This document shows positions 1 through 64,000 of a DNA stretch of 64,000 nt, piece after piece (within the stretch, counting starts at the first letter, position 1; each line of letters opens with the position of its first letter). The stretch is taken from the NCBI RefSeq assembly GCF_000383975.1, contig NZ_KB913017.1, positions 1,531,105 to 1,595,104 of the forward strand. Reading direction: 5' to 3'. The position numbers and the translations under genes were made by a program. The stretch is from Natronorubrum tibetense GA33 (GTDB lineage: Archaea > Halobacteriota > Halobacteria > Halobacteriales > Natrialbaceae). The notes below the pieces were generated by a model. It made no database searches and was not told where the DNA came from. It saw only the letters and a program-made list of their open reading frames with translations.

Positions 1-1
1 C

Positions 2-1534
2 GATATCGTCCGCACCGAAGTCGAGAAGTACCGCGAGACGCTCGAGCGCGGCGGTCGCCGGGTCGAAGCGATGGCCGAGGAGTACGCGGAGAGGGGCGAG
101 CCGATCCCGGTCGACGAACTGATCGAACTCTACGACTCCCACGGGATCCAGCCCGATATGGTCGCCGAGATCGCGGACGAGGCCGGTGCCGAGGTCGACG
201 TGCCGGACGACTTCTACAGTCTCGTTGCGAAACGTCACGACACGCCCGAGACCGCCGAGGCGACCGACGAGGAGGAGGACGAGCGCTTCGAGGACCTCCC
301 GGAGACGGAGAAACTCTACTACGACGACCAGCAGCGCACCCAGTTCGAGGCCGTCGTGCTGGACGTCTTCGAGCGCGAGGAGGGTTTCGACGTCGTCTTA
401 GACCAGACGATGTTCTACCCCGAGGGTGGGGGCCAGCCCGCAGACACGGGGACGCTCTCGACCGACGACGCAACCGTCGAGGTCGAGGATGTTCAGACCG
501 AAGACGGCGTTATCCTCCACCGGACCGACGAGAGCCTCGGCAAAGGCGAGTTCGTCAAGGGGCAACTCGACGGGACCCGCCGCCGACAGCTGATGCGCCA
601 CCACACGGCGACCCATATTGTCATCCACGCGGCCCGGCAGATACTGGGCGATCACATCCGCCAGGCCGGTGCCCAGAAGGGCGTCGACAGTTCGCGGATC
701 GACATGCGCCACTACGCGCGCATCTCACGCGAGGACGTCAAGCAGATCGAGTCCCTGGCTAACGAGATCGTCATGGATAACACCTCGGTCACCCAGGAGT
801 GGCCCGACCGCCACGACGCGGAGGCGGAACACGGCTTCGACCTCTACCAGGGCGGGATTCCGCCGGGCGAGCAGATCCGACTGATCCACGTCGACGAGGA
901 CACGCAGGCCTGCGGTGGTACCCACGTCGCCCGCACCGGCGAGATCGGGACGATCAAAGTCCTGAGCACGGAGCGCGTCCAGGACGGCGTCGAGCGCATC
1001 ACCTTCGCCGCGGGCGAGGCCGCACTCGAGGCCACCCAGCGCACGGAGGACGCCCTCTACGGGGCCGCCGAGATCCTCGACGTCTCGCCCGAAGACGTCC
1101 CCGAGACCGCCGAGCGGTTCTTCGAGGAGTGGAAGGGCCGCGGCAAGGAGATCGAGGACCTGAAAGAACAGCTCGCCGCGGCTCGAGCCGGCGGCGGAGG
1201 CGGCGGCGAGGAAATCGATGTCGGCGACACGACCGCGGTCGTCGACCGCATCGACGCCGATATGGGTGAACTACGTGCGACCGCGAACGCACTCGTCGAG
1301 GAGGACAAAATTGCGGTACTCGGCAGCGGCGAGAGCGGTGCCCAGTTCGTCGTCGCGGTGCCCGACGAGTCGGGCGTCAACGCCGGCGAGGTCGTTGGCG
1401 AACTCGCGTCTCGAGTCGGCGGCGGCGGTGGCGGCCCGCCGGATTTCGCGCAGGGTGGCGGCCCGAACGTTGAGGATCTGGACGCGGCGCTCGAGGACGC
1501 GCCGGACGTGTTGCGGCAGGTGCAGGACGCCTGA
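2..1534 (+). CDS. alaS: Alanyl-tRNA synthetase, C-terminal part (5' end outside window)
   Basis: Attaches alanine to tRNA-Ala in the cytoplasm and edits mischarged tRNA. The reading frame is open from base 2, so the gene is cut by the window edge. About 510 residues are visible of the roughly 920 usual for archaeal AlaS, and the aminoacylation core lies upstream. The visible part carries the editing domain with the zinc/His motif HHTATH (visible residues 200-205) and CGGTH (304-308). A coiled-coil linker follows, then a glycine-rich DHHA1-type C-terminal domain with a [15 protein letters not shown]-like stretch. Family assignment is very secure. A start at base 71 would be artificial. Confidence 0.97.
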
Positions 1535-1846
1535 ATCGGCTGGCTCGATTTGTTTCGACCGACTCGAGGACGCTCTTTCGCCCGCTTTGGCCGGCTGATC
1601 GTGCGTTCCGTCTCTGCCGGTAGACGGCTGGCGACACGTTCGTCCACGTCTAGTCCGAAACAGCAGTCGGGGACTCGTTTCTACCTGCTGACTATCGAGC
1701 GTGAGTTTAGCATGACTGGTTCGTTTGTCAAAGGCGATTTTGCTGAGTTCTGCTGCTCAGTACCGGCTCAACGTAATGATCAGTTCAAGCGGGACATGAA
1801 GTGACATTTCGAAATATTGATTGTAGTACCCTGGAATAGCCGAGAC
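1535..1846. other. Intergenic region without recognised gene
   Basis: 312 bases between alaS and a small membrane protein. Short open frames occur on both strands, but none has haloarchaeal acidic composition or a recognisable domain. No tRNA-like fold or strong hairpin was seen. The last 50 bases are AT-richer and probably hold the promoter of the next gene. Confidence 0.5.
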
Positions 1847-2053
1847 ATGCCCTCTACTGGCGAATCCATCGTTGATGGAGGACTGGTGATAGCTGTAATA
1901 GCGCTCACTTTCGCTATCGGACTTTCGGGTGCTGCCTTGACCGAAAGTATGGGAGTCGCTGTGACGTGGGTCTGGATCGGAATCGGATTGGCGATAACAT
2001 ACCTTCTTTACAAGTTGGTTCTTGCCGTAGAGCAACTCGGCGGTGAGTTCTGA
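1847..2053 (+). CDS. Small two-helix membrane protein, hypothetical
   Basis: Predicted 68-residue protein with two hydrophobic segments, roughly residues 10-32 and 36-58, separated by a short turn. It is probably a small integral membrane protein. The ATG at 1847 was chosen. An in-frame TTG at 1817 would add only ten residues that look untranslated. No family was recognised. It stands alone between alaS and the convergent PPOX gene, and nothing in the context suggests a role. Confidence 0.55.
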   Translation: MPSTGESIVDGGLVIAVIALTFAIGLSGAALTESMGVAVTWVWIGIGLAITYLLYKLVLAVEQLGGEF

Positions 2054-2112
2054 GCGTTCGATTCTGACTCTGTACTGACCGGACACTCCGTTGCAGACCG
2101 AGTCTCGGCCCC

Positions 2113-2141
2113 TGCTACATTCGCGCCCCGAGTTCAGCACA
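2113..2141. repeat. Short dispersed repeat, copy 1 (TGCTACA..TTCAGCAC)
   Basis: 29 bases beginning TGCTACATTCGC and ending TTCAGCACA. They match 61971-61999 at 23 of 29 positions, and the TTCAGCAC end recurs inverted at 44400-44419. It is intergenic, just beyond the stop codon of the PPOX-fold gene. Confidence 0.55.
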
Positions 2142-2148
2142 CACGCAG

Positions 2149-2598
2149 TCACTGCTGGCCGACAGCACGGCCAGACCGATCTTGAATTTTGAGTTCCCAC
2201 ACATTTGGGTTCTCCTGAAGTTCGTACTTCGATAGAAGATTCGATTGGTATGCGTTGTCAGCCATCGCCTCACGTGCGGTATCCCAATCGTCGACCGTGA
2301 TTCGGTCGAGTGATCCGGCAACGATCACACTCCGCCAGGATCCGTCGGGATTGACATCGAAGGTCGTAAAACTCGCTACGCTGGCCCGTTCGGCATACGT
2401 TTCTTTCCGAAGGTCGGTGCTTGCGCCGAGAAACACGAAGTACAGCGTGTCGTCCCCGTCGTATCCGAAAGACAGCGGGACACCGTACGGCACCCCCTCG
2501 GCACTCATTGAGAGAACCCCGATTCCCATCTCTGTTAATACTTTGTCAATGTCAGCGTCGTCCATTTGGAATCCCAGTAGGGACTGAAACTTTGACAT
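2149..2598 (-). CDS. Pyridoxamine 5'-phosphate oxidase (PPOX)-fold flavin-binding protein
   Basis: 149 residues with the haloarchaeal PPOX-like split-barrel pattern: a short N-terminal helix, then GIGVLSMSAEG..PYGVPLSFGYD, then DDTLYFVFLG and a SVASFTT strand. Such proteins bind FMN or F420/heme-type cofactors, and many act as redox proteins or oxidoreductases of unknown substrate. The ATG at 2598 gives the start typical of the family (MSKFQSLLGF). A longer frame to 2646 would add a cysteine-containing tail. A TTTTAAGA-like box near 2621-2630 sits about 27 nt upstream and fits a leaderless start. The specific substrate cannot be told from sequence. Confidence 0.8.
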   Translation of the reverse strand: MSKFQSLLGFQMDDADIDKVLTEMGIGVLSMSAEGVPYGVPLSFGYDGDDTLYFVFLGASTDLRKETYAERASVASFTTFDVNPDGSWRSVIVAGSLDRITVDDWDTAREAMADNAYQSNLLSKYELQENPNVWELKIQDRSGRAVGQQ

Positions 2599-2734
2599 AC
2601 GGTAGATATGCACACACTCTCTCTTAAAACTCGGGCGAGTTATCACCCGGACGGAAGATAACTCGCACTCTGCAATATACGCATCCTGTATCTCGCACGG
2701 CGCTCCGGATATTATCTGGAACTAATAGTATTTC

Positions 2735-2818
2735 TATAATAACAACTGAAACGATTCACACACCGATTGCAACGCCGTCCTGCGATCGGATGTGCAGTGA
2801 CGTTCAGTGGTTATATAG
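2735..2818. repeat. 84-bp dispersed palindromic element, copy A
   Basis: Aligns end to end with 42220-42304 and 61843-61927. Shared blocks are ACAACTG near the left end, CACACCGAT, TGCGATCGG, TGTGCA and CAGTGG near the right end. The centre can form a hairpin (GATTGCA..TGCGATC) and the outer arms are imperfect inverted repeats of each other. It lies between the PPOX-fold gene and the downstream end of an M20 peptidase gene, with no coding content. Confidence 0.8.
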
Positions 2819-2892
2819 TGATCAGTTCGTACGCGTACTCACCACTGCTCGGCGGCTGAGCGCTGTTTCGACCACCCCATTGCATCGTGTCG

Positions 2893-4203
2893 TCATGTCG
2901 ATTCCGCGACGCCGCAGTAATCGATCGCCGACGTCGCGAGCGTTTGGGCGGTCTCGAGCAGCGACGTGACCGTCGTATATTCGTCGACGCCGTGGAGGTT
3001 CGGGCCGTAGGGGCCGGCCGTGACGACGGGGACGTCGTAGTAGCGCTGATAGAACCGCTCGTCTAAGGCGGCGTTGCCGCCGACGAAGGTGCCCTCCTCG
3101 CCGATGATGGACTCGGCGTTCCCCTTGACGATCTCGACGATATCGGCGTCGCGGGCCACCTCGTGTGGCGCGGCGTTCCAGCCGGTCCACTCGACGGTCG
3201 GCGGGTTCTCGGCGAGCCATTTGTCCTCCTCGGCCGCGGCCTCAATCGTCCCCTCGATCGCCTCGCGAACGTCGGCCCGGCTCTCGCCCGGCGGCCAGCC
3301 GACGCGCCCTTTCATGACCATTTCGGCGGGCACCGAGGCCGGCCAGTCGCCGCCCTCGACCACGCCGATGTTGATGTTGGTGACGTGGCCCTCGAGCGAC
3401 GGATCCGCGCCGTAGGCCGGCGGGAAGTCGATGCTCGCCTGGCGCTCGTCGTTGAGTTCGTTCAGCGCCGCGGCGACGTGACTCGCCTTGTCGAAGGCGC
3501 TGACACCCTGGTGGCCCCACGCGGCGTGGGCCTTCTTTCCGGGGACCGTCACGTCGAAGAACATCACGCCGGCGCTGGCGATGCCGACGTTCGGCAGGCC
3601 GAAGGGCTCCGGGATGATCGCCGCGTCGGGAACGTAGCCGCGCTCTAAGACCGAGAGGAGGCCGCCGACGCCGCCGGCTTCCTCCTCGATCGTGCTCTGG
3701 ACGTAGAGGTCGCCCGCGAGGTCGACGCCCTCGTCGGCGAGGGTCTCGACGGCGAGGAGGATGGCGGCGAGTCCGCCCTTCATGTCCGAGACGCCGCGGC
3801 CGTATATCTCGTCGCCCTCGCGGCGAAGCGTCCACGGGTCCGACTCCCACGCCGACTCCGGATCGGCAGGTACGACGTCGATATGTCCCGAGAGTGCGAG
3901 CGTCGGACCGTCGCCCGCGCCGTCGACGGTCGCCACCGCGTTCTCTCGGCCCTCGTAGCCGTGGTCGTCGTACGAGGAGGTGTGGAAGAAGCCCGGATGA
4001 TCCGACAGGGCGTCGGCGTCCGGCTCCCACGTGTCGACTTCGAGGCCGAGTCTGTCGAACTCCTCGAGCATGACGGCCTGTCCACAATTTTCGTTTCCGG
4101 TGACGGAGTTTGCGGCGACGAGTTCCTCGAGCGTTTCGAGCAGCTCATCCTCTCTCGCGGCTATTGATTCCCGTACTCGTGACTTTGCCGTCTGTGCGTC
4201 CAT
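2893..4203 (-). CDS. M20 family metallopeptidase/amidohydrolase (ArgE/DapE/ACY1-like)
   Basis: 436-residue zinc hydrolase expected to cleave an N-acyl, N-carbamoyl or dipeptide amide bond in the cytoplasm. Metal-site motifs are visible in family order: SGHIDVVP (His107, Asp109), GRGVSDMKGG (Asp140), TIEEEAGG (Glu173-175), IPEPFG, and a C-terminal GPNLHGVDEY histidine. The lid/dimerisation domain lies between. The ATG at 4203 is preferred to a TTG at 4251. The gene is divergent from the tctC binding-protein gene. It is paralogous to the M20 gene at 8274-9545 on the other side of the transporter, including the unusual ALSDHP/ALAEHPSF segment, so the same transporter may feed both. Substrate not determinable. 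Confidence 0.88.
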   Translation of the reverse strand: MDAQTAKSRVRESIAAREDELLETLEELVAANSVTGNENCGQAVMLEEFDRLGLEVDTWEPDADALSDHPGFFHTSSYDDHGYEGRENAVATVDGAGDGPTLALSGHIDVVPADPESAWESDPWTLRREGDEIYGRGVSDMKGGLAAILLAVETLADEGVDLAGDLYVQSTIEEEAGGVGGLLSVLERGYVPDAAIIPEPFGLPNVGIASAGVMFFDVTVPGKKAHAAWGHQGVSAFDKASHVAAALNELNDERQASIDFPPAYGADPSLEGHVTNINIGVVEGGDWPASVPAEMVMKGRVGWPPGESRADVREAIEGTIEAAAEEDKWLAENPPTVEWTGWNAAPHEVARDADIVEIVKGNAESIIGEEGTFVGGNAALDERFYQRYYDVPVVTAGPYGPNLHGVDEYTTVTSLLETAQTLATSAIDYCGVAEST

Positions 4204-4378
4204 GCGGGGGAATGGACCGTCGAAGTGATATACGTATTCGTCTTGCGGCAACGGACAGTTTTTGTTAGATGTAACCGTTTCTCGGATAGAACACCATATG
4301 TGACTACTGATTAGCTGTCTAACAACAATAATAACTGCAGAATCATCTCTCCCGTTCGTGAACGATCTCTGGCGAAAA

Positions 4379-4388
4379 GGTTATCAAT
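4379..4388 (+). promoter_or_regulatory. Putative promoter of tctC
   Basis: TTATCAAT-like box centred about 28 nt before the tctC ATG at 4413. The intergenic space also has a CGTTC-GT-GAACG inverted repeat at 4353-4364 flanked by direct ATCTCT repeats, which could be an operator between the divergent M20 and tctC genes. Confidence 0.45.
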
Positions 4389-4412
4389 TACTGATTCATG
4401 GAAGCTATTAGC

Positions 4413-5426
4413 ATGGACAGACGAACTTTCGTCAAATCCGCTGGTGCAGCGAGCGTAATTGGAATGACCGGCCTTGCAGGCTGTCTCGGTGACGATGACT
4501 CCCGCACGTGGATGATCCCGTGGGGAGAAGGTGGCGGAACGGACACGTACGCCCGTCAGATGCAACCGCTGGCCGAAGAGGAACTCGACGGCTCCATCGA
4601 GATCGAAAACCGGGAAGGTGCCGGTAGTATGATCGGCAGCGAGTGGCTCCACGGTCAGGAAAACGACGGGAGCGTCTTCGGGACGGTAAACCCTGCGGGA
4701 TGGAGTTTTACCTGGCGAGCCTCGGAGATCGACGACTGGCACCCGGACGATTTCGAGCCGATCGCCTACTCCGGGATCTTCGGCTACACGCTCATCGTGA
4801 ACGACGAGTACGAAATCGAGAGCTTCGACGGTCTTCGCGACGCGTACGAAGACGGCGACATCTCCGGCTTCGGCTACCAGGGTGCCGGCAGCGACAGTCA
4901 CCTGACGACGCTGCTTCTCAGAGACGAGTACGGCCTCGAGTACGACAACGCCGTCCCGTACGATGGCGGTGGACCGACTCAGGAAGCCGTGATCAGCGAC
5001 GAGGTCGGCGCTGGCTTCGCGACGAACACGTCTGCCGTCTCGGCTGAGGAGTCCGGCGAGGCATCCGCCGTCGTCAACCTCATGGATATCGATCTCGACG
5101 GCGTGTTCCCGGGTATCGACTCGATCACCAACTACGGGGACAGTCTGGCCTGGATCACGGAGTTCTACCAGGTGCAGGTTGCTCCGCCGGACACGCCGGA
5201 AGACGAGCGTCAGGAGATTTCCGACGCGATTCAGTACGCGTGTGAACACGAAGAGACCCAGGAGTGGATGGAGGAGACCGGAAACATCGTCGAGTACGGC
5301 GATATGGACGCTGCTGCGGAACAGTACGTCGGAAGCGTCGACGCGATAGAAGAGAACGTTGACGAAGCGATCGGTGGCTTCGACGAGTTCCAGAGAATGG
5401 CTGAGGAGGCAGAAGAGGACGAATAA
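4413..5426 (+). CDS. tctC: Tripartite tricarboxylate transporter substrate-binding lipoprotein (TctC family)
   Basis: 337-residue extracytoplasmic solute receptor. It has a Tat signal (RR at residues 3-4), a hydrophobic stretch and a lipobox LAGC with Cys24, so it should be exported folded and lipid-anchored. The mature part follows the TctC/Bug fold: WGEGGGTDTYAR near the start, ENREGAGSMIGSEW, FGTVNPAG, and a YDGGGPTQEAVISDEVGAGF motif in the centre. Family members bind carboxylates, and some bind amino-acid derivatives. The genes for the two membrane subunits follow. An earlier in-frame ATG at 4398 is possible, but the twin-arginine spacing favours 4413. Confidence 0.9.
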   Translation: MDRRTFVKSAGAASVIGMTGLAGCLGDDDSRTWMIPWGEGGGTDTYARQMQPLAEEELDGSIEIENREGAGSMIGSEWLHGQENDGSVFGTVNPAGWSFTWRASEIDDWHPDDFEPIAYSGIFGYTLIVNDEYEIESFDGLRDAYEDGDISGFGYQGAGSDSHLTTLLLRDEYGLEYDNAVPYDGGGPTQEAVISDEVGAGFATNTSAVSAEESGEASAVVNLMDIDLDGVFPGIDSITNYGDSLAWITEFYQVQVAPPDTPEDERQEISDAIQYACEHEETQEWMEETGNIVEYGDMDAAAEQYVGSVDAIEENVDEAIGGFDEFQRMAEEAEEDE

Positions 5427-5638
5427 GACGTCCGAAACTCACTCACTACCCATACTAATCCGTTCTGACCAACAGGGGGAACCACAACAACGTATATACT
5501 TTCGATACTATAAATGTCATACGCTGAACAACACGCCAGACGTGTTCGTACACGCCGACTCTTGACCCGATCAGGGAGACGGGACGTCGGTGTCGAACGC
5601 GTCGTAGTCGAAACCGGAGCCGTCGAACAAGAGCCACC
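5427..5638 (+). other. tctC-tctB spacer
   Basis: A 212-base gap inside an otherwise compact transporter operon. It is AT-richer than its surroundings and has TATATACTTTCGATACTATAA-type runs around 5492-5513, but no convincing gene. It could hold a second promoter or a 3' processing/termination site that lets the binding protein be made in excess. This is inference. Confidence 0.35.
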
Positions 5639-6601
5639 ATGGACCAGAAACACACGCCGATAGACGCGATCAGTCATCGTCTCCGCCCACTCCTCACCAC
5701 GCTGGCGGATGGCGGTGAGAAAGTGTTGGGCGAACGACCGACGATGGAACACGTGTTGCTGGTGTTGTTCCTCATTACTGGTGTGTACATGTATCTGGGG
5801 GCATCCGAGTTCGCTCCGGCCGCACAACGGTTCCCGCAACTCATGGCCGGCGCGACGGTCGTGTTTTCGGTGCTCTTGCTCGCACGAAACTATCTGACGG
5901 TTGTCGGACCGCTCGCCGGTGCTCTTTTGGGTGGATACTTCGCCTACGTGGGCGGGAGCGCATTCGTTGACACCGGAGACGGCCTCTTCTATCTGATTTC
6001 GGGCGCCGTTCTTTTCGTCGTTGCCGTCGTTTTTCGCGAGCGATTCGGCGCCGCAGTCGAGTCGTTCGTTGCGGAACCCGTCCAGGTGATGGGTGGCGAC
6101 GACAGCCAACCGAAACAGGCCGACGAGGATGCCGATACGACGCTCGAGGAGGAACCCGAGACCGACGCAGACTCGATCGAGGAGCGCACAGCAGACGAAT
6201 CCGAGTCAGAGACTGACGAGGAGGCGGAATCGGAGGACGAGGGATCGGCCGCGATGTACGTCTACGAAATCGACGATCCGCGGGGCCCCATCGTTACTGG
6301 CGCGCTCTGTACGGTGTACATGTTGCTGACGTTTTCGATCGGGATGCTTTATGCAACACCAATTTTCGTCGCGCTCTGGACGCTTTGGGTTCGAATGGAC
6401 GTTCTCAAAGCGGTCGCGATGGTCGTTCTTAGCTTCATGATCTCCCAGGCATTCTACGATTTCGTCGAACGAGATGTCGCTCGAGGCTGGCTCACTGGGT
6501 GGCAACCGCCGACACCGGCCGACCTGCTCAGCGTCTCGCCGCACACTAACCTGTTCCCACACACTATCGAGCTGCTGCAGTGGGGTGTTCTGCTCGGATG
6601 A
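5639..6601 (+). CDS. tctB: Tripartite tricarboxylate transporter TctB-family membrane subunit, with long acidic insert
   Basis: 320 residues, about twice the usual TctB length of roughly 150. Hydrophobic helices lie near residues 35-55, 60-80, 88-110 and 112-130. A strongly acidic cytoplasmic stretch, about residues 150-205 and almost entirely Glu/Asp/Ser/Thr, follows, and then three helices near 218-235, 238-255 and 260-282. It is the small membrane partner of the TctA permease and overlaps tctA by the ATGA stop/start. The acidic insert and extra helices are unusual. Assignment rests on position between tctC and tctA and on topology, since TctB sequences are poorly conserved. Confidence 0.78.
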   Translation: MDQKHTPIDAISHRLRPLLTTLADGGEKVLGERPTMEHVLLVLFLITGVYMYLGASEFAPAAQRFPQLMAGATVVFSVLLLARNYLTVVGPLAGALLGGYFAYVGGSAFVDTGDGLFYLISGAVLFVVAVVFRERFGAAVESFVAEPVQVMGGDDSQPKQADEDADTTLEEEPETDADSIEERTADESESETDEEAESEDEGSAAMYVYEIDDPRGPIVTGALCTVYMLLTFSIGMLYATPIFVALWTLWVRMDVLKAVAMVVLSFMISQAFYDFVERDVARGWLTGWQPPTPADLLSVSPHTNLFPHTIELLQWGVLLG

Positions 6602-8112
6602 CGGTGGAATCGTTCGTCGGTGCGATCGAGATGCTACTGACTGCCGAGACGATGATTTGGCTGCTCGCCGGCGTCATCATCGGGATCATCGTCGGTGGCC
6701 TGCCGGGGCTCGGACCGCCACTCGGTATGGCTATCATCCTGCCGTTAACGCTTCCGATGGAGGCCTCGAGTGCCATTATCCTACTCGTCGGGGTCTACAG
6801 CGGGTCGATGTACGGTGGGTCGATCGCGGCAGTGTTGATCAACACCCCCGGAGTATCATCGTCGGCAGCGACAATGTTCGACGGCTATCCGATGTCCAAG
6901 CAGGGGCGAGCGGCGACGGCGTTGGCGATTTCCGCCACCGCCTCGGCAATCGCCGGACTGTTCACCATCACGGCGCTGATCCTGTTCTCGCCGGGACTGA
7001 TCCAGATGGTGCTCGCAGTCGGGACGCCGGAACGGTTCCTCGTCGCGATCCTCGGGTTGGCGATGATCACCGTCGTCACGAAGGGATCGGCTGCAAAGGG
7101 GCTGCTCGCTGGCGCTGCTGGGCTGTTGGTCACGACCGTCGGCGTCGCCCAACCGATCTCGCTCGATCGTCGGTACGCTGAATCGCTGTACCTCTACGAC
7201 GGGATCGACTTCGTGGCAGTGCTGATCGGGTTGTTCGCGATCGCGGAGATGATGAAACTCGCCGGGCAGAAAGGCGGCATCGCAGAGGATGACGTCGAAA
7301 TCGACAAGGCGGGAATCAAGGAGGGAGTCGTAACGACGCTCAAACATCCCGTGACGGTCTTCAAGTCCGCGAACATCGGGTTGATCGTCGGTGCGATCCC
7401 CGGTGCGGGTGCGACGGTGTCGAACTTCGTCGCGTACACCGAAGCGGTCCGCTCGTCGAAAGATCCCGACTCGTTCGGGTCCGGAAACGAGGTCGGTGTA
7501 ATCGCCTCGGAGGCGTCCAACAACGGCACCGTTGCCGGCTCGCTCGTGCCCGCAATTTCGTTCGGTATTCCGGGCAGTTCCTCGACTGCCGTACTCATCG
7601 GCGGCCTACTTATGCACGGCCTCAGACCGGGGCCAAGCATGTTCGATCCCTCGGGCGAACTCCAGTTGACGTATACGCTGCTGTTGGCGTTGCTCGTCGG
7701 TAACGTGGTTATCCTGATCGTCGGGCTGTCGATGGTCACCCGACTCAGCTACCTGACAAAGATCGACACGAACTACATCATCCCCATGGTCGTCGTGCTC
7801 TCGTTCCTGGGTACGTACGCGCTGCGGGGGAACCCGATCGACGTGCTGACGATCATCGTCTTCGGGGTGATCGGCTTCTACATGGTCCGGTACAACTACT
7901 CGGTGATCGCGTTCGTCCTTGGGGTCGTCCTCGGTGACATCGCCGAGGGGAACCTCTACACCGCCATGCAGCTCTCGGACGGCTCGTTCATGATCTTCGT
8001 CAATCCGTTCGAGTACGGCCGATGGCTGTCGCTGGTGCTGAGCATCCTGATCGTGCTCCTCATCTTCGGCCCGTACGTCAAACAGTGGTGGGAACGGCAC
8101 CAATCGGCGTGA
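6598..8112 (+). CDS. tctA: Tripartite tricarboxylate transporter large permease (TctA family)
   Basis: 504-residue polytopic membrane protein that forms the transport channel for the TctC-bound substrate, driven by an ion gradient. Diagnostic motifs are GGLPGLGPPLGMAIILPLT near residue 33, the Gly/Ser-rich YSGSMYGGSIAAVLINTPG around 68-85, and in the second half GAIPGAGATVSNFVAYTEA and ISFGIPGSSSTAVLIGG, the duplicated TctA signature. The ATG at 6598 overlaps the tctB stop (ATGA), implying translational coupling. A GTG at 6580 is a less likely start. This is the most securely identified gene of the cassette. Confidence 0.95.
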   Translation: MTVESFVGAIEMLLTAETMIWLLAGVIIGIIVGGLPGLGPPLGMAIILPLTLPMEASSAIILLVGVYSGSMYGGSIAAVLINTPGVSSSAATMFDGYPMSKQGRAATALAISATASAIAGLFTITALILFSPGLIQMVLAVGTPERFLVAILGLAMITVVTKGSAAKGLLAGAAGLLVTTVGVAQPISLDRRYAESLYLYDGIDFVAVLIGLFAIAEMMKLAGQKGGIAEDDVEIDKAGIKEGVVTTLKHPVTVFKSANIGLIVGAIPGAGATVSNFVAYTEAVRSSKDPDSFGSGNEVGVIASEASNNGTVAGSLVPAISFGIPGSSSTAVLIGGLLMHGLRPGPSMFDPSGELQLTYTLLLALLVGNVVILIVGLSMVTRLSYLTKIDTNYIIPMVVVLSFLGTYALRGNPIDVLTIIVFGVIGFYMVRYNYSVIAFVLGVVLGDIAEGNLYTAMQLSDGSFMIFVNPFEYGRWLSLVLSILIVLLIFGPYVKQWWERHQSA

Positions 8113-8273
8113 GACGGCGCCGCTAGCTCTCATTCCTGTTTTTCGTCTCGCTTCACTTCTGGCGGGTCGATCGCTCCGTGTTCGACCGTCGACCCGTGGG
8201 TACTCACTGGTGTCCGACACGAACGCGGCCGGAGTCCCACTGGTATTTTGACCCGCTGCTTCCTGCGTCGTGT

Positions 8274-9545
8274 ATGGAGTTTTCGACAGCGTGGGACGAC
8301 GAACTACGGTCGTTCGTCGACGAACTGTGTCGGTTCGAGACGACCGCCGGAGACGAGGCGGCCGCCCAGCAGTGGCTCGCCGACATCCTCGAGGACTGGG
8401 GCTTCGAAACATACCGATGGGAGGCCAAAGCCGAGGCACTCGCGGAGCATCCCTCCTTTCCCGACGACCCGGCGGAACTCGAGACGGCGAACCGGCCGAG
8501 CGTGGGTGGTGTTCTCGAGTTCGGAGATCCGGACGCGGGGAAGACGCTGGTGCTGAACGGCCACGTCGACGTGGTCCCGCCGGGGAACGGCTGGAAGGGG
8601 GATCCGTTCGAGCCGCGGTGGAGCGATTCCGATGCGGACGAGACAGGTGAAACGCTCACGGCTCGCGGTGCGACCGACATGAAAAGCGGGCTCGCGGCCT
8701 GTGTCTTCGCGGCGCGACACCTCGCGTCGACCGAACCCGCATTCGACGGCCGACTCGTCGTCGAGAGCGTCGTCGGCGAGGAGGAAGGCGGTATCGGCGC
8801 GGCAGCAGCGGCGCTCGAGAATCCCTATCCCTTCTCGCGGGACGCGGCGATCGTCGCCGAACCGACGCAGTGCCGGCCGGTGATCGCCACTGAAGGGAGT
8901 CTGATGAAGCGCCTGCGCCTCGAGGGTCGGTCGGCCCACGCGGCGACGCGCTGGCACGGCGAGTCCGTCCTCCCGCCGTTCGAGCGGATCCGCGGGGCGT
9001 TCGACGACCTCGAGACCGAGCGCGGCGAGCGCGTTACCCACCCGCTCTACGAGGAGTTCCCGATCCCGTGGCCCGTCTGCGTCGGTCGCGTCGAAGCGGG
9101 CAACTGGGCGTCGTCGGTGCCCGACGAACTCATCGCGGAGCTTCGGATCGGCGTCGCGCCGGGCGAGACGGTCGACGAGGTCGAACGAGAGTTCGAGCAG
9201 CGATTGGCCGAGATCGTCGCCGACGACCCCTTTTTCGACTCGAACCCGCCCGAATTCGACCGGTTCTCGATCCAGTTCGAGCCCGCCGAGACGGATGCCG
9301 ACGAGCCGGTGGTCCGGGCGGTACAGGAGGCGATGGAGACGATGGAACTCCCGGAGACCGAGCCTCGAGGCGCGACCTACGGCGCGGACAGCCGCCATTA
9401 CGTCCGCGCCGGGATTCCGACGGTGCTGTTCGGTCCCGGCGACATCCAGCAGGCGCACTTCCCCGAGGAGTCGATCGAGTGGGCGGAGGTGCTGACGGCG
9501 AGCGAAACGATCGCTGAAGCGGCGACGGTATTTTTGGCGGACTGA
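8274..9545 (+). CDS. M20 family metallopeptidase/amidohydrolase, second paralogue
   Basis: 423-residue zinc hydrolase of the ArgE/DapE/ACY1 class. Visible motifs are LNGHVDVVPPG (metal His and catalytic Asp), GATDMKSG (bridging Asp), VVGEEEGG (catalytic and metal Glu), VAEPTQ (metal Glu) and a C-terminal region with YGADSRHYV and FGPGDIQQAHFPEE (His ligand). The ATG at 8274 was chosen because upstream in-frame codons do not encode family sequence. It lies 161 bases after tctA on the same strand and is followed closely by a hydrolase-fold gene. With its paralogue at 2893-4203 it frames the TTT transporter, consistent with hydrolysis of an imported amide. Confidence 0.88.
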   Translation: MEFSTAWDDELRSFVDELCRFETTAGDEAAAQQWLADILEDWGFETYRWEAKAEALAEHPSFPDDPAELETANRPSVGGVLEFGDPDAGKTLVLNGHVDVVPPGNGWKGDPFEPRWSDSDADETGETLTARGATDMKSGLAACVFAARHLASTEPAFDGRLVVESVVGEEEGGIGAAAAALENPYPFSRDAAIVAEPTQCRPVIATEGSLMKRLRLEGRSAHAATRWHGESVLPPFERIRGAFDDLETERGERVTHPLYEEFPIPWPVCVGRVEAGNWASSVPDELIAELRIGVAPGETVDEVEREFEQRLAEIVADDPFFDSNPPEFDRFSIQFEPAETDADEPVVRAVQEAMETMELPETEPRGATYGADSRHYVRAGIPTVLFGPGDIQQAHFPEESIEWAEVLTASETIAEAATVFLAD

Positions 9546-9607
9546 CTCGAGTCTCGAACGCGTTCGGGAACCGAAACCCTCGCCTTGTTCGCCCCGTCAG
9601 TTCTGGT

Positions 9608-10399
9608 ATGCCAACTGCGTCGAATGGGGACGTCTCGTTGTACTACGACCGCGCGGGTGAGGGTGGCGACGCCGAATCGATCGTCTTCGTTCCCGAAGCC
9701 GGCCTCGGCGGCTGGTCGTGGGGCTGGCAACACGCCGCCCTCGCCGGCCCCCACGAGGCCGTCGTCTGGGATCTCCGCGGGACGGGCCGCTCCGACACGC
9801 CGCCGGGACCGTACGACCTCGAGACCCTCGTCGCCGACCTCGAGGCCGTCCTGGCCGACTGCGGGATCCGGAAGGCCCACCTCGTCGGCTGCGGCCTCGG
9901 CGGAGCCGTCGCGCTGCGGGCCGCGCGAGACACGAATCGCGTCGAGACGCTGACACTGTTCGGGACCGCGTCACGAGGCGAGGCGTTCGACCTCGAGCCC
10001 TTGTTCGCGCCGCCGGATGACCGCGCGGCGTTACGGGACTCGCTCGAGACCGGGCTCTCGGAGGAGTTCTGCGAGGCCCAGCCGGAGGTCTGTGACGGCA
10101 TCGTCGACTGGCGGGCCGACGGCGACGCCGACCGCGAGGGCTGGAAAGCGCAGGTGGCGGCCCTCGAGGATTTCGACGCGAACGACTGGCTGGTCGAGGT
10201 CACCCAGCCGACGCGGGTGACCCACGGCGGGGCGGACGAACTGGTCCCGCCTGCGGCCGGGCAGGCGCTCGCTCGAGGGCTTCCACGCGGGGAGTTCGAG
10301 GAACTCGAGGGAGCAGGTCATCTCTGTTTCATCGAGCACTCGCGGACGGTCAACGATCGGATCCTGGGTTTTCTCGAGGCACAGACGGACGACGAGTAG
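9608..10399 (+). CDS. Alpha/beta hydrolase-fold protein lacking the nucleophile serine
   Basis: 263 residues resembling 3-oxoadipate enol-lactonase/esterase-type alpha/beta hydrolases: VWDLRGTGRSDTPPG (residues 54-67), a nucleophile elbow at 93-99, VTHGGADELVPP with the acid Asp210, and GAGHLCF with His238. The elbow reads VGCGLGG instead of VGxSxGG, so the expected serine is Gly96 and the neighbouring position is Cys95. Asp and His are kept. Either Cys95 takes part in an altered mechanism or the protein is not a classical hydrolase. It is 62 bases after the M20 gene and 27 before the ligase-like gene, probably one transcript. Confidence 0.82.
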   Translation: MPTASNGDVSLYYDRAGEGGDAESIVFVPEAGLGGWSWGWQHAALAGPHEAVVWDLRGTGRSDTPPGPYDLETLVADLEAVLADCGIRKAHLVGCGLGGAVALRAARDTNRVETLTLFGTASRGEAFDLEPLFAPPDDRAALRDSLETGLSEEFCEAQPEVCDGIVDWRADGDADREGWKAQVAALEDFDANDWLVEVTQPTRVTHGGADELVPPAAGQALARGLPRGEFEELEGAGHLCFIEHSRTVNDRILGFLEAQTDDE

Positions 10400-10426
10400 A
10401 GATCGTCTCGATATGAGGTCGCCACG

Positions 10427-11740
10427 ATGCTTGCGACTGACCCCCTAGCTACTACGGATTCCGGTGTGGTACGGAGTTATGTGACGCTCTCGCTGGCACG
10501 TCGGGCCGAACGCTTTCCGGATCGGACGGCGATCGTCGACGTCTCCGAAGAACGGCTATACGCACCCGCGGAGACGATTCACGAGAACCGAGTGACGTAT
10601 GACGAACTGTCGGCGATGGCGACGCGGACGGCCGAACACCTCTCGGCGCTCGGCGTCGAAACCGGCGATATCGTCTGTCTCGTCACGCGAAACCGTGTCG
10701 CCTCGCTCGCACTCCTCTTTGCCTGTCGGCGACTCGAGGCCACTTTCTTCCCGATCTCCCACTGGCTGACGCCCGCCTCCGTCGAGCGACCGTTCGACTG
10801 TACCGACCCTGATCTGGTCGTCTCCGAGGCGGCCCAACGTGACCTCGTGCGCTCGATTCCGTTCGATCGCACGGTGACGCTCGATGAACTGGCCGAGGCC
10901 GACCGCGACTCGTTCGAAGCGACGGACGGGTCGGGCGGGGAGCTCCCGTTACTGTTGCTCCACGGCGACGACGGCCGGCCAATCGTCGGCTACTCCGAAC
11001 GCGCTCTCGAGTGGAACTGCATCTCGAATCTCGTCACGTGGAGGCTGTCGGCTGACGATGTCGTCCCGCTCGTGACACCTCTCTCGGCGGCCGATGGGCT
11101 CGTTCGCGCCGCGTTATCGACGCTCTACGTCGGTGGCACGCTCCTGCTCGACCGGGCGTTCGATCCCGGCGATACCTTGGTCGCCGTCGAGTCGGAAACG
11201 GCAACGTTCCTCGCGGGCCGGAACCAGTCGCTGTCGGATCTGACGGCCGAGTCCGGATTCGCCGACCGCGCCGACTCCCTCGAGCGGGTCGTCGTCGAGG
11301 GACCGATGGAGGACGAGGTTCGCGAACGGTACCGCGAGGCCGGCGTCTCGGTCGCTCGAGCGTACGGGCGACTCGAGTGTCCGACTGCGTTGAGCCAGTC
11401 GCTCGAGTCGACCGATGCCAGTTCGTCGACTGCGGAGTCACCGACTCGTAATGCGACCGACGTCGGCCGTCCAGTGCCGGACTGTCGCGTCCGCCTGCGC
11501 GACGCGGACGGAACTGTCCTCGAGGGCGAGGCGACGGGACGACTCGAGCTTTCCGGCCCGGTCGTAGCCGGCGGCTACGTAAACGCTGCCGGAACCGACG
11601 ACGAGAACGGGGACGCTGGCGCAGACGTTCGGAACGAACTGTCCGACGACATCGACGGCCGCGGACGGTTCGGCGACGGCTGGTTCGAGACCGGCGAGCG
11701 GTTCCGACGGACGTCGAAGGACGCGTATCGGCCACAGTGA
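10427..11740 (+). CDS. AMP-dependent synthetase/ligase-like protein, degenerate and C-terminally short
   Basis: 437 residues with the N-terminal fold of acyl-CoA synthetases (ANL family). It has YDELSAMATRTAEHLSALGVETGD and CRRLEATFFPISHWLTP early, AYGRLECPT in the middle and GWFETGERFRR at the end. The ATP P-loop, normally SGTTGxPK, reads HGDDGRPI at 179-186 with both Thr and the Lys lost. YGxTE is YGRLE. The protein stops at the hinge, so the C-terminal domain with the catalytic lysine is missing. The frame is clean and codon use matches its neighbours, so it is likely expressed, perhaps as a non-catalytic binding protein. It follows the serine-less hydrolase by 27 bases. Confidence 0.75.
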   Translation: MLATDPLATTDSGVVRSYVTLSLARRAERFPDRTAIVDVSEERLYAPAETIHENRVTYDELSAMATRTAEHLSALGVETGDIVCLVTRNRVASLALLFACRRLEATFFPISHWLTPASVERPFDCTDPDLVVSEAAQRDLVRSIPFDRTVTLDELAEADRDSFEATDGSGGELPLLLLHGDDGRPIVGYSERALEWNCISNLVTWRLSADDVVPLVTPLSAADGLVRAALSTLYVGGTLLLDRAFDPGDTLVAVESETATFLAGRNQSLSDLTAESGFADRADSLERVVVEGPMEDEVRERYREAGVSVARAYGRLECPTALSQSLESTDASSSTAESPTRNATDVGRPVPDCRVRLRDADGTVLEGEATGRLELSGPVVAGGYVNAAGTDDENGDAGADVRNELSDDIDGRGRFGDGWFETGERFRRTSKDAYRPQ

Positions 11741-11872
11741 ATTTTCTACCGCACACGTAATCGGATCCCAACGATACCATCCGGGAACGGACTCATTCCT
11801 AGCCGTCCGTGGTTGCGGCAACCCCGGTGGTGGACGGAAAGCATATGCCCTCGGAGTAGCGAATACGGGACG

Positions 11873-12610
11873 ATGAATCAGCTTCGTATTGCCGTCCTGA
11901 ATGCGGCTCATCGGGACGAGAACACGACACGAAACTTCCGGCGCGAACTCGACGGCTCGTTATCCGAGTTCGACGCCACGAGCGGGGAAGTACCCGACAA
12001 CTTCGACTACGATGCGGCCGTCGTTACGGGTTCGCGGTCGTCGGTGTACTGGGACGAAGAGTGGATGCAAGCGACCAAAACGTGGGTCGGGGAGGCGATC
12101 GACCGCGATATTCCGTTCCTGGGAATCTGTTGGGGCCACCAACTGCTCGCGGACGTCCTCGGCGGCACCGTCGAGGATATGGGTGCCTACGAAGTCGGCT
12201 ACAGCGAGATCGAGCGACTCGGGGAGTCACGGCTTTTCGCGGGCGTCGACGGGGCGTTCACCGCCTTTACTAGCCACTCCGACGAGGTCACGGAACTGCC
12301 GCCCGGCGCCGACCCGCTCGCCGAAAACCACTACTCGAATCACGGCTTTCGCAAGGACCGCGTGTTCGGCGTCCAGTTTCACCCCGAGTACGACACGAAG
12401 ACCGCCCGCGAACTCGTCCACCGAAAGGATCTCTCGGACGACAGGCTCCAGTCGATCCTCGAGGAGATCACCGACGAGAACTACCAGCGGGCCTGCGAGG
12501 CAAAGTTGGTGTTCGACAACTTCCTCGAGTTCGCCCGCGAGGTGAACGCGGTCGACGTTTCGGCCGAAGCGAGCAGTGACGCATCGGCGTCGCTGGGCTG
12601 TTCGGACTGA
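11873..12610 (+). CDS. Class I glutamine amidotransferase-domain protein (GMP synthase-like)
   Basis: 245-residue type 1 GATase. It hydrolyses glutamine to supply ammonia, or in stand-alone members acts on gamma-glutamyl compounds. The nucleophile elbow GICWGHQLLADVLGG holds the catalytic Cys, and VFGVQFHPEYD holds the His and Glu of the triad. No synthetase domain is fused. The ATG at 11873 was chosen over an upstream ATG at 11813 that would add a non-family tail. It is separated from the upstream block by 130 bases and followed by a T-rich tract. The partner or substrate cannot be inferred from neighbours. Confidence 0.87.
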   Translation: MNQLRIAVLNAAHRDENTTRNFRRELDGSLSEFDATSGEVPDNFDYDAAVVTGSRSSVYWDEEWMQATKTWVGEAIDRDIPFLGICWGHQLLADVLGGTVEDMGAYEVGYSEIERLGESRLFAGVDGAFTAFTSHSDEVTELPPGADPLAENHYSNHGFRKDRVFGVQFHPEYDTKTARELVHRKDLSDDRLQSILEEITDENYQRACEAKLVFDNFLEFAREVNAVDVSAEASSDASASLGCSD

Positions 12611-12627
12611 CTGCTCGACACGAACCG

Positions 12628-12634
12628 TTTTTTT
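12628..12634 (+). terminator. T-tract terminator after the amidotransferase gene
   Basis: Seven consecutive T residues 18 bases after the stop codon, the usual archaeal intrinsic termination signal. No stem is needed in archaea. Confidence 0.5.
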
Positions 12635-12676
12635 AGTCCTCTCAGACCGAGTATTCGGATCCAGAAACGTTTCTTG

Positions 12677-12690
12677 GTTGGATATCCAAC
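12677..12690. promoter_or_regulatory. Perfect 14-bp palindrome, candidate operator
   Basis: GTTGGATATCCAAC is its own reverse complement. It ends 8 bases before the proposed GTG start of the small protein at 12699, where a dimeric regulator would block transcription or initiation. Autoregulation by that protein is an inference. Confidence 0.55.
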
Positions 12691-12698
12691 AGGTACTC

Positions 12699-12881
12699 GT
12701 GTGTCCGTCAGTCCAGATCACCGAGGCGACGAACGACCGCCTCGAGGAGTTACAGGCGGCGATTCGCCGTGAAACGGGCCGGGACGTGCCCAAACGAGAA
12801 TTGCTCGAGCGAATCGTCGAAGACGCATGCGAGTCGAAAGAGGCCGTAATCGAGCTCTTCAGTGACGACCACGACCCATAG
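12699..12881 (+). CDS. Small putative ribbon-helix-helix-like protein, hypothetical
   Basis: About 60 residues from a GTG. It starts CPSVQITEATNDRLEELQ, followed by a helical, charged region (AAIRRETGRDVPKRELLERIVEDA) and an acidic end. The short N-terminal strand followed by two amphipathic helices resembles small RHH/antitoxin-like regulators, but the match is by pattern only. Longer starts back to 12576 are open, but the upstream residues do not look coded and would run over the palindrome and T-tract. The palindrome immediately upstream supports a DNA-binding role. No toxin-like partner is adjacent. Confidence 0.5.
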   Translation: MCPSVQITEATNDRLEELQAAIRRETGRDVPKRELLERIVEDACESKEAVIELFSDDHDP

Positions 12882-12991
12882 CTGGGTCCGAGCGACTTTC
12901 GATGTCGTCGCTGTATCCAGCGAACCGAAAACGGACAGCGGAACGCGATCAGAACGGACGATTCAACGCGGCCAAATCGAGTACGAGTCGA

Positions 12992-15190
12992 TCAGTCCGC
13001 CGTAGCTTCGATCTTCGCCTCTTCTTCTGCGCCGATCGCTTCGACGACGAGTTCGGCGATGTCGACGATCTCGATCTCGTCCTCGTAGCCGCCGGTCTTG
13101 CGGCCGTCCTCGTACATCGTCATGCACATCGGACAGGCGACGACGAACTTCTCGACGTCGGGACCGTTGTCGGTATCCTCGAGCGCTTCTCGAATCCGCT
13201 CCTCGCTCGGTTTGGGCTCCTCCTCGAAGTCCATCCAGAGGCCGCCGCCGCCGCCGCCACAACAGAAGGAGTTGTCGCGGTTGCGGGGCATCTCGTCGAG
13301 TTCACAGCCCGTGGCTGTGATGAGTTCGCGCGGGGCCTCGTACTCGTCGTTGTACCGGCCGAGGTGGCACGGATCGTGGTAGGTGACCGTGTAATCGAGT
13401 TCGGTACCGCTGAGATCGAGCGCGCCGGTCTCGACGAGTTCTTCGACGGCCTGGGTCCAGTGGTAGACCTCGATCTCGCCGTCTTCGTTCCAGAACTCCT
13501 CGTAGTCGAAGGGCATCATCGGGTCGTCGGCGAACTCCTCGAAGTCGACCTCTGGATACTCGTTTTTGAACGTGTTGTAGGAGTGGGGATCGGTGCAGAC
13601 GATTTTGTCGAACTCGCAGTCCTCCCACGTCTCGACGTGGTGACCGGCCAGTTCGACGTAGAGGAACTCCTCGCCGACGCGGCGGATGTCGTTGCCGTCG
13701 TACTTTTCGTCGTCGAAGAGGATGCCAAAGCTGACGTCGGCTTCCTTCAGGATCGTCGCCAGCGAGCGAGCGACCTGCTTGTTGCGCTCGTCGTAGCTCG
13801 GGAAGTCGCCGACGTACCAGAGGTAGTCGACTTCCTCCTCGCGGGCGTCGGGGACGTCGAACTCGAGTTCGTCGGCCCAGTCCCCACGATTTCGCGGCGA
13901 GTCGCCGAACGTGTTGCCGTTTTGCATGACGTTCTGGAAGACGTCCTGCATGCTCGGGGCGATGTCGCCCTGGTCGGTCATCTGGCGCTGCAGTCGGGTA
14001 AAGGATTGCAGGTGCTCGATCTCGACGGGACAGGCGTCCATGCAGGCCATACAGGCCATACAGGACTCCATCGTCTCCGTGTTGATGACGCTCGTCCCTC
14101 CGTCGGCGATCATCGGCTTCTCCTCGCCGCCGGCGTCGAGCTGTTCGCGGTACTTTTTCAGGTCGAGGATGACGTTACGCGGGTCCAGCGGTCGATCGGA
14201 GGCCTTCGCCGGACAGACCGAGGAACAGCGACCGCACTTGGTGCAGGCGTCCTGGTCGAGAATCTCCTTCCAGGTGAAGTCGTCGATGGATTCGGCGTTG
14301 GTCGCGTCGAGGTCCGCCGGCACGTTTGGAAGCCGCTTGCCGGCCTTCTCGTCGCGCGTGACGACGTTCGCGAACGAGGAGATCATGTGGAACGGCTTGG
14401 CGTAGGGGATCCACGCGATGAAAAAGAGTGCGAGCAGCGAGTGAGACCACCAGGACAGCCAGTGGAGCGTTTCGGCGTTGAAGCCGAGGTTCGCGACGGC
14501 GGAGTACTCCGCGCTCATCGCCGCTTCGCTCGTCGGAACGCCGATCGCTCCGAACAGCATCGCGAGTCCGTAGCCGACGAAGCTCACGACTTCGTGGTCG
14601 GGCATGCCGGTGATGTAGATCCGGAAGCCCTCGAGCAGGAAGCCGCCCACGCCGAGGCCGAACAGCGTCCAGATGAAGATATCGTCCTCGTTCGAGGTGT
14701 GGCGTCCCCAGAGACGGTGGTTCTGGACCCAGTAGCGTCGGTAGAGGGCCATCCCGATCCCGACGACGAACAGCAGCCCCATCGCGTCGACCATGAACTG
14801 ATAGCCGAGGTAGAAGTCGCCCTCCCAGAAGACGATCCCAAAGAGCATATTAGTCCCGTACTGCTCGACGGCAATGATCGTCGTCGCGATCAGCAGCGTC
14901 AGGAATCCCCAGAGGATAAACGAGTGCATCAGGCCGCCGTAGAGATCCCTGTTGAACTGCTTCTCGTTCGAGAGGACGATCTTGGCCGAACTGACGATTC
15001 GATTCGGGAGGTCGTCCAGTCGGTCGAACGGGTCGTCGTCACCCTGCGTGTACCGGCTGAACCGCTGGTAGAGTCCGTAGGCGAAGACGGCGAGCGTGAT
15101 CACCACGAGGAGATAGAACAGCGCGTAACCGACGCTGCCGATCCCCAGGTAGGTCTCCCGTCCCACCTCCGACTGTGCTATGACGTTCAT
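12992..15190 (-). CDS. Membrane-anchored (4Fe-4S)/CCG-domain reductase, heterodisulfide reductase-like
   Basis: 732-residue fusion. The N-terminal third has about five helices resembling the cytochrome b (NarI/HdrE-like) subunit, with conserved His in MHSFILWG and WWSHSLLALFF as likely heme ligands. Then come two [4Fe-4S] motifs, CTKCGRCSSVCP and CMACMACMDACP. The C-terminal third has CCG-type motifs DPCHLGRY and FCCGGGGGG plus VACPMCMTMY. Such proteins pass electrons between quinone and soluble donors; in haloarchaea they are often linked to ETF or lactate/acyl-CoA oxidation. The ATG at 15190 was chosen over a GTG at 15229. It is transcribed away from the CmiP4-like gene and ends next to the small RHH-like gene. 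Confidence 0.88.
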   Translation of the reverse strand: MNVIAQSEVGRETYLGIGSVGYALFYLLVVITLAVFAYGLYQRFSRYTQGDDDPFDRLDDLPNRIVSSAKIVLSNEKQFNRDLYGGLMHSFILWGFLTLLIATTIIAVEQYGTNMLFGIVFWEGDFYLGYQFMVDAMGLLFVVGIGMALYRRYWVQNHRLWGRHTSNEDDIFIWTLFGLGVGGFLLEGFRIYITGMPDHEVVSFVGYGLAMLFGAIGVPTSEAAMSAEYSAVANLGFNAETLHWLSWWSHSLLALFFIAWIPYAKPFHMISSFANVVTRDEKAGKRLPNVPADLDATNAESIDDFTWKEILDQDACTKCGRCSSVCPAKASDRPLDPRNVILDLKKYREQLDAGGEEKPMIADGGTSVINTETMESCMACMACMDACPVEIEHLQSFTRLQRQMTDQGDIAPSMQDVFQNVMQNGNTFGDSPRNRGDWADELEFDVPDAREEEVDYLWYVGDFPSYDERNKQVARSLATILKEADVSFGILFDDEKYDGNDIRRVGEEFLYVELAGHHVETWEDCEFDKIVCTDPHSYNTFKNEYPEVDFEEFADDPMMPFDYEEFWNEDGEIEVYHWTQAVEELVETGALDLSGTELDYTVTYHDPCHLGRYNDEYEAPRELITATGCELDEMPRNRDNSFCCGGGGGGLWMDFEEEPKPSEERIREALEDTDNGPDVEKFVVACPMCMTMYEDGRKTGGYEDEIEIVDIAELVVEAIGAEEEAKIEATAD

Positions 15191-15341
15191 GTACAATGAG
15201 GTGGGGGGCGGAGACTTAATTCTTGCCACACCCTCCGGAAGACAATCGCTTCGCCGTCTTGCGAAAATTTTGCCACGATTCCGAGTTTATAATAGTCGTC
15301 CGTGTTCATCAGTCGATTCCCTATGTTAGCTGGCAACAGCC

Positions 15342-15348
15342 TTAAATA
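15342..15348 (+). promoter_or_regulatory. TATA box of CmiP4-like gene
   Basis: TTAAATA centred 28 nt before the ATG at 15373, the canonical distance for an archaeal leaderless transcript. It lies in the divergent spacer with the Fe-S reductase gene. Confidence 0.7.
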
Positions 15349-15372
15349 GGCTCCCATCGGGATTATCGACTC

Positions 15373-15963
15373 ATGAACGAAAAAACCGAAGAACTCCGAG
15401 ATATCTTCACTGACGTCACCGACGGCGAGGAAACCGTCACCGAATCCCAGGAGAACACGCGCGGCTCGCTCGAGCGAGACGAGCGAACGACCGAAGAACG
15501 CCTCGAGAGCGTCGTCCAGCAGATGCGCGAACGCTACGCGTTCGACACGTCGCTGTCGAACGAAGACCTCATCGCCGTCGCGAAGGCTTTCTACGAGGGC
15601 GACAGCGACGACGACATCGCCGCCGACCTCGGCGTCGATCCGGCGGACGTGTTCGAGGCACGGATGTCGTTACACCTCATAGGCGAGGACGACGCCGACG
15701 AAGTCGACCTCGCCGCTATCCGCGACCGCGAGGAAGACGACGCCACGCTCGCCGACGAATACGACGTCAGCGACGACCAGATTCGACGCTACCGCCGCAT
15801 CGCCGCGGCCGAAGACGAGTCTCGAGCGGCGAACGACCGCTACCGCGACGAGTTCAACAGTCTCCTCGCCGACGCAGACCTCTCCGAGCGGATGACGACC
15901 GACGTTCGCGAGGACGGTCTCGAGGACGCGACGGAAGGGATGGAGACGGACGTCGAGTTTTAA
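15373..15963 (+). CDS. Conserved haloarchaeal protein, conditioned-medium-induced protein 4 type
   Basis: 196 residues, very acidic and helical, with no signal or membrane segment. The start MNEKTEELRDIF and the centre (LSNEDLIAVAKAFYEGDSDDDIAADLGVDP) resemble the haloarchaeal family annotated as conditioned medium-induced protein 4. The name is recalled from memory and not searched. The centre and the later DDATLADEYDVSDDQIRRYRR region look like two helix-turn-helix units of homeodomain-like type (repeat of D-x-x-I/LAxxxxVxxxxV/Ixxx), so DNA binding is plausible. A strong TATA box indicates a leaderless transcript. A run of six T follows the gene at 15973. Confidence 0.72.
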   Translation: MNEKTEELRDIFTDVTDGEETVTESQENTRGSLERDERTTEERLESVVQQMRERYAFDTSLSNEDLIAVAKAFYEGDSDDDIAADLGVDPADVFEARMSLHLIGEDDADEVDLAAIRDREEDDATLADEYDVSDDQIRRYRRIAAAEDESRAANDRYRDEFNSLLADADLSERMTTDVREDGLEDATEGMETDVEF

Positions 15964-15972
15964 CGACCGAAC

Positions 15973-15978
15973 TTTTTT
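15973..15978 (+). terminator. T-tract terminator
   Basis: Six T residues about ten bases after the stop codon of the CmiP4-like gene. Confidence 0.45.
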
Positions 15979-16260
15979 AACCGGGTCTTCGCTCACCTAC
16001 GTTCGTTCAAACCCGGCCAAAAAACTTCGATGAAAAACGCCGGGAGAGCAAGCTCTCCCGAGCCCTCGTTCGTTCCTTCGGAACTCACGAGGAACGCCGA
16101 GCGTTCGCTTCGCTCACGCTCGGTACGACTGCTTGCACCGCATACGAACACGGTCGTCTACGCACCGTTTCTTGTCGAGGTAGCTATTAAATAACCAGTC
16201 AAAAACCTGTCACTTGTTGCGGTCAGTACAGGTGACGTACATACCACTGAAACTGACGAC

Positions 16261-16372
16261 CCACGTGCGGTGGCGCACGCTGAGCCGCGGCGAACGGACA
16301 GTGAGACGCGGCTCGTAGCCGTGCGAGGGATGAGCGAATGAAATGAGCGAATCGGTTGGGGAGGACGTGGCA
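16261..16372. repeat. Structured intergenic repeat-like sequence with GAGCCGCG/CGCGGCTC hairpin
   Basis: Part of a 580-base gene-free stretch (15964-16544). It holds GCACGCTGAGCCGCG facing CGCGGCTC..GCCGTGC (about 16277-16324), then direct repeats of GAGCGAATG/GAGCGAATC (16331-16355). The block resembles intergenic repeats I recall from other haloarchaeal genomes, not verified here. Two further hairpins lie upstream: GGGAGAGC-AA-GCTCTCCC near 16042 and CCGAGCGTTCG..CACGCTCGG near 16098. No open frame of haloarchaeal character was found. Confidence 0.5.
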
Positions 16373-16514
16373 ATCACCGCTGCCAGCGACAGCAGAACGC
16401 TCATTTTCATCGCATTCACGGCGAACACGTCACCGGCAAGTACACCCAGCGAGTGAGCGTACGTTACACGACACCTTATCTAACGGCCAGCGATTCGATA
16501 GCGCCGTCCGGAAA

Positions 16515-16522
16515 TTTATATA
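16515..16522 (+). promoter_or_regulatory. TATA box of the Cas4-like gene
   Basis: TTTATATA centred 27 nt before the GTG at 16545. It supports the GTG as a leaderless start. Confidence 0.65.
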
Positions 16523-16544
16523 CAAATAGGCGGCCAGACCGTTC

Positions 16545-17228
16545 GTGTCTCGAGCCCACGTCTCATTTAGCGACCTGCGAACCGCCACCTACTGCCCCCG
16601 GAAGTGTTACTATCAGCGGACGAGCGACGACGCCGATTGGGAGCCGCCGCCGAAAGTCGAGTCGATTCGTGCCCTCGAGACGCGGTACGAGGAGCTGCTC
16701 GAGGCTCCCACCGACACGCTCGAGTCGGAACCGATCGCCGTCTCCCCCGTACGATACCGCGACCGACTCGCCGCGACGCGGGATCGGCTCGCCGACGCCG
16801 GTCACTGGAGCCGGCTTCGGGATCCCAGCGCTCGAGACGTCTACGCCAGCGGTCGCGACTGCCACGGTATCGTGCACAAGGTCCTCGAGGAGCCGCTCGA
16901 GCCGGTGCTCGTGTCGACCGGCGAGCCGCCCGATCAGGGGGTCTGGGAGCCGCAATCAGTTCACGCCGTCGCGGCCGCGAAGGCGCTGGCGTGGGAACAC
17001 CAGCAGCGAGTCGAGCGCGTCTGGCTCGAGTACCCCGCCTATGGCGTGATCCGGTCGGTCGAGCTGACGACGCGACGAAAGGCCCGGTACCGCCGCGCCC
17101 TCCGGACGGTTCGGGAACTCGACGGGCCGCCGGGCCGAACGAACAATCGGTCGAAGTGCGACGCCTGCGAGTTCGCGACCCAGTGTGGCGTTCGGACGCG
17201 AACGCTGCGCTCGTTGCTCGGGTTTTGA
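16545..17228 (+). CDS. Cas4/RecB-like Fe-S protein, stand-alone, nuclease motif apparently lost
   Basis: 227 residues. Its cysteine arrangement is that of Cas4/Dna2 iron-sulfur nucleases: Cys17 and Cys21 in ATYCPRKCYY, and Cys205, Cys208 and Cys214 in KCDACEFATQC near the C-terminus. The PD-(D/E)xK core should lie in the GIVHKVLEEP..PVLVSTGEP region, but the expected Asp aligns with His and the E-x-K with V-x-S, so catalysis may be lost. Gln/Ala motif QSVHAVAAAKALAWE follows. No CRISPR array or other cas gene is nearby. It is monocistronic with a leaderless GTG and converges on sua5. Stand-alone Cas4-like proteins in haloarchaea may act in DNA repair or as anti-defence, but this is inference. 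Confidence 0.75.
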   Translation: MSRAHVSFSDLRTATYCPRKCYYQRTSDDADWEPPPKVESIRALETRYEELLEAPTDTLESEPIAVSPVRYRDRLAATRDRLADAGHWSRLRDPSARDVYASGRDCHGIVHKVLEEPLEPVLVSTGEPPDQGVWEPQSVHAVAAAKALAWEHQQRVERVWLEYPAYGVIRSVELTTRRKARYRRALRTVRELDGPPGRTNNRSKCDACEFATQCGVRTRTLRSLLGF

Positions 17229-17294
17229 ACTGTGGCCAGGCTCGGATCAAAACGGGGCTCGATCGTCAGAGTGCGATCAGGTTCGACTCGTCGA

Positions 17295-17903
17295 TCAGTG
17301 GTCCTCGAGCCACGCCTCGATCTCGTCGGCCAGCGCACCGCGACGGTGAATCGTCCCCGCGGAGACGTCCACGACGGTGCTTTCGCTCGTCGCTTCGAAC
17401 TCGCTCGGCTCGGCCTCGAGCACGACGGCCGACTCGAGCACTTGGTCCCCGATTTCGTCGACTCGTCGGGCACTCGGCTCCCCGCTGACGTTGGCGCTCG
17501 TGGCCGTGATCGGTCGTTCGGCGCGCTCGAGGAGCGCGAGTGCTGTCTCGCAGTCGGGGACTCTGACCCCGACGCGATCTCGGCCGGCCGTGAGGACGTC
17601 GGGAACGGCCGCCGTGCGCTCACAGAGCAGCGTCACGGGTCCCGGGAGGAATGCCGCGCCGAACGCCTGTTCGCGCTCGCTCGCACGAACGTACCCCTCC
17701 TCGACGGCCGTCTCGAACGTCGGGACGGCAAACGAGATCGGTTTCGACCGTTCTCGTCCCTTCACCTCGAAAACACGCCCGACGGCGTTGGCGTCGAGCG
17801 CGTCGGCACCGAGCCCGTAGACGGTCTCGGTCGGATACACAACCAGCTTGCCCGCACGGATTGCCGCCGCTGCGCGCTCGAGTGCGTCTGCGTCCGCGGT
17901 CAT
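17295..17903 (-). CDS. Sua5/YciO/YrdC family threonylcarbamoyl-AMP synthase
   Basis: 202 residues. It makes threonylcarbamoyl-adenylate from threonine, bicarbonate and ATP, the first step of t6A37 tRNA modification. The signature is clear: IRAGKLVVYPTETVYGLGADA near residue 20, KGRERSKPISF, LLPGPVTLL-like PGPVTLLCERT and TSANVSGEPS near 145. It is the short YrdC type without the extra Sua5 domain. The ATG at 17903 was chosen over a start at 17930. It converges with the Cas4-like gene and is downstream of the redoxin pair on the same strand, about 90 bases apart. Confidence 0.92.
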   Translation of the reverse strand: MTADADALERAAAAIRAGKLVVYPTETVYGLGADALDANAVGRVFEVKGRERSKPISFAVPTFETAVEEGYVRASEREQAFGAAFLPGPVTLLCERTAAVPDVLTAGRDRVGVRVPDCETALALLERAERPITATSANVSGEPSARRVDEIGDQVLESAVVLEAEPSEFEATSESTVVDVSAGTIHRRGALADEIEAWLEDH

Positions 17904-17993
17904 GCGTGAGTATCGCCGCGTCCGCGGCAAAAGCGTACCGCCCTGTCCGCTGGCGGCGTGCAGCCGTTGGGCTTCGGGTCGAGAGCCGACCGA

Positions 17994-18506
17994 CTACTCG
18001 AGCCCCAGCCGCTCTTCGAGTTCGTCGTAGTCGGGGAACTCGGGCCACTCGGTGGCGACCCAGGCGGCCTCGACGGTCAGATCGGGCTCGAGGGCAAAGA
18101 ACGCGAGCCGCGGCTCACTGACCCCGTCCATCCCGTCCAGATCGTGGGCGATACCGTAGGCGTCGGCGATCTCGTTGGCCGGATCGGCGAAGATGCCGAC
18201 CGGCAGCTCGTTGTCGTCGAGGAACTGCGAGATGCCGTACGGCGTCGAGGCGGTGACGCCGACGACGCGGTCCGCGCGGTCGGCCCAGTCGCGCTCGTCG
18301 AGTTCGTCCCAGACGTACTTGGCGACGAACGAGCCGATCATGGGCGTGAAGACGACGATCGTTCGGCCGCCCTCGCCAGCGAGGGCGGAGAGCTTGCGGT
18401 CCTCCCAGAACTCGTCGGTCACGAGCGGACGGGAGATATCGGATGCTTCGTCGCCAGACTCGAGGTGATCCGTGGGTCCGAGATCGACGACGTCGAAGTC
18501 GGCCAT
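17994..18506 (-). CDS. Peroxiredoxin/thioredoxin-fold protein without cysteine
   Basis: 170 residues with the AhpC/TSA redoxin layout: RTIVVFTPMIGSF after the N-terminal strands, VVGVTASTPYGISQFLDDNELPVGIFADP, and a late PRLAFFALEPDLTVEAAWV. The peroxidatic motif P-x3-T/S-x2-C reads P55-M-I-G-S-F-V-A62, so Ala replaces the catalytic Cys, and there is no Cys anywhere in the protein. It therefore cannot be an ordinary peroxiredoxin. Its ATG shares one base with the stop of the upstream glutaredoxin-like gene (TGATG), so the two are translationally coupled. Possibly a chaperone or regulator of the same redox function. Confidence 0.85.
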   Translation of the reverse strand: MADFDVVDLGPTDHLESGDEASDISRPLVTDEFWEDRKLSALAGEGGRTIVVFTPMIGSFVAKYVWDELDERDWADRADRVVGVTASTPYGISQFLDDNELPVGIFADPANEIADAYGIAHDLDGMDGVSEPRLAFFALEPDLTVEAAWVATEWPEFPDYDELEERLGLE

Positions 18507-18784
18507 CAGTTCTCGCCTCCGTAGGCCGATTCGAGGTAGTCCACGATGTTCGCGCTCTCGGCCATCGTCACGCCGGTGGTCTCGTCGACGACCACGGGAA
18601 CGGTGCGGACGCCGGCGACGCGCTTGACGACATCTCGCCGCGAGTGGAGCGGCTCGACGAACCGCGAGCGATAGTCGAGATCGTACGCCTCGAGCAGTCG
18701 CGCGACGCGTTCGCAGTACGGACACGCCTGCAGGCGGTAGAACGTGATCGGCGCCTCGCTGTCTGCACTGGTGGCTGCTCCCAT
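18506..18784 (-). CDS. Glutaredoxin/GST N-terminal-domain protein with CPYC active site
   Basis: 92-residue thioredoxin-fold protein with the dithiol active site CPYC (Cys21-Cys24), the cis-proline motif RTVPVVVD and ESANIVDYL at the end, typical of glutaredoxins and glutathione S-transferase N-terminal domains. Haloarchaea use gamma-glutamylcysteine rather than glutathione, so the partner thiol is probably different. It is the first gene of a coupled pair with the cysteine-free redoxin. The promoter should lie in the 100-base spacer to the divergent CNNM gene. Confidence 0.9.
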   Translation of the reverse strand: MGAATSADSEAPITFYRLQACPYCERVARLLEAYDLDYRSRFVEPLHSRRDVVKRVAGVRTVPVVVDETTGVTMAESANIVDYLESAYGGEN

Positions 18785-18884
18785 AGCCTTCGTTGGGGAA
18801 ACGGGTGGGTAAACGTGTCGTCGCCGGCGAACCGGGACATAAATGGTAAACGGTTAACCGATCCAGCTATTATGAACGACATCA

Positions 18885-20294
18885 ATGGCGTTGTCTCCGC
18901 TGCTCGAGGTCGTGTTTGCTGCCTACGAGGTTCCCGTCGTAGATCTCGCGTTCGAACAGTCGACTGTGGCGATTCTCGGCACGCTCGCTGTCGCCGTCCT
19001 CATCCTGCTCTCGGGATTCTTCTCCTCCTCGGAGATCGCGATGTTCAACCTGCCGAAACACCGCCTCGAGGGGATGGTCGAGGACGAGGTCCCGGGAGCG
19101 GAGCTCGTCAAGTCGCTCAAAGACGATCCGCACCGACTCCTCGTGACGATTCTCGTCGGCAACAACATCGTCAACATCGCGATGTCCTCGATCGCGACGG
19201 CGATTCTCTCTATCTACTTCGGCGGGCTGGTCGGCGTGTTGCTGGCCACCTTCGGGATCACCGCCCTCGTCCTCTTATTCGGTGAGAGCGTCCCCAAATC
19301 CTACGCGGTCGAGAACACCGAATCGTGGGCGATCCGCATCTCGAAACCGCTGAAGGCTACCGAGTACCTGCTGTTCCCCCTCATCGTCCTCTTCGACTAC
19401 CTCACCCGACAGGTGAACAAGCTGACGGGGTCGACGGGGGCGATCGAATCACCCTACGTCACCCGCGACGAGATCCAGGAGATGATCGAGTCGGGCGAGC
19501 GCGAAGGGGTTCTAGAGGAAGAAGAACACGAGATGCTCACGCGGATATTCCGCTTTAACAACACTATCGTCAAGGAGGTTATGACACCGCGACTCGACAT
19601 GACGGCGGTTCCGAAAGACGCGAGCATCGACGAGGCCATCGAGACCTGTATTCAGAGCGGCCACGCTCGCATCCCCGTCTACGAGGGGAGTCTCGACAAC
19701 GTCCAGGGCGTCGTCCACATTCGGGACCTCGTTCGCGATCTCAACTATGGCGAGACCGAGGTCGAGGATCTGGAACTCGACGATCTCATTCAGCCGACGC
19801 TCCACGTTCCCGAATCGAAGAACGTCGACGAACTGCTGACCGAGATGCGCGAAAACCGGATGCACATGGCGATCGTCATCGACGAGTTCGGCACCACCGA
19901 GGGGCTGGTGACCGTCGAGGACATGATCGAGGAAATCGTCGGCGAGATCCTCAAAACGGGCGAGGACGAGCCGATCGAGGAGGTCGACGAACACACCGTC
20001 ATCGTCCGCGGGGAAGTCAACATCGAGGACGTCAACGAGGCGCTCGACATCGATCTGCCGGAGGGTGAGGAGTTCGAGACCATCGCCGGCTTCATCTTCA
20101 ACCGCGCGGGCCGACTCGTCGAAGAGGGCGAAGAGATCACCTACGACGGCGTTCGCATCACCGTCGAGGACGTCGAGAACACCCGTATCATGATGGCGCG
20201 ATTGCGAAAACTCGAGCAGCCCCCGGAGCCGGAAGACGAGAACGGGGACGAGGAAGCGACGGAAACGGACGAGGAGTCGGTAGCGCGGGATTGA
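18885..20294 (+). CDS. CNNM/CorC (TlyC, hemolysin-like) family membrane protein with CBS domains
   Basis: 469 residues. The DUF21/CNNM transmembrane domain comes first, with about four helices in residues 25-170 (GFFSSSEIAMFNLPKHRL, LVGNNIVNIAMSS, LLFGESVPKSYA). A CBS pair follows (MTPRLDMTAVPKDASIDEAIE and HMAIVIDEFGTTEGLVTVEDMIEEIVGEI), then a CorC_HlyC C-terminal domain and a charged tail. The family handles Mg2+/Co2+ or Na+-coupled divalent cation efflux. A perfect CGGTTAACCG palindrome at 18851-18860 lies about 27 nt before the ATG and may be part of the promoter. An upstream ATG at 18872 is out of frame. Confidence 0.93.
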   Translation: MALSPLLEVVFAAYEVPVVDLAFEQSTVAILGTLAVAVLILLSGFFSSSEIAMFNLPKHRLEGMVEDEVPGAELVKSLKDDPHRLLVTILVGNNIVNIAMSSIATAILSIYFGGLVGVLLATFGITALVLLFGESVPKSYAVENTESWAIRISKPLKATEYLLFPLIVLFDYLTRQVNKLTGSTGAIESPYVTRDEIQEMIESGEREGVLEEEEHEMLTRIFRFNNTIVKEVMTPRLDMTAVPKDASIDEAIETCIQSGHARIPVYEGSLDNVQGVVHIRDLVRDLNYGETEVEDLELDDLIQPTLHVPESKNVDELLTEMRENRMHMAIVIDEFGTTEGLVTVEDMIEEIVGEILKTGEDEPIEEVDEHTVIVRGEVNIEDVNEALDIDLPEGEEFETIAGFIFNRAGRLVEEGEEITYDGVRITVEDVENTRIMMARLRKLEQPPEPEDENGDEEATETDEESVARD

Positions 20295-20325
20295 CCGTCG
20301 GTTCTGACTCCTCCGTCGTACCTCG

Positions 20326-20769
20326 CTACGTGCCGTCTTCGACGTCGAACATCCGCTCTCGGAGCTCTCGCCCTCGCTCGGAGTCGACCGTCAGTTCCGG
20401 AACGGGAACGGTGGACCCGTCCTCGTCGATCGCGACGAAAGTGAACGAGGATTCGGTCGTCCGTTCGGTATCGCCGCTTCTCGGCTCTTCGCGCCACGCC
20501 CGCAAGCCGACGTGGACGCTCGTCCGACCCACGTCGTAGACGAAGGCCTCGACCAGCGCGGTGTCGCCGATCCCGATCGGCCGCTCGAAATCGAGTTCGT
20601 TGACGCGGGCGGTGACGCAGGTCTCGCCGGCAAAGCGCATCGCCGACATCGCCCCGACCTCGTCTAACCACTTCATCAGGTTGCCGCCGTGGAGCGTGTC
20701 GTTGTTGTTGGCGTGGTTCGGCTGGACGCGGAATCGGTTCTGGATGTGCGTCTCGAGGATGGTCGGCAT
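20326..20769 (-). CDS. Acyl-CoA thioesterase, hotdog fold
   Basis: 147 residues of the YciA/BFIT-like acyl-CoA hydrolase class, cleaving acyl-CoA to free acid and CoA. Visible features are the substrate helix motif QPNHANNNDTLHGGNLMKWLDEVGAMSA near residues 17-44, RFAGETCVTARVNELDFERPI and a short acidic end. The Asp/Asn-x-HGG region matches the active-site hotdog helix. The ATG at 20769 was chosen over one at 20808. It converges with the CNNM gene and lies downstream of a small helical protein gene on the same strand. Confidence 0.9.
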   Translation of the reverse strand: MPTILETHIQNRFRVQPNHANNNDTLHGGNLMKWLDEVGAMSAMRFAGETCVTARVNELDFERPIGIGDTALVEAFVYDVGRTSVHVGLRAWREEPRSGDTERTTESSFTFVAIDEDGSTVPVPELTVDSERGRELRERMFDVEDGT

Positions 20770-20859
20770 ACGGCCCTCTTCGCACGAGGGGGTCAAGAAG
20801 ACACTCACTGAACGCGTGCGTCTACTGCAACTGTTTCGGAAGACTCGTCGAAGGGGCAG

Positions 20860-21261
20860 TTACGAGCAGTTCGTCTCTCCCGGCGCCGTCTCGGCGGCCA
20901 TCTCCTCGAGTTGCCCGTCGATAACGCGAATCGTCCGGTCGATATCCGCAGCCCCGACCGTGTCGCCGCGCTCGCGAAGCTTCTCCCGGTACTGATGGAG
21001 CGTTACCGACAGTCGGAGCGCGTCGGATCGGCGAATCGCAACGACTTCACCCCGCTCGCTGGCAGCCGCCACCTCGGTCCGGAGTTTGCGGTGGCGGTGT
21101 GCTTCGCCGAGGGCGTCCGTTTCCATGGCCGACTCGGCCATCTTGTCCAGCGCGTACAGACACGCACCGAGGTTCTCCTCGGCTCCGTCCAGATAGATCG
21201 GATCGGTCAGTTCGTCGAGTCGGTTCAGCGCCCCGTATAGCGTGTCGAACGAGTCGTTCAT
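20860..21261 (-). CDS. Conserved haloarchaeal helical protein, unknown function
   Basis: 133 residues, all-helical and charged, with no signal or membrane segment. It begins MNDSFDTLYGALNRLDELTD and has one central Cys and one near the C-terminus. Codon use and acidity match neighbouring genes. No domain was recognised. The TATA-like TATTATA at 21291-21297 is placed for a leaderless transcript. Function unknown. Confidence 0.65.
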   Translation of the reverse strand: MNDSFDTLYGALNRLDELTDPIYLDGAEENLGACLYALDKMAESAMETDALGEAHRHRKLRTEVAAASERGEVVAIRRSDALRLSVTLHQYREKLRERGDTVGAADIDRTIRVIDGQLEEMAAETAPGETNCS

Positions 21262-21290
21262 CCGTGTTCGCTTAGAACACCGTCGCTACT

Positions 21291-21297
21291 TATTATA
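21291..21297 (-). promoter_or_regulatory. TATA box of the 20860-21261 gene
   Basis: TATAATA on the minus strand, about 30-36 nt upstream of the ATG at 21261. This is the most AT-rich part of the spacer. Confidence 0.55.
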
Positions 21298-21541
21298 CGA
21301 CGAATAAAACGTTGCAGACTGCTAATTTCGACCGCTCACCCGTATGGGATACCGGTTCCGGGTGGTCGGCGGTGTCGACTCCTCATTTCGGCCGACCGGG
21401 GGTGACTGTGCCAATACCGACTTCCCCGAACGAAGTCGAGCACGCAAAACCGACGACCGATTCTCCCCTCGTTGCGGTCCCACGGCCTCCTCGAGTCGAG
21501 GCTCTCGATCGCGTCACTCGTCAGGACGAGCCCAAGGGCCG

Positions 21542-22546
21542 TCAGGCGACCCGTCCCAGCTCCGCCAGTAGACGCGAGACGTGGATCCGATCGCTCGAGC
21601 CCTCGTGCATCTCGAACTCGATGTCGGCGGCCAGCCGGTGCATCCGGGCCAGTTTCTCGCCCTGGTATCGTTTGCGAGCGACGCCGAGAATCGAGTCGAT
21701 GACCTCCTCGCCGTCGAGCCCCTCGTCGACGAGCAGATCGTCGAGCGCCTTGCGCGCGTCCGTGAACTGTCCCGCTTCGGCGTCGTCGAGCATCGATTCG
21801 ATTTCGTCCTCGAGCCCCACTTCGCCGATCGTCTCGTAGGCCGCCTGCATCGTTAGCTCGCCCTCGTCCTCGACGGTCGTCTGGGCGGCCAGAATGGCCT
21901 GCCGGAGGTTCCCGTTCGCGTAGCCCGCGACGAACTCGAGCCCGTCGTTCTCGTACGCGACGCCCTCCCGTTCGACGATCCGCTCGAGCACCGTCACGAT
22001 CTCGGGACTCGAGGGTGCTCGGAATGAGACGGGGAAACACCGCGAGCGGATCGGCGGGATGAGCTTCGTTGGCTGGCGGGTGGCGATGATAAACTGCGTC
22101 GTCCGGTGGTGTTGCTCCATGATCCGGCGCAGCGCCTGCTGGAAGTCCTCACGGACGTCTTCGGCGTTGTCCAGCAGGATCGTCTTGTACTCGCCGGAGA
22201 CGGAGGCGTAGCTCGCCGACTCCTTGAGGACGTGGTTGATCATGTCCCGCTTGGACATCGAGGAGCGGCCGACGAGAAACTGCTCGAAGCGCGGATCGTT
22301 CTTGATTTCGGTCTTCGTCCGGCCGAAGAAGTCGGCGACGTTGATCTCGATCAGGTCGTTGTCCGGGTCCGTGTGCGCTTCGCGTGCGAGTGCCCGCGCC
22401 GCCGCCGTCTTCCCGCTGCCGGGTGGGCCCTGCAGGAGGAGGTTGATCGGCTCGTCGACGGCGCGCTCGAGGTACTCTCGAGCGTCGTCCTGTGGCAACT
22501 CGGCCAGCTCGGGGGCGTGGGTGTCGGTCCACAGCGGCGCGTCCAT
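21542..22546 (-). CDS. rfcC: Replication factor C small subunit, RfcC-like, variant Walker B
   Basis: 334-residue AAA+ clamp-loader subunit. Walker A GPPGSGKT is at residues 40-47. Then come a partner region ALRRIMEQHHRTTQFIIATRQPTKLIPPIRSRC with the RFC SRC motif, and a C-terminal collar domain. Walker B reads LLDNAED at 124-130, with Asn127 in place of the catalytic Glu of DEAD-type RFC, so ATP may bind but hydrolyse poorly. Haloarchaea carry more than one small subunit, and such a variant fits the third one. The ATG at 22546 begins MDAPLWTDTHAPEL, a normal RFC N-terminus. It acts with PCNA at replication forks. Confidence 0.87.
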   Translation of the reverse strand: MDAPLWTDTHAPELAELPQDDAREYLERAVDEPINLLLQGPPGSGKTAAARALAREAHTDPDNDLIEINVADFFGRTKTEIKNDPRFEQFLVGRSSMSKRDMINHVLKESASYASVSGEYKTILLDNAEDVREDFQQALRRIMEQHHRTTQFIIATRQPTKLIPPIRSRCFPVSFRAPSSPEIVTVLERIVEREGVAYENDGLEFVAGYANGNLRQAILAAQTTVEDEGELTMQAAYETIGEVGLEDEIESMLDDAEAGQFTDARKALDDLLVDEGLDGEEVIDSILGVARKRYQGEKLARMHRLAADIEFEMHEGSSDRIHVSRLLAELGRVA

Positions 22547-22681
22547 CGCCAGTCGGTAGGGACGGGGCGGGTAAGAATCGGTCGGTTGTACTGTCGGCTG
22601 CAAGCCGGGACGGAGCATTCGACGGATCGTTTCGATCAATGCTTCGAACAGTGGCAGCCGACGGTATCGCGTCGGTGTGCG

Positions 22682-23815
22682 CTACTCGTCGTCCGCCCCG
22701 TTGTCGTCTTCGCCGCCCTCGTCTCCATCGTCGTCGTTCTCGACGTCCGCGATCGTGAACGTCGTTTCGACGCCGTCGCCGTCCTCGTCCTCGAACGGCG
22801 TCGGCTCGTCGTCATCCGACTCGCCCTCGTAGAGGACCGCGGTGAGTTCCTCGTCGTCGTCGACCTCGGCATCGTCGTCGAACTCGGCCGTGACGTTGCT
22901 GTGTTCGCCCGGCTCGAGGTCGTCGCTCGTTCCGATGAGGCTGCCATTCTCGGCTTCGATCCCGACGAAGCCGTCGACGGGGGTCGCGACGTCGACGGTG
23001 ACGTTCTCCTCGCTCGCGTCGACCACCTCGATCGCGGGATCGGTGTGGAACTCGAGATCGATGGTCGTGATGGCGCCGTCGCCGTCGGTGTAGACGCCGA
23101 TCGGCTGCTCGCCGGGTGGCGCGCCGACCGTGTCGATCTGGAACGTCACCTCGCGTGTTTCGCCGCTGCCGAGTTCGAGCGCCTGTTGCTCGAGGACGGT
23201 GCCGCCGAGGCGGAACTCGACGTTCTGCTGGCTTTCGATCTCCGTCGGGTTGGTGATCTCGGCGGTGACCTCGATTGTGTCGTTCGTGGTCGCCGTGGTG
23301 GGTGCGCTGATGGAGTCGACGGTGAACGAATCCGACAGCGCGTCATCGTCCAGAGTCGTCGTCACCGAGGCCGTATCCGAGACGGGGAACCCGTCCTCGA
23401 GGTAGGGTCGATCCTCCTCGCCCTCGCTCTCCTCGTAGGCGTAGCCGTCACCGGTCGTATCCTGGTGGACCGTCGCGGTGAGCTGGCCGACGAGGTCCTC
23501 CTCGGCGTCCTCCGCGCGCTCGATCGTCACGTTCTCGTGCGTGCCTGACTCGAGATAGTCGGAGACGGCGAGCGATTCGTCACCGCCGTTGGTGAGGACG
23601 ACGAAGCCGCCATCCGAGAGGGTTACTTCACCGATCACGACGCTTTCGCCGTCGCCTTGCTGGTCTTCGAACTCGATCGACGCTTCGGGGTCGTCTTCGA
23701 CGCCGAAGATAGCAGGGGCCTGCCCGACGACGATTCCCGCGGCGAGCACGATCGCGATCGCGATCAGGATCGCGCCGACGCGTTTGATGGTTCCCAGTGT
23801 CGATTTGGCGCTCAT
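22682..23815 (-). CDS. Secreted/surface beta-rich protein with two DUF7282-like repeats
   Basis: 377 residues. A single N-terminal hydrophobic segment (about residues 10-32) follows a lysine-rich start and can be a signal peptide or anchor. The remainder is acidic and beta-rich. Two regions are related to each other: DGGFVVLTNGGDESLAVSDYLESGTHENVT near residue 68 and VDGFVGIEAENGSLIGTSDDLEPGEHSNVT near 280. Each is followed by an xLTAxxxxDxxGDG segment. The part between them resembles a CARDB/Ig-like domain (NDTIEVTAEITNPTEIESQQNVEF). I recall this repeat type as DUF7282 but have not searched. Likely cell-surface, function unknown. The tail is Asp/Glu/Gly-rich. Confidence 0.75.
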   Translation of the reverse strand: MSAKSTLGTIKRVGAILIAIAIVLAAGIVVGQAPAIFGVEDDPEASIEFEDQQGDGESVVIGEVTLSDGGFVVLTNGGDESLAVSDYLESGTHENVTIERAEDAEEDLVGQLTATVHQDTTGDGYAYEESEGEEDRPYLEDGFPVSDTASVTTTLDDDALSDSFTVDSISAPTTATTNDTIEVTAEITNPTEIESQQNVEFRLGGTVLEQQALELGSGETREVTFQIDTVGAPPGEQPIGVYTDGDGAITTIDLEFHTDPAIEVVDASEENVTVDVATPVDGFVGIEAENGSLIGTSDDLEPGEHSNVTAEFDDDAEVDDDEELTAVLYEGESDDDEPTPFEDEDGDGVETTFTIADVENDDDGDEGGEDDNGADDE

Positions 23816-24015
23816 GTGGGTTGCCTGTGGTGGCTGTCGCGGAACGATTCCCGGTCGAACTCGGTCGCCATTACGAGTCCTTTCACGGTCCATCGATGTA
23901 AAACGTCGAGGTGATTCGCTCGCTTCGGTAATTGCAGTCCGCTGAAAACAATCCTGCAGTTCGATATCGATGCGATCCGAAGCCCGTATACTCCTCCCGG
24001 ACCGAACAGCAATCG

Positions 24016-24942
24016 ATGCCACTGCGCGTGACGTTTCTGGGGACGGCCGGGGCGGTTCCGACGACGGAGCGAAACCCGAGCAGTATCTTCGTCGCTCGCG
24101 AGGGCGAGCAGTTGCTGTTCGACGCCGGCGAAGGGACCCAGCGCCAGCTGATGCGATTCGGCACCGGATTCTCGATATCGCACCTGTTCGTCACGCACCT
24201 TCACGGTGATCACGTCCTCGGGATTCCAGGACTGCTCCAGACGATGGCGTTCAACGACCGCGAGGAGCCGTTGGCGATTCACGCACCCCACGGGACGCGC
24301 CGGCAGCTGAAGTCGCTGGTGAACGCACTCGGCAACCGACCCTCGTTTCCGGTGCGGATCAACGAAGTCGGCGATGACGACGTCGCCTACCGCGCCGACG
24401 AGTACGAGGTCCGCGTCTTTGAGACCGACCACGACGCCCGGTCGGTCGGCTACGCCCTCGTCGAAGACGACCGCAAGGGCCGGTTCGACCGCGAACGCGC
24501 CGAAGAACTTGGCGTTCCAGTGGGACCGAAGTTTTCGAAACTCCACGCCGGCGAGTCCGTCGAACTCGAGGACGGCACCGCCGTCGATCCGGACCAGGTC
24601 GTCGGCGAGCCTCGGCCGGGTCGGTCGATCGTCTACACCGGCGATACGCGACCCACGACGGCGACGATCGAGGTCGCGGACGAACCCGATCTGTTGATCC
24701 ACGATGCGACGTTCGCCGACGACCGAGCGGACCGGGCCGCGAAGACGGCTCACTCGACGGCCCGGCAGGCCGCCGAGATCGCGAATCGCGCGGGTGCGGA
24801 TCGACTCGCGCTGGTACACCTCTCTTCTCGGTACGCGGGCCACACCGGGGACCACCTTGAGCAGGCCCGCAAGGTGTTCGATGGCGAGGTGGTCCTCCCG
24901 GACGACGGAGACGAACTCGAGATTTCGTATCCGGACGTCTGA
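24016..24942 (+). CDS. rnz: Ribonuclease Z
   Basis: 308 residues. It removes the 3' trailer of pre-tRNA. The metallo-beta-lactamase signature HLHGDHVLGIPG (residues 65-76) and LGTAGAVPTTERNPSS at the start are diagnostic, with IVYTGDTRPT (metal Asp) and LVHLSSRYAGH later. The exosite arm is short, as in archaeal RNase Z. The ATG at 24016 was chosen; the frame upstream to 23932 is non-family. Divergent from the DUF7282-like gene. Confidence 0.96.
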   Translation: MPLRVTFLGTAGAVPTTERNPSSIFVAREGEQLLFDAGEGTQRQLMRFGTGFSISHLFVTHLHGDHVLGIPGLLQTMAFNDREEPLAIHAPHGTRRQLKSLVNALGNRPSFPVRINEVGDDDVAYRADEYEVRVFETDHDARSVGYALVEDDRKGRFDRERAEELGVPVGPKFSKLHAGESVELEDGTAVDPDQVVGEPRPGRSIVYTGDTRPTTATIEVADEPDLLIHDATFADDRADRAAKTAHSTARQAAEIANRAGADRLALVHLSSRYAGHTGDHLEQARKVFDGEVVLPDDGDELEISYPDV

Positions 24943-25225
24943 GCCCATCGGCGCGCGACTCGATGGTGGTCCCGCGCCGCAGTTTCGGCCGATACTCATC
25001 GCTGGCATGTTGTTTCCGATCCAGGGATTCTCGAGTTCAGCGACTAGACCTACGAAATGCGTCACATTCTGGTCACGATCCCGATCCGGAGTCGGGAGGC
25101 GATACTCGACCTGTCATAGGGATTACCGTAGCCAACCGGAGATCTCGAAACCCGGCCTTCGACGCTGTGTCTCGGTTCTTCACAGAGAAACTATGAACTC
25201 CTGCGATAATCCCTCTCAGAATCTG

Positions 25226-26044
25226 TCAGAGCCGGTCAGCTAAACCTCCACAGTCCGCCGTCTCACACTCGGTGCCGTCGAGCCACGTCGCACCGGTGAG
25301 GTCGGCGTCGGTGAGATCCGCACCGACCGGGTACGAACTCGTCAGGTTGGCTCCCGTAAGGTCTGCACCCGAGAGGTCGACGGTCGGAAAGATCGCGTCC
25401 GTCAGGTTCACACCGGACAGGTCCGCGTCGGAGAGGTCGGCATTCGGGAGGGTTGCATCGGTCAGATCCGCACCGGACAGGTTCGCCTCGGCGAGGTCGG
25501 CGTCCTCGAGGTCCGCATCGACTCCTGTCGCACCCGACAGATCGGCTCCCGCGAGATTCGCCTCCGAGAGGTCGGCTCCCGTAAGATCGGCGTTGGCGAG
25601 ACTTACGTCGGCGAGTTCCTCGCCGGAGAGCGTCGCGTTCGAGAGATCGCTACCGGAGAGGTTTACGCCGGTGATGTCCGCCTTCGTGAGCGCGCCGATC
25701 AGGACCGTCGCGTCCCTGAGGTCGGCGTTGGTGAGATCCGCACCCTCGAATTCCGCGAGGAAGAGATCCGCGTCCCTGAGATCCACACCCCGGAGATCCG
25801 CATCCGTCAACGTCGCCTTCGAGAGGTCGGCGCCGGAGAGATCGCAGTCGGAGAGATCCGCCCCCTCGAGATCGGCCTCGGACTCGATCGTGTGACCGTT
25901 GCACGCCTCCCCACCGATGCCGAGTCCCGCGAGACAGCCCGAGAGTCCGACGACAGCGCCGCTGGCGGCGGCACCGACACGCCGGAGGAGCCGGCGTCTG
26001 GACGGCCTCGGGTCCGAACGTTGCGTGGTGGATCTGTCTGGCAT
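25226..26044 (-). CDS. Tat-exported pentapeptide-repeat lipoprotein
   Basis: 272 residues. The Tat motif is SRRRLLRR with a hydrophobic core and a lipobox GLSGC, Cys37. From residue 55 to about 255 the protein is an almost continuous pentapeptide series A(D/N)L(S/T)xx, about 40 units, which folds as a right-handed quadrilateral beta helix. The end carries two Cys (GTECETADCGG). It is anchored outside the membrane, but the partner is unknown; cytoplasmic relatives mimic DNA. Repeats make the DNA itself periodic. The ATG at 26044 was chosen because the upstream open frame is arginine-rich shadow. Confidence 0.9.
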   Translation of the reverse strand: MPDRSTTQRSDPRPSRRRLLRRVGAAASGAVVGLSGCLAGLGIGGEACNGHTIESEADLEGADLSDCDLSGADLSKATLTDADLRGVDLRDADLFLAEFEGADLTNADLRDATVLIGALTKADITGVNLSGSDLSNATLSGEELADVSLANADLTGADLSEANLAGADLSGATGVDADLEDADLAEANLSGADLTDATLPNADLSDADLSGVNLTDAIFPTVDLSGADLTGANLTSSYPVGADLTDADLTGATWLDGTECETADCGGLADRL

Positions 26045-26142
26045 GATATCGTCGACTGGATCGCGTCGTTCATCGAAGAAGGATAAGCAGTTGTCAAATC
26101 TCTTGTGGTCTCGCTCTCGAGCGGCCGACCGCGTTCGAGTCC

Positions 26143-26931
26143 CTATTCGCGTTCGTTTTGTGCGTCTCGAGTATCGTCGGCGTCCGGATCGACTCGCTCG
26201 TCTCGAGCCCCTCGAGTCCCCCGAGCGTCGCCGGACGCTCGAGCCTCGGCGGTCCTCCGGTCGGTGCGACGCGCTCGCGGCTCTTCGCCTCCGGCCGCGG
26301 CGGACGCCTCGTCTACCGCGAGGGTGATCGGCGCTCGCGTGCGCGTCGCCCAGACGCCACCCGCGGCGACGAGCCCCGCGGTGATGCCCGCGAGGAGCGC
26401 GTTGACCAGCAAGCCGCCGATATCGATCGAGACTGCGAGCGGAATCGTCCCGAACAGCGCTGCAAGGGTCCAGAAAACGACCGTCGCGACGCCCGTGGCG
26501 AGCCCCGCGGTCACGTAGGTCGTCGATCGGTCGTACTCGAGTCGCCAGCCGAGGAACGCGCCGACGAAGACGGCGAGCAGGATCGCCAGATACGGGGTGC
26601 CCGTAAGTGGGATCGAGAGCGCCGCTTCGACCGCGGCGTCGAACCCCGCGATGCCGTCGGCCGTTTCGGCGACGCCTTCGTCGATCGCATCGCTGAAAAT
26701 GCCGAACAGCCCGTAGCCGACGGCGACCAGTGCGAGCAGGAGCGTCAGGTACGTCGTCCACGCCGCGACGATGGGTTGTTGTGCGAGATCGACGATCGAC
26801 GGGTCGCCCGAATCGCCCCGTCGTTTGCGCTCCGATTCGTCAGTTCGTTTCTGTGTCTCATCATTCCGGCCGGCTGTATCGGCGCGTTCGACAGTCTCGT
26901 CGCCGTCGGTAGGCTGATCTCTATTGTCCAT
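26143..26931 (-). CDS. Haloarchaeal multi-pass membrane protein, unknown function
   Basis: 262 residues with a hydrophilic N-terminal part (1-55), about five transmembrane helices between 58 and 205, and an Arg/Asp-rich tail. The helical core resembles that of the protein at 40880-41470: both have the order PIVAAW/PLTQAYVKA, FSDAIDE/FADIIDES, a Pro/Gly loop, AVFVGAFLGWRL/ALLVGGYLALRM and IDIGGLLVNALLAG/VEVGGLLINGIVLG. They are paralogues. No transport or enzyme motif was recognised. Divergent from the DUF460 gene. Confidence 0.75.
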   Translation of the reverse strand: MDNRDQPTDGDETVERADTAGRNDETQKRTDESERKRRGDSGDPSIVDLAQQPIVAAWTTYLTLLLALVAVGYGLFGIFSDAIDEGVAETADGIAGFDAAVEAALSIPLTGTPYLAILLAVFVGAFLGWRLEYDRSTTYVTAGLATGVATVVFWTLAALFGTIPLAVSIDIGGLLVNALLAGITAGLVAAGGVWATRTRAPITLAVDEASAAAGGEEPRARRTDRRTAEARASGDARGTRGARDERVDPDADDTRDAQNERE

Positions 26932-26992
26932 ACGCTTGTCACAATCGCCGGCTTCTTAGCGTTTGGCCGAGAGCTGGCAGGAATCCGCGCCG

Positions 26993-27000
26993 GATTTATC
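26993..27000 (+). promoter_or_regulatory. TATA-like box of DUF460 gene
   Basis: GATTTATC about 27 nt upstream of the GTG at 27025, the spacing for a leaderless transcript. It helps fix the start far downstream of the open frame's beginning at 26158. Confidence 0.5.
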
Positions 27001-27024
27001 ACCGACTCGCCCCTAGGGCCGGCC

Positions 27025-28998
27025 GTGAGTACGCGAACGAGTGCCCTCGATGCGGTCGTCTTTGGCGTCGATATTCAAAGCGGTGACGTTCGGGGCGACG
27101 CCCCGTCGTACGCGCTCGTCGTCTACGACGGCGAGGACGTGAGCCGGGATGTCGTCTCCCACCGGAAGCTCCGACGACTGATCGAGGATACGGAGCCCGC
27201 GATCATCGCGACGGACAACATGTACGAGCTGGCGGCCGATAAGGATCAGCTCATCCACTTCCTCGGCTCGCTTCCCTCCGGGACGAAACTCGTCCAGGTG
27301 ACGGGTGCCGAACAGCCCGAACCGCTCTCCCGGGTCGCGAAACGCCACGGCATCCCCTACGGGAAAGATCCGATGCAGGAAGCCGAAGCCGCCGCCCAAC
27401 TGGCCGCCCACAACGTCGGGCACGAGGTATCAGCCTTTACCGACACGACCGAGGTTAAGGTCTCGAGGGGTCGCTCTACCGGTAGCGGGGGCTGGAGCGA
27501 GGACCGCTACACTCGTCGCATCCACGGTTCGGTGAGGAAACGAGCCCGTGAGGTCGAATCCGCACTCGAGGACGCCAATCTCGAGTACGAGCGAGAGGTC
27601 CGCGAGGCCTATGGGGGGTTCGCAAACGCCGTCTTTACCGTTCAGGCCCGGCCGCAGGAGATCCCCGTCTCGCGCAATCGCTCGGGCGACGTTCGCGTCG
27701 AGATCGAACGCGAACGGCGGGACGGAATCGAGTTCCAGCCACTGGTCAAACGCCGGGATCACGTCGTCGTCGGGATCGATCCCGGCACGACGACCGCCGT
27801 CTCGATCGTCTCGCTCGAGGGCGAGGTCTTAGACGTCTGGAGTTCGCGCACCAGCGACACCGCCGACGTGATCGAGTGGATCGTCGAGCGCGGCCGGCCG
27901 ATCATCGTCGCGGCGGACGTGACGCCGATACCCGAAACCGTCGAGAAGTTCCGTCGGAGCTTCGACGCCGCGGGCTGGACGCCGACGAGCGATCTGCCGA
28001 TCGACGAAAAGCAGCATCGAACGCGCGAGGAGCCGTACGACGACGACCACCAGCGCGACGCGATGGCCGCCGCGCTGTATGCCATCGACGCCCACCAGAA
28101 TCAGTTCGAACGCATCGCCGACAAACTCCCGCCGGGACTCGACCGCGGCGAGGTGACCGCTCGCGTCGTCGCGGGCGAAGAGAGCGTCGAGGCCGTCCTC
28201 CGGGATCTCGACGACGACGAGGACACCGAAGAGGAGTCCACGGAACACGAACCCCGCGAACTCACCGAGGAGGAACAACGGATCAAGGATCTCGAGCGAC
28301 AGGTCGACCGGCTCCAGTCACACGTCGGGACCCTCGAGGGCCGCATCGAGGACCGGGACGACCGGATCGACGAACTCGAGTCGAAACTCAGTCTCGCCCG
28401 CCGGGAAGAGCGCACGCAGGTTCGCAAAGATCGGGAGGTGAACCGACTCGAGCGGAAGGCCAATCGCCTCGAACGCGAACGCGACCAGGCTCGCGAGGAG
28501 GTCGAAGATCTCGAGGGCAAAGTCGAGCGGATGAAGGCGCTCTGGAAGCTCGATCACTCGAACTTCAGCGACGTCTCGGCGAAAAAGGAGGGGCTGGTCC
28601 CCGTCAAGGTGATCGAGAAGTTCACGAAGGGGGCGATTCGGGAAGCCGATGAGCAGTACGGCATCGCCGCCGGCGATGTCGTCTTCGTTCGGGACGCGAG
28701 CGGGGCCGGAAAATCGACGGCCGACCTCCTCGCGGGCTTCGAGCCGAGAGTCGTCCTGAAGCAGGGCGGGCTCTCGGAGATCGCCGACGAGATCCTCTTC
28801 GACGAGGAGATTCCGGTCGGGCCGGCCGACGACGTCGCCATGCAGGAGGTCGACGAACTGGCCGTCGCCCGCGAGGACGACGTCGAAGCCGTTATCGACG
28901 ACTGGCACGGGCGAGCCGAAGAACGCGAGCGCGACCGCAAGGCGTCGATGGTCGACCAGCTCATCAGCGAACACCGAGCCGGAGACAACGAAGTCTGA
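27025..28998 (+). CDS. DUF460 (COG2433) RNase H-fold protein with long coiled coil
   Basis: 657 residues. The N-terminal region (AVVFGVDIQSGD and later HVVVGIDPGTTTAVSIVSLEGE) has the strand-Asp motif of RNase H/RuvC-like folds, and ADVTPIPETVEKF plus DDDHQRDAMAAALYAIDAHQ supply further acidic positions. A central coiled coil follows, about residues 410-520, with many Glu/Arg heptads. A C-terminal small domain has AAGDVVFVRDASGAG. The family is conserved across archaea but not well characterised, and a role in nucleic-acid metabolism is inferred. A GTG start at 27025 is supported by the TATA-like box; the upstream open frame overlaps the divergent gene. Confidence 0.85.
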   Translation: MSTRTSALDAVVFGVDIQSGDVRGDAPSYALVVYDGEDVSRDVVSHRKLRRLIEDTEPAIIATDNMYELAADKDQLIHFLGSLPSGTKLVQVTGAEQPEPLSRVAKRHGIPYGKDPMQEAEAAAQLAAHNVGHEVSAFTDTTEVKVSRGRSTGSGGWSEDRYTRRIHGSVRKRAREVESALEDANLEYEREVREAYGGFANAVFTVQARPQEIPVSRNRSGDVRVEIERERRDGIEFQPLVKRRDHVVVGIDPGTTTAVSIVSLEGEVLDVWSSRTSDTADVIEWIVERGRPIIVAADVTPIPETVEKFRRSFDAAGWTPTSDLPIDEKQHRTREEPYDDDHQRDAMAAALYAIDAHQNQFERIADKLPPGLDRGEVTARVVAGEESVEAVLRDLDDDEDTEEESTEHEPRELTEEEQRIKDLERQVDRLQSHVGTLEGRIEDRDDRIDELESKLSLARREERTQVRKDREVNRLERKANRLERERDQAREEVEDLEGKVERMKALWKLDHSNFSDVSAKKEGLVPVKVIEKFTKGAIREADEQYGIAAGDVVFVRDASGAGKSTADLLAGFEPRVVLKQGGLSEIADEILFDEEIPVGPADDVAMQEVDELAVAREDDVEAVIDDWHGRAEERERDRKASMVDQLISEHRAGDNEV

Positions 28999-29028
28999 TC
29001 TCGCAGCCGTGGTCTCTCAGTCCACCGC

Positions 29029-29283
29029 TCAGTCCGCCGTGTTGACCGGTGAGAGCACCTGTGGCACCTCTTCGACCGCGACCTCGTCGGTCAGATCCTC
29101 CGGCTCGTCGACCGGGCCGTTGACGAACAGTGCGTGCGCGATAAAGCCGATTGCGACGACTCCCAACACGGCGATCGAGACCTCTATCGCGACCGGCGTC
29201 GCGTAGCCGATCCCCGCTCCGAGACCGAGGCTCGCAGCGATACAGACCAACACCAGGTCGTAGTAGTGGAGCGCGTATCCCAT
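29029..29283 (-). CDS. Small membrane protein, hypothetical
   Basis: 84 residues from an ATG at 29283, with two hydrophobic segments around residues 10-28 and 32-54 and an acidic cytoplasmic or external tail. It begins MGYALHYYDLVLVCIAAS. A longer open frame is an overlap artefact. No family was recognised, though the style matches haloarchaeal small membrane proteins. It converges with the DUF460 gene (30 bases). Confidence 0.6.
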   Translation of the reverse strand: MGYALHYYDLVLVCIAASLGLGAGIGYATPVAIEVSIAVLGVVAIGFIAHALFVNGPVDEPEDLTDEVAVEEVPQVLSPVNTAD

Positions 29284-29342
29284 GCGATTATAGAGGCGAC
29301 GAACCGACAAAATAGTTCGGAGCGCCATCGCAGCCTCCGCGG

Positions 29343-29522
29343 TCAGAACATTCCGAAGCTCTGGAGCATTCCCGAGATCAGCGCCTTGACGACCAATCCG
29401 AGCCCGGCGAGGACCATCGCCATCCCGGCGGCGATCAGGAGATTCTGGTAGGCGATGAGCCCGATTCCTGCAAGTAGAATCACGATGCCGACGATTCCGA
29501 GCGGCCCGAGATTTCGGAGCAT
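29343..29522 (-). CDS. Very small membrane protein (59 aa)
   Basis: 59 residues with two hydrophobic helices, LGPLGIVGIVILLAGIGLIA and the stretch before LISGM. It begins MLRNLGPLG and is almost entirely hydrophobic with a short C-terminal amphipathic end. Annotated only from composition and the clean ATG at 29522. It lies in tandem with another small membrane protein 59 bases downstream, possibly co-transcribed. Confidence 0.55.
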   Translation of the reverse strand: MLRNLGPLGIVGIVILLAGIGLIAYQNLLIAAGMAMVLAGLGLVVKALISGMLQSFGMF

Positions 29523-29618
29523 ACGCTGAGTGTGTCCAGCCGAGGGAAATAAACGGCGTGGTTTCCCGGCCTCGAGAGTCACTGCCGGCGCGTGGTCGAC
29601 CTCGAAAAATCGATAAAA

Positions 29619-29626
29619 CATTAAAC
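29619..29626 (+). promoter_or_regulatory. TATA-like box of eIF1A gene
   Basis: CATTAAAC centred about 27 nt upstream of the ATG at 29650, in an AT-rich island (AAAACATTAAA). Confidence 0.5.
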
Positions 29627-29649
29627 CGCTCGGCTCCGAACCACGGGGT

Positions 29650-29940
29650 ATGAGCGACGACGGTGAGGGCGGTCGGAAGAACCTCCGGATGCCGGAGGAC
29701 GACGAGGTGTTCGCGACCGTCACCAACATGCTCGGGGCGAATCGGGTGAAAGTACGGTGTGCCGACGGGGAAGAACGTACCGCACGCATTCCCGGCAAGA
29801 TGCAAAAGCGCATCTGGATCCGCGAGGACGATGTCGTCCTCGTCGAGCCGTGGGACTGGCAGGACGAGAAAGGCGATATCACCTGGCGCTACGAGAAGAG
29901 CGAGGCCGACCAGCTTCGGCAAGAAGGCCACATCCAGTAA
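29650..29940 (+). CDS. eif1A: Translation initiation factor eIF-1A
   Basis: 96 residues, the full length of archaeal aIF1A. The S1/OB-fold motif [39 protein letters not shown] is diagnostic. It binds the 30S A-site during start-codon selection. The N-terminus ([11 protein letters not shown]) is a flexible acidic tail. It is monocistronic, followed by a series of strong hairpins. Confidence 0.95.
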
Positions 29941-29972
29941 AACGAAATTTTACGCTGCGTTCTTGCGGACTG

Positions 29973-30066
29973 ACGACAGCGTAGCTGTCGTACAGCCCGC
30001 TGTCACTCGGTAAAATCTTCAAAAGAGCGCTCGCGCTCTTTTGGACATCGCGGAGCTTCGCTCCGC
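29973..30066 (+). repeat. Three strong hairpins after eIF1A (ACGACAGC, AAAAGAGCGC, GCGGAGC stems)
   Basis: Perfect inverted repeats at 29973-29991 (ACGACAGC/GCTGTCGT, 3-nt loop), 30021-30042 (AAAAGAGCGC/GCGCTCTTTT, 2-nt loop) and 30050-30066 (GCGGAGC/GCTCCGC, 3-nt loop). The A/T end of the middle one resembles a factor-independent terminator on both strands. The gene-free space continues to 30351. Confidence 0.6.
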
Positions 30067-30351
30067 TCAGTTTCGATCAAAAGCACTCCTCCTTCGGTTC
30101 GTTCGATTCACTCACTCACATCAGTCGTCGGCCCGAGCGCGGAGCGCTCGGTGAACGGCATCGCTCGGGTTCTTCGAACCGCTCACTCGCCGTCAGTACA
30201 GCAAGTTCTCTGACCAACAGCCTGCCTTTCCCCGGTTCGTCCGCTCCTCGCAGCACTCGGAGCGGACTCACGGCCATCGATTTAGCCTTGTTCGACATAA
30301 CTGCCAACATCGTACAGAAAGCTTATCTTCGCGATTTACATTCACGTACGC
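30067..30351. other. Gene-free stretch before the protease gene
   Basis: No open frame of haloarchaeal character. It contains short GC-rich inverted segments (GAGCGCGGAGCGCTC near 30134) and, near the end, CTTATC at 30322-30327 about 28 nt before the protease ATG, a plausible promoter. Confidence 0.4.
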
Positions 30352-31710
30352 ATGACTCTCAGTCGACGTCAGCTCCTGCAGGGTGTCGGAGTCGGCGTCT
30401 CCGCGGGACTGATCGGACTCTCGGGATCTGCGTCGGCGTCTGCGTCTTCCTCAACATCCGCTACTCGGAGGGTATTTGTCCACCCACGAGACGGACTGCT
30501 CGGCGAGTTGCTCGGTGTCGTCGAGGGCCTCGGCGGAACGCCGCTGCTCGAGTACGACAACTTCGAGTTCGTGGTCGCGGAGGTGCCGTCGGACAGTCTG
30601 GACGAGCTGCGTGGCGACCGCCGCGTGTCGTTCGTCGAAGCGGACGACGAGACCAGGATTCCCTCGGACTGGTCGCCCTCGCTCTCGGACATTCTGAACC
30701 CCCCCGACGACTCCGACTGTTCTACCCACCCCGACCAGCAACCCTCGTGGGGCGTCGAACGCATCGGTGCGGATGATGTCGATCCGGACGGATCCGGCGT
30801 CGACGTGGGGATTCTCGATACGGGCATCGCGTCGGACCACTGCAGCCTGTCGGTCGCCGGCGGTCAGAACTTCACCAGCGACGGGGTGTCGACCGACTAC
30901 GAGGATCGCCACGGCCACGGGACCCACGTCGCCGGCGTCGCGGGCGCGTCGGACAACGACCGCGGCGTCGTCGGCGTCGCTCCCGAGGCGAACCTGTACG
31001 CGGTGAAGGTCCTCGGCGATGATGGCTCCGGTCGGTACAGCGAACTGATCGCCGGAATCGACTGGTGTCTGTCGAACGACGTGGAACTGATCTCGATGAG
31101 CCTCGGCGGCGAGGAATCGAGTTCGACGCTCGAGGACGCGATCGACGCCGCACACTCGGCTGGGCACCTTCTGCTCTGTGCGGCCGGCAACGAAGGGAAC
31201 AACGGCGGCGACTCGTGCGACGAGGAGACGATGACCTACCCGGCGATGCACGACGACGTCGTCGCAGTTACCGCGATGGACGAGGACGACCGGCTGGCGT
31301 CCTACAGTAGCGTCGGCTCTGCCGTCGATCTGCTGGCACCGGGGACGGACGTCAACTCGACTACCGTCGACAACCAGTACGCACAGGCGAGCGGGACGAG
31401 CATGGCCTGTCCGTTTGTCACCGGCGTCGCGGCGCTGGTCTGGGAGACCCGCGAGGAGTCCGGACCGGGGCCGAACGAGGCGGTCAGGGAGATCCTCGGC
31501 GAGACGGCGGAGGACGTGCTCGGAACCTGTGCGGAGGGTGACGGGCTCGTGGACGCCCGCGCCGCGGTCGGCGACGAGCGCGCGACCGACGGTGACAGTC
31601 AGGATACGGATCGGGCCGGCGGGTTCTTCGGTGGACTCCGGTCGGTGGTCGAGCGGATAGCGGATCTGCTCGCGAGCGTCTTCGAGTGGCTCCGGCGGCT
31701 GTTTTCGTAG
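30352..31710 (+). CDS. Halolysin-like subtilase (S8), Tat-exported
   Basis: 452 residues. A Tat signal LSRRQLLQG is followed by a low-complexity Ser/Ala stretch, an inhibitor I9-like propeptide (about 40-100) and the peptidase. The catalytic triad is Asp156 (ILDTGI), His189 (GHGTHVAG) and Ser350 (SGTSMACP), with Asn280 (AAGNEG) as oxyanion residue. Haloarchaeal halolysins carry a C-terminal extension. Here the end is a short acidic linker plus an amphipathic segment (SVVERIADLLASVFEWLRRLF) that could contact the membrane, instead of the longer PPC-type domain. Single gene, ends facing the aminotransferase gene. Confidence 0.93.
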   Translation: MTLSRRQLLQGVGVGVSAGLIGLSGSASASASSSTSATRRVFVHPRDGLLGELLGVVEGLGGTPLLEYDNFEFVVAEVPSDSLDELRGDRRVSFVEADDETRIPSDWSPSLSDILNPPDDSDCSTHPDQQPSWGVERIGADDVDPDGSGVDVGILDTGIASDHCSLSVAGGQNFTSDGVSTDYEDRHGHGTHVAGVAGASDNDRGVVGVAPEANLYAVKVLGDDGSGRYSELIAGIDWCLSNDVELISMSLGGEESSSTLEDAIDAAHSAGHLLLCAAGNEGNNGGDSCDEETMTYPAMHDDVVAVTAMDEDDRLASYSSVGSAVDLLAPGTDVNSTTVDNQYAQASGTSMACPFVTGVAALVWETREESGPGPNEAVREILGETAEDVLGTCAEGDGLVDARAAVGDERATDGDSQDTDRAGGFFGGLRSVVERIADLLASVFEWLRRLFS

Positions 31711-31787
31711 CCGTCATTGCGGTACGATTGGAGTGATCGACAAAAAGTGGTCTTCTGACCGGCTGTGCTACACGCTTCGGCCGACGA

Positions 31788-32900
31788 CTACAGGCCGGCG
31801 ACGTCCTCGATGGCGTCGGTCAACTCCTTGATGGACTCGAGGTCGTGTTCACCCATATGACCGATGCGGAACGTTTTCTCGCCGAGTTGGGAGCCGTAAC
31901 CGTTCGAAAAGACCATTCCGTACTCCTCGTCGACGGTTTCGATGGTTTCGGCGACATCGATCCCCTGGGTGTTCTCGATACAGGCCACCGTCTGGGACTC
32001 GTAGCCCTCCTCGGGGAACATCGCGAAGTGTTCGTCGGCCCACTCGCGGGTGTACTCGGCCATCTCCCGGTGGCGCTCGTCGCGGCCCTCGTGGCCCTCC
32101 TCGAGCATATATTTCATCTGTTTGCGGTAGGCCAGCATGATCGGAATCGCGGGCGTGGAGTGGGTCTGGCCCTTCCGGTCGTAGTAGTCGAGCGTGCGCT
32201 GGAAGCCGCCGTACCACGAGGCTGAGTCGGTCTCGAGTTCGCGCTCGTAGGCCGCGTCGCTGACGACACAGACCGCGAGTCCGGGTGGCATGGCGAAGGC
32301 CTTCTGGGTGGAGGCGAAGATGACGTCGATGTTGTGCTCGTCGATATCGACGTAATCGCCGCCGAGCGCGGAGACCGCATCGACGACGAAGTACGTATCG
32401 GGGTAGTCGGCGACGACATCGCCGATCTCCTCGATCGGATTGCGGACGCCGGTCGAACTCTCGTTCATCACGGTCGCGACGACATCGTACTGCTTGTCGC
32501 TCGTCTCGAGGGTTTCGCGGATGTCTTCGGGCTTGATCGCCTCGCCCCACTCGTACTCGAGGCGGTCGACGTCCTTGCCGAGTCGCTCGGCGACGTTCGC
32601 GTGGCGCTCGCTGAAACTCCCACAGGTCGGCACGAGGATACTCTCATCGACGAGATTGAGCGTCGAGGCCTCCCAGAACTCCGTTCCCGACGCCGTCAGG
32701 ATCACGACCTCGTTGTCGGTACCGAGGAACTCCTTCGTGTCTTCGACGATGGTCGTATAGAGGTCCGTCATTCGGTCCATGCGGTGGCCGAACATCGGCT
32801 CGCACATCGCCTCGAGAACGTCCTCGCGGACCTCGGTCGGTCCCGGAATATACAGCGTTTTGTCGGGGTAGTCGTCTTTGTACTCGCGTTTTTCGGTCAC
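31788..32900 (-). CDS. Class V PLP-dependent aminotransferase (alanine-glyoxylate/serine-pyruvate type)
   Basis: 370 residues. The Schiff-base Lys200 sits in FASTQKAFAMPPG and the PLP-binding Asp in YFVVDAVSALGGDYV. The N-terminal TLYIPGPTEVREDVLEAM and LTASGTEFWEAS are typical of this class, which transfers amino groups between alanine/serine and glyoxylate or pyruvate. The GTG at 32900 gives the start TEKREYKDDYPDKTL. The long frame to 33215 runs into the copper protein gene in another frame and is not real. It could take part in serine/glycine metabolism, but nearby genes do not confirm this. Confidence 0.88.
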   Translation of the reverse strand: MTEKREYKDDYPDKTLYIPGPTEVREDVLEAMCEPMFGHRMDRMTDLYTTIVEDTKEFLGTDNEVVILTASGTEFWEASTLNLVDESILVPTCGSFSERHANVAERLGKDVDRLEYEWGEAIKPEDIRETLETSDKQYDVVATVMNESSTGVRNPIEEIGDVVADYPDTYFVVDAVSALGGDYVDIDEHNIDVIFASTQKAFAMPPGLAVCVVSDAAYERELETDSASWYGGFQRTLDYYDRKGQTHSTPAIPIMLAYRKQMKYMLEEGHEGRDERHREMAEYTREWADEHFAMFPEEGYESQTVACIENTQGIDVAETIETVDEEYGMVFSNGYGSQLGEKTFRIGHMGEHDLESIKELTDAIEDVAGL

Positions 32901-32997
32901 GAAAGCCACCTGATACGCCCTACTGGGTCGCGAGACGGTATGGTACTTTTGATGCCGCAGTCGATCGGCAGTTCTCGCCGCATCTTTCTGCCATCGA

Positions 32998-33981
32998 TCA
33001 CTCGAGCAGAATCTCGCCGCGCATCGAGGCGGCGTGGGGCGCACAGACGTAGTACGCCAGTTCCTCGCTCGCTTCGAACTCGAGGAACTGGTCGTCGCCC
33101 GGTTCGTCCGTGACGTCGGTTCGGTAGTCGTCGACGACTTCGTCGTCCTGATCCCAGAGCTCGATGTTGTGGTAGAGCCCGTCGCCACCCTCCCAGCCGA
33201 TCCGGTACGTTTCACCTGCCTCGAGGGCGAGCGTCGGGTTCTCTTCGCCGGCGATCACCGACGGCTCGAGTCCTTCCCAGGCGGCCGTCTGGCCGTCGAA
33301 GGCGATAGTCGTCCCAGGATCGATACGGAAGGCGTCGCCGGTTTCGGTTCCACTATCGCTGTCGACATCGTGGCCGCTATCCTCCGCCGACGGTTCGGTC
33401 CCGTCGATCCGGATTTCGCCGCGCATCGAGCCGGAGTGAGGCTCACAGACGTAGTACGCCAGTTCCTCGCTCGCTTCGAACTCGAGCAGTTGGTCGCCGG
33501 GGTCCTCGGCGTCGGTCAGATTGGTTCGATAGTCGTTGACGACCTCGTCGTTCCGATCCCGGAGCTCGATGTTGTGAGCCTGTCCGTCGCCACGAGTCCA
33601 CCCGATCTCGTACGTCTCGCCCGCCTCGAGGGTGAGCGTGGGGTTCTCTTCGCCGTCGATCGCCGCCGGTTCGAGACCGACCCATCCCCCGGTTTGGCCG
33701 TCGAATCGAATCCGCGTCCCGGGCTCGAGTACGGGGTCGGTCGCCTCGTCGTCAGCGCCGCTCTCGTCGTCGGTCGATCCGCCGTCGGTGTCGTCGTCGG
33801 GTTCCACTCCGCTCTCGTCGCCGGCCGATCCGCCGTCGGTGTCGCCGTCACCGTCGTCGTCCGTAGCGCCCGATTCGTCGGTCCCTGCCTGATCGACACA
33901 GCCCCCGAGCGTTCCGGCTCCCGCGGCGGCACCGACGACGGACAGCAGCGTTCGACGTGTAAACGGATCTTCAGTTGGCAT
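32998..33981 (-). CDS. Two-domain halocyanin-like copper lipoprotein
   Basis: 327 residues with Tat RR (TRRTLL), a lipobox LGGC (Cys28), an acidic Asp/Ser/Gly linker, then two plastocyanin-fold domains. Each carries the type 1 copper set: His in QAHNIELRD / LYHNIELWD, and Cys, His, Met in CEPHSGSMRG / CAPHAASMRG. The second His and the Met are in the standard positions. It carries electrons at the outer membrane face. The domain pair and the neighbouring single-domain halocyanin are close paralogues. The ATG at 33981 was chosen over one at 34002. Confidence 0.9.
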   Translation of the reverse strand: MPTEDPFTRRTLLSVVGAAAGAGTLGGCVDQAGTDESGATDDDGDGDTDGGSAGDESGVEPDDDTDGGSTDDESGADDEATDPVLEPGTRIRFDGQTGGWVGLEPAAIDGEENPTLTLEAGETYEIGWTRGDGQAHNIELRDRNDEVVNDYRTNLTDAEDPGDQLLEFEASEELAYYVCEPHSGSMRGEIRIDGTEPSAEDSGHDVDSDSGTETGDAFRIDPGTTIAFDGQTAAWEGLEPSVIAGEENPTLALEAGETYRIGWEGGDGLYHNIELWDQDDEVVDDYRTDVTDEPGDDQFLEFEASEELAYYVCAPHAASMRGEILLE

Positions 33982-34217
33982 ACAGAGTACTTCCCGACAC
34001 ACTTCATAAAACCAACCGTTCTCTCGAGGTGGCGTCGGAGCGGCCGACCAGCGGGCCGTCCGCCGGTCGAACCACTGTGCGGACTGCGGTATCCTCGTCG
34101 ATTGCGTCGAAAAAGCGACCGGAAGATTCCGGAGAAAGTCGAGACAAATACCGGGCGATTCTAACGGAACGACGCCGGTCGAAACGCGATGAACGTCACG
34201 ACGCGGTTGCGACGTCG

Positions 34218-34745
34218 TTACTCGTCGTCGCCGTTGCCGTTTTCGTCGTCGCCGTTGCCGTTTTCGTCGTCGCCGTTGCCGCCGTTACCCTCACCGATCT
34301 CGATCTCGCCGCGCATCGAGCCGGAGTGAGGGTCACAGACGTAGTAGGCCATCTCGTCGGTGACTTCGAACTCGAGCATCTGGTCGTCGTCTGGTTCCTC
34401 GACAATTTCCGTCTGGTAGTCCTCGACGAGTGCGTCGTCCGAGTCCCAGATCTCGATGTTGTGGCCCGCACCGTCGCCCTCGTCCCAGCCGATTTCGTAC
34501 GTTTCGCCCTCCTGCAGGACGAGGGTTGGGTTCTGGACGCCGTCGATCTCGCTTGGCTCTTTGCCTTCCCAGTAGCTCGCGTCCCCGTAGAAGACGATCT
34601 CCGTCCCGGGGTCGATCTCGAAGGTCTCGTCTTCGTCGCCGTTCCCGTTGTCGTCGTCACCACAGCCGGCGACCAGTGCGGTCGCTGCGGCCGCACCGGT
34701 GAGCTTCAGCGCGGTTCGCCGTGAAATTGCGTTGTCTCGCGTCAT
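34218..34745 (-). CDS. Single-domain halocyanin-like copper lipoprotein
   Basis: 175 residues, Tat signal (ISRRTALK), lipobox VAGC with Cys28, one type 1 copper domain with His in AGHNIEIWD and CDPHSGSMRG as Cys/His/Met ligands, and a C-terminal low-complexity tail of three GDDENGN units. It is very similar to each half of the neighbouring two-domain protein, which lies downstream on the same strand. Its role should be electron transfer near a terminal oxidase or another redox partner. A TATA-like AATTTTTA at 34771-34778 fits a leaderless ATG at 34745. Confidence 0.9.
   Translation of the reverse strand: MTRDNAISRRTALKLTGAAAATALVAGCGDDDNGNGDEDETFEIDPGTEIVFYGDASYWEGKEPSEIDGVQNPTLVLQEGETYEIGWDEGDGAGHNIEIWDSDDALVEDYQTEIVEEPDDDQMLEFEVTDEMAYYVCDPHSGSMRGEIEIGEGNGGNGDDENGNGDDENGNGDDE
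34222..34284. repeat. 21-bp tandem repeat coding for GDDENGN
   Basis: Three near-perfect 21-base units in frame at the end of the halocyanin gene (TCGTCGTCGCCGTTGCCG core on the plus strand). Probably prone to copy-number change, altering the tail length. Confidence 0.7.
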
Positions 34746-34770
34746 CAACCGGAGGTTAGGGTTGAGCACA

Positions 34771-34778
34771 TAAAAATT
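34771..34778 (-). promoter_or_regulatory. TATA box of the single-domain halocyanin gene
   Basis: AATTTTTA on the minus strand, about 26-33 nt upstream of the ATG at 34745. Confidence 0.6.
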
Positions 34779-34866
34779 GATACCCTCTATCGTGACGCTG
34801 TCATGCGGTTACATACCAGTGGGAAGGCTGGTAGTTCTCGAGCTGCAACCAGTCGGAAAGAACGTG

Positions 34867-35013
34867 ACGGCGATCAGATACGATCGTGCTCGAAGTGATC
34901 CTCGCGCCCGAGCGACCAGCGGACGAACATCGGTACGGCGATCAGATACGATCGTGCTCGAAGTGATCCTCGCGCCCGAGCGACCAGCGGACGAACATCG
35001 GTACGGCGATCAG
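34867..35013. repeat. 68-bp tandem duplication at the 3' end of the MFS gene
   Basis: The 68 bases at 34867-34934 are repeated exactly at 34935-35002, and 11 bases of a third copy follow (35003-35013). The unit includes the last codons and stop of the MFS gene. Because 68 is not a multiple of three, the two copies are in different frames. Confidence 0.9.
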
Positions 35014-36165
35014 CGCGATCGCGATCTCGAGGCCGCCGACGACGAGAAAGGCGAGATCGTAGCCGTACGCGCTCGCAACGGTGCCGCCGACGAGAAAGCC
35101 GCCGAGAAAGCCCAGGCTGCCGGCGACGTTGAAGCCGGCCATCGCGATCCCACGTTCGCTCTCGGCGGCGATGTCGGTGACGAGGGCCATCGTGGCCGGC
35201 GAGACCAGCGCGCCGAGGACGCCGACGGCGATCATCGCGACGGCGACCGTCGCGACCGACGGTGCCGCGCCGACCGCGAGGATGCCGATACCGTAACACA
35301 GCGATCCCACGACGATCGGAATCGTCCGGCCGATGCGATCCGAGAGCGCGCCCATGGGGTACTGCAACAGCGCGAACGGCGCGAAAAAGCAGGCTAACAA
35401 GAGCCCGGTCGCGGCGGGACCGATGCCGAACGCCTCCTGGAAGTACAGCGTCCCGACGAGCGCGAAAAAGCCCGCCGTCAACCGATCGACGAAACCGAAG
35501 GCGTAGGGGATCGAGAGCGTCGGCCGCTTTCGCACGCCCTCGAGGAGCGCTCGAGTGGTTCGACGGCTGTCGGGCGTGCGGTCCTCGACGCGGGTGACGA
35601 GCGCGCCGACGCAGACGAGCAAGACGGCAGCGCCCAGGAGCGGCGCGAGTGGATCGAGTTCGGTAAGCTGGCCGCCCACCGGCGCGCCCAGGGCGGCCCC
35701 GAGTCCGATCGCGATTCCGGCTGCGCCCATGTTTCGGCCGTGACCGCCCGCTAAGTCCATCAGCATGGTCATCGTCAGTGAGAACGCGCCGATCGTCATC
35801 GCGCCCTGGAGGACTCGCAGGACGAGAACGCCCTCGAAGGGGATCGATCCGATCGTCGGAACGGCGGCGAGGGCGGCGTAGCCGACGGCCCCCGCCAGCG
35901 CCCCGGCGACGATGAAGGGCGTTCGCCGCCCGGTCACGTCGCTCGCGAGGCCCCAGACGCCGACGAAGGCGACGTATGCCGCGAACTCCGCGACGAGAAA
36001 CCACATGCTCGCGTCGAGTTCCGTCGCCGCGAATCCTGACGTCGTCTCGTCGGCTCCCAGCACCTCGACGAGCGTGCCGACGCCCGGGTAGAGCAATAGC
36101 TGGGAGAACAGCACGGCGAAGACGACGGTAGCGAGGACGACCCGATCCCGGTCACTCGAGCGCAC
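34942..36165 (-). CDS. Major facilitator superfamily transporter
   Basis: 407 residues with 12 predicted helices and the MFS loop motif after helix 2, GLASDVTGRRTPFIVAGAL, repeated after helix 8 as GALSDRIGRTIPIVVG. Likely a proton-linked efflux carrier, substrate unknown. The first stop lies in the inner copy of the 68-bp duplication, giving the end EDHFEHDRI. The outer copy repeats that end and stop beyond the gene, so the coding sequence itself is intact. The start is a GTG at 36165 with no in-frame ATG nearby. Confidence 0.88.
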   Translation of the reverse strand: MRSSDRDRVVLATVVFAVLFSQLLLYPGVGTLVEVLGADETTSGFAATELDASMWFLVAEFAAYVAFVGVWGLASDVTGRRTPFIVAGALAGAVGYAALAAVPTIGSIPFEGVLVLRVLQGAMTIGAFSLTMTMLMDLAGGHGRNMGAAGIAIGLGAALGAPVGGQLTELDPLAPLLGAAVLLVCVGALVTRVEDRTPDSRRTTRALLEGVRKRPTLSIPYAFGFVDRLTAGFFALVGTLYFQEAFGIGPAATGLLLACFFAPFALLQYPMGALSDRIGRTIPIVVGSLCYGIGILAVGAAPSVATVAVAMIAVGVLGALVSPATMALVTDIAAESERGIAMAGFNVAGSLGFLGGFLVGGTVASAYGYDLAFLVVGGLEIAIALIAVPMFVRWSLGREDHFEHDRI

Positions 36166-36364
36166 GCCTCACCCTTGATACTACGGGATTATGAACTCAT
36201 TCGTCTCGGATAGAGCGAATACGTCGTCGCTTGCCGATTCGAGCACGTCGCCCAGCACGGCTCTCCCGACCCGTTTTTGCGACAGCAACGCCGTCGAATC
36301 GTCCCCCTGATAGCTTTGGCTGAGAACCGATAGGTTTTGGTTCGTCGCTGACCAGAATGAGTCG

Positions 36365-37021
36365 ATGACAGCCACACGCCGGGACGTGCTTGCTGCGGGA
36401 GCGACCGCCGGACTGGGGGCCGTCGCGGGCTGTGCCGACGTCGCCAGCGGTGCGCTCTCGGCGTCGCCGGCGGCCGTCTCTCGGGCCGCCCTCGAGGAGA
36501 CCGGCTACGGAGAGCGTACGGTGGAGGAAGTCGTCGTCGAGCGAACGGTCGGGCGATTCGGTCTCGAGCGTTCCATCTCGGTGACCAATTGGTACGCGGA
36601 GTACGACCGATCGATTTCGCTCGACGTGCTGGGACTGTCCCGCCTGCAGGCGGCGATCGTCTCCGTCCTCACGACGCCGCAGGTGTCGTTTCTCGGCCGG
36701 ACGTTCAACCCCATCGGCGAGTACTCGACGGACGAACTGATCGAGTTGATGCAGGACCGCTACGACGAACTTCAGAATGTCCACCGCGTCGACGAGACGC
36801 TGGTATCGGTACTGGGAACCGAGACAGCGCTCGTCCGCTACACTGCCGAGGCGAGACTGATCCCCGCCGGAACCACGCTCGACGTCTACGTCCAGCTTAC
36901 CGAACCCGTCTCGCACGGCGACGACTTCGTGCTCGGCGTCGCGGTCTATCCGCAGGCACACGGGTTCGAGACCGAGTCGGGCGCGGTTCGCACGCTGCTC
37001 GAGGGCCTCGAACACGAGTGA
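36365..37021 (+). CDS. DUF6517-type Tat lipoprotein
   Basis: 218 residues. The Tat motif is ATRRDVLAAG and the lipobox is VAGC, Cys23. The mature protein is mixed alpha/beta with EVVVERTVGRFGLERSISVTNWYAEYDRSI and a late DDFVLGVAVYPQAHGFE. The pattern matches a haloarchaeal lipoprotein family I recall as DUF6517, not searched. Outer face of the membrane, function unknown. It converges with the DsrE-like gene by 25 bases. Confidence 0.72.
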   Translation: MTATRRDVLAAGATAGLGAVAGCADVASGALSASPAAVSRAALEETGYGERTVEEVVVERTVGRFGLERSISVTNWYAEYDRSISLDVLGLSRLQAAIVSVLTTPQVSFLGRTFNPIGEYSTDELIELMQDRYDELQNVHRVDETLVSVLGTETALVRYTAEARLIPAGTTLDVYVQLTEPVSHGDDFVLGVAVYPQAHGFETESGAVRTLLEGLEHE

Positions 37022-37046
37022 GGCGTGGAAACGCAGGCGACCGCTT

Positions 37047-37385
37047 CTAGGGCCGGATGTAGGCGTAGCCGTCGTCTTGCAAGCGTGTGAGTTCGCCGCC
37101 GCCGGAGGAGACGGTCTCGACGCCGTCGACGAGGTCCGACTCCGTGAGATCCTTCAGGTCGAGCGTGTTGCTGCAGGCTTTGAACGAGATGCCGCGCTCG
37201 AGCATCGACTCGACGGTCTCGCTGCCCTCGCCGCCCGCGGTCAGGGGCTCGATGCCGTCGGCCTGTGCGACGACGGCGACGTCGTCCACGTCGACGGAAT
37301 CGTCTTTCGTGAGGTTCTCGGCGATGGTCAGCGCCGTTCGTTGCTGGTCCGGTTCGGCCGCGATGAGGTGGAACACTGTCTGCAT
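37047..37385 (-). CDS. DsrE/DsrF-like family protein
   Basis: 112 residues from the ATG at 37385, with MQTVFHLIAAEPDQQRTALTIAENLTKD typical of the DsrE fold and FKACSNTLDL carrying the single Cys that corresponds to the sulfur-relay Cys position. It may carry persulfide or act in tRNA thiolation-like chemistry, but it is more often an uncharacterised DsrE-like protein. The start upstream to 37478 was rejected because that portion is not family-like. Confidence 0.8.
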   Translation of the reverse strand: MQTVFHLIAAEPDQQRTALTIAENLTKDDSVDVDDVAVVAQADGIEPLTAGGEGSETVESMLERGISFKACSNTLDLKDLTESDLVDGVETVSSGGGELTRLQDDGYAYIRP

Positions 37386-37537
37386 GGGAGTCAGTCCGCT
37401 CCAGGTTTGTGTAGCGGTTGGGCTTGCAACGGTAATGGGCAGCGTCGGGATCGAGGGGTCGCAGCTCGAGTGACGCACGACTCACTCAGAGTGCGTTGGT
37501 GTGCGCAGGTAGCGGCGGGAGCGACGTAGTGGTACCG

Positions 37538-38038
37538 CTACGCCTCTGTCAGTCGTCCGGTCGGAAGCCAGCGGGGAACCCGGTCACAGTACTCCTCGTA
37601 GGCCTCACCGTGTTTCTCCCGCAGGTGGGGCTCTTCGAACTCGACGATCCGTCGGTGGAAGCCGAGCCAGCAGACCAGCCCCCACCAGCACACGTGCAGC
37701 GATTTGTACCGGACCGCCTGCCCTCCGATCAGCAACAGGATCCCGACGTACATCGGATTTCGCGAGTAGCGGTAGGCCCCGCCGGTGACGAGTTCGTCCG
37801 GTTCGTCTCTCGGTGCGGGCGTCCCGTCCCCTTCGCTCGAGAACCGCAACGCGGTGTGGAGATACAGGAGCGCGCCAGCGACGAACGAGACGGCCCCGAC
37901 GACCCTGGCTCCGCGAGAGTCGAGCGTCGGCGACTCCCGGTCGTATCGAGCGAGCACTCGAGGAATGCCCTCAACGACGGTTCCCGGAACGAGCACGGTG
38001 AACACCGCTGTCTTCAGCAGTACGGGTAGTGACGTCAT
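37538..38038 (-). CDS. Isoprenylcysteine/phospholipid methyltransferase family membrane protein
   Basis: 166 residues with about four helices and the C-terminal ICMT/PEMT signature: TGGAYRYSRNPMYVGILLL, then a late EEPHLREKHGEAYEEYCDRVPR, the SAM-binding end. Such archaeal proteins methylate an unknown lipid or protein substrate at the membrane. The ATG at 38038 was chosen. Downstream of the divergent metY operon promoter region, with no operon partner. Confidence 0.85.
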   Translation of the reverse strand: MTSLPVLLKTAVFTVLVPGTVVEGIPRVLARYDRESPTLDSRGARVVGAVSFVAGALLYLHTALRFSSEGDGTPAPRDEPDELVTGGAYRYSRNPMYVGILLLIGGQAVRYKSLHVCWWGLVCWLGFHRRIVEFEEPHLREKHGEAYEEYCDRVPRWLPTGRLTEA

Positions 38039-38200
38039 TGGAATCTCCTCCGTCCGGCTGTTACTCGCGAGAGGTGTTATACCCGACCGACGAGCGGGGA
38101 CGGTCGCATGGTAGCGCCGAATCGTTCCCCCGCTTTGCGTGTCAATCCCCCCGGATCGGCTGCGGTTTTTGCCGTTACTGAGACGCATAAGAACGTGCAG

Positions 38201-38214
38201 TAGTATGCATACTA
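38201..38214. promoter_or_regulatory. Perfect 14-bp palindrome before metY, candidate operator
   Basis: TAGTATGCATACTA reads the same on both strands and ends three bases before the metY ATG at 38218. A CATAAG promoter-like box is about 30 nt upstream of the ATG. A repressor bound here would cover the transcript start. The identity of the regulator is unknown. Confidence 0.6.
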
Positions 38215-38217
38215 AAC

Positions 38218-39555
38218 ATGAGCGACGACGCGAGCGACGGGACTGAGCGACCCTGTCCCGAGCGCGGTCTCGGGACACGTAGCGTACACGCCGGCCAATC
38301 GCCCGATCCCGAGACGGGCGCGATGGCCCCACCTATCTACCAGACGACCTCCTACGTTTTCGACGACGCCGACACCGCCGCGGATCTCTACGCCCTCGAG
38401 GCCGAGGGGTATATTTACTCTCGCATCGCCAACCCGACCGTCACGACCCTCGAGGATCGCCTCGCCTCCCTCGAGGGCGGCGCGGGCGCGGTCGCGACGG
38501 GCAGCGGGATGGCCGCCCTGGATTCCGCGGTGCTCGTCCTCGCCGAAGCGGGCGACAACGTGGTCTGTTCGACCGACACCTACGGCGGGACGACGGCCTA
38601 CTTCTCGAAGACAGCCTCCCGGCGAAACATCGAGACGACGTTCGTTCCCACCCTCGAGTACGACGCCTACGCGGAGGCTATCGACGCGGACACCGCGTTC
38701 GTCCACGTCGAGACGATCGGCAACCCCTCGCTGGTGACGCCGGACTTCGAGCGCCTCGCGGAAATCGCCCACGACAACGGCGTGCCCCTCGTGGTCGACA
38801 ACACGTTTGCGACGCCAGCGCTTTGTCGGCCGCTCGAGCACGGCGCGGACATTGTCTGGGAGTCGACGACCAAGTGGCTCCACGGTTCGGGCACGACCGT
38901 CGGCGGCATCCTCGTTGACGGCGGCACCTTCCCGTGGGGCGAACACGGCTACGACGAGATCGCGGGCCAGAACCATGCCTACCACGACGTCGACTTCTCG
39001 CGGGACTTCCCCGATGCGCCCTTCGCCGAGACGGTGCGGTTCCGTTCCCTCCGAAGCCTCGGCAACCAGCAATCCCCCTTCGACGCCTGGCAGACGCTGC
39101 AGGGCCTCGAGTCGCTGCCCTTGCGCGTCGCAAAACACTGCGAGAACGCCTCCATCGTCGCGGACTACCTGGTCGACCACGACGATGTCGCCTGGGTCAC
39201 CCAGCCCGGACTCGAGGATCATCCGACGCACGAGAACGCCTCGCGCTACCTGAGCGATTTCGGCGGGATGGTCGCCTTCGGCCTCGAGGGGGGATACGAT
39301 GCGGGCAAGGCATTCTGCGAGAACGTCGAGGTCGCCCAGTTCCTCGCGAACATCGGCGACGCGAAGACGCTCGTGATCCATCCGGCGAGCACGACCCACG
39401 GCCAGCTAACGCCCGAAGAACGGACGGAAGCGGGCGTGACGGACGACCTCGTCCGGATGTCCGTCGGGATCGAGGATCCCGAAGACATCCTGGCGGACGT
39501 AGAGCAGGCCATCGATGCGGCGACCCGAGCGGCGAGCGACGCGGGTGCGAACTGA
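38218..39555 (+). CDS. metY: O-acetylhomoserine sulfhydrylase / cystathionine gamma-synthase-type PLP enzyme
   Basis: 445 residues of the Cys/Met metabolism PLP family. Lys219 in WESTTKWLHGSGT is the cofactor lysine. TRSVHAGQSPDPETGAMAPPIYQTTSYVF at the start, GSGMAALDSA and TTHGQLTPEER near the end complete the signature. It makes homocysteine from O-acetylhomoserine and sulfide, fed by MetX from the next gene 13 bases downstream. The length exceeds the 390-400 residues usual for cystathionine synthases and fits O-acetylhomoserine sulfhydrylases. Confidence 0.92.
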   Translation: MSDDASDGTERPCPERGLGTRSVHAGQSPDPETGAMAPPIYQTTSYVFDDADTAADLYALEAEGYIYSRIANPTVTTLEDRLASLEGGAGAVATGSGMAALDSAVLVLAEAGDNVVCSTDTYGGTTAYFSKTASRRNIETTFVPTLEYDAYAEAIDADTAFVHVETIGNPSLVTPDFERLAEIAHDNGVPLVVDNTFATPALCRPLEHGADIVWESTTKWLHGSGTTVGGILVDGGTFPWGEHGYDEIAGQNHAYHDVDFSRDFPDAPFAETVRFRSLRSLGNQQSPFDAWQTLQGLESLPLRVAKHCENASIVADYLVDHDDVAWVTQPGLEDHPTHENASRYLSDFGGMVAFGLEGGYDAGKAFCENVEVAQFLANIGDAKTLVIHPASTTHGQLTPEERTEAGVTDDLVRMSVGIEDPEDILADVEQAIDAATRAASDAGAN

Positions 39556-39568
39556 GAGTTAGATACTG

Positions 39569-40774
39569 ATGACTACCAAGAACACTACCGATCTCGGCGA
39601 GTTCCAGTTCCTCTCGGGGGAGACGATTCCGTCCCTCGAGGTAGCCTACGAAACCTACGGCGAATTCACCGGCGATAACGCGGTGCTCGTCTGTCACGCG
39701 CTGACCGGCAGTTCCCACGTCGCCCGCCGGCCGGACGCCGGCGGCGACACGGCGGGACAGGCCCGCGCCTGGTGGGGTGACGTCGTCGGTCCCGGAAAGG
39801 CGATCGACACCAGCGAGTACTACGTCGTCTGTGTGAACGCGCCGGGATCGTGTTACGGTACGACGGGACCCTCGAGCGAGAACCCCGAGACGGGCGAGCC
39901 CTACGGTACCGACTTCCCGCCCGTCACGGTGGGCGACTGGACCCGCGCCCAACGGCAACTGCTGGACGAACTCGGCGTCGGCCGCCTCCACGCGGTCGTC
40001 GGCGGCAGCGTCGGCGGCATGAACGTCCTCGATTGGCTGCGGCGCTACCCCGATGACGTCGAGCGCGCCGCTGGCGTCGCCACGGCGGCCAGACTCGACC
40101 CGCAGTGTCTCGCGCTCGACACCGTCGCCCGGCGGGCGATCACCAGCGACCCGAACTGGAACGGCGGTCACTACTACGACGGGCCGGGACCCGACGACGG
40201 ACTGGCTCGAGCGCGCCAGATCGGTCACATCATGTACCTCTCGAAGGCCTCGATGTCCCGGAAGTTCGGCCGCCGATCGGCGGGCCGGGAAGCCGTCCGC
40301 GAGGAGCCGCCGGACCCCGCGGCTGCCTTCTTCCCGTATCGGGAGGTCGAGTCCTACCTGGACTATCAGGCGGACAAGTTCACTGATCGGTTCGACGCGA
40401 ACAGCTACCTCTACATGACGCGGGCGATGGACGACTTCGACCTCTCGGCGGGGTACGAGTCCGACGCCGACGCACTGGCCGCCTTCGAGGGCGAACTGCT
40501 CTTGCTCTCGTTTACCGGCGACTGGCACTTCACCGTCGAGCAGTCCGAAGCGTTAGCCGACGCCTGTCGCAAAGCCGATGTCGACGTCGCCCACCACGTC
40601 GTCGAGTCCGACCACGGCCACGACGCCTTCCTCGTCGAACCCGAGAAGGTCGGCCCGCCGCTCTCGGAACTGCTCGAGGCGGGACTCGCCGGGCGAACGA
40701 TCACCGACACCGAGTCGGAGCCCGAAGAGTCCGAATCGTTCGCGCCGGTCCACACGAGCCTCTTCTCGGAGTGA
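39569..40774 (+). CDS. metX: Homoserine O-acetyltransferase
   Basis: 401 residues, alpha/beta hydrolase fold. The nucleophile Ser147 lies in [10 protein letters not shown], the acid Asp in [10 protein letters not shown] and the His in [10 protein letters not shown]. The family markers [10 protein letters not shown] and [12 protein letters not shown] are present. It transfers acetyl from acetyl-CoA to homoserine, and its product is used by MetY. The two genes are 13 bases apart and form an operon under the palindrome at 38201. Confidence 0.94.
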
Positions 40775-40879
40775 GTTGACGAGAACGTCTCGAAAACAGT
40801 ACTGTGAGGACGGAGTTGATCACCGTTCCACACTGATTGTCGTTTGGTACGATAGCTACGAAACTGGTAGTTGCGCCGA

Positions 40880-41470
40880 TCAGGCGGACGGTTCCTGCAC
40901 GTCAGGAACGAGGTTGCGCATGATGTATACCGTCCCGGCGGCGATCCCGCCGACGAGTAGTCCGAGGACGATTCCGTTGATGAGCAGGCCGCCCACTTCG
41001 ACGCTCGTATTGTCCATCTGTGATACCGCAAGGAACGCTGAGAGGATCCAGAGTAGGAGAGTGCCTGCCAGCGCGCCCGCAGCACCCGTGATCATTGTCT
41101 GTTTGTCGTCCGCCGCCATCCGAAGCGCGAGGTATCCTCCGACGAGTAGTGCTAGAACCGCAGCGATGTGCGGAGCACCACTGGTTGGGATACCGACGAA
41201 GGAAACTGCAGTGATGTCCCCCATTCCGGGTCCGCTCGCGTCGAGGAACGACTCGTCGATGATATCTGCGAAGATAACGATCAGCCCCATTCCGGCACCC
41301 AGCAGCGCGTAGAGCGCGACGATCGCCTTGACGTACGCCTGCGTGAGCGGTTCCGTGAGCAGGTCGGTGATCGACTCCTCGTCGACAGTGGACTGTGTGG
41401 GCTGTCCCTGACCGGGGGCGTCTGTGTCGCCTGCGGGGGTTCCCTCCGCTTCGATGTTCGAATCTGACAT
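40880..41470 (-). CDS. Haloarchaeal multi-pass membrane protein, paralogue of 26143-26931
   Basis: 196 residues with an acidic N-terminal 40, then five predicted helices. The core matches the protein at 26143-26931 in order and sequence (VEVGGLLINGIVLGLLVGG vs IDIGGLLVNALLAGITAGL). The ATG at 41470 was chosen. Short C-terminal tail with VYIMRNLVPDVQEPSA. No function recognised. Confidence 0.75.
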   Translation of the reverse strand: MSDSNIEAEGTPAGDTDAPGQGQPTQSTVDEESITDLLTEPLTQAYVKAIVALYALLGAGMGLIVIFADIIDESFLDASGPGMGDITAVSFVGIPTSGAPHIAAVLALLVGGYLALRMAADDKQTMITGAAGALAGTLLLWILSAFLAVSQMDNTSVEVGGLLINGIVLGLLVGGIAAGTVYIMRNLVPDVQEPSA

Positions 41471-41492
41471 GGTAGACGACACTCATATCTAT

Positions 41493-41500
41493 CACTTATC
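41493..41500 (-). promoter_or_regulatory. TATA-like box of the 40880-41470 gene
   Basis: GGATAAGT on the minus strand about 23-30 nt upstream of the ATG at 41470. Confidence 0.45.
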
Positions 41501-41623
41501 CTTTCTGGTAGAACTTTCACACACATTGATCTGTATCCCGAAGCCGCGGCTCAGTTGGAGCCGTTGTGCGTCAGAAATAGCGGATGAACCGGCGTCGGAA
41601 TCGCGTGTCGAAGCGAGACGCAG

Positions 41624-41995
41624 TTAGTAGCCGTGGTCGGACGAGACGTACTGTTCGGCTCGAGAGTGCTCAGCGCGCTGCTGGTTGATCCAGCGCCGAA
41701 GGTCGGCCGCGAGCAGGGCGGGACTCTCGAGGCGGAAGAGCCGCGCCGAAATGCCCATCCCGGTCGGCGAACGAATCATCGCGATCAACGCCCACATCGT
41801 CCCGGCCGCGAGCGAGCCGGCGGCGGAGAAGGTCATGCCGAGGGTGAAAAACGTCGCTCCGTAGACGAAGCCGATCCCCATCGACGGGAGACTCGTCCCG
41901 AGCGGAACGCGGGCCGTCGCGTCGCGCAGCGTCGGCGCGAGAAAGACGATCGAAAGGCCGCTGCCGATCATGAAGATTAGGTCTTGCCACATCAT
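41624..41995 (-). CDS. Small membrane protein, hypothetical
   Basis: 123 residues with about three hydrophobic segments in the first 85 (LIFMIGSGLSIVFLAPTL, GIGFVYGATFFTLGMTFSAAG, AGTMWALIAMI) followed by a polar tail. The start of the double ATG (MMWQDLIF) at 41995 was chosen. A TTAATAAC box at 42018-42025 supports a leaderless transcript. No family was recognised. Confidence 0.6.
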   Translation of the reverse strand: MMWQDLIFMIGSGLSIVFLAPTLRDATARVPLGTSLPSMGIGFVYGATFFTLGMTFSAAGSLAAGTMWALIAMIRSPTGMGISARLFRLESPALLAADLRRWINQQRAEHSRAEQYVSSDHGY

Positions 41996-42219
41996 GGAAC
42001 TAGTTACTCGCCGTCGAGTTAATAACGTTCTCGGTCTCGAAATCGGTTCTGAGGCAGTATATTCGCTGTGTACGACCAGTTCGACGATCGACCTGTTGAT
42101 TCGAATGTGACGGAAGCCAGTATTTCGAACGGATCGGTTCGGAAGGTGCTGTCTCCGACGCGCCGAACGGGTCCGCGTGCCCACGGTTGGATCGTTCGGC
42201 GCGTCTGGTGGCCGTCCGT

Positions 42220-42304
42220 TATCGTACCAACTGCCTCTGTTTGCACACCGATCGCACGACAGCTGTGCGATCGGGTGTACACTGACCGTCGGTGGCTACT
42301 TATT
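42220..42304. repeat. 84-bp dispersed palindromic element, copy B
   Basis: Aligns with 2735-2818 and 61843-61927. The inner stem is ACACCGATCGCAC facing GTGCGATCGGGTGT around a short loop, the strongest hairpin of the three copies. Its right end overlaps the stop codon of the amidohydrolase gene. The remainder of the gene-free space 41996-42299 holds the 41995 promoter and no other feature I can see. Confidence 0.8.
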
Positions 42305-43817
42305 CCTCGAGGAGGCCGCTTTGCTCGAGGACGCGGCGGCCGGACTGGACGAGCTGGTGCTGGTGTCGGCGGCCGGTCTGGTTGTAGAGGTCGCCGTCGC
42401 GTTTGACGATGTCCCCGTCGACGAGGACGGTATCGACGTTTTCGACACCGGACTGGAAGACAATCGTCTCGACCGGGTTGTGCGATGGCACCGTGTTGAT
42501 ATCGTCCGTTCGAATCATGGCGATATCCGCGCGCTTTCCGGGCGTTAGCGAGCCAACTTCGTCTGCGAGGCCGAGCGCGCGGGCACCCTCGATCGTCGCG
42601 AACTCGAGGGCGTCGTGGGCAGTGAGCGAGAGCTCCATGACCTGTTCGCCGGCCTCGACGGTCGGCTGGTTGTCGAGTGCTCGCTGGGTCTGGAGCGCCG
42701 TGCGGGTCTGGGTGAACATGTCGCCGCTGACGTTCGAGACGATATCGACGCCGATCGAGGGAATCGCGCCGCCCTCGAGCGTCTCTCGGAGCGGGGGCAT
42801 CCCCATGCCCATCTGCATCTCGACTTCGGGCGTGATCGAGACCGAGCCGCCGGAGTCGCCGATGCGTTCGAACTCCTCGTCAGTCAAGCGGTTGCCGTGG
42901 ACGTAGTTCAGATCGTCGCCCAGGAGGTCGAGTTCCGCAAGCGTTTCGACGCCGCCGGGGCCGAGCGAGCCGATGTGCATCGAGGCCGGAATATCGAGTT
43001 CGCGCGCGAGTTCGATGTCGTGGGCGACGACTTCTTCGCTCGAGTAGTCGGGGCCGCGAATCCCCATCGCGAGCGTGAGCAGGTCGTCCTCGTCGCTGTC
43101 GGCGAATCGTTCGTCGTGTACCCGACGGATATCGTCCGGGTGGGGCTCCGTGCTCTCGTCCCACCACGTCTCGTTGTCGTCGCCGGGCGTCCCGTGGGCG
43201 AAGACGGCGCGGATGCCCGCATCCTCGAGGCCGTCGATCGCTCGGTTCGTGTGGCCGGGGGAGTTGGCGACGTGGAACCAGTCCATGACCGTCGTCGTCC
43301 CCGCGTTCAGTTGCTCGAGTGCGCCGAAGAGGTTGCCCAGGTAGACGTCGGTGGGCGTGTAGTGGCTGCTGATCTCGCCGAGCATCGTCTCGAGATACTC
43401 CATGAACGACCAGTCGCCGGCGACGCCGCGGACGCCGGCCTGCCAGGTGTGGTGGTGTGAGTTGACGAAGCCGGGGAAGACGATGGCGTCGCTGGCGTCG
43501 ATAGTCTCCGCGTTCGGAGCGTCGATACCGTGGCCGATCTCCTCGATTCGGCCGTCTTCGATCAGCAGGTTCGCGTTCTCGAGGACGCCGTACTCCTCGT
43601 CGACGGTGACGATCGTGCCGTTTTCGATCAGGAGGCGTCCGTTCTCGAGTCCGTCGCCGTGGTCTGGTCCCTTTCCACGACCGCGTCCGCGCCCAGGGTT
43701 GTCCTCGCGTGCGCTGCCGAGGCCGGCGAAGGAAAGCGCCGCCAGTGCGCCACCGCTGAGTCCGAGGTAGTTTCGCCGCGAGACGTTCGAGTCGGTTCCG
43801 TTGTCGTCTGCTTGCAT
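42300..43817 (-). CDS. Tat-exported amidohydrolase (TRZ/ATZ-like)
   Basis: 505 residues. A Tat motif (VSRRNYLGLSGG) and hydrophobic core end before GLGSAREDN, without a lipobox Cys, so the enzyme should be released to the cell exterior. The barrel is typical: VFPGFVNSHHHTWQ (metal His), PASMHIGSLGPGG, LNYVHGNRL (His) and SIGVDIVSNVSG (Asp). The position that is normally Glu of HxxE deaminases is Ser in HIGS. The substrate is unknown. Exported members are uncommon. The ATG at 43817 was chosen over 43829. Confidence 0.88.
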   Translation of the reverse strand: MQADDNGTDSNVSRRNYLGLSGGALAALSFAGLGSAREDNPGRGRGRGKGPDHGDGLENGRLLIENGTIVTVDEEYGVLENANLLIEDGRIEEIGHGIDAPNAETIDASDAIVFPGFVNSHHHTWQAGVRGVAGDWSFMEYLETMLGEISSHYTPTDVYLGNLFGALEQLNAGTTTVMDWFHVANSPGHTNRAIDGLEDAGIRAVFAHGTPGDDNETWWDESTEPHPDDIRRVHDERFADSDEDDLLTLAMGIRGPDYSSEEVVAHDIELARELDIPASMHIGSLGPGGVETLAELDLLGDDLNYVHGNRLTDEEFERIGDSGGSVSITPEVEMQMGMGMPPLRETLEGGAIPSIGVDIVSNVSGDMFTQTRTALQTQRALDNQPTVEAGEQVMELSLTAHDALEFATIEGARALGLADEVGSLTPGKRADIAMIRTDDINTVPSHNPVETIVFQSGVENVDTVLVDGDIVKRDGDLYNQTGRRHQHQLVQSGRRVLEQSGLLEE

Positions 43818-43849
43818 CGTTGTTCTCACTCGACTGTACCGCCTGAGTG

Positions 43850-43881
43850 GAGTTGGAATTTCGTTCGGTATATTCCAACTC
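43850..43881. promoter_or_regulatory. 10-bp perfect inverted repeat upstream of the amidohydrolase gene
   Basis: GAGTTGGAAT and ATTCCAACTC are separated by 12 bases, 33 bases before the amidohydrolase ATG and in the spacer shared with the divergent membrane-protein gene. It is a good operator candidate. Confidence 0.5.
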
Positions 43882-43982
43882 GTCGCCGGTGCGTGACAGA
43901 TGCCTCGAGTGGCCGGATTCTGCGCGGTCCGACGACCGAAACGACTATGAGAAAGACGATGGAACGTTTACATGTATTGACG

Positions 43983-44357
43983 ATGACCGCGTACGCTGCC
44001 CGCTCGTCCCCCGTTCGATTCGCGCTCGAGGCGCTCGCCCTCGCCGTCCTCTCCGCCGTGTTGCTGGTTGGCGGGACGCAGTCCGGACTCGTCGTGCCGA
44101 CGTTCACGTGGGTGACGACAGTCATCGTGATCGCGGGTATCGGCCTGGGAGTGCTGTTCTGGCGGTATTCGACCGACAGCGAACAGGGACTTTTCCACCC
44201 CCGGCTGTCCGGACGCACCCTCGTGGCAGGACTGCTCGCCGTCGTCGCCGGCGGCGCGCTCTGGGTCGCGTTCGTCCCGCCTGCCTACGGCGCTGATCTG
44301 GTCTACGGCGTGCTGGCGCTGGCCTGGACGGCGTTTGTACTCTCGAGTATTGAGTAG
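43983..44357 (+). CDS. Membrane protein with four helices, hypothetical
   Basis: 124 residues from an ATG at 43983. Alternatives are 43947 and 43959, which add 12 and 8 residues. Predicted helices are near 16-34, 40-58, 75-95 and 100-118. A short polar loop (YSTDSEQGLFHPRLSG) lies between helices 2 and 3. No family was recognised. Monocistronic and divergent from the amidohydrolase gene. Confidence 0.6.
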   Translation: MTAYAARSSPVRFALEALALAVLSAVLLVGGTQSGLVVPTFTWVTTVIVIAGIGLGVLFWRYSTDSEQGLFHPRLSGRTLVAGLLAVVAGGALWVAFVPPAYGADLVYGVLALAWTAFVLSSIE

Positions 44358-44696
44358 CTGATCTGTCAAAATCAGTACTCAGTGACAGCTTTCAGACGTC
44401 GTGCTGAATACAGAGCGCACTTGCCCAGGTGGTTGTCCGGATTGCAATCTCTCAATCGATCAGTACAGGGCAAGGACTTACCCCTGCGGTCAAGGCACGA
44501 GCGCTGCACCCGCGAGCGACCAACGGGAGCGAGCGGCCTTTTTAGCGTAGATTTTTGGAGTTGAGCGGGACCTCTGGTCCCGCTAACCGTGCGAACGGGC
44601 GCTTCGCGCCCGTGAGCAGAGAGCGGTGAGTGAGCAACGCGAGCGAACCCGACGAGAAAAAGGTACTTATGCTGAATCAGTGTCCAATCGTGCCGA
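44358..44696. other. Repeat-rich gene-free region
   Basis: No protein gene was recognised. It contains the inverted partner of the TGTATTCAGCACG motif at 44400-44419 and, after 44500, a block with GAGCGGCCTTTTT, an AGCGGGACC-TCT-GGTCCCGCT hairpin (44567-44587) and an ACGGGCGC-TTC-GCGCCCGT hairpin (44593-44611). This style recurs in other haloarchaeal intergenic spaces from memory, not searched. Confidence 0.5.
44400..44419. repeat. Short dispersed repeat, inverted partial copy (CGTGCTGAATACAG)
   Basis: Reverse complement of CTGTATTCAGCACG, which is found at 61986-61999 in the longer copy. Confidence 0.45.
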
Positions 44697-45458
44697 TCAA
44701 TCGTCGGCCGTTATCCCCATCGCCTGCACGACGGGATCGCCCGTTTCGCTCGAGACGAACGTCGTTGCGAGCCAGGATTCGGCCTGGGTCAGGCGGTACT
44801 GCAGCGTCGAGGTCGGAATCTCCTCGATCTCGGCGATCTCCTGAATCGAGTGGCGTCGCGGACTGTCGTAGTAGCCGTACTCGACGGCCAACTCGAGGGC
44901 TTCGCGCTGTTTGTAGGGTAACTCTGCCTGCGTCGCGTGCTCGTCTGGCCACTCCTGTGCGCCGCTGACGCGTTCGAACTCGAGGGTAAGTCCCTCGCGC
45001 AGGTGCTCGTTGAGTTCGTCGTAGATAGGACGAACGGCGGCATCGTCTTCGGCGAGAATGCGCCACTTGTACTCGTGGCCGTGCTGTTCGGCTCGACAGA
45101 GCACGCCGTCCTCGAGGTGTGTCGCGGCGAGGTAGGGGACCGATCGGCAGCCGTCGCCCTCCGATTGCCGGGAGTAGATGAGCCGACGCGTGGGTCGCTC
45201 GGTGAGGGTTTCGTAGGTCCAGTCGATCGGACAGCCGCCCATCCCGCGCACGCTCGAGCACCGAGAGAGATTTGCCAGCCGATCGTCGTAGACGGTGAGC
45301 GCTTCGCGCGGTCCCGTCACCTCGTCGAGTCGCCACATCGTCTCCGCGGTCGCGTGACAGGAGACAGTCCGCGCGTACAGGCCTGGATGGTCGATAAAAG
45401 CGTCCATCAGGTGATCCGCGCCCCGCTCGTAGGTGATCGTAAAGGCGAATTCGCGCAT
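44697..45458 (-). CDS. HTH-10 (Bat-like) transcriptional regulator
   Basis: 253 residues. The C-terminal HTH-10 domain is clear: LPYKQREALELAVEYGYYDSPRRHSIQEIAEIEEIPTSTLQYRLTQAESWL. The N-terminal part holds a barrel-like GAF/bacterio-opsin activator-type region (FAFTITYERGADHLMDAF) that may sense a ligand. The ATG at 45458 was chosen over 45509. A GTTGG-N6-CCAAC inverted repeat at 45495-45510 lies about 40 bases upstream and might be its own operator. It is a lone gene upstream of the intergenic repeats and downstream of serB. Confidence 0.9.
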   Translation of the reverse strand: MREFAFTITYERGADHLMDAFIDHPGLYARTVSCHATAETMWRLDEVTGPREALTVYDDRLANLSRCSSVRGMGGCPIDWTYETLTERPTRRLIYSRQSEGDGCRSVPYLAATHLEDGVLCRAEQHGHEYKWRILAEDDAAVRPIYDELNEHLREGLTLEFERVSGAQEWPDEHATQAELPYKQREALELAVEYGYYDSPRRHSIQEIAEIEEIPTSTLQYRLTQAESWLATTFVSSETGDPVVQAMGITADD

Positions 45459-45494
45459 ACGAATCCCAACGCGGTACGGCGGTATCAACGTCCC

Positions 45495-45510
45495 GTTGGC
45501 ATATCCCAAC
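45495..45510. promoter_or_regulatory. GTTGG-N6-CCAAC inverted repeat upstream of the HTH-10 gene
   Basis: Arms GTTGG and CCAAC flank CATATC. It shares the half-site with the operators proposed at 12677 and 43850. Confidence 0.35.
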
Positions 45511-45565
45511 TGCCAGCTTGCTCACTCACCCGTACAACTGCCAGCCGCCCGTTCGTGACGCCGAG

Positions 45566-46264
45566 TCAGTGCTCCTCGAGCACGCCGTCTGCAACCAGTT
45601 CCTCGCGGGCCTCAGCCATCGAGGTGACGACGACGTCACAGTGGGGTTCGACGGCCGGTTTCGGCTCGAAGCCGATCGCGAGGCCCGCAACTTGCAACAT
45701 CGGCAGATCGTTCGCGCCGTCACCGATCGCGACGCAGTCCTCGAGGTCGGCCCCGACGTCGCCCGCGAGGTTCTCGAGGGCGGTGTCTTTGGTGCCCTCG
45801 ATGAGCGAGCCCGTTACGTCGCCGGTCAGTGCTCGCGGCTGATCGCCGCTCGCGTTATCCGAGGCTTTCGCCTCGCTTTCGGTTTCGGCCTCGTTCATCG
45901 GTAAGCGGTTCGCGACGATATGATCGACCGAGACGCCCTCGCGCTCGAGCGCCGCTGCGACGCCGCGTTCGAAGCCGCCGGTGAGGATCGCCGTCGTGAC
46001 GCCGGCCTCGTTCAACTCCTCGATGAGGTCGGCGGCCCCCTGTCGGAGGACGACCTCGTCGAAGGCAGCCTGGGCGTCTTCAGCGGGAAGGCCCTCGAGC
46101 AGCGCGGCCCGTTTGCGGAGGCTCTCGGCGTAGTCGATCTCGTCGTTCATCGAGGCCTCGGTGATTTCGGCCATGTCGTCGGCGACCCCACACCGGTCGC
46201 CGAGCAGTACGGTCATCTCGGAGTCGGAAAGCGTTCCGTCGAAGTCGAAAGCGACGACTGTCAT
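45566..46264 (-). CDS. serB: Phosphoserine phosphatase
   Basis: 232-residue HAD phosphatase with DFDGTLSD (nucleophile Asp7 and acid Asp9), AILTGGFERG (motif II) and IGDGANDLPML (motif IV), and an acidic insertion (ETESEAKASDN) in the cap region. It removes phosphate from phosphoserine, the last step of serine synthesis, for which SerA at 57503 makes the precursor. The HAD family is large, and serB is the best reading given GGFxxG and the length. The start is an ATG at 46264. Confidence 0.88.
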   Translation of the reverse strand: MTVVAFDFDGTLSDSEMTVLLGDRCGVADDMAEITEASMNDEIDYAESLRKRAALLEGLPAEDAQAAFDEVVLRQGAADLIEELNEAGVTTAILTGGFERGVAAALEREGVSVDHIVANRLPMNEAETESEAKASDNASGDQPRALTGDVTGSLIEGTKDTALENLAGDVGADLEDCVAIGDGANDLPMLQVAGLAIGFEPKPAVEPHCDVVVTSMAEAREELVADGVLEEH

Positions 46265-46366
46265 CGTCCGCGGGTTGTGCGGCCCCGGATAAACCAGTTC
46301 AGGTTTCGACGCGGAGCCGATCCGTTCGATCGGATACTGGCAACGCAGGCGACTTCGGGAGCCATA

Positions 46367-46374
46367 GACTATTT
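46367..46374 (+). promoter_or_regulatory. TATA-like box of the PAS histidine kinase gene
   Basis: ACTATTTA about 26-33 nt before the GTG at 46400, supporting the leaderless start. Confidence 0.5.
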
Positions 46375-46399
46375 ACCGTCTCGACGACTCACCACTGCT

Positions 46400-47887
46400 G
46401 TGTCAAATCCGGGCGAATCGCCGGGGGACCGATCCGGACCGAGCGCCGACGGGACCGTCGATTCGCTGCCGGACCCGCTCGCGGCCGACGACGAGTCCTT
46501 TTTCCGTCAGTTAGCGTCGAACACCTCCGAGGGGGTACTCACGATCACCGAGGACCACACGATCGTGTTCGCGAACCAGGCGATCGAGGACATTCTCGGC
46601 TACACGTCCGACGAACTCGTCGGCAACTCGAAGCTGACCGTGATTCCGGAGCGGCTCCAGCAGGCCCACGTCGACGGGCTAGAGGCGTACGTTCGGAGCG
46701 GCGAGAAACACATCGACTGGGACGGCGTCGAACTCCCGGCGGTCCACAAGGCCGGACACGAGGTCCCCGTGTCGATTAGCCTGTGGGAACTCCCGCAGAG
46801 TGAGGGCCCCCGGCTGTTCACCGGACTCTTTCGCGACATCTCCGAACGGAAACTTCGGGAACGGCGGTTCGAGGCCGTTTTCAACAATACCTACCAGTTC
46901 ACCGGCTTGCTCGACCGTGAGGGGACGCTGCTCGAGGTCAACGAGACGACGCTCTCCGCGACCGGACTCGAACGCGACGACCTCGTCGGAACGCCGCTTT
47001 GGGACTCGTTCTGGTTTCGATCGACGGACCGAGCGCGCCGTATCGCCCGCGAGGGTGTCGAGTGCGCCAGGGAGGGGGAGTTCTTTCGAGAAGAGGTTCG
47101 CGTGCAGGGAGGCGACCGAATGGCGATCATCGACTTCTCCGTTCGCCCGGTGACGGACCATCGCGGCGAGATCCGCTGGCTGCTCCCGGAGGGCCGGGAT
47201 ATCACCGGTCACAGAACCCGAGAACAACACTTACACGTCCTCCATCGGCTGCTCCGGCATAACCTCCGCAACGATCTCAACGTCATCAGCGGCTACGCGG
47301 AGATGCTCGCCTCGGAGATCGACGACGACGAATTTCAGGCGTACGCGGCCGAGATCGCCGCGACCGCCGCTGAACTGATCGACACGACCGAGACCGCCAA
47401 GAAACTGGCCGACTCGACGCTCGAGCGCAACACGCGCCAGTATGCTGTCGCCCTGGAACCGGTGCTGTCCGCGGTCGTCGACGAACTCCGCGACGCCTAC
47501 CCCGAGAGCGCGATCGTCCGTTCCGACGACGAGGACCTGCTGGTCACCGCCGACGAGCGGCTAGCGACCGTGTTTCGCGAGGTCATCGAGAACGCGATCG
47601 AACACACAGATCAGCGGGAACCGGTCGTGAGACTCGGCGTCACCGCCGACGCCGAGACGGTCGACGTCTTCGTCACCGACGACGGGCCGGGGATTCCCGA
47701 AACGGAACAGACCGGCATCTTCAACGAGGAGCCGGTAACCCAGACCAACCACGGCAGCGGGCTGGGACTGTGGCTCGCCGAGTTGATCCTCGACGATTAT
47801 GGGGGCACGTTAGCGTACGACTTCTGCCCGGTAAACGGGAGTCGCGTGACCATCTCGCTTCCCCGGCGGGACGACCTCGAGAACTGA
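46400..47887 (+). CDS. PAS-domain sensor histidine kinase
   Basis: 495 residues. Two PAS domains: FFRQLASNTSEGVLTITEDHTIVFANQAIEDILGYTSDELVG (about 35-80) and FEAVFNNTYQFTGLLDREGTLLEVNETTL (about 155-185). A HisKA-like H-box follows in LHRLLRHNLRNDLNVISGYAEML, then a HATPase domain with the N-box ENAIEHTD, G1 DDGPGIP and G2 GSGLGLWL. No transmembrane segment, so it is cytoplasmic and may sense redox or light. No receiver gene is adjacent. A GTG at 46400 with the TATA-like box was chosen; the longer open frame overlaps serB. Confidence 0.93.
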   Translation: MSNPGESPGDRSGPSADGTVDSLPDPLAADDESFFRQLASNTSEGVLTITEDHTIVFANQAIEDILGYTSDELVGNSKLTVIPERLQQAHVDGLEAYVRSGEKHIDWDGVELPAVHKAGHEVPVSISLWELPQSEGPRLFTGLFRDISERKLRERRFEAVFNNTYQFTGLLDREGTLLEVNETTLSATGLERDDLVGTPLWDSFWFRSTDRARRIAREGVECAREGEFFREEVRVQGGDRMAIIDFSVRPVTDHRGEIRWLLPEGRDITGHRTREQHLHVLHRLLRHNLRNDLNVISGYAEMLASEIDDDEFQAYAAEIAATAAELIDTTETAKKLADSTLERNTRQYAVALEPVLSAVVDELRDAYPESAIVRSDDEDLLVTADERLATVFREVIENAIEHTDQREPVVRLGVTADAETVDVFVTDDGPGIPETEQTGIFNEEPVTQTNHGSGLGLWLAELILDDYGGTLAYDFCPVNGSRVTISLPRRDDLEN

Positions 47888-47976
47888 GCCGATTCGCCGA
47901 CCTGTCGACTTACTGACCCGCCGTCCCGTGATCCCATTTTCGACGACGGCTCGACAAACGTCACCGACTGCGAGTC

Positions 47977-49167
47977 TCAGTCGTGATCGACTTCGGGGTC
48001 GTCGGCCGTCACTCGCTCGTCGTAGCTGTGGCGGGTCTCCGACTCCGTCTCCAGATAGCTGAGTTCCCGCTGTGGGAACGGGATCGTCACGTCAGCCTCG
48101 TCGAAGGCATCGTAGACGCCCCGATTGATCTGATCGAGCGCCCGCTTCTCGATCAGCGGATGGTTGATATAGGCGCGCAGTTCGAAGACGAGCGCCGAGT
48201 CGCCGAACTCCTTGAAGATGAGTTTCGGTGTCGGGGTATCGCGGACGAGCGAACACTCCTCGCAGACCTCGAGTACGAGCCGTTCGACCGTCTCGTAGTC
48301 GGTTCCGTAGGCGGCCGTGATCGGCACTCGAAGCCGCATGTGTCGCTGTGGGGCGCTCTCGTTTACCACCTCCGTCGAGTTGAGGACCGCGTTCGGCACC
48401 GTCACGAGCAGGTTGTCCTCGGTGAGAACCGTCGTGCTCCGGATGCCGACGTCGGTGACCGTCCCGCGCATGTCGTCGTCGACGCGAATCACGTCGCCGA
48501 TTTTGTACGTGTTATCGAAGTAGAGCGCGACGCCGCCGATCAGGTTGCCGATCGCGTCTTGAGCGGCGAAGCCGAGGACAATCCCGAGGATGCCGGCCGA
48601 GGCCAGGAACGGGGTGAGATCGAGGTTCCAGATCGACAGCAACAGCAGGACGGCACCGGCGACGACGGTGATCGTCCAGAGGTTGCCGAACATCGGTGCG
48701 AACTCGTAGTTCGTCTCTCCCTCCTGAAGCATCTCGATCCAGCGGCGACCGATCCGGATCGATGCCCGTCCCCAGAAGACGACCAGCACCGTCGCCATGA
48801 GTCCCACCACGGTCGGCGTCGACTCGAGGTGATCCAGTACGAGCAGACTGAGATACACGCCGAGCAAGGCGATGGAAATCGCCAGCGGCGTGTGAAGCTC
48901 GGCGACCGCCGCCCGGCCGAACGTCGTTTCGGCGAGTTCGCCGTCGAGGAATCGGACGCTCGCCAGCCGGACGAGTTGTGCCAGCAGGATCGACGCGACC
49001 AGAATGAGCGCGACCAGCAGCCAGGCCCGATCGATCCGCCCGAGCGCACCGTCGATCAGCGCTGGACCCACCCATCCGAGAAGGAACTCGATGGCGGTCA
49101 GCGGCTCGAGCGATGTCGGTTGGACGGCCGAGACCTGCGACCACGCGCCTGCGAACGGAGCTGTCAT
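47977..49167 (-). CDS. Mechanosensitive channel of the MscS family
   Basis: 396 residues with four to five N-terminal helices, then the pore/beta domain motif ASAGILGIVLGFAAQDAIGNLIGGVALYFDNTYKIGDVIRVDD and TVPNAVLNSTEVVN, typical MscS. The C-terminal part is mixed alpha/beta with an acidic end. It opens under membrane tension, protecting against hypo-osmotic shock, which is relevant to a halophile. Convergent with the kinase gene by 89 bases. Confidence 0.93.
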   Translation of the reverse strand: MTAPFAGAWSQVSAVQPTSLEPLTAIEFLLGWVGPALIDGALGRIDRAWLLVALILVASILLAQLVRLASVRFLDGELAETTFGRAAVAELHTPLAISIALLGVYLSLLVLDHLESTPTVVGLMATVLVVFWGRASIRIGRRWIEMLQEGETNYEFAPMFGNLWTITVVAGAVLLLLSIWNLDLTPFLASAGILGIVLGFAAQDAIGNLIGGVALYFDNTYKIGDVIRVDDDMRGTVTDVGIRSTTVLTEDNLLVTVPNAVLNSTEVVNESAPQRHMRLRVPITAAYGTDYETVERLVLEVCEECSLVRDTPTPKLIFKEFGDSALVFELRAYINHPLIEKRALDQINRGVYDAFDEADVTIPFPQRELSYLETESETRHSYDERVTADDPEVDHD

Positions 49168-49485
49168 CGACTGCCTACCGGGTAATGAACCGAGTACTAA
49201 GTACTATCTGGTGTGGGCTCGATTCTGGTTCCGGTCCGGATTTCGAGACCGGTCCGGGTCTCGACCTTGGTTCTGGGTCAGATCCCGAGACCGGTCCCGA
49301 GGAGTCGCGATGGGGCCACCGATGCGACGAAGTGGGTGGTTGACACTGCAACGTTGAACCCGGGAACCGTCCCCACGTTCGGCGATGACGTTCCGCCGGA
49401 GCCGGAGGTATAGCCGTGACGAGCGCGGGTCTCGAGGTCCTCGTCTCGGTGCTGATTTACGTAGCCGACTATAGATGATGTGACT
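49168..49485. other. Gene-free region with 42-bp degenerate tandem repeat
   Basis: No supported gene. At about 49223-49300 two copies of a 42-base unit recur, each ending in CGAGACCGGTCC (49244-49255 and 49286-49297). In one frame this encodes a Gly/Ser/Asp/Glu/Pro-rich stretch, but there is no start or conserved context. The promoter of the next gene (TTTACG near 49457) lies at the right end. Confidence 0.5.
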
Positions 49486-49701
49486 ATGCTGTCGACGAGC
49501 AGCGAGCCAAAAGGCCCCACGACCGTCGCGATCGAGATCGTCTTGCTATTGCTGCTTCCACCGCTGTTCATGGGACTCGCGCTCGCCGCGCTGAGCGGAA
49601 CGGAAAACTTCGTGCCGGGAGCCTTGATCGGCGGCATCGTCGGTGTGGTGGCCGCCTCGTTGCAGCGCGAGATCCACGGAATGCGCTCTGCGGAGCAGTG
49701 A
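49486..49701 (+). CDS. Small membrane protein, hypothetical
   Basis: 71 residues from the ATG at 49486, with two helices (IEIVLLLLLPPLFMGLALAAL and GALIGGIVGVVAASL) and a polar end. The start is preferred over an in-frame GTG two codons upstream. No family was recognised. It may be part of the promoter-proximal spacing for the next gene, but a 158-base gap makes co-transcription uncertain. Confidence 0.55.
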   Translation: MLSTSSEPKGPTTVAIEIVLLLLLPPLFMGLALAALSGTENFVPGALIGGIVGVVAASLQREIHGMRSAEQ

Positions 49702-49859
49702 TTCTCGGCCCGTGCCGTCTCTCCGCTGGGAGTCGCCGGGGGTCGCCAGGAGTCGGGGCGGACGGCTACGGCGTCGTTTCGCGCCAGGCGAACGGTCTCA
49801 CCAGCGACCAGATCATTTATTGTCATTTAAGCGGAACGAGTCGACAGCACTGAGTATCG

Positions 49860-51314
49860 ATGCGCTTCCCGCGACCCCCGGACCGACGCGGCGACCCGGA
49901 CGATTTCAGGCCGATCCTCCTCGCGAACCTCCTGCCGCTGGCCGGCGTCCTCTGGCTCGGCTGGGAGCCGGCCACGCTCGTGTTCGTCTACGGCCTCGAG
50001 ATTCTGCTGTCGCTGGTGCTCGCCGGCGGAAAGGCGCTATTCGCCCAGCGGCCGCCCCCGACGGAGCGCGACGGCGTCGTCTCCGTTTCTGAGGCGAGTC
50101 TGACGGCCAAACGCGGCAGCGTCCGCGTGAGCGACTCCCTCCCACCGATCTATCCACGCAACGTTCCGTTCGCGCTCGGCGTGATCGGCGGGCTCGTGCT
50201 GTACGGTGTCTTCCTCGTCGTCGTTCTGTCGCTGACCCTCGAGAGCGGGTCCGAACTGACGCGGCCGGATGTCCTGCTCGGGATCGGCGCGCTCGTCGGC
50301 GGCCAGCTTCTGGAAACGAGACGCCAGTACTTCGGACGCCGGGAGTACGAACGCGTCTCGCCGTACGCCGTCGTCGAGACGCCCGCTCGACAGCTTTTCG
50401 TGCTGGTGTTCGTCCTGATCCCCCTCGCTCCCGCGCTCGGGTCGACCGGCGTCCTCGCCGTCGTCATCTGTCTGAAGCTGCTCGTCGAGTGGTCGTCGTT
50501 CCGGGCGAGTCACGATACCGGGACCGAGAGCGCCGCCAACCGCTTCGTCGCTCGCTTCGTCGGGTGGTTCGCCGGTCCGACGGAATCGGCCGCCGAACGG
50601 GACCCGGTTCGCGCTCCGGAGACGCCGCCGGACGAACGGATTCGCCCCGCGCGGAACGCCCTCCTCCTCGAGGGTGCCCTGCTCTCGATCTGGACCGTTG
50701 CCTTCTTCCTCCCCTTCTTCGGGACGATGTGGCTCTTCATCGTGCTCGCGATCACGGCGTGGTCGGGCTCGATGTTGCTGTTCTGGCTCGGTGTCGCCGC
50801 ATCAGCCCTCCTGCTGGTCGTCGCGCTCGGGATTCGGATCGTCACCCACTACCTCGAGTACGGCACGCTCGAGTACCAGCGCCGCGGGGACTACATCGTC
50901 GCGTACGACCGCGTCCTCGAGGAGCCCCAGTGGGCGTCGTCGATCTACCGGCTTCGGGACGTGACGGTCGTCGGCGACCGGGTGACCGATCGCGTGCTCG
51001 GAACGCGGACGATTCGGGCGACGACCGGGATTCGGTCGACGGAGACCGAGCGACGGCTCGGCCCGGTCGCCGACCCCGAGCGGCTGGTCGAGGTCTTCGA
51101 GCTCCCGGTCGCGACGACCGATCTCGAGCCGGTCAACCGGCTGATCGCGGCCGCTTCTGGGATTCTCGCGGTCGCCATCGTCCTCTCGGCCGGCGCGTTC
51201 CTCGTCGCCCCCGGCGTCACCATGGGCGCTCGTCTCGACGCGCTGGTGTACGTACCGTTTCTCATGCTCGTGCCTGCGGGGCTGTGGAAGCTGGCCTGTC
51301 GCAGTAGCGAGTGA
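49860..51314 (+). CDS. DUF6498-type polytopic membrane protein
   Basis: 484 residues. About five helices in the first 220 residues (ILLANLLPLAGVLWLGW, ALGVIGGLVLYGVFLVVVL, QLFVLVFVLIPLAPALG), a polar Arg/Asp/Glu region, then two more helices around 285-325, a PH-like beta domain (YLEYGTLEYQRRGDYIVAYDRVLE) and two terminal helices. The opening (DDFRPILLANLLPLAGVLWLGWEPATLVFVYGLEILLS) resembles haloarchaeal DUF6498 proteins from memory. Function unknown. Confidence 0.7.
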   Translation: MRFPRPPDRRGDPDDFRPILLANLLPLAGVLWLGWEPATLVFVYGLEILLSLVLAGGKALFAQRPPPTERDGVVSVSEASLTAKRGSVRVSDSLPPIYPRNVPFALGVIGGLVLYGVFLVVVLSLTLESGSELTRPDVLLGIGALVGGQLLETRRQYFGRREYERVSPYAVVETPARQLFVLVFVLIPLAPALGSTGVLAVVICLKLLVEWSSFRASHDTGTESAANRFVARFVGWFAGPTESAAERDPVRAPETPPDERIRPARNALLLEGALLSIWTVAFFLPFFGTMWLFIVLAITAWSGSMLLFWLGVAASALLLVVALGIRIVTHYLEYGTLEYQRRGDYIVAYDRVLEEPQWASSIYRLRDVTVVGDRVTDRVLGTRTIRATTGIRSTETERRLGPVADPERLVEVFELPVATTDLEPVNRLIAAASGILAVAIVLSAGAFLVAPGVTMGARLDALVYVPFLMLVPAGLWKLACRSSE

Positions 51315-51438
51315 TCGTCCTCAGCGTTGCCGTCCCCTTGCGAAGTGAGCGAGCGCTCTTCGAGCGATTGCAGTACACCTCGAGACCGACAGCTCCCATC
51401 GGCTGATTCGGAAACTAAACCATAACTTTAACAATTGC

Positions 51439-51456
51439 ACTTTCAAAACTGAAAGT
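51439..51456. promoter_or_regulatory. ACTTTCA-AAAC-TGAAAGT inverted repeat
   Basis: Seven-base perfect arms with a four-base spacer in the gene-free region upstream of the ABC importer. Candidate operator or hairpin. Confidence 0.4.
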
Positions 51457-51666
51457 TAGGTTGTATGAGCGGAGACAAGAAACGGCTGATCACCCACGGA
51501 GCCGTCCCAACGCGACATCCCTCCACGATCGATCCGAGACGTATTGGCCCTCGCCACCGTTCGCTCAGCGTTCTGTTCGGTTCTCGACCGCGAACGATGG
51601 CCCGTCAGCGATGGCGACTCGAGTCCCGACGAGCTATTAATAATATAGAATAAAGAATTAATAGCA

Positions 51667-51673
51667 TTTATTA
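51667..51673 (+). promoter_or_regulatory. TATA box of dppA-like gene
   Basis: TTTATTA centred 26 nt upstream of the ATG at 51696, inside a strongly AT-rich stretch. Confidence 0.6.
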
Positions 51674-51695
51674 GAATAATAGACCAGTTAGTAAT

Positions 51696-53240
51696 ATGGT
51701 GAACACGACACTCTCACGACGACGATTGCTCGGCGGACTGGCTGCTGGCAGTGTCGCCGGTATCGCCGGCTGTGCGTCCAGTGCTGACGACGATACGGCG
51801 TTTACGATTATCCCGCACATGGATCCGACGGGGACCGGTGACTTCTGGGAGACGTGGGGCGGGATGACGCCCTACTGGACTCGAGTCATCGAACCGCTGG
51901 TGTGGGGAACCGACGATATGCAACCCAAGCCGTGGCTCGCGACCGACTGGACGGCGACCGACGACACGACGTGGGTGTTCGAACTCCGCGAGGGGGTCAC
52001 CTTTCACAACGGCGCAGAGATGACCGCAGACGACGTCGTCCACTCCTTCGAAGAAGACATCCTGACCGAGCGCGGCGATTTCGTCCACGGCTGGCTGCAT
52101 CTCGAGCCCGGCAGCGTAACGAAAATCGACGACTACACCGTCGAATTCGAAAACACGGAGCCGTTCTCTGGGTTCCCCGGAACGATCGCCCACAACATGA
52201 TCGATATTCAGCCGCCCGAGGCCGACCGACGGGCCAGTGAGATTATCGGCACCGGACCGTTTACGTTCGAGGAGAAAACTGACGGTCAGCAGCTCCGAGT
52301 CGAACGCTTCGACGACTACTGGGGCGGTGATGTAGAGCCGACAGAACTCACGTTCCGGGCCGCCGAAGACGTGATGACCCGGACGGACCTCCTCGCGTCC
52401 GGCGAGGCCGACATCATCATCGATCCGGCGAAGAGCCGCGTCGGCTCGCTTCGTGACCGCGACGATATCAGCCTCGAGACGGCCCAGTCATCGGGATCGA
52501 ACTTCGTCTCGATCAACATCCACCGTGAGCCGACGGACGACGCCGACCTCCGGCGGGCGCTCAACTACGCCATTTCACAGGCCGGAATGGTCGAGACGAT
52601 ACTCGAGGGGATCGGCGAACCCGCCCGCGGCCCGGTCTCGACGGTGATCGACTGGGCGGCGTTCGACGAACTCCCGGCCTACGAGCGTGACCGAGACGCC
52701 GCCCGCGACCTCGTCGACCAGTCGTCGTACAACGGCGAGGAGCTCTCCATTCTCGTCGAGAACGATATGGACGACGGCCGGGACATCGTCCAGATCCTCC
52801 AATCGGACTTCGAGAAGATCGGCGTCGAGGTCGACGTCGAGGTGCTCGAGCGCGCGGCGGTGAGCGATCGGACCGATCAGGGCGAGTTCCACCTCGAGGT
52901 GGGGGGCTCGCAGTCGAACAGTCCGGCGGCGGACTACATTATGTGGGAGAACTTCCACACGTTGGGTATCAGTAACAAGGATCTGTACGATGCCGAGGGG
53001 ACGGGGTTGTACAACCTCGGTGGCGAGGTCGACGACCTGATCGAAACGGGCTTCCAGTCCACCGATCCCGAGGAGAAACGCGAGGCGTACGTCGAGGCGC
53101 AACGTCGGATGATGGAGGAGGCGGTCGTCATTCCGCTGTTCTACCAGGAGTACGTCGTCGCCGCGGACGCCGATATCGACGGCATCGATCTCCACCCCAT
53201 CGATCGCCTCGTCGAGTGGCGAACCCTGACCAGCGCGTAG
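51696..53240 (+). CDS. Dipeptide/oligopeptide/nickel ABC importer substrate-binding lipoprotein
   Basis: 514 residues of the SBP_bac_5 family. Tat signal LSRRRLLGG, lipobox IAGC with Cys26. The mature protein has the family cues WEPLV-like EPLVWGT near the start, FELREGVTFHNGAEMTADDVVHSFE, IGTGPFTFEEK, and the late DDADLRRALNYAISQAGMVETILEG. It captures a peptide or metal chelate and passes it to the two permeases encoded just downstream (one base gap, 53242). The ligand is not determinable. Possible dppA. Confidence 0.9.
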   Translation: MVNTTLSRRRLLGGLAAGSVAGIAGCASSADDDTAFTIIPHMDPTGTGDFWETWGGMTPYWTRVIEPLVWGTDDMQPKPWLATDWTATDDTTWVFELREGVTFHNGAEMTADDVVHSFEEDILTERGDFVHGWLHLEPGSVTKIDDYTVEFENTEPFSGFPGTIAHNMIDIQPPEADRRASEIIGTGPFTFEEKTDGQQLRVERFDDYWGGDVEPTELTFRAAEDVMTRTDLLASGEADIIIDPAKSRVGSLRDRDDISLETAQSSGSNFVSINIHREPTDDADLRRALNYAISQAGMVETILEGIGEPARGPVSTVIDWAAFDELPAYERDRDAARDLVDQSSYNGEELSILVENDMDDGRDIVQILQSDFEKIGVEVDVEVLERAAVSDRTDQGEFHLEVGGSQSNSPAADYIMWENFHTLGISNKDLYDAEGTGLYNLGGEVDDLIETGFQSTDPEEKREAYVEAQRRMMEEAVVIPLFYQEYVVAADADIDGIDLHPIDRLVEWRTLTSA

Positions 53241-53241
53241 G

Positions 53242-54186
53242 ATGTACCACTACCTCGTCTCTCGACTCGCGACATCGCTCGTCGTCCTCTTTGGCGTCTC
53301 GGTCGTCACTTACGGGTTGGTCTTTTTGACCCCCGGCGACCCCGCCAGAACCATCCTTCGCCAGCAACTCGAGCGCCAACCCTCCCAGGCCGAAGTCGAG
53401 GCGTTCCGGGCCGAACAGGGTCTCGACGAGCCGATTCCGATCCAGTATCTCGACTGGCTCTCGGACGCGTTGCGCGGCGACCTCGGCACGTCCTACTACA
53501 CCGACACTGCGGTGACGACGCTCATTCTCGATGCGCTCCCGCTAACGCTCGAGTTGGCCGCCGCGTCGATGGTGGTCGCGCTCGCGCTGGCGATTCCGAC
53601 CGGCGTATTGAGCGCCGTCCACCGCGGTACGTCCGTCGACTACGCGAGCCAACTTGGCGCCTTGGTCGGCGTCTCGATGCCGAACTTCTGGCTGGGCTAC
53701 CTGCTCATCATGGTGTTCGCACTGACCCTTGGCGTTCTCCCGGTCGCCGGTGCGGGAAGCGTCGGCCAACTCGTCCTCCCGGCGATCACCCTCGGGACCG
53801 GCATGGCCGCCATCGTCACCCGACTGGTCAGAACGTCGATGCTCGAGGTACTGGACGAGGAGTACGTCGATACGGCCCGATCGAAGGGGCTTCGCGAACG
53901 GATCGTGATCTACAAACACGCGCTTCGGAACGCGCTTATCCCCGTCGTGACGATCGTCGGGCTCCAGTTCGGCTCCCTGCTCAACGGCGCGGTCGTCGTC
54001 GAAATCGTCTTCCAGCGGCCGGGACTCGGCATGCTGCTCGTCGACGCCGTCTTCGACCGCAACTACCCTATCGTCCAGGGAATCGCGCTGTTCACCGCCG
54101 TGATCTTCGTCGCGACGAACCTGCTGGTCGACGTCACTTACCGGTATCTCGACCCGCGCGTCACGCTCGGGGGTGAGACGCCGTGA
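53242..54186 (+). CDS. ABC importer permease, DppB/OppB family
   Basis: 314 residues, six helices. The EAA loop is RLVRTSMLEVLDEEYVDTARSKGL, with the typical FGVSVVTYGLVFLTPGDPARTILR at the N-terminus. It starts one base after the stop of the binding protein gene and overlaps the second permease by the GTGA stop/start. It forms the inner-membrane channel with DppC. Confidence 0.93.
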   Translation: MYHYLVSRLATSLVVLFGVSVVTYGLVFLTPGDPARTILRQQLERQPSQAEVEAFRAEQGLDEPIPIQYLDWLSDALRGDLGTSYYTDTAVTTLILDALPLTLELAAASMVVALALAIPTGVLSAVHRGTSVDYASQLGALVGVSMPNFWLGYLLIMVFALTLGVLPVAGAGSVGQLVLPAITLGTGMAAIVTRLVRTSMLEVLDEEYVDTARSKGLRERIVIYKHALRNALIPVVTIVGLQFGSLLNGAVVVEIVFQRPGLGMLLVDAVFDRNYPIVQGIALFTAVIFVATNLLVDVTYRYLDPRVTLGGETP

Positions 54187-55112
54187 GTGAGTCGAACGGG
54201 ACGCTCGAGTCGGGCGCCCGACGCCGCTACGAACGCGCGCTGGGACGCTATCGGTCGGCTTGCAACTCCCGTGCGGTCGCGACGTTCTGTTCGAGTCCGC
54301 TCAACGTCGCGGGACTGGGTATCGTTGCGGCGATAACGGTTGCGGCCGTTCTCGGTCCGATTTTCGCCCCCTACGAGCCGGCGAGCCAGGACCTCGCGAA
54401 CCGGCTGCAGGGTCCGTCGCTGGCGCATCCGTTCGGGACTGATCAGCTCGGCCGGGACGTCTTCTCGAGAGTGCTCCACGGCGCGCGACTCTCGCTCGGA
54501 ATCGCCGTCGTGGTTACCGCGATCAGACTCGTGCTCGGAACGACGATCGGGCTGGTCGCGGGCTACGCCGGCGGCTGGGTCGACGAGGCCCTGATGCGGC
54601 TTGTCGACGTCCAACTCGCGTTTCCGGGACTGATCCTCGCGCTGGTGATCGCCGGCGTTCTCGGACCGAGCCTCCGAAACGTGATGATCGCGCTCGCGGC
54701 CGTCGGCTGGGCCTCGTACGCGCGGATCGTCCGTGGGAGCGTCCTTTCGACCAGAGAACGCGAGTTCGTCCAGGCCGCACAGCTGATGGGCGTCTCGCGC
54801 GTTCGGATCACGATCAGACATCTCCTGCCGAACGTCGCCAGCCCGGTTATCGTCCTCGCCACGCTGAACATGGGAACGGTCATCCTCGGAACGGCCGGGC
54901 TCTCCTTCATCGGACTCGGTGCGCAGCCGCCCACGCCGGAGTGGGGAACGATGCTCTCGGCCGGCCGGTACCACCTCCGGGACGCCTGGTGGATCGCGAA
55001 CGCGCCGGGCGTCGCGATCATGCTTACCGTCCTCGGATTCAACCTGCTCGGTGACGGTCTGCGCGACGTTCTCGACCCGAAACACGATCCTACCCCCGAA
55101 AAATCCGCCTGA
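54183..55112 (+). CDS. ABC importer permease, DppC/OppC family
   Basis: 309 residues, about six helices, with the EAA loop REREFVQAAQLMGVSRVRITIRHLLPN and the N-terminal GPIFAPYEPASQDLANRLQGPSLAHPFGTDQLGRDVFSRVLHGARLSL typical of DppC. It starts at a GTG overlapping the dppB stop, so it is translationally coupled. Partner of the permease encoded upstream. Confidence 0.93.
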   Translation: MSESNGTLESGARRRYERALGRYRSACNSRAVATFCSSPLNVAGLGIVAAITVAAVLGPIFAPYEPASQDLANRLQGPSLAHPFGTDQLGRDVFSRVLHGARLSLGIAVVVTAIRLVLGTTIGLVAGYAGGWVDEALMRLVDVQLAFPGLILALVIAGVLGPSLRNVMIALAAVGWASYARIVRGSVLSTREREFVQAAQLMGVSRVRITIRHLLPNVASPVIVLATLNMGTVILGTAGLSFIGLGAQPPTPEWGTMLSAGRYHLRDAWWIANAPGVAIMLTVLGFNLLGDGLRDVLDPKHDPTPEKSA

Positions 55113-55118
55113 CAATCC

Positions 55119-57311
55119 ATGCGTGATCTCCTCACCGTCGAAAACCTTCACACGCAGTTTCGAACCCGCGAGGGAACCGTTCGCGCCGTCGACGGCGTTT
55201 CCTTCAGCGTCGACGACGGCGAGACCGTCGGTATCGTCGGCGAAAGCGGCTGTGGCAAGTCCGTCACCGCCCGCTCGATCGTCGGCCTACAGGATCCCGG
55301 CGAGATCGTCGCGGGATCGATTCGACTGGACGGCACGAACGTTCCCGAGGCGACCGATCGACAACTCAGGAAACTCCGCGGTGACACCGTGTCGATGGTG
55401 TTTCAGGATCCGACCCAGACGCTGAACCCGGTGTTCGATGTCGGCGAGCAGATCGCCGAGTCGCTCAGCGTTCACGACGATCCCGACTCGCAGCGATTGC
55501 TCGACTACCTGCACGCACCCCTGTTCAGCCGCCGATCGAAGTGGGAAGACCACCGCGAGCGCGCTGTCGACCTCATGGAGCAGGTCGGCATCGCGAGTCC
55601 CGAAGACCGGGTCGACGCCTATCCGCACGAACTCTCCGGCGGCATGCGCCAGCGCGCCGGTCTCGCCATCGCGCTGGCGTCAGATCCCGACTTGCTGATC
55701 GCCGACGAACCGACGACGGCGCTGGATACGACGACACAGGCACAGATCTTAGCGCGGCTTCGCCGGCTCAGCGACGACCGCGGAATGGCCCTGCTCCTGA
55801 TCACGCACGACCTCGGTGTCGTCGCCGACATCTGCGATCGGGTCGTCGTGATGTATGGCGGGCAAGTGATGGAGACTGGACCGACCGACCGCGTCCTCGA
55901 GGACCCGCGCCACCCCTACACGCGGGCGTTGCTCGAGTGTCTGACCCGGACTACCGACCGAAAGCAGCGGCTGCCGACCATCGAGGGTACCGTTCCGGAA
56001 CGAGTCGGCGAACAGTCGGGCTGTCCGTTCGCGTCCCGCTGCCCGTCGGCGACCGACGCCTGTCTGTCCGGTGAGATTCCCACTGTGGATCTCGTTGACG
56101 GCAGCGCGACCTGTGGCGAACCGATCGTGTTCGAACCGTCCGAGTGCGCCGCTGGAGGTACGGACGATTCGCTCGAGTCGGCCACACCCGTCGCGAGCGC
56201 CTCGACGACGGCTGGCACGTCGGCTGTCTCGGCTGCCGCGGAATCCGTCCCGACTGACCGTTCGCAGTCCCGGCCGGGTGGGACCTCGGCCGACGACCGG
56301 CTCGGGCCGTCGGACTCGAATGCGAGTTCAGCTCCGGCGGGAGACCAACCGGTCGTCGCCCTCGAGGGCGTATCGAAACGGTTCTCGCTCGACGATGGGG
56401 TGTTCGACCGCGTCTTCGGACGGACGCGAGACCTGCAGGCGGTCGACGATGTCAGCCTCGAGATCGGTGCCGGCGAGACGCTCGGCCTCGTCGGCGAGAG
56501 TGGGAGCGGCAAGTCCACGCTCGCGAACCTCGTCACCGGTCTCGAGGCACCGACGAGCGGCGAGGTCCGTCTCGACGGCGTTCCCGTCGGTCCCGCGGGC
56601 GACCGCTCGCCGGACACGCTCGCCGACATCGGCGTCGTCTTCCAGAACCCTCACTCGAGTCTCAACCCCCGGATGACAGTCGAACGGACGATCACCGAAC
56701 CGTTGCGGGCGCGAGGGTGGGACGAGGGTCGTCGACGGGAGCGGGTCAGCCACCTCCTCGAGGTAGTGGGTCTCTCGGAGCGCTACGCGAGCCAGTATCC
56801 ACACGAGCTCTCCGGCGGCCAGATCCAGCGGGTCGCGATCGCGCGGGCGATCGCCCTCGACCCGAAGTTGGTTGTTCTCGACGAACCCGTCTCCGCGCTC
56901 GACGTTTCGGTACAGGCTCGTATTCTCAACCTGTTGTTGGACCTCCAGCGCGACCTCGAGTTGACGTATCTCGTCATCTCCCACGATCTGGACGTGATCG
57001 AGCACGTTGCGGATCGGATCGCCGTCCTGTACCTCGGCGAACTGATGGAGGTCGGTCCCGCCGAAGCGGTGTTCGAGCGGCCGGCCCATCCCTACACGGC
57101 GGCGCTGCTCGAGGCGATTCCGTCGCTCGGCGGAAGTGGGTCGGGATCGGTCGGCTTCGAGGGCCCGATCCCGAGTCCCCTCGACGCGCCGAGTGGCTGT
57201 CCGTTCCGCACGCGGTGTCCGGACGCCGAACCGAAATGTGGCGACGTCCGTCCGGACTGGACTCGAGCCGGGCCGGCCCGATCGAAGTGTCACTTTCCGC
57301 TCGAGCGGTGA
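55119..57311 (+). CDS. Fused DppD-DppF ATPase for the ABC importer
   Basis: 730 residues with two complete ATP-binding cassettes. The first has Walker A GESGCGKS near residues 41-48, signature [13 protein letters not shown] and Walker [13 protein letters not shown]. The second has Walker [10 protein letters not shown] near 455, signature [13 protein letters not shown] and Walker [13 protein letters not shown]. Each half ends with the oligopeptide-transporter motif [15 protein letters not shown] / [16 protein letters not shown] variable Ser/Thr/Pro linker of about 70 residues joins them. It replaces the usual separate dppD and dppF genes. Confidence 0.94.
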
Positions 57312-57473
57312 CGGGAGAGGGCGACGGCGTTCACAGCGCACCGATCCGTCCGACGCGACGACCGTCTCCCACGCTCCGGAATCGGTTCCCGCCACGGTGA
57401 GAGCCGGCGAGGGGTCTTACACCTGCGACGCCACCGTAGACAATTTTTGCCGCCCCTCCCAACAACGGAAGGG

Positions 57474-57479
57474 TTTACC
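57474..57479 (+). promoter_or_regulatory. TATA-like box of serA
   Basis: TTTACC about 24-29 nt upstream of the ATG at 57503, after a T-rich tract. Confidence 0.45.
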
Positions 57480-57502
57480 TGCTCCACACGATTGTCTCGC
57501 GC

Positions 57503-59089
57503 ATGAAGGTTCTCGTCACGGATCCGATCGCTGATGCGGGTCTGGACGTACTCAGAGACGCTGGCCACGAGGTCGAGACAGCCTACGAAATCGAGGGTGC
57601 GGATCTCCTCGAGGCGGTATCCGACGCCCACGGACTGATCGTCCGCTCGGGCACCGAAGTCACCGACGAGGTTCTCGAGGCGGCCGAAGAACTCGTCATC
57701 GTCGGCCGCGCCGGTATCGGCGTCGACAACATCGATATCGAGGCCGCCACGGACAACGGTGTTATCGTTGCCAACGCTCCCGAGGGGAACGTTCGTGCGG
57801 CCTCCGAACACACCGTCGCGATGACGTTCGCGGCCGCCCGCTCGATCCCGCAGGCTCACATCCGCCTGAAGAACGGCGAGTGGGCCAAAAGCGAGTATCT
57901 CGGCGCCGAACTCGACACCAAGACGCTCGGCATCGTCGGACTCGGCCGCGTCGGCCAGGAGGTCGCCAAGAAACTCGACTCGCTGGGCATGGATCTCGTC
58001 GCCTTCGACCCCTATATCTCCGAAGAGCGCGCCGACCGTCTCGGCGCCGAACTCGTCGACTTCGAACCGTGTATCGAGCGCGCCGATTTCCTGACCATCC
58101 ACACGCCGCTGACGCCCGAGACGGAGGGCATGATCGGCGAGGACGAACTCGACCTCTTGGAGGGCGGCTACATCGTCAACGTCGGCCGCGGTGGCATCAT
58201 TCAGGAGGACGCTCTTGCCGCGAAAGTCGAGGACGGCACCCTCGCCGGCGCTGCACTGGACGTCTTCGCCGAGGAACCGCTCTCGGCGGACTCGCCACTG
58301 CTCGAGCACGAGGACATCATCGTCACGCCCCACCTCGGCGCGTCGACCGAGGCCGCCCAGGAGAACGTCGCGACCTCGACGGCCGAACAGGTCAGCGCCG
58401 CACTCGTCGGAGATCCCGTCGCGAACGCCCTGAACGCCCCCTCGATCGACGAGGCCGCGTTCCCTCGCCTCGAGCCCTATATCGACATCGCCGAGACGGC
58501 CGGCAAGGTCGCCGCGCAACTGCTCGAGGGCCGCATCGAAGACATCGAGATCACCTACGAGGGTGACATCGCCGACGAGGACGTCGAGTTCGTCACCGCC
58601 TCCGCGTTAAAGGGCGTCTTCGAACCGCTCGAGTGGCAGGTCAACGCCGTCAACGCGCCACAGATCGCCGAAGATCGGGGCGTCGACGTGACGGAATCGA
58701 AAACGCGGCAGGCCGAGGACTTCCAGAGCCTGATCTCAGTCACCGTCAGCAACGACGACGATTCGGTGACGGTCGACGGCACCCTCTTTGCGGGCGACGA
58801 CCCGCGGATCGTCCGCGTCGACGGCTACCGCGTCGATGCCATCCCCCACGGCAAGATGGTCGTCACGCGAAACACCGACGAACCCGGTGTCATCGGCCTC
58901 ATCGGATCCGTCATGGGCGGCCACGACGTCAACATCGCCGGCATGTTCAACGCCCGCGAGACCATCGGCGGTGAGGCGCTGACGGTGTACAACGTCGATA
59001 GTCAGGTCCCCGACGACGCGAAGGCAGAACTCGAGGAAGACGACCGGATCATCGGCATCAACTACATCACGCTGAACGGGCAGAACTGA
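57503..59089 (+). CDS. serA: D-3-phosphoglycerate dehydrogenase
   Basis: 528 residues, the long form. NAD-binding GLGRVGQEVAKKL (about 152), the active-site region GRGGIIQEDAL and PHLGASTEAAQ with His, then an intervening ASB-type domain and a C-terminal ACT domain with VVTRNTDEPGVIGLIGSVMGGHDVNIAGM that may respond to serine. It oxidises 3-phosphoglycerate in serine synthesis. SerB lies 11 kb upstream. The ATG at 57503 is a normal start. Confidence 0.95.
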   Translation: MKVLVTDPIADAGLDVLRDAGHEVETAYEIEGADLLEAVSDAHGLIVRSGTEVTDEVLEAAEELVIVGRAGIGVDNIDIEAATDNGVIVANAPEGNVRAASEHTVAMTFAAARSIPQAHIRLKNGEWAKSEYLGAELDTKTLGIVGLGRVGQEVAKKLDSLGMDLVAFDPYISEERADRLGAELVDFEPCIERADFLTIHTPLTPETEGMIGEDELDLLEGGYIVNVGRGGIIQEDALAAKVEDGTLAGAALDVFAEEPLSADSPLLEHEDIIVTPHLGASTEAAQENVATSTAEQVSAALVGDPVANALNAPSIDEAAFPRLEPYIDIAETAGKVAAQLLEGRIEDIEITYEGDIADEDVEFVTASALKGVFEPLEWQVNAVNAPQIAEDRGVDVTESKTRQAEDFQSLISVTVSNDDDSVTVDGTLFAGDDPRIVRVDGYRVDAIPHGKMVVTRNTDEPGVIGLIGSVMGGHDVNIAGMFNARETIGGEALTVYNVDSQVPDDAKAELEEDDRIIGINYITLNGQN

Positions 59090-59106
59090 GCGGCCCGTTC
59101 GGCTCG

Positions 59107-59111
59107 TTTTT
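59107..59111 (+). terminator. T-tract after serA
   Basis: A TTTTT run 18 bases after the stop codon, followed by a second TTTT run, a plausible archaeal terminator. Confidence 0.4.
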
Positions 59112-59168
59112 GCGGTCTTTTGTGGAACTGGCTCCGTGTGCGATCGCGGGATACCGTCGGGACAGTGC

Positions 59169-59681
59169 TCAGTACCGGAAGATCGCGGTCGCGATGCCAA
59201 TCGTCTGCCCGATGTTTACCAAGCTGAGTCCCGCGACCAGCACGCCGGTATCGCTCCCGGCCAGCGAGGAGCTGGCGTAGACGAGCAGGCCGAGGACGCT
59301 GAGAACAGCCCCGAGGAGGTAGCGCCGCGGCGCCTCGGCGACGTGTTGACTCGTGTAGGCAAGCCCTGCAGCCGGGATGAGCATCCAGCCAGCGAGGCTG
59401 AGTGCGAAAAGTGGCGTCGCCACCGCCGGGACCAGAAAGCCGATAGCACCGGCCAGGGTGACGGCGAGGCCGGCGAGCAGCACGCGTCGCCACGCGAGCA
59501 AGACGCCGCGATCCATCACCGACCACGAGAGGACGGTGAAGCCGACGATGATCACCGCCATCACGAGATGGGCGACGAATAGGGCGTGCTCGCTCGCGAG
59601 ATCGAGGTGGACGGCGGTGACGAACGTCCACGCGAGCGGAACGAGGATAATGGGGCCGTTTTCCCGAAGCCGACGGAGCAT
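59169..59681 (-). CDS. Multi-pass membrane protein, hypothetical
   Basis: 170 residues with about five to six predicted helices (IILVPLAWTFVTAVHL, ALFVAHLVMAVIIVGFTVLSW, VLLAGLAVTLAGAIGFLVP, PLFALSLAGWMLIPAAGLAYT, YLLGAVLSVLGLLVYAS, GLSLVNIGQTIGIA). The ATG at 59681 was chosen; the frame further up to 59954 is arginine-rich shadow. No family was recognised. Confidence 0.65.
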   Translation of the reverse strand: MLRRLRENGPIILVPLAWTFVTAVHLDLASEHALFVAHLVMAVIIVGFTVLSWSVMDRGVLLAWRRVLLAGLAVTLAGAIGFLVPAVATPLFALSLAGWMLIPAAGLAYTSQHVAEAPRRYLLGAVLSVLGLLVYASSSLAGSDTGVLVAGLSLVNIGQTIGIATAIFRY

Positions 59682-59805
59682 GTGTCTTCCTACGGACTGG
59701 CCCGTCACAGTTGTTGTGCCGATCTCACGCCCCTCCGGAACCCGTCCGGTGGACGCCCACGGAACTGCACCACGGCCGTCGGATCGTCGCTGACCGCCGG
59801 GTTGG

Positions 59806-60609
59806 TCAGGCGATTCCGAACCCGCCGAGAAGGAGTCGACCGCCGATGAGTGTAAGGAGCGCGAGCACGCCCCACCGCTGGGTTCGTTTCGAGAGATACG
59901 GCCGGACGCGCCGGCCTGCGAGGACGCCAGCGAGAGCCGGGATCGCAAGCGCAACCGAGAGCACGCCGATCGTCAGCGACGGATACAGGCCGAAAATCAC
60001 CGCCGCACCCACCCGAACGGCGTTGATGCCGACGAACACGAGTGCGAGGACGCCGACGAACAGCCCAGCCTCGAGGTCACGACTCCGGACGTAGGCGACG
60101 ACCTGCACGCCGACGTTCGTCGCGCCGAAGACGACCCCCGAGACGGTGCCGAGGCCGACCATCATCCCCGGCCGTTCGACGAAACAGCGATCCTCGAGCG
60201 CGGCGCGTCCGGGGATCGGAATCGCCCGCTGTGTCGCCCCGACGTACGCGAGCGTCACGAACCCGAGCGTGATCGTCAGCGGATCGGCCGGGATCGACTC
60301 GAGTGCGGCCATGCCGACGAGCGTGCCGACGAGGGTCGCCACCACGTAGGGCCAGAAGCGCCGGCTGCACGAGCGGATAGCGTCGGCCTCGAGTTCACCA
60401 AGCAGTGAGACGTTCGTCGCGAGAATCGGGACGATCATCAGCACGACCGCGACCGAAGGATCAACGACGGTCGCCAGCGCCATCGTCCCGACGAGGGCAA
60501 AGCCGAAGCCAGCGATGCCGGTAACGACGCCGGCCAGGAGAAGTGTTATGAGGACGAATGCGGCGGTCGTCGGATCGACGGCTCCGATAACCGCGTGCTG
60601 TGAGAACAC
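59806..60609 (-). CDS. TauE/SafE (DUF81) family sulfite/sulfonate exporter-like permease
   Basis: 267 residues from a GTG at 60609, with 8 predicted helices and a symmetric repeat: LLLAGVVTGIAGFGFALVGTMALATVVDPSVAV and LGTVSGVVFGATNVGVQVVAYVRSRDLEAG. This is the TauE/SafE fold, moving sulfite, sulfoacetate or related organosulfur anions. A longer frame starts at 60735 but the added residues are not membrane-like. Substrate not determinable. Confidence 0.85.
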   Translation of the reverse strand: MFSQHAVIGAVDPTTAAFVLITLLLAGVVTGIAGFGFALVGTMALATVVDPSVAVVLMIVPILATNVSLLGELEADAIRSCSRRFWPYVVATLVGTLVGMAALESIPADPLTITLGFVTLAYVGATQRAIPIPGRAALEDRCFVERPGMMVGLGTVSGVVFGATNVGVQVVAYVRSRDLEAGLFVGVLALVFVGINAVRVGAAVIFGLYPSLTIGVLSVALAIPALAGVLAGRRVRPYLSKRTQRWGVLALLTLIGGRLLLGGFGIA

Positions 60610-60773
60610 GCTCGTCCGTCTCGTTCGCTCGCTTGGAACATAACCCTGCTCGTCCCTGTTGAAATCCTCACTACCTGATAGGCGTTGACTGCTGAACACG
60701 GAGGATGAGGTCAGCATACCGACTGGCCTACTCACCCGATCCTGTACTCGGGTGTGGCGGTGACTGAGGCTGC

Positions 60774-61142
60774 TTATCGAGCGTTGGATTTCATCTCCTC
60801 AGCAAACAGATATAGTGCAATCGCGGCAAGCCCGGCGCTGAGAATCCCGGTAACAATCCCGAACGCGAGGAACCGCATGCCACCAAGAACCCAGATAACG
60901 CCCAAGGCCCCGACGTGGAGAACACCAAGGAGGTACAGAATCGGATCCCAAAATCGAGTCAGAAACAACACAGCACCGAGAAGAAAACTGGCACCGATGA
61001 CGAAAAACGTCGATTGACTCTCTATCTGGCCAATATAGAGGTTTATCGCTGCAATACAGATCGACAGCAACAGGCCCGTCCAGTGGAGCCAGTTCCACGA
61101 GGAAACGTCCGCCATCACTCCACTGGACTCGGTGTCGCGCAT
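60774..61142 (-). CDS. Membrane protein, hypothetical
   Basis: 122 residues from the ATG at 61142, or 113 from the internal ATG at 61115, with four hydrophobic helices (WTGLLLSICIAAINLYIG, FFVIGASFLLGAVLFLTRFW, ILYLLGVLHVGALGVIWVL, LAFGIVTGILSAGLAAIALYL). It ends with a short charged tail. No family was recognised. The composition differs slightly from its neighbours, being more AT-rich. Confidence 0.6.
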   Translation of the reverse strand: MRDTESSGVMADVSSWNWLHWTGLLLSICIAAINLYIGQIESQSTFFVIGASFLLGAVLFLTRFWDPILYLLGVLHVGALGVIWVLGGMRFLAFGIVTGILSAGLAAIALYLFAEEMKSNAR

Positions 61143-61235
61143 GCGTCGAAATCTATGTTCACCGGATTAGTGAGTTTCCCTTCGATTGTCCAGAATACTT
61201 CGACAGATAGTGAACAGAACGCTATCCGAGTCGGA

Positions 61236-61823
61236 TCAGAGTGAATTCTCGTAGACGTACTCCTCGACCTCCTGTTTCAGGTCGCTATCCTGGGTTCCGA
61301 CCCGTTCGAAACCGGCCGATTCGTAGAACGAGACGGCCACTTCGTTGTCCGCGAGGACGGCAAGGTACAACTGATCGTACTCTCCGCGGAGCGAGTCTTG
61401 GATGCGCGTGAGAAGCGACGTGCCGATTCCCTCGCCCCATCGGTCAGGACGGACGTAAATCCGGTTCAGCGACGCGACCGATGGGCGCTCGCGGTGCGGA
61501 CCGGCATGCGCGAAGCCGACGGGTTCGTTCGCTTCCTCGGCGACCAGGAAGACGGCGTCCTCACGGGCACACGCCTCAGTAATCGACGCCCTGAGGTCCT
61601 CGAGTGCGTACCACTGGTCGATCGTCTCCGTGACGATCTCGGCACCGAGGATCGAGTCGTAGGCGGCGTGCCAGCTCTTGCGGGCGATTTCCCGGATTGC
61701 CGTCGCGTCGTCTGGGACTGCACATCGAACGTCCGGAGACACGTCCCTTTGTTTGAGACCCTGGTGATAAACAGTTTCTCCGCTTCGCCGAATGGTTATC
61801 GGAATCATCAAACGATTCCCCAT
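61236..61823 (-). CDS. GNAT family N-acetyltransferase
   Basis: 195 residues. The acetyl-CoA binding motif YVRPDRWGEGIGTSLLTRIQD and the start VRCAVPDDATAIREIARKSWHAAYDSILG are characteristic; FYESAGFERVG is the last conserved element. It acetylates a small molecule or protein. The start may be the ATG at 61823 or the one at 61808; the N-terminal 30 residues are not part of the domain. A TATA-like tract inside repeat copy C lies about 20-28 nt upstream of 61823. Confidence 0.85.
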   Translation of the reverse strand: MGNRLMIPITIRRSGETVYHQGLKQRDVSPDVRCAVPDDATAIREIARKSWHAAYDSILGAEIVTETIDQWYALEDLRASITEACAREDAVFLVAEEANEPVGFAHAGPHRERPSVASLNRIYVRPDRWGEGIGTSLLTRIQDSLRGEYDQLYLAVLADNEVAVSFYESAGFERVGTQDSDLKQEVEEYVYENSL

Positions 61824-61842
61824 CGCTGAGGGTGATCACTGG

Positions 61843-61927
61843 TATAGTAACAACTGAACCTGTTTACACACTGATCGCACAACAGTCGTGCGATCGGGTG
61901 TGCACTGACTTCCAGTGGCTACGATAG
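61843..61927. repeat. 84-bp dispersed palindromic element, copy C
   Basis: Aligns with 2735-2818 and 42220-42304. It has ACACTGATCGCAC facing GTGCGATCGGGTGTGC in the centre, and outer arms TATAGTAACAACTG against CAGTGGCTACGATAG that are imperfect inverted repeats. Its left end is directly upstream of the GNAT gene start. Confidence 0.8.
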
Positions 61928-61970
61928 CTATCTGAAGTGGCGCATTCCTTGGTAGCCGCCCCTCCATTTG

Positions 61971-61999
61971 TGCTACACTCGCACCCTGTATTCAGCACG
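61971..61999. repeat. Short dispersed repeat, copy 2
   Basis: Matches 2113-2141 at 23 of 29 bases and shares CTGTATTCAGCACG with the inverted copy at 44400-44419. Located between element C and the methyltransferase gene end. Confidence 0.55.
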
Positions 62000-62049
62000 A
62001 CTCCTGAAACTCACCCCCTCCCAGGGAATTCGACAGAGCCCTCAGTCCG

Positions 62050-62658
62050 TCAACCCTGATACTCGGCCAGCACGAACGGCACCGAACTCCCCAGCGGATC
62101 GTCGACGACCCGCTCCCAGACGATCGCAAAGCCCGCCGTCTCGAGCCCGCTCCGAGTCCGACGCCGACCGGCGGTGCTGAAGAACATCGACTGGCCGCTT
62201 CCGAGCCAATCGTGCTGGATCGTCTCGTAGGGACTCGAGCCGACCGTCGCGAGGAGTCGCCCGCCCGGTCGGAGGACGCGGGCGAACTCGTCGTAGACGG
62301 CCGGATGTTCGGTTCGGGGGACGTGGAAGACGGCGTGATACGCCGTGATCGCATCGACGGAGTTCGCGGCCAGCGGGAGCCTCGTCATCTCACCCTGGAG
62401 CAGGTGGGCTTCGGGGACGTTTTCGGCTGCCAACTCGAGTTGGCGACTCGAGAGATCGACCCCGATCGACTCGACGCCCGCGAGGTTCGCAAGCGTTCGC
62501 ATCCCGTCGCCACAGCCGATGTCGAGGACGGTCGCGGCTTCGGGGAGCGTCTCGAGTAGCTCATCGATCAGGGCGGCGTCCTCGCCGTCGGCGCGGCGGG
62601 TTCTGGCGTAATCGTCGGCGACGGCGTCCCATGCCCGTCGGAGTTCCTGTCGATCCAT
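62050..62658 (-). CDS. Class I SAM-dependent methyltransferase
   Basis: 202 residues. Motif I VLDIGCGDGMRTLAN (about 40-53), GVDLSSRQLELA, LPLAANSVDAITAYHAVFHVPR and LRPGGRLLATVG follow in order. The UbiE/Methyltransf_11 type. Substrate unknown. The ATG at 62658 was chosen. Its short end QG may be complete. Confidence 0.9.
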   Translation of the reverse strand: MDRQELRRAWDAVADDYARTRRADGEDAALIDELLETLPEAATVLDIGCGDGMRTLANLAGVESIGVDLSSRQLELAAENVPEAHLLQGEMTRLPLAANSVDAITAYHAVFHVPRTEHPAVYDEFARVLRPGGRLLATVGSSPYETIQHDWLGSGQSMFFSTAGRRRTRSGLETAGFAIVWERVVDDPLGSSVPFVLAEYQG

Positions 62659-62755
62659 AGGTGGGAGACGGGGGGAGACGGTATGCCGTTGGTGCCAAAC
62701 GGGTGTGGCCTGTGGTGGCGAGACGCTCTTCTCGCTCGGCGTCGTAGCGGTCTCG

Positions 62756-63532
62756 ATGACATCCCATGAACGCTCGCGGCTCGCGGCCGCCGTTGGGGCA
62801 CTCCGTGACCGGGGCTACCGCTGTCCAGATCCGCTCGAGACCGATGGGCCGGTCGTGGCGACTGGTGGCGACCACCCCGCAGACGGTCCCGACGCGCCGC
62901 TGTCGGTCGAGCGTCTCCGAGACGTCACGCCGTTGACCGTCGCCAGCAGCGTGGCGGATGCTGCCCACGCCGGTCGGGCACCGGTGCTCGTTGTCGACGA
63001 GTGGGGACTCGAGGCCGCACGCGCGATCCTCGGCGACCCGTTCTTGCTCCGTGGCCGTGTCGATGGCTGCCGTCAGTTCTACTCGATCCCGGATCGGATC
63101 GCGCTGACCGACGGGCAGTACGCCTGCGTCCGAACCGACGCGGAGCCACAGTGGCGAGAGCAGTCGGCGACGACGGCCACGGTCGATGGCGACCGCGACA
63201 GGACGGGGACCGACGAGCCACGGCTGTTGCTCGAGGCCGACGGTTCGGTTCTGGCCGTCCTCGAGTCGGCCGACGAACTGACCTGTCCCGGCCCCGAACC
63301 GGACGCGTTCCCCTACGGATACGGCCGCGATGCTGACAAGCGTATCCACGTCTTCGACCGGGATCGGGAAGTCGGTCGCTACGCCGGTGTTGCTGCAATG
63401 CGGAAAAACGCCTATCGTCCGGTAGCGATGCCGTTGCTTCCCGAACACCACGTCAGAACGGGTGGCCGTCTGGCTCGAGGCGTACTTCTCGCGGTCGCGA
63501 CGGCCGACGGCCTCGAGTTCCATCGGCCCTGA
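62756..63532 (+). CDS. Haloarchaeal conserved protein, unknown function
   Basis: 258 residues from the ATG at 62756 (an earlier frame adds 17 residues). Cytoplasmic, acidic, with no recognised domain. The first half (LAAAVGALRDRGYRCPDP, TVASSVADAAHAGRAPVLVVDEWGLEAARAILGDPFLL) reads like an alpha/beta binding fold, and the second half is beta-rich and includes RIHVFDRDREVGRYAGVAAM. No catalytic motif could be named. Divergent from the methyltransferase gene. Confidence 0.65.
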   Translation: MTSHERSRLAAAVGALRDRGYRCPDPLETDGPVVATGGDHPADGPDAPLSVERLRDVTPLTVASSVADAAHAGRAPVLVVDEWGLEAARAILGDPFLLRGRVDGCRQFYSIPDRIALTDGQYACVRTDAEPQWREQSATTATVDGDRDRTGTDEPRLLLEADGSVLAVLESADELTCPGPEPDAFPYGYGRDADKRIHVFDRDREVGRYAGVAAMRKNAYRPVAMPLLPEHHVRTGGRLARGVLLAVATADGLEFHRP

Positions 63533-63625
63533 AACGAACTGCTGGCTCGAGTTCTCGGCGGGAACGAAAGCGTCGTGAGTGCGCTGGCGCTGACTGCAGG
63601 AGTCCGTCTGCAACGGGGGGCGTTC

Positions 63626-63946
63626 CTACGGTGCCCCCATCAGGACGAACCGGCTCTCGGTGTCGCCGTTGTGGATCTGGTGGGTCGCGTCCGGCGGAAT
63701 GCGGATCGCGTCGCCTTCGGCCATGTCGATCGACTCGTCGTCGACGGTGACCGTCGCTTCGCCTTCCATCAGCAGGTACACTTCTTCGTGGCCTTCCTCC
63801 TCGTGGTCGTGTTCTTTGCCCTCCCAGCCGGGCGCACACTCCACGACGGTCACGCCCATGTGCTCGCAGTTCAGTTCGTCACGCAGGAAGTGCATCCCGT
63901 TCTGATCGTCGACGTCGTGATAGTTGGTTTTCGTGTAGTCAGCCAT
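63626..63946 (-). CDS. Cupin domain protein
   Basis: 106 residues with cupin motif 1 (WEGKEHDHEEEGHEEVYLLMEG) and motif 2 (DAIRIPPDATHQIHNGDTESRFVLMG). Three His and a Glu in motif 1 and one His in motif 2 suggest a metal site. Small single-domain cupins often are isomerases, dioxygenases or regulators; the substrate is not clear. The ATG at 63946 was chosen. Confidence 0.88.
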   Translation of the reverse strand: MADYTKTNYHDVDDQNGMHFLRDELNCEHMGVTVVECAPGWEGKEHDHEEEGHEEVYLLMEGEATVTVDDESIDMAEGDAIRIPPDATHQIHNGDTESRFVLMGAP

Positions 63947-63968
63947 CACGATTTCCCGACCACCCCAT

Positions 63969-63978
63969 ACATGATAAT
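63969..63978 (-). promoter_or_regulatory. TATA-like box of the cupin gene
   Basis: ATTATCATGT on the minus strand about 23-32 nt upstream of the ATG at 63946. Confidence 0.4.
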
Positions 63979-64000
63979 TGTTGGCGCTACTCATGATTAG

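Follow-up and report, generated by a model that had tools for sequence, protein, structure and literature searches.

A TctCBA transporter locus with flanking ArgE/DapE-type deacylase genes in Natronorubrum tibetense: a candidate uptake-and-deacylation module

We analysed a stretch of 64,000 nucleotides from Natronorubrum tibetense GA33 (hereafter the window), in which positions 2893-9545 carry an apparently complete set of tctC, tctB and tctA genes between two genes for M20 amidohydrolases, M20_1 and M20_2. The reading that we favour, with roughly even confidence, is that TctCBA and M20_1 make up an uptake-and-deacylation module whose substrate is a carboxylated N-acyl compound and to which M20_2 is more loosely attached. 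The linkage of M20_1 to the transporter recurs in related genomes, and M20_1 relatives often lie beside importers of other classes.

Results

The order and strands of the five genes are those given in a preliminary description of the same DNA, and all five belong to the families named there; the start sites needed refinement. M20_1 (2893..4203, minus strand, 436 aa) is divergent from tctC (4413..5426, plus strand), which is followed on the plus strand by a tctB-like gene (5639..6601), tctA (6598..8112) and M20_2 (8274..9545, 423 aa). For M20_1, the ATG at 4203 is aligned across nearly all relatives and a ATACGTATATC-like box is conserved about 27 bp upstream of it, so that translation most likely starts there and not at TTG 4251. 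For tctC, the alignment of relatives puts the start at ATG 4413, from which the protein has a Tat/lipobox signal, and shows a conserved AAAA..TTAT box upstream. The intergenic region between the two divergent genes (4204..4412) hence holds two conserved boxes of the leaderless promoter type, and its alignment over 10 relatives showed no conserved operator common to both promoters. The gene caller places the start of tctA at ATG 6598, in an ATGA overlap with the tctB stop, while M20_2 starts at ATG 8274, with a T.TTTTG box about 27 bp upstream that is invariant in 8 relatives in the promoter alignment. A separate promoter-like box is conserved at each of M20_1, tctC and M20_2, and a single operon of all genes is thus not favoured.

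Downstream of M20_2, abH (9608..10399, plus strand) encodes by Pfam match a PcaD-like alpha/beta hydrolase. It belongs to the conserved alaS...abH-AMP-ligase-GATase backbone, which is kept with or without the transporter, and its association with the TctCBA/M20 module is uncertain. The gene after abH (10427-11740), likewise conserved whether the transporter is present or absent, encodes an AMP-binding acyl ligase-like protein of 437 aa without a match to the C-terminal AMP-binding domain.

TctA matches PF01970 (E 4e-127; 425 bits, cut-off 28.9) and is the large membrane subunit of a TTT system; it is 100% identical to TctA of N. texcoconense, where most neighbouring proteins are about 77-98% identical. 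TctC matches PF03401 (E 3e-13; 50 bits, cut-off 27) as the substrate-binding protein, its relatives in the PDB are terephthalate-binding and Bug proteins, and it keeps the Bug-type glycine-rich loop GGGTDTYAR. TctB matches PF07331 weakly, below the cut-off (E 0.005; 17.4 bits versus 29.1), and its assignment leans on a position conserved in TTT relatives, a conserved family and a helical model of low confidence (pLDDT 63). It carries an acidic, Glu/Asp-rich insert at about residues 150-205, the length of which varies strongly between relatives. TctB is known to be poorly conserved (PMC5812351).

TTT systems have been described mainly as carboxylate importers. Bug/TctC proteins typically bind carboxylates (PMC5812351). 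The set in the window resembles the bacterial TctCBA/Bug systems (TC 2.A.80) in its tctC, tctB, tctA order, its glycine-rich loop and its tctB-tctA overlap, but differs from them in being archaeal, in having a Tat-lipoprotein as TctC and an acidic insert in TctB, and in being flanked by M20 deacylase genes with no regulator gene. A literature search of partial coverage found no characterised TTT system paired with a deacylase or amidohydrolase. According to a 2018 review that cites work from 2003, archaea have TctA but neither TctB nor TctC (PMC5812351). Since 86 of 293 sampled haloarchaeal genomes have PF03401 matches, this statement is out of date for TctC, and positions 4413-8112 of the window hold a complete archaeal TctCBA, with TctB only weakly matching its Pfam profile. 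In addition, TctC genes that look orphaned occur at other loci (L341, 7982-8992; L333, 7718-8743), and a genome of another family (G190) has a TctC gene without tctB or tctA between alaS and abH (L343:8071-9132), the same place as that of the trio in the window.

Both flanking proteins have the Pfam domains Peptidase_M20 and M20_dimer. Enzymes of the ArgE/DapE type cleave N-acyl amino acids. M20_1 exceeds the cut-off of the ArgE/DapE family deacylase profile TIGR01910 (281.7 bits versus 217.6), and M20_2 falls just under it (216.5 bits). The active sites are intact: H107, D140, E174, E175, E199, H226 and H404, which from general knowledge of DapE we take to be the di-zinc ligands and the catalytic Glu-Glu, are invariant across 16 orthologs of M20_1 and M20_2. 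The model of M20_1 (mean pLDDT 71.5) has its best fold match in 3pfo (Z 32.7 over 397 residues, rmsd 3.3), followed by 5-nitroanthranilate aminohydrolase and DapE. This protein, RPA2325 of Rhodopseudomonas palustris, is also the best sequence match of M20_1 (E 4e-56), yet the two are only 27% identical and 3pfo itself bears the name of a putative acetylornithine deacetylase.

The preliminary description had singled out an unusual ALSDHP/ALAEHP segment as common to the two M20 proteins. Across both ortholog groups the L and the HP of this segment never vary, and the corresponding stretch of 3pfo reads IASHP, so the motif is a feature of the subfamily and not the sign of a special pair. M20_1 and M20_2 are 30% identical and fall into two deep, separate clades of the tree, each with nearer relatives elsewhere. 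They are by sequence old paralogs, and a recent tandem duplication is rejected.

In relatives, the backbone of alaS, abH, the AMP-ligase gene, the GATase gene and a gene for a large Fe-S protein is conserved, and the interval between alaS and abH is variable. M20_1-tctCBA-M20_2 occupies this interval in Natronorubrum (L031, L035) and several Natronococcus; Natrialba chahannaoensis (L037) has the interval without M20_2, Natrononativus (L192) and Halobiforma nitratireducens (L033) have tctCBA alone, and four genomes (G095, G016, G094 and G045; loci L187, L188, L189 and L196) have M20_2 with neither M20_1 nor tctCBA. In G104 (L186) the trio has decayed together, leaving a remnant of TctA flanked by M20_2 and a fragment of M20_1. 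In G037 the trio sits in the gap from abH to the GATase gene and the alaS-abH interval holds another TTT system, so that one locus (L195:6383-17160) has two TTT systems, one of them with M20_1 and M20_2. G085 (L194) has tctCBA with an M20_1 fragment at an unrelated locus, and similar surroundings in Natrononativus (L190) carry M20_1 without tctCBA. Most of the linked cases of M20_1 and TctCBA share one ancestral synteny. With a total of 15 M20 genes in the 4.93 Mb genome, it is unlikely that two such genes flank one transporter by chance, and the arrangement recurs in relatives. A gene of the acetamidase/formamidase family lies between alaS and M20_1 in several Natronococcus loci (L049:3259-4245, also L032 and L036), and at related positions in L187 and L192.

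Co-occurrence in relatives had been proposed as a check of the pairing, and it bears out the pairing for M20_1. Among 125 Natrialbaceae genomes, with orthologs hand-picked from match tables at identities of at least 81% (M20_1), at least about 74% (TctA) and at least about 72% (M20_2), 14 carry an intact M20_1 ortholog, 21 a TctA ortholog and 19 an M20_2 ortholog. Of the 14 genomes with intact M20_1, 13 have a TctA ortholog, which adjoins M20_1 in 12, compared with 8 of the 111 other genomes, in relatives that share ancestry; the Fisher p values for co-occurrence (2e-11 to 8e-10) are hence to be read as strength of association and not as a count of independent events. The exception, G105, has M20_1 alone in the alaS-abH interval (L185), and G100 keeps all three genes, in three separate places (L190, L191 and L192). 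In the 8 genomes with TctA and without intact M20_1, TctA mostly lies among housekeeping genes. At other haloarchaeal TTT loci, 0 of 40 have an ArgE/DapE-type M20 gene, so there is no general rule in haloarchaea that joins TTT systems to M20 enzymes.

As equal partner of the transporter, M20_2 fared less well. A TctA ortholog is co-present in 14 of the 19 M20_2 genomes. Besides a promoter box of its own, M20_2 has abH and the AMP-ligase gene, the block that it heads, close behind it. It persists without tctCBA at the locus in the four genomes named above, and elsewhere it occurs beside a nitrite-reductase-like gene, within a Pot-ABC cluster and within a cluster of Liv-ABC and aldehyde dehydrogenase genes. 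The transporter is thus tied less closely to M20_2 than to M20_1. M20_2 homologs at a conserved locus with an apparent ferredoxin nitrite/sulfite reductase, named by eye, were seen in L191, L197, L198 and L199.

The adjacency of importer and M20_1 recurs beyond one inherited synteny, and it does so less clearly for M20_2. In the TctA tree, the TctAs linked to M20_1 fall into two clades, one of Natronorubrum, Natronococcus and Natrialba, the other with L039, L195 and L194 among TctAs without M20. A single clade of all linked TctAs is rejected by the AU test (p 0.0017; 0.0009 without L194, the fragment case), for a group that was chosen after the tree had been seen. Because the linked TctAs split while the intact M20_1 proteins group together in the M20 tree, either the pairing arose repeatedly or M20_1 stayed in place as its neighbouring tctCBA was exchanged, and each of these fits a functional tie.

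The nearest relatives of M20_1 outside the locus are haloarchaeal proteins that are 50-69% identical. At 22 of 38 such loci, an ABC importer of the Pot, Liv or Dpp type lies nearby, as marked by its permease or binding protein, versus 1 of 20 regions drawn at random from that genome set; the tally of the 38 loci was made by eye and is approximate, counts importers 6-7 kb away as absent and includes related genomes. Annotated plasmid records show, by product names, the same neighbourhood of M20_1 paralog and ABC importer. Since its closest paralogs thus often adjoin ABC importers of three classes, the importer of M20_1 seems, from gene neighbourhoods, to be exchangeable.

ABC-importer clusters with an ArgE/DapE-family deacylase, in haloarchaea (Natrononativus L258, Halalkalicoccus L257, Haladaptatus L254) and bacteria, are alike to the window in that the importer adjoins an M20_1-family deacylase. 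The Natrononativus cluster, of the Pot-ABC type, has an M20_2-like gene as well, together with genes for a class III aminotransferase, a carbamoylase-type hydrolase and a class II histone-deacetylase-like protein. These clusters differ from the window in the PotABCD-, Liv- or Dpp-type importer that stands in place of TTT, and several carry aminotransferase, carbamoylase and histone-deacetylase-like genes, which the locus in the window lacks. A further likeness is a Bacillus gene annotated, as is NF005373, as a peptidase and lying beside ablB, CoA-transferase and aminotransferase genes (L262), whose product is about 35% identical to M20_1; in contrast to the window, this cluster has no importer. 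We presume the gene to be yodQ. YodQ of B. subtilis has been described as an uncharacterised metallohydrolase (PMC4476798).

Discussion

In the mechanism that we propose, TctC would act as an extracellular lipoprotein that binds a small carboxylated amide, which TctB and TctA would import by secondary transport. M20_1, as a dinuclear-zinc deacylase of the ArgE/DapE type, would cut the amide bond in the cytoplasm, and the amino compound and the carboxylic acid so released would enter catabolism. As a more independent member of the same superfamily, the deacylase M20_2 may process a related product or one further downstream. M20_1 stems from a haloarchaeal clade that is more often found with ABC importers, the importer here being a TTT system instead; by analogy, the module may work like the ABC-importer and deacylase clusters, with TTT in the place of ABC. 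Gene content, intact active sites, recurrent linkage and separate promoter boxes are observed, whereas we infer the direction of transport, the functional link and the class of substrate. Of such classes, amino or diamino acids with an N-acyl group such as N-acetyl appear likeliest, with the enzyme family as what favours them. The preliminary description had proposed uptake followed by intracellular cleavage by both flanking enzymes. For M20_1 this is supported by the co-occurrence, the two TctA lineages and the paralogs beside ABC importers; for M20_2 as an equal partner it is not. A fuller version, in which the TTT system imports N-acylated amino or diamino acids and is thereby tied to amide hydrolysis, an archaeal deacylase family has swapped ABC importers for a TTT system, and the two M20 enzymes cut one after the other, is offered as a tentative and rather doubtful extension.

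TTT systems have been little studied. If the link to M20_1 holds true, amide-bearing substrates would join the range of TTT systems, and the locus would be a testable example of how a family of catabolic enzymes retains its role while the class of its importer changes.

The main rival, to which we grant a substantial minority share of probability, is that the genes are neighbours with no shared function, that is, a free-standing carboxylate TTT system and two unrelated catabolic M20 enzymes that have been inherited together in the variable alaS-abH interval. Indeed, many relatives have TctCBA without M20 among housekeeping genes, the 40 other TTT loci have no such enzyme, the promoter boxes are separate, and M20_2 stands at the locus without TctCBA or at other loci altogether. 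On the other hand, a TctA ortholog is missing in only one of the 14 genomes with M20_1, two TctA lineages are paired with it, and the M20_1 fragment of L194 accompanies tctCBA at another locus.

Scavenging of peptides, where the cargo of TctC would be an acidic di- or tripeptide, to be cut by the M20 enzymes as dipeptidases or carboxypeptidases, is unlikely. PepV, carnosinase and carboxypeptidase G2 are members of the M20 superfamily and give strong structural matches (Z 25-27), and some M20_1 relatives adjoin Dpp-type ABC importers; yet both M20 proteins are by sequence nearest to ArgE/DapE deacylases, and the genes that recur beside the paralogs encode amidase, carbamoylase, aminotransferase and histone-deacetylase-like proteins, not peptidases.

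Slightly less credit still goes to nitrogen salvage from N-carbamoyl or N-formyl compounds, with the nearby acetamidase/formamidase of Natronococcus and relatives handling the released amide. The FmdA_AmdA-family gene does occur at the locus in L032, L036, L049, L187 and L192, and hydantoinase/carbamoylase genes adjoin M20_1 paralogs. However, the formamidase gene is absent from the locus in the window and from other full loci, L187 has it without the transporter, and carbamoylase forms a separate M20 subfamily to which M20_1 does not belong.

That M20_1 or M20_2 serves the organism as its biosynthetic ArgE or DapE, with no role in uptake, as family name and fold might suggest, is ruled out for practical purposes by the curated cut-offs, far under which both score (ArgE TIGR01892, about 127 bits for both versus 297.7; DapE TIGR01246 and NF009557, 102 and 115 bits for M20_1, 62 and 89 for M20_2, versus 361.8 and 284), and by a patchy distribution unlike that of an essential biosynthetic gene, with M20_1 orthologs in 14 of 125 Natrialbaceae genomes and M20_2 homologs, a wider set than its orthologs, in 44.

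Two further neighbourhoods were observed in passing. M20_1 paralogs that are 57-58% identical adjoin two genes of the LUD type, LutB/LutC-like as read from sequence, with no importer marker (L204, L205 and L206). In the window itself, positions 51726-57311 hold an operon for a Dpp-like ABC importer, with a binding protein, two permeases and a long ATPase protein, all named by eye from the translations.
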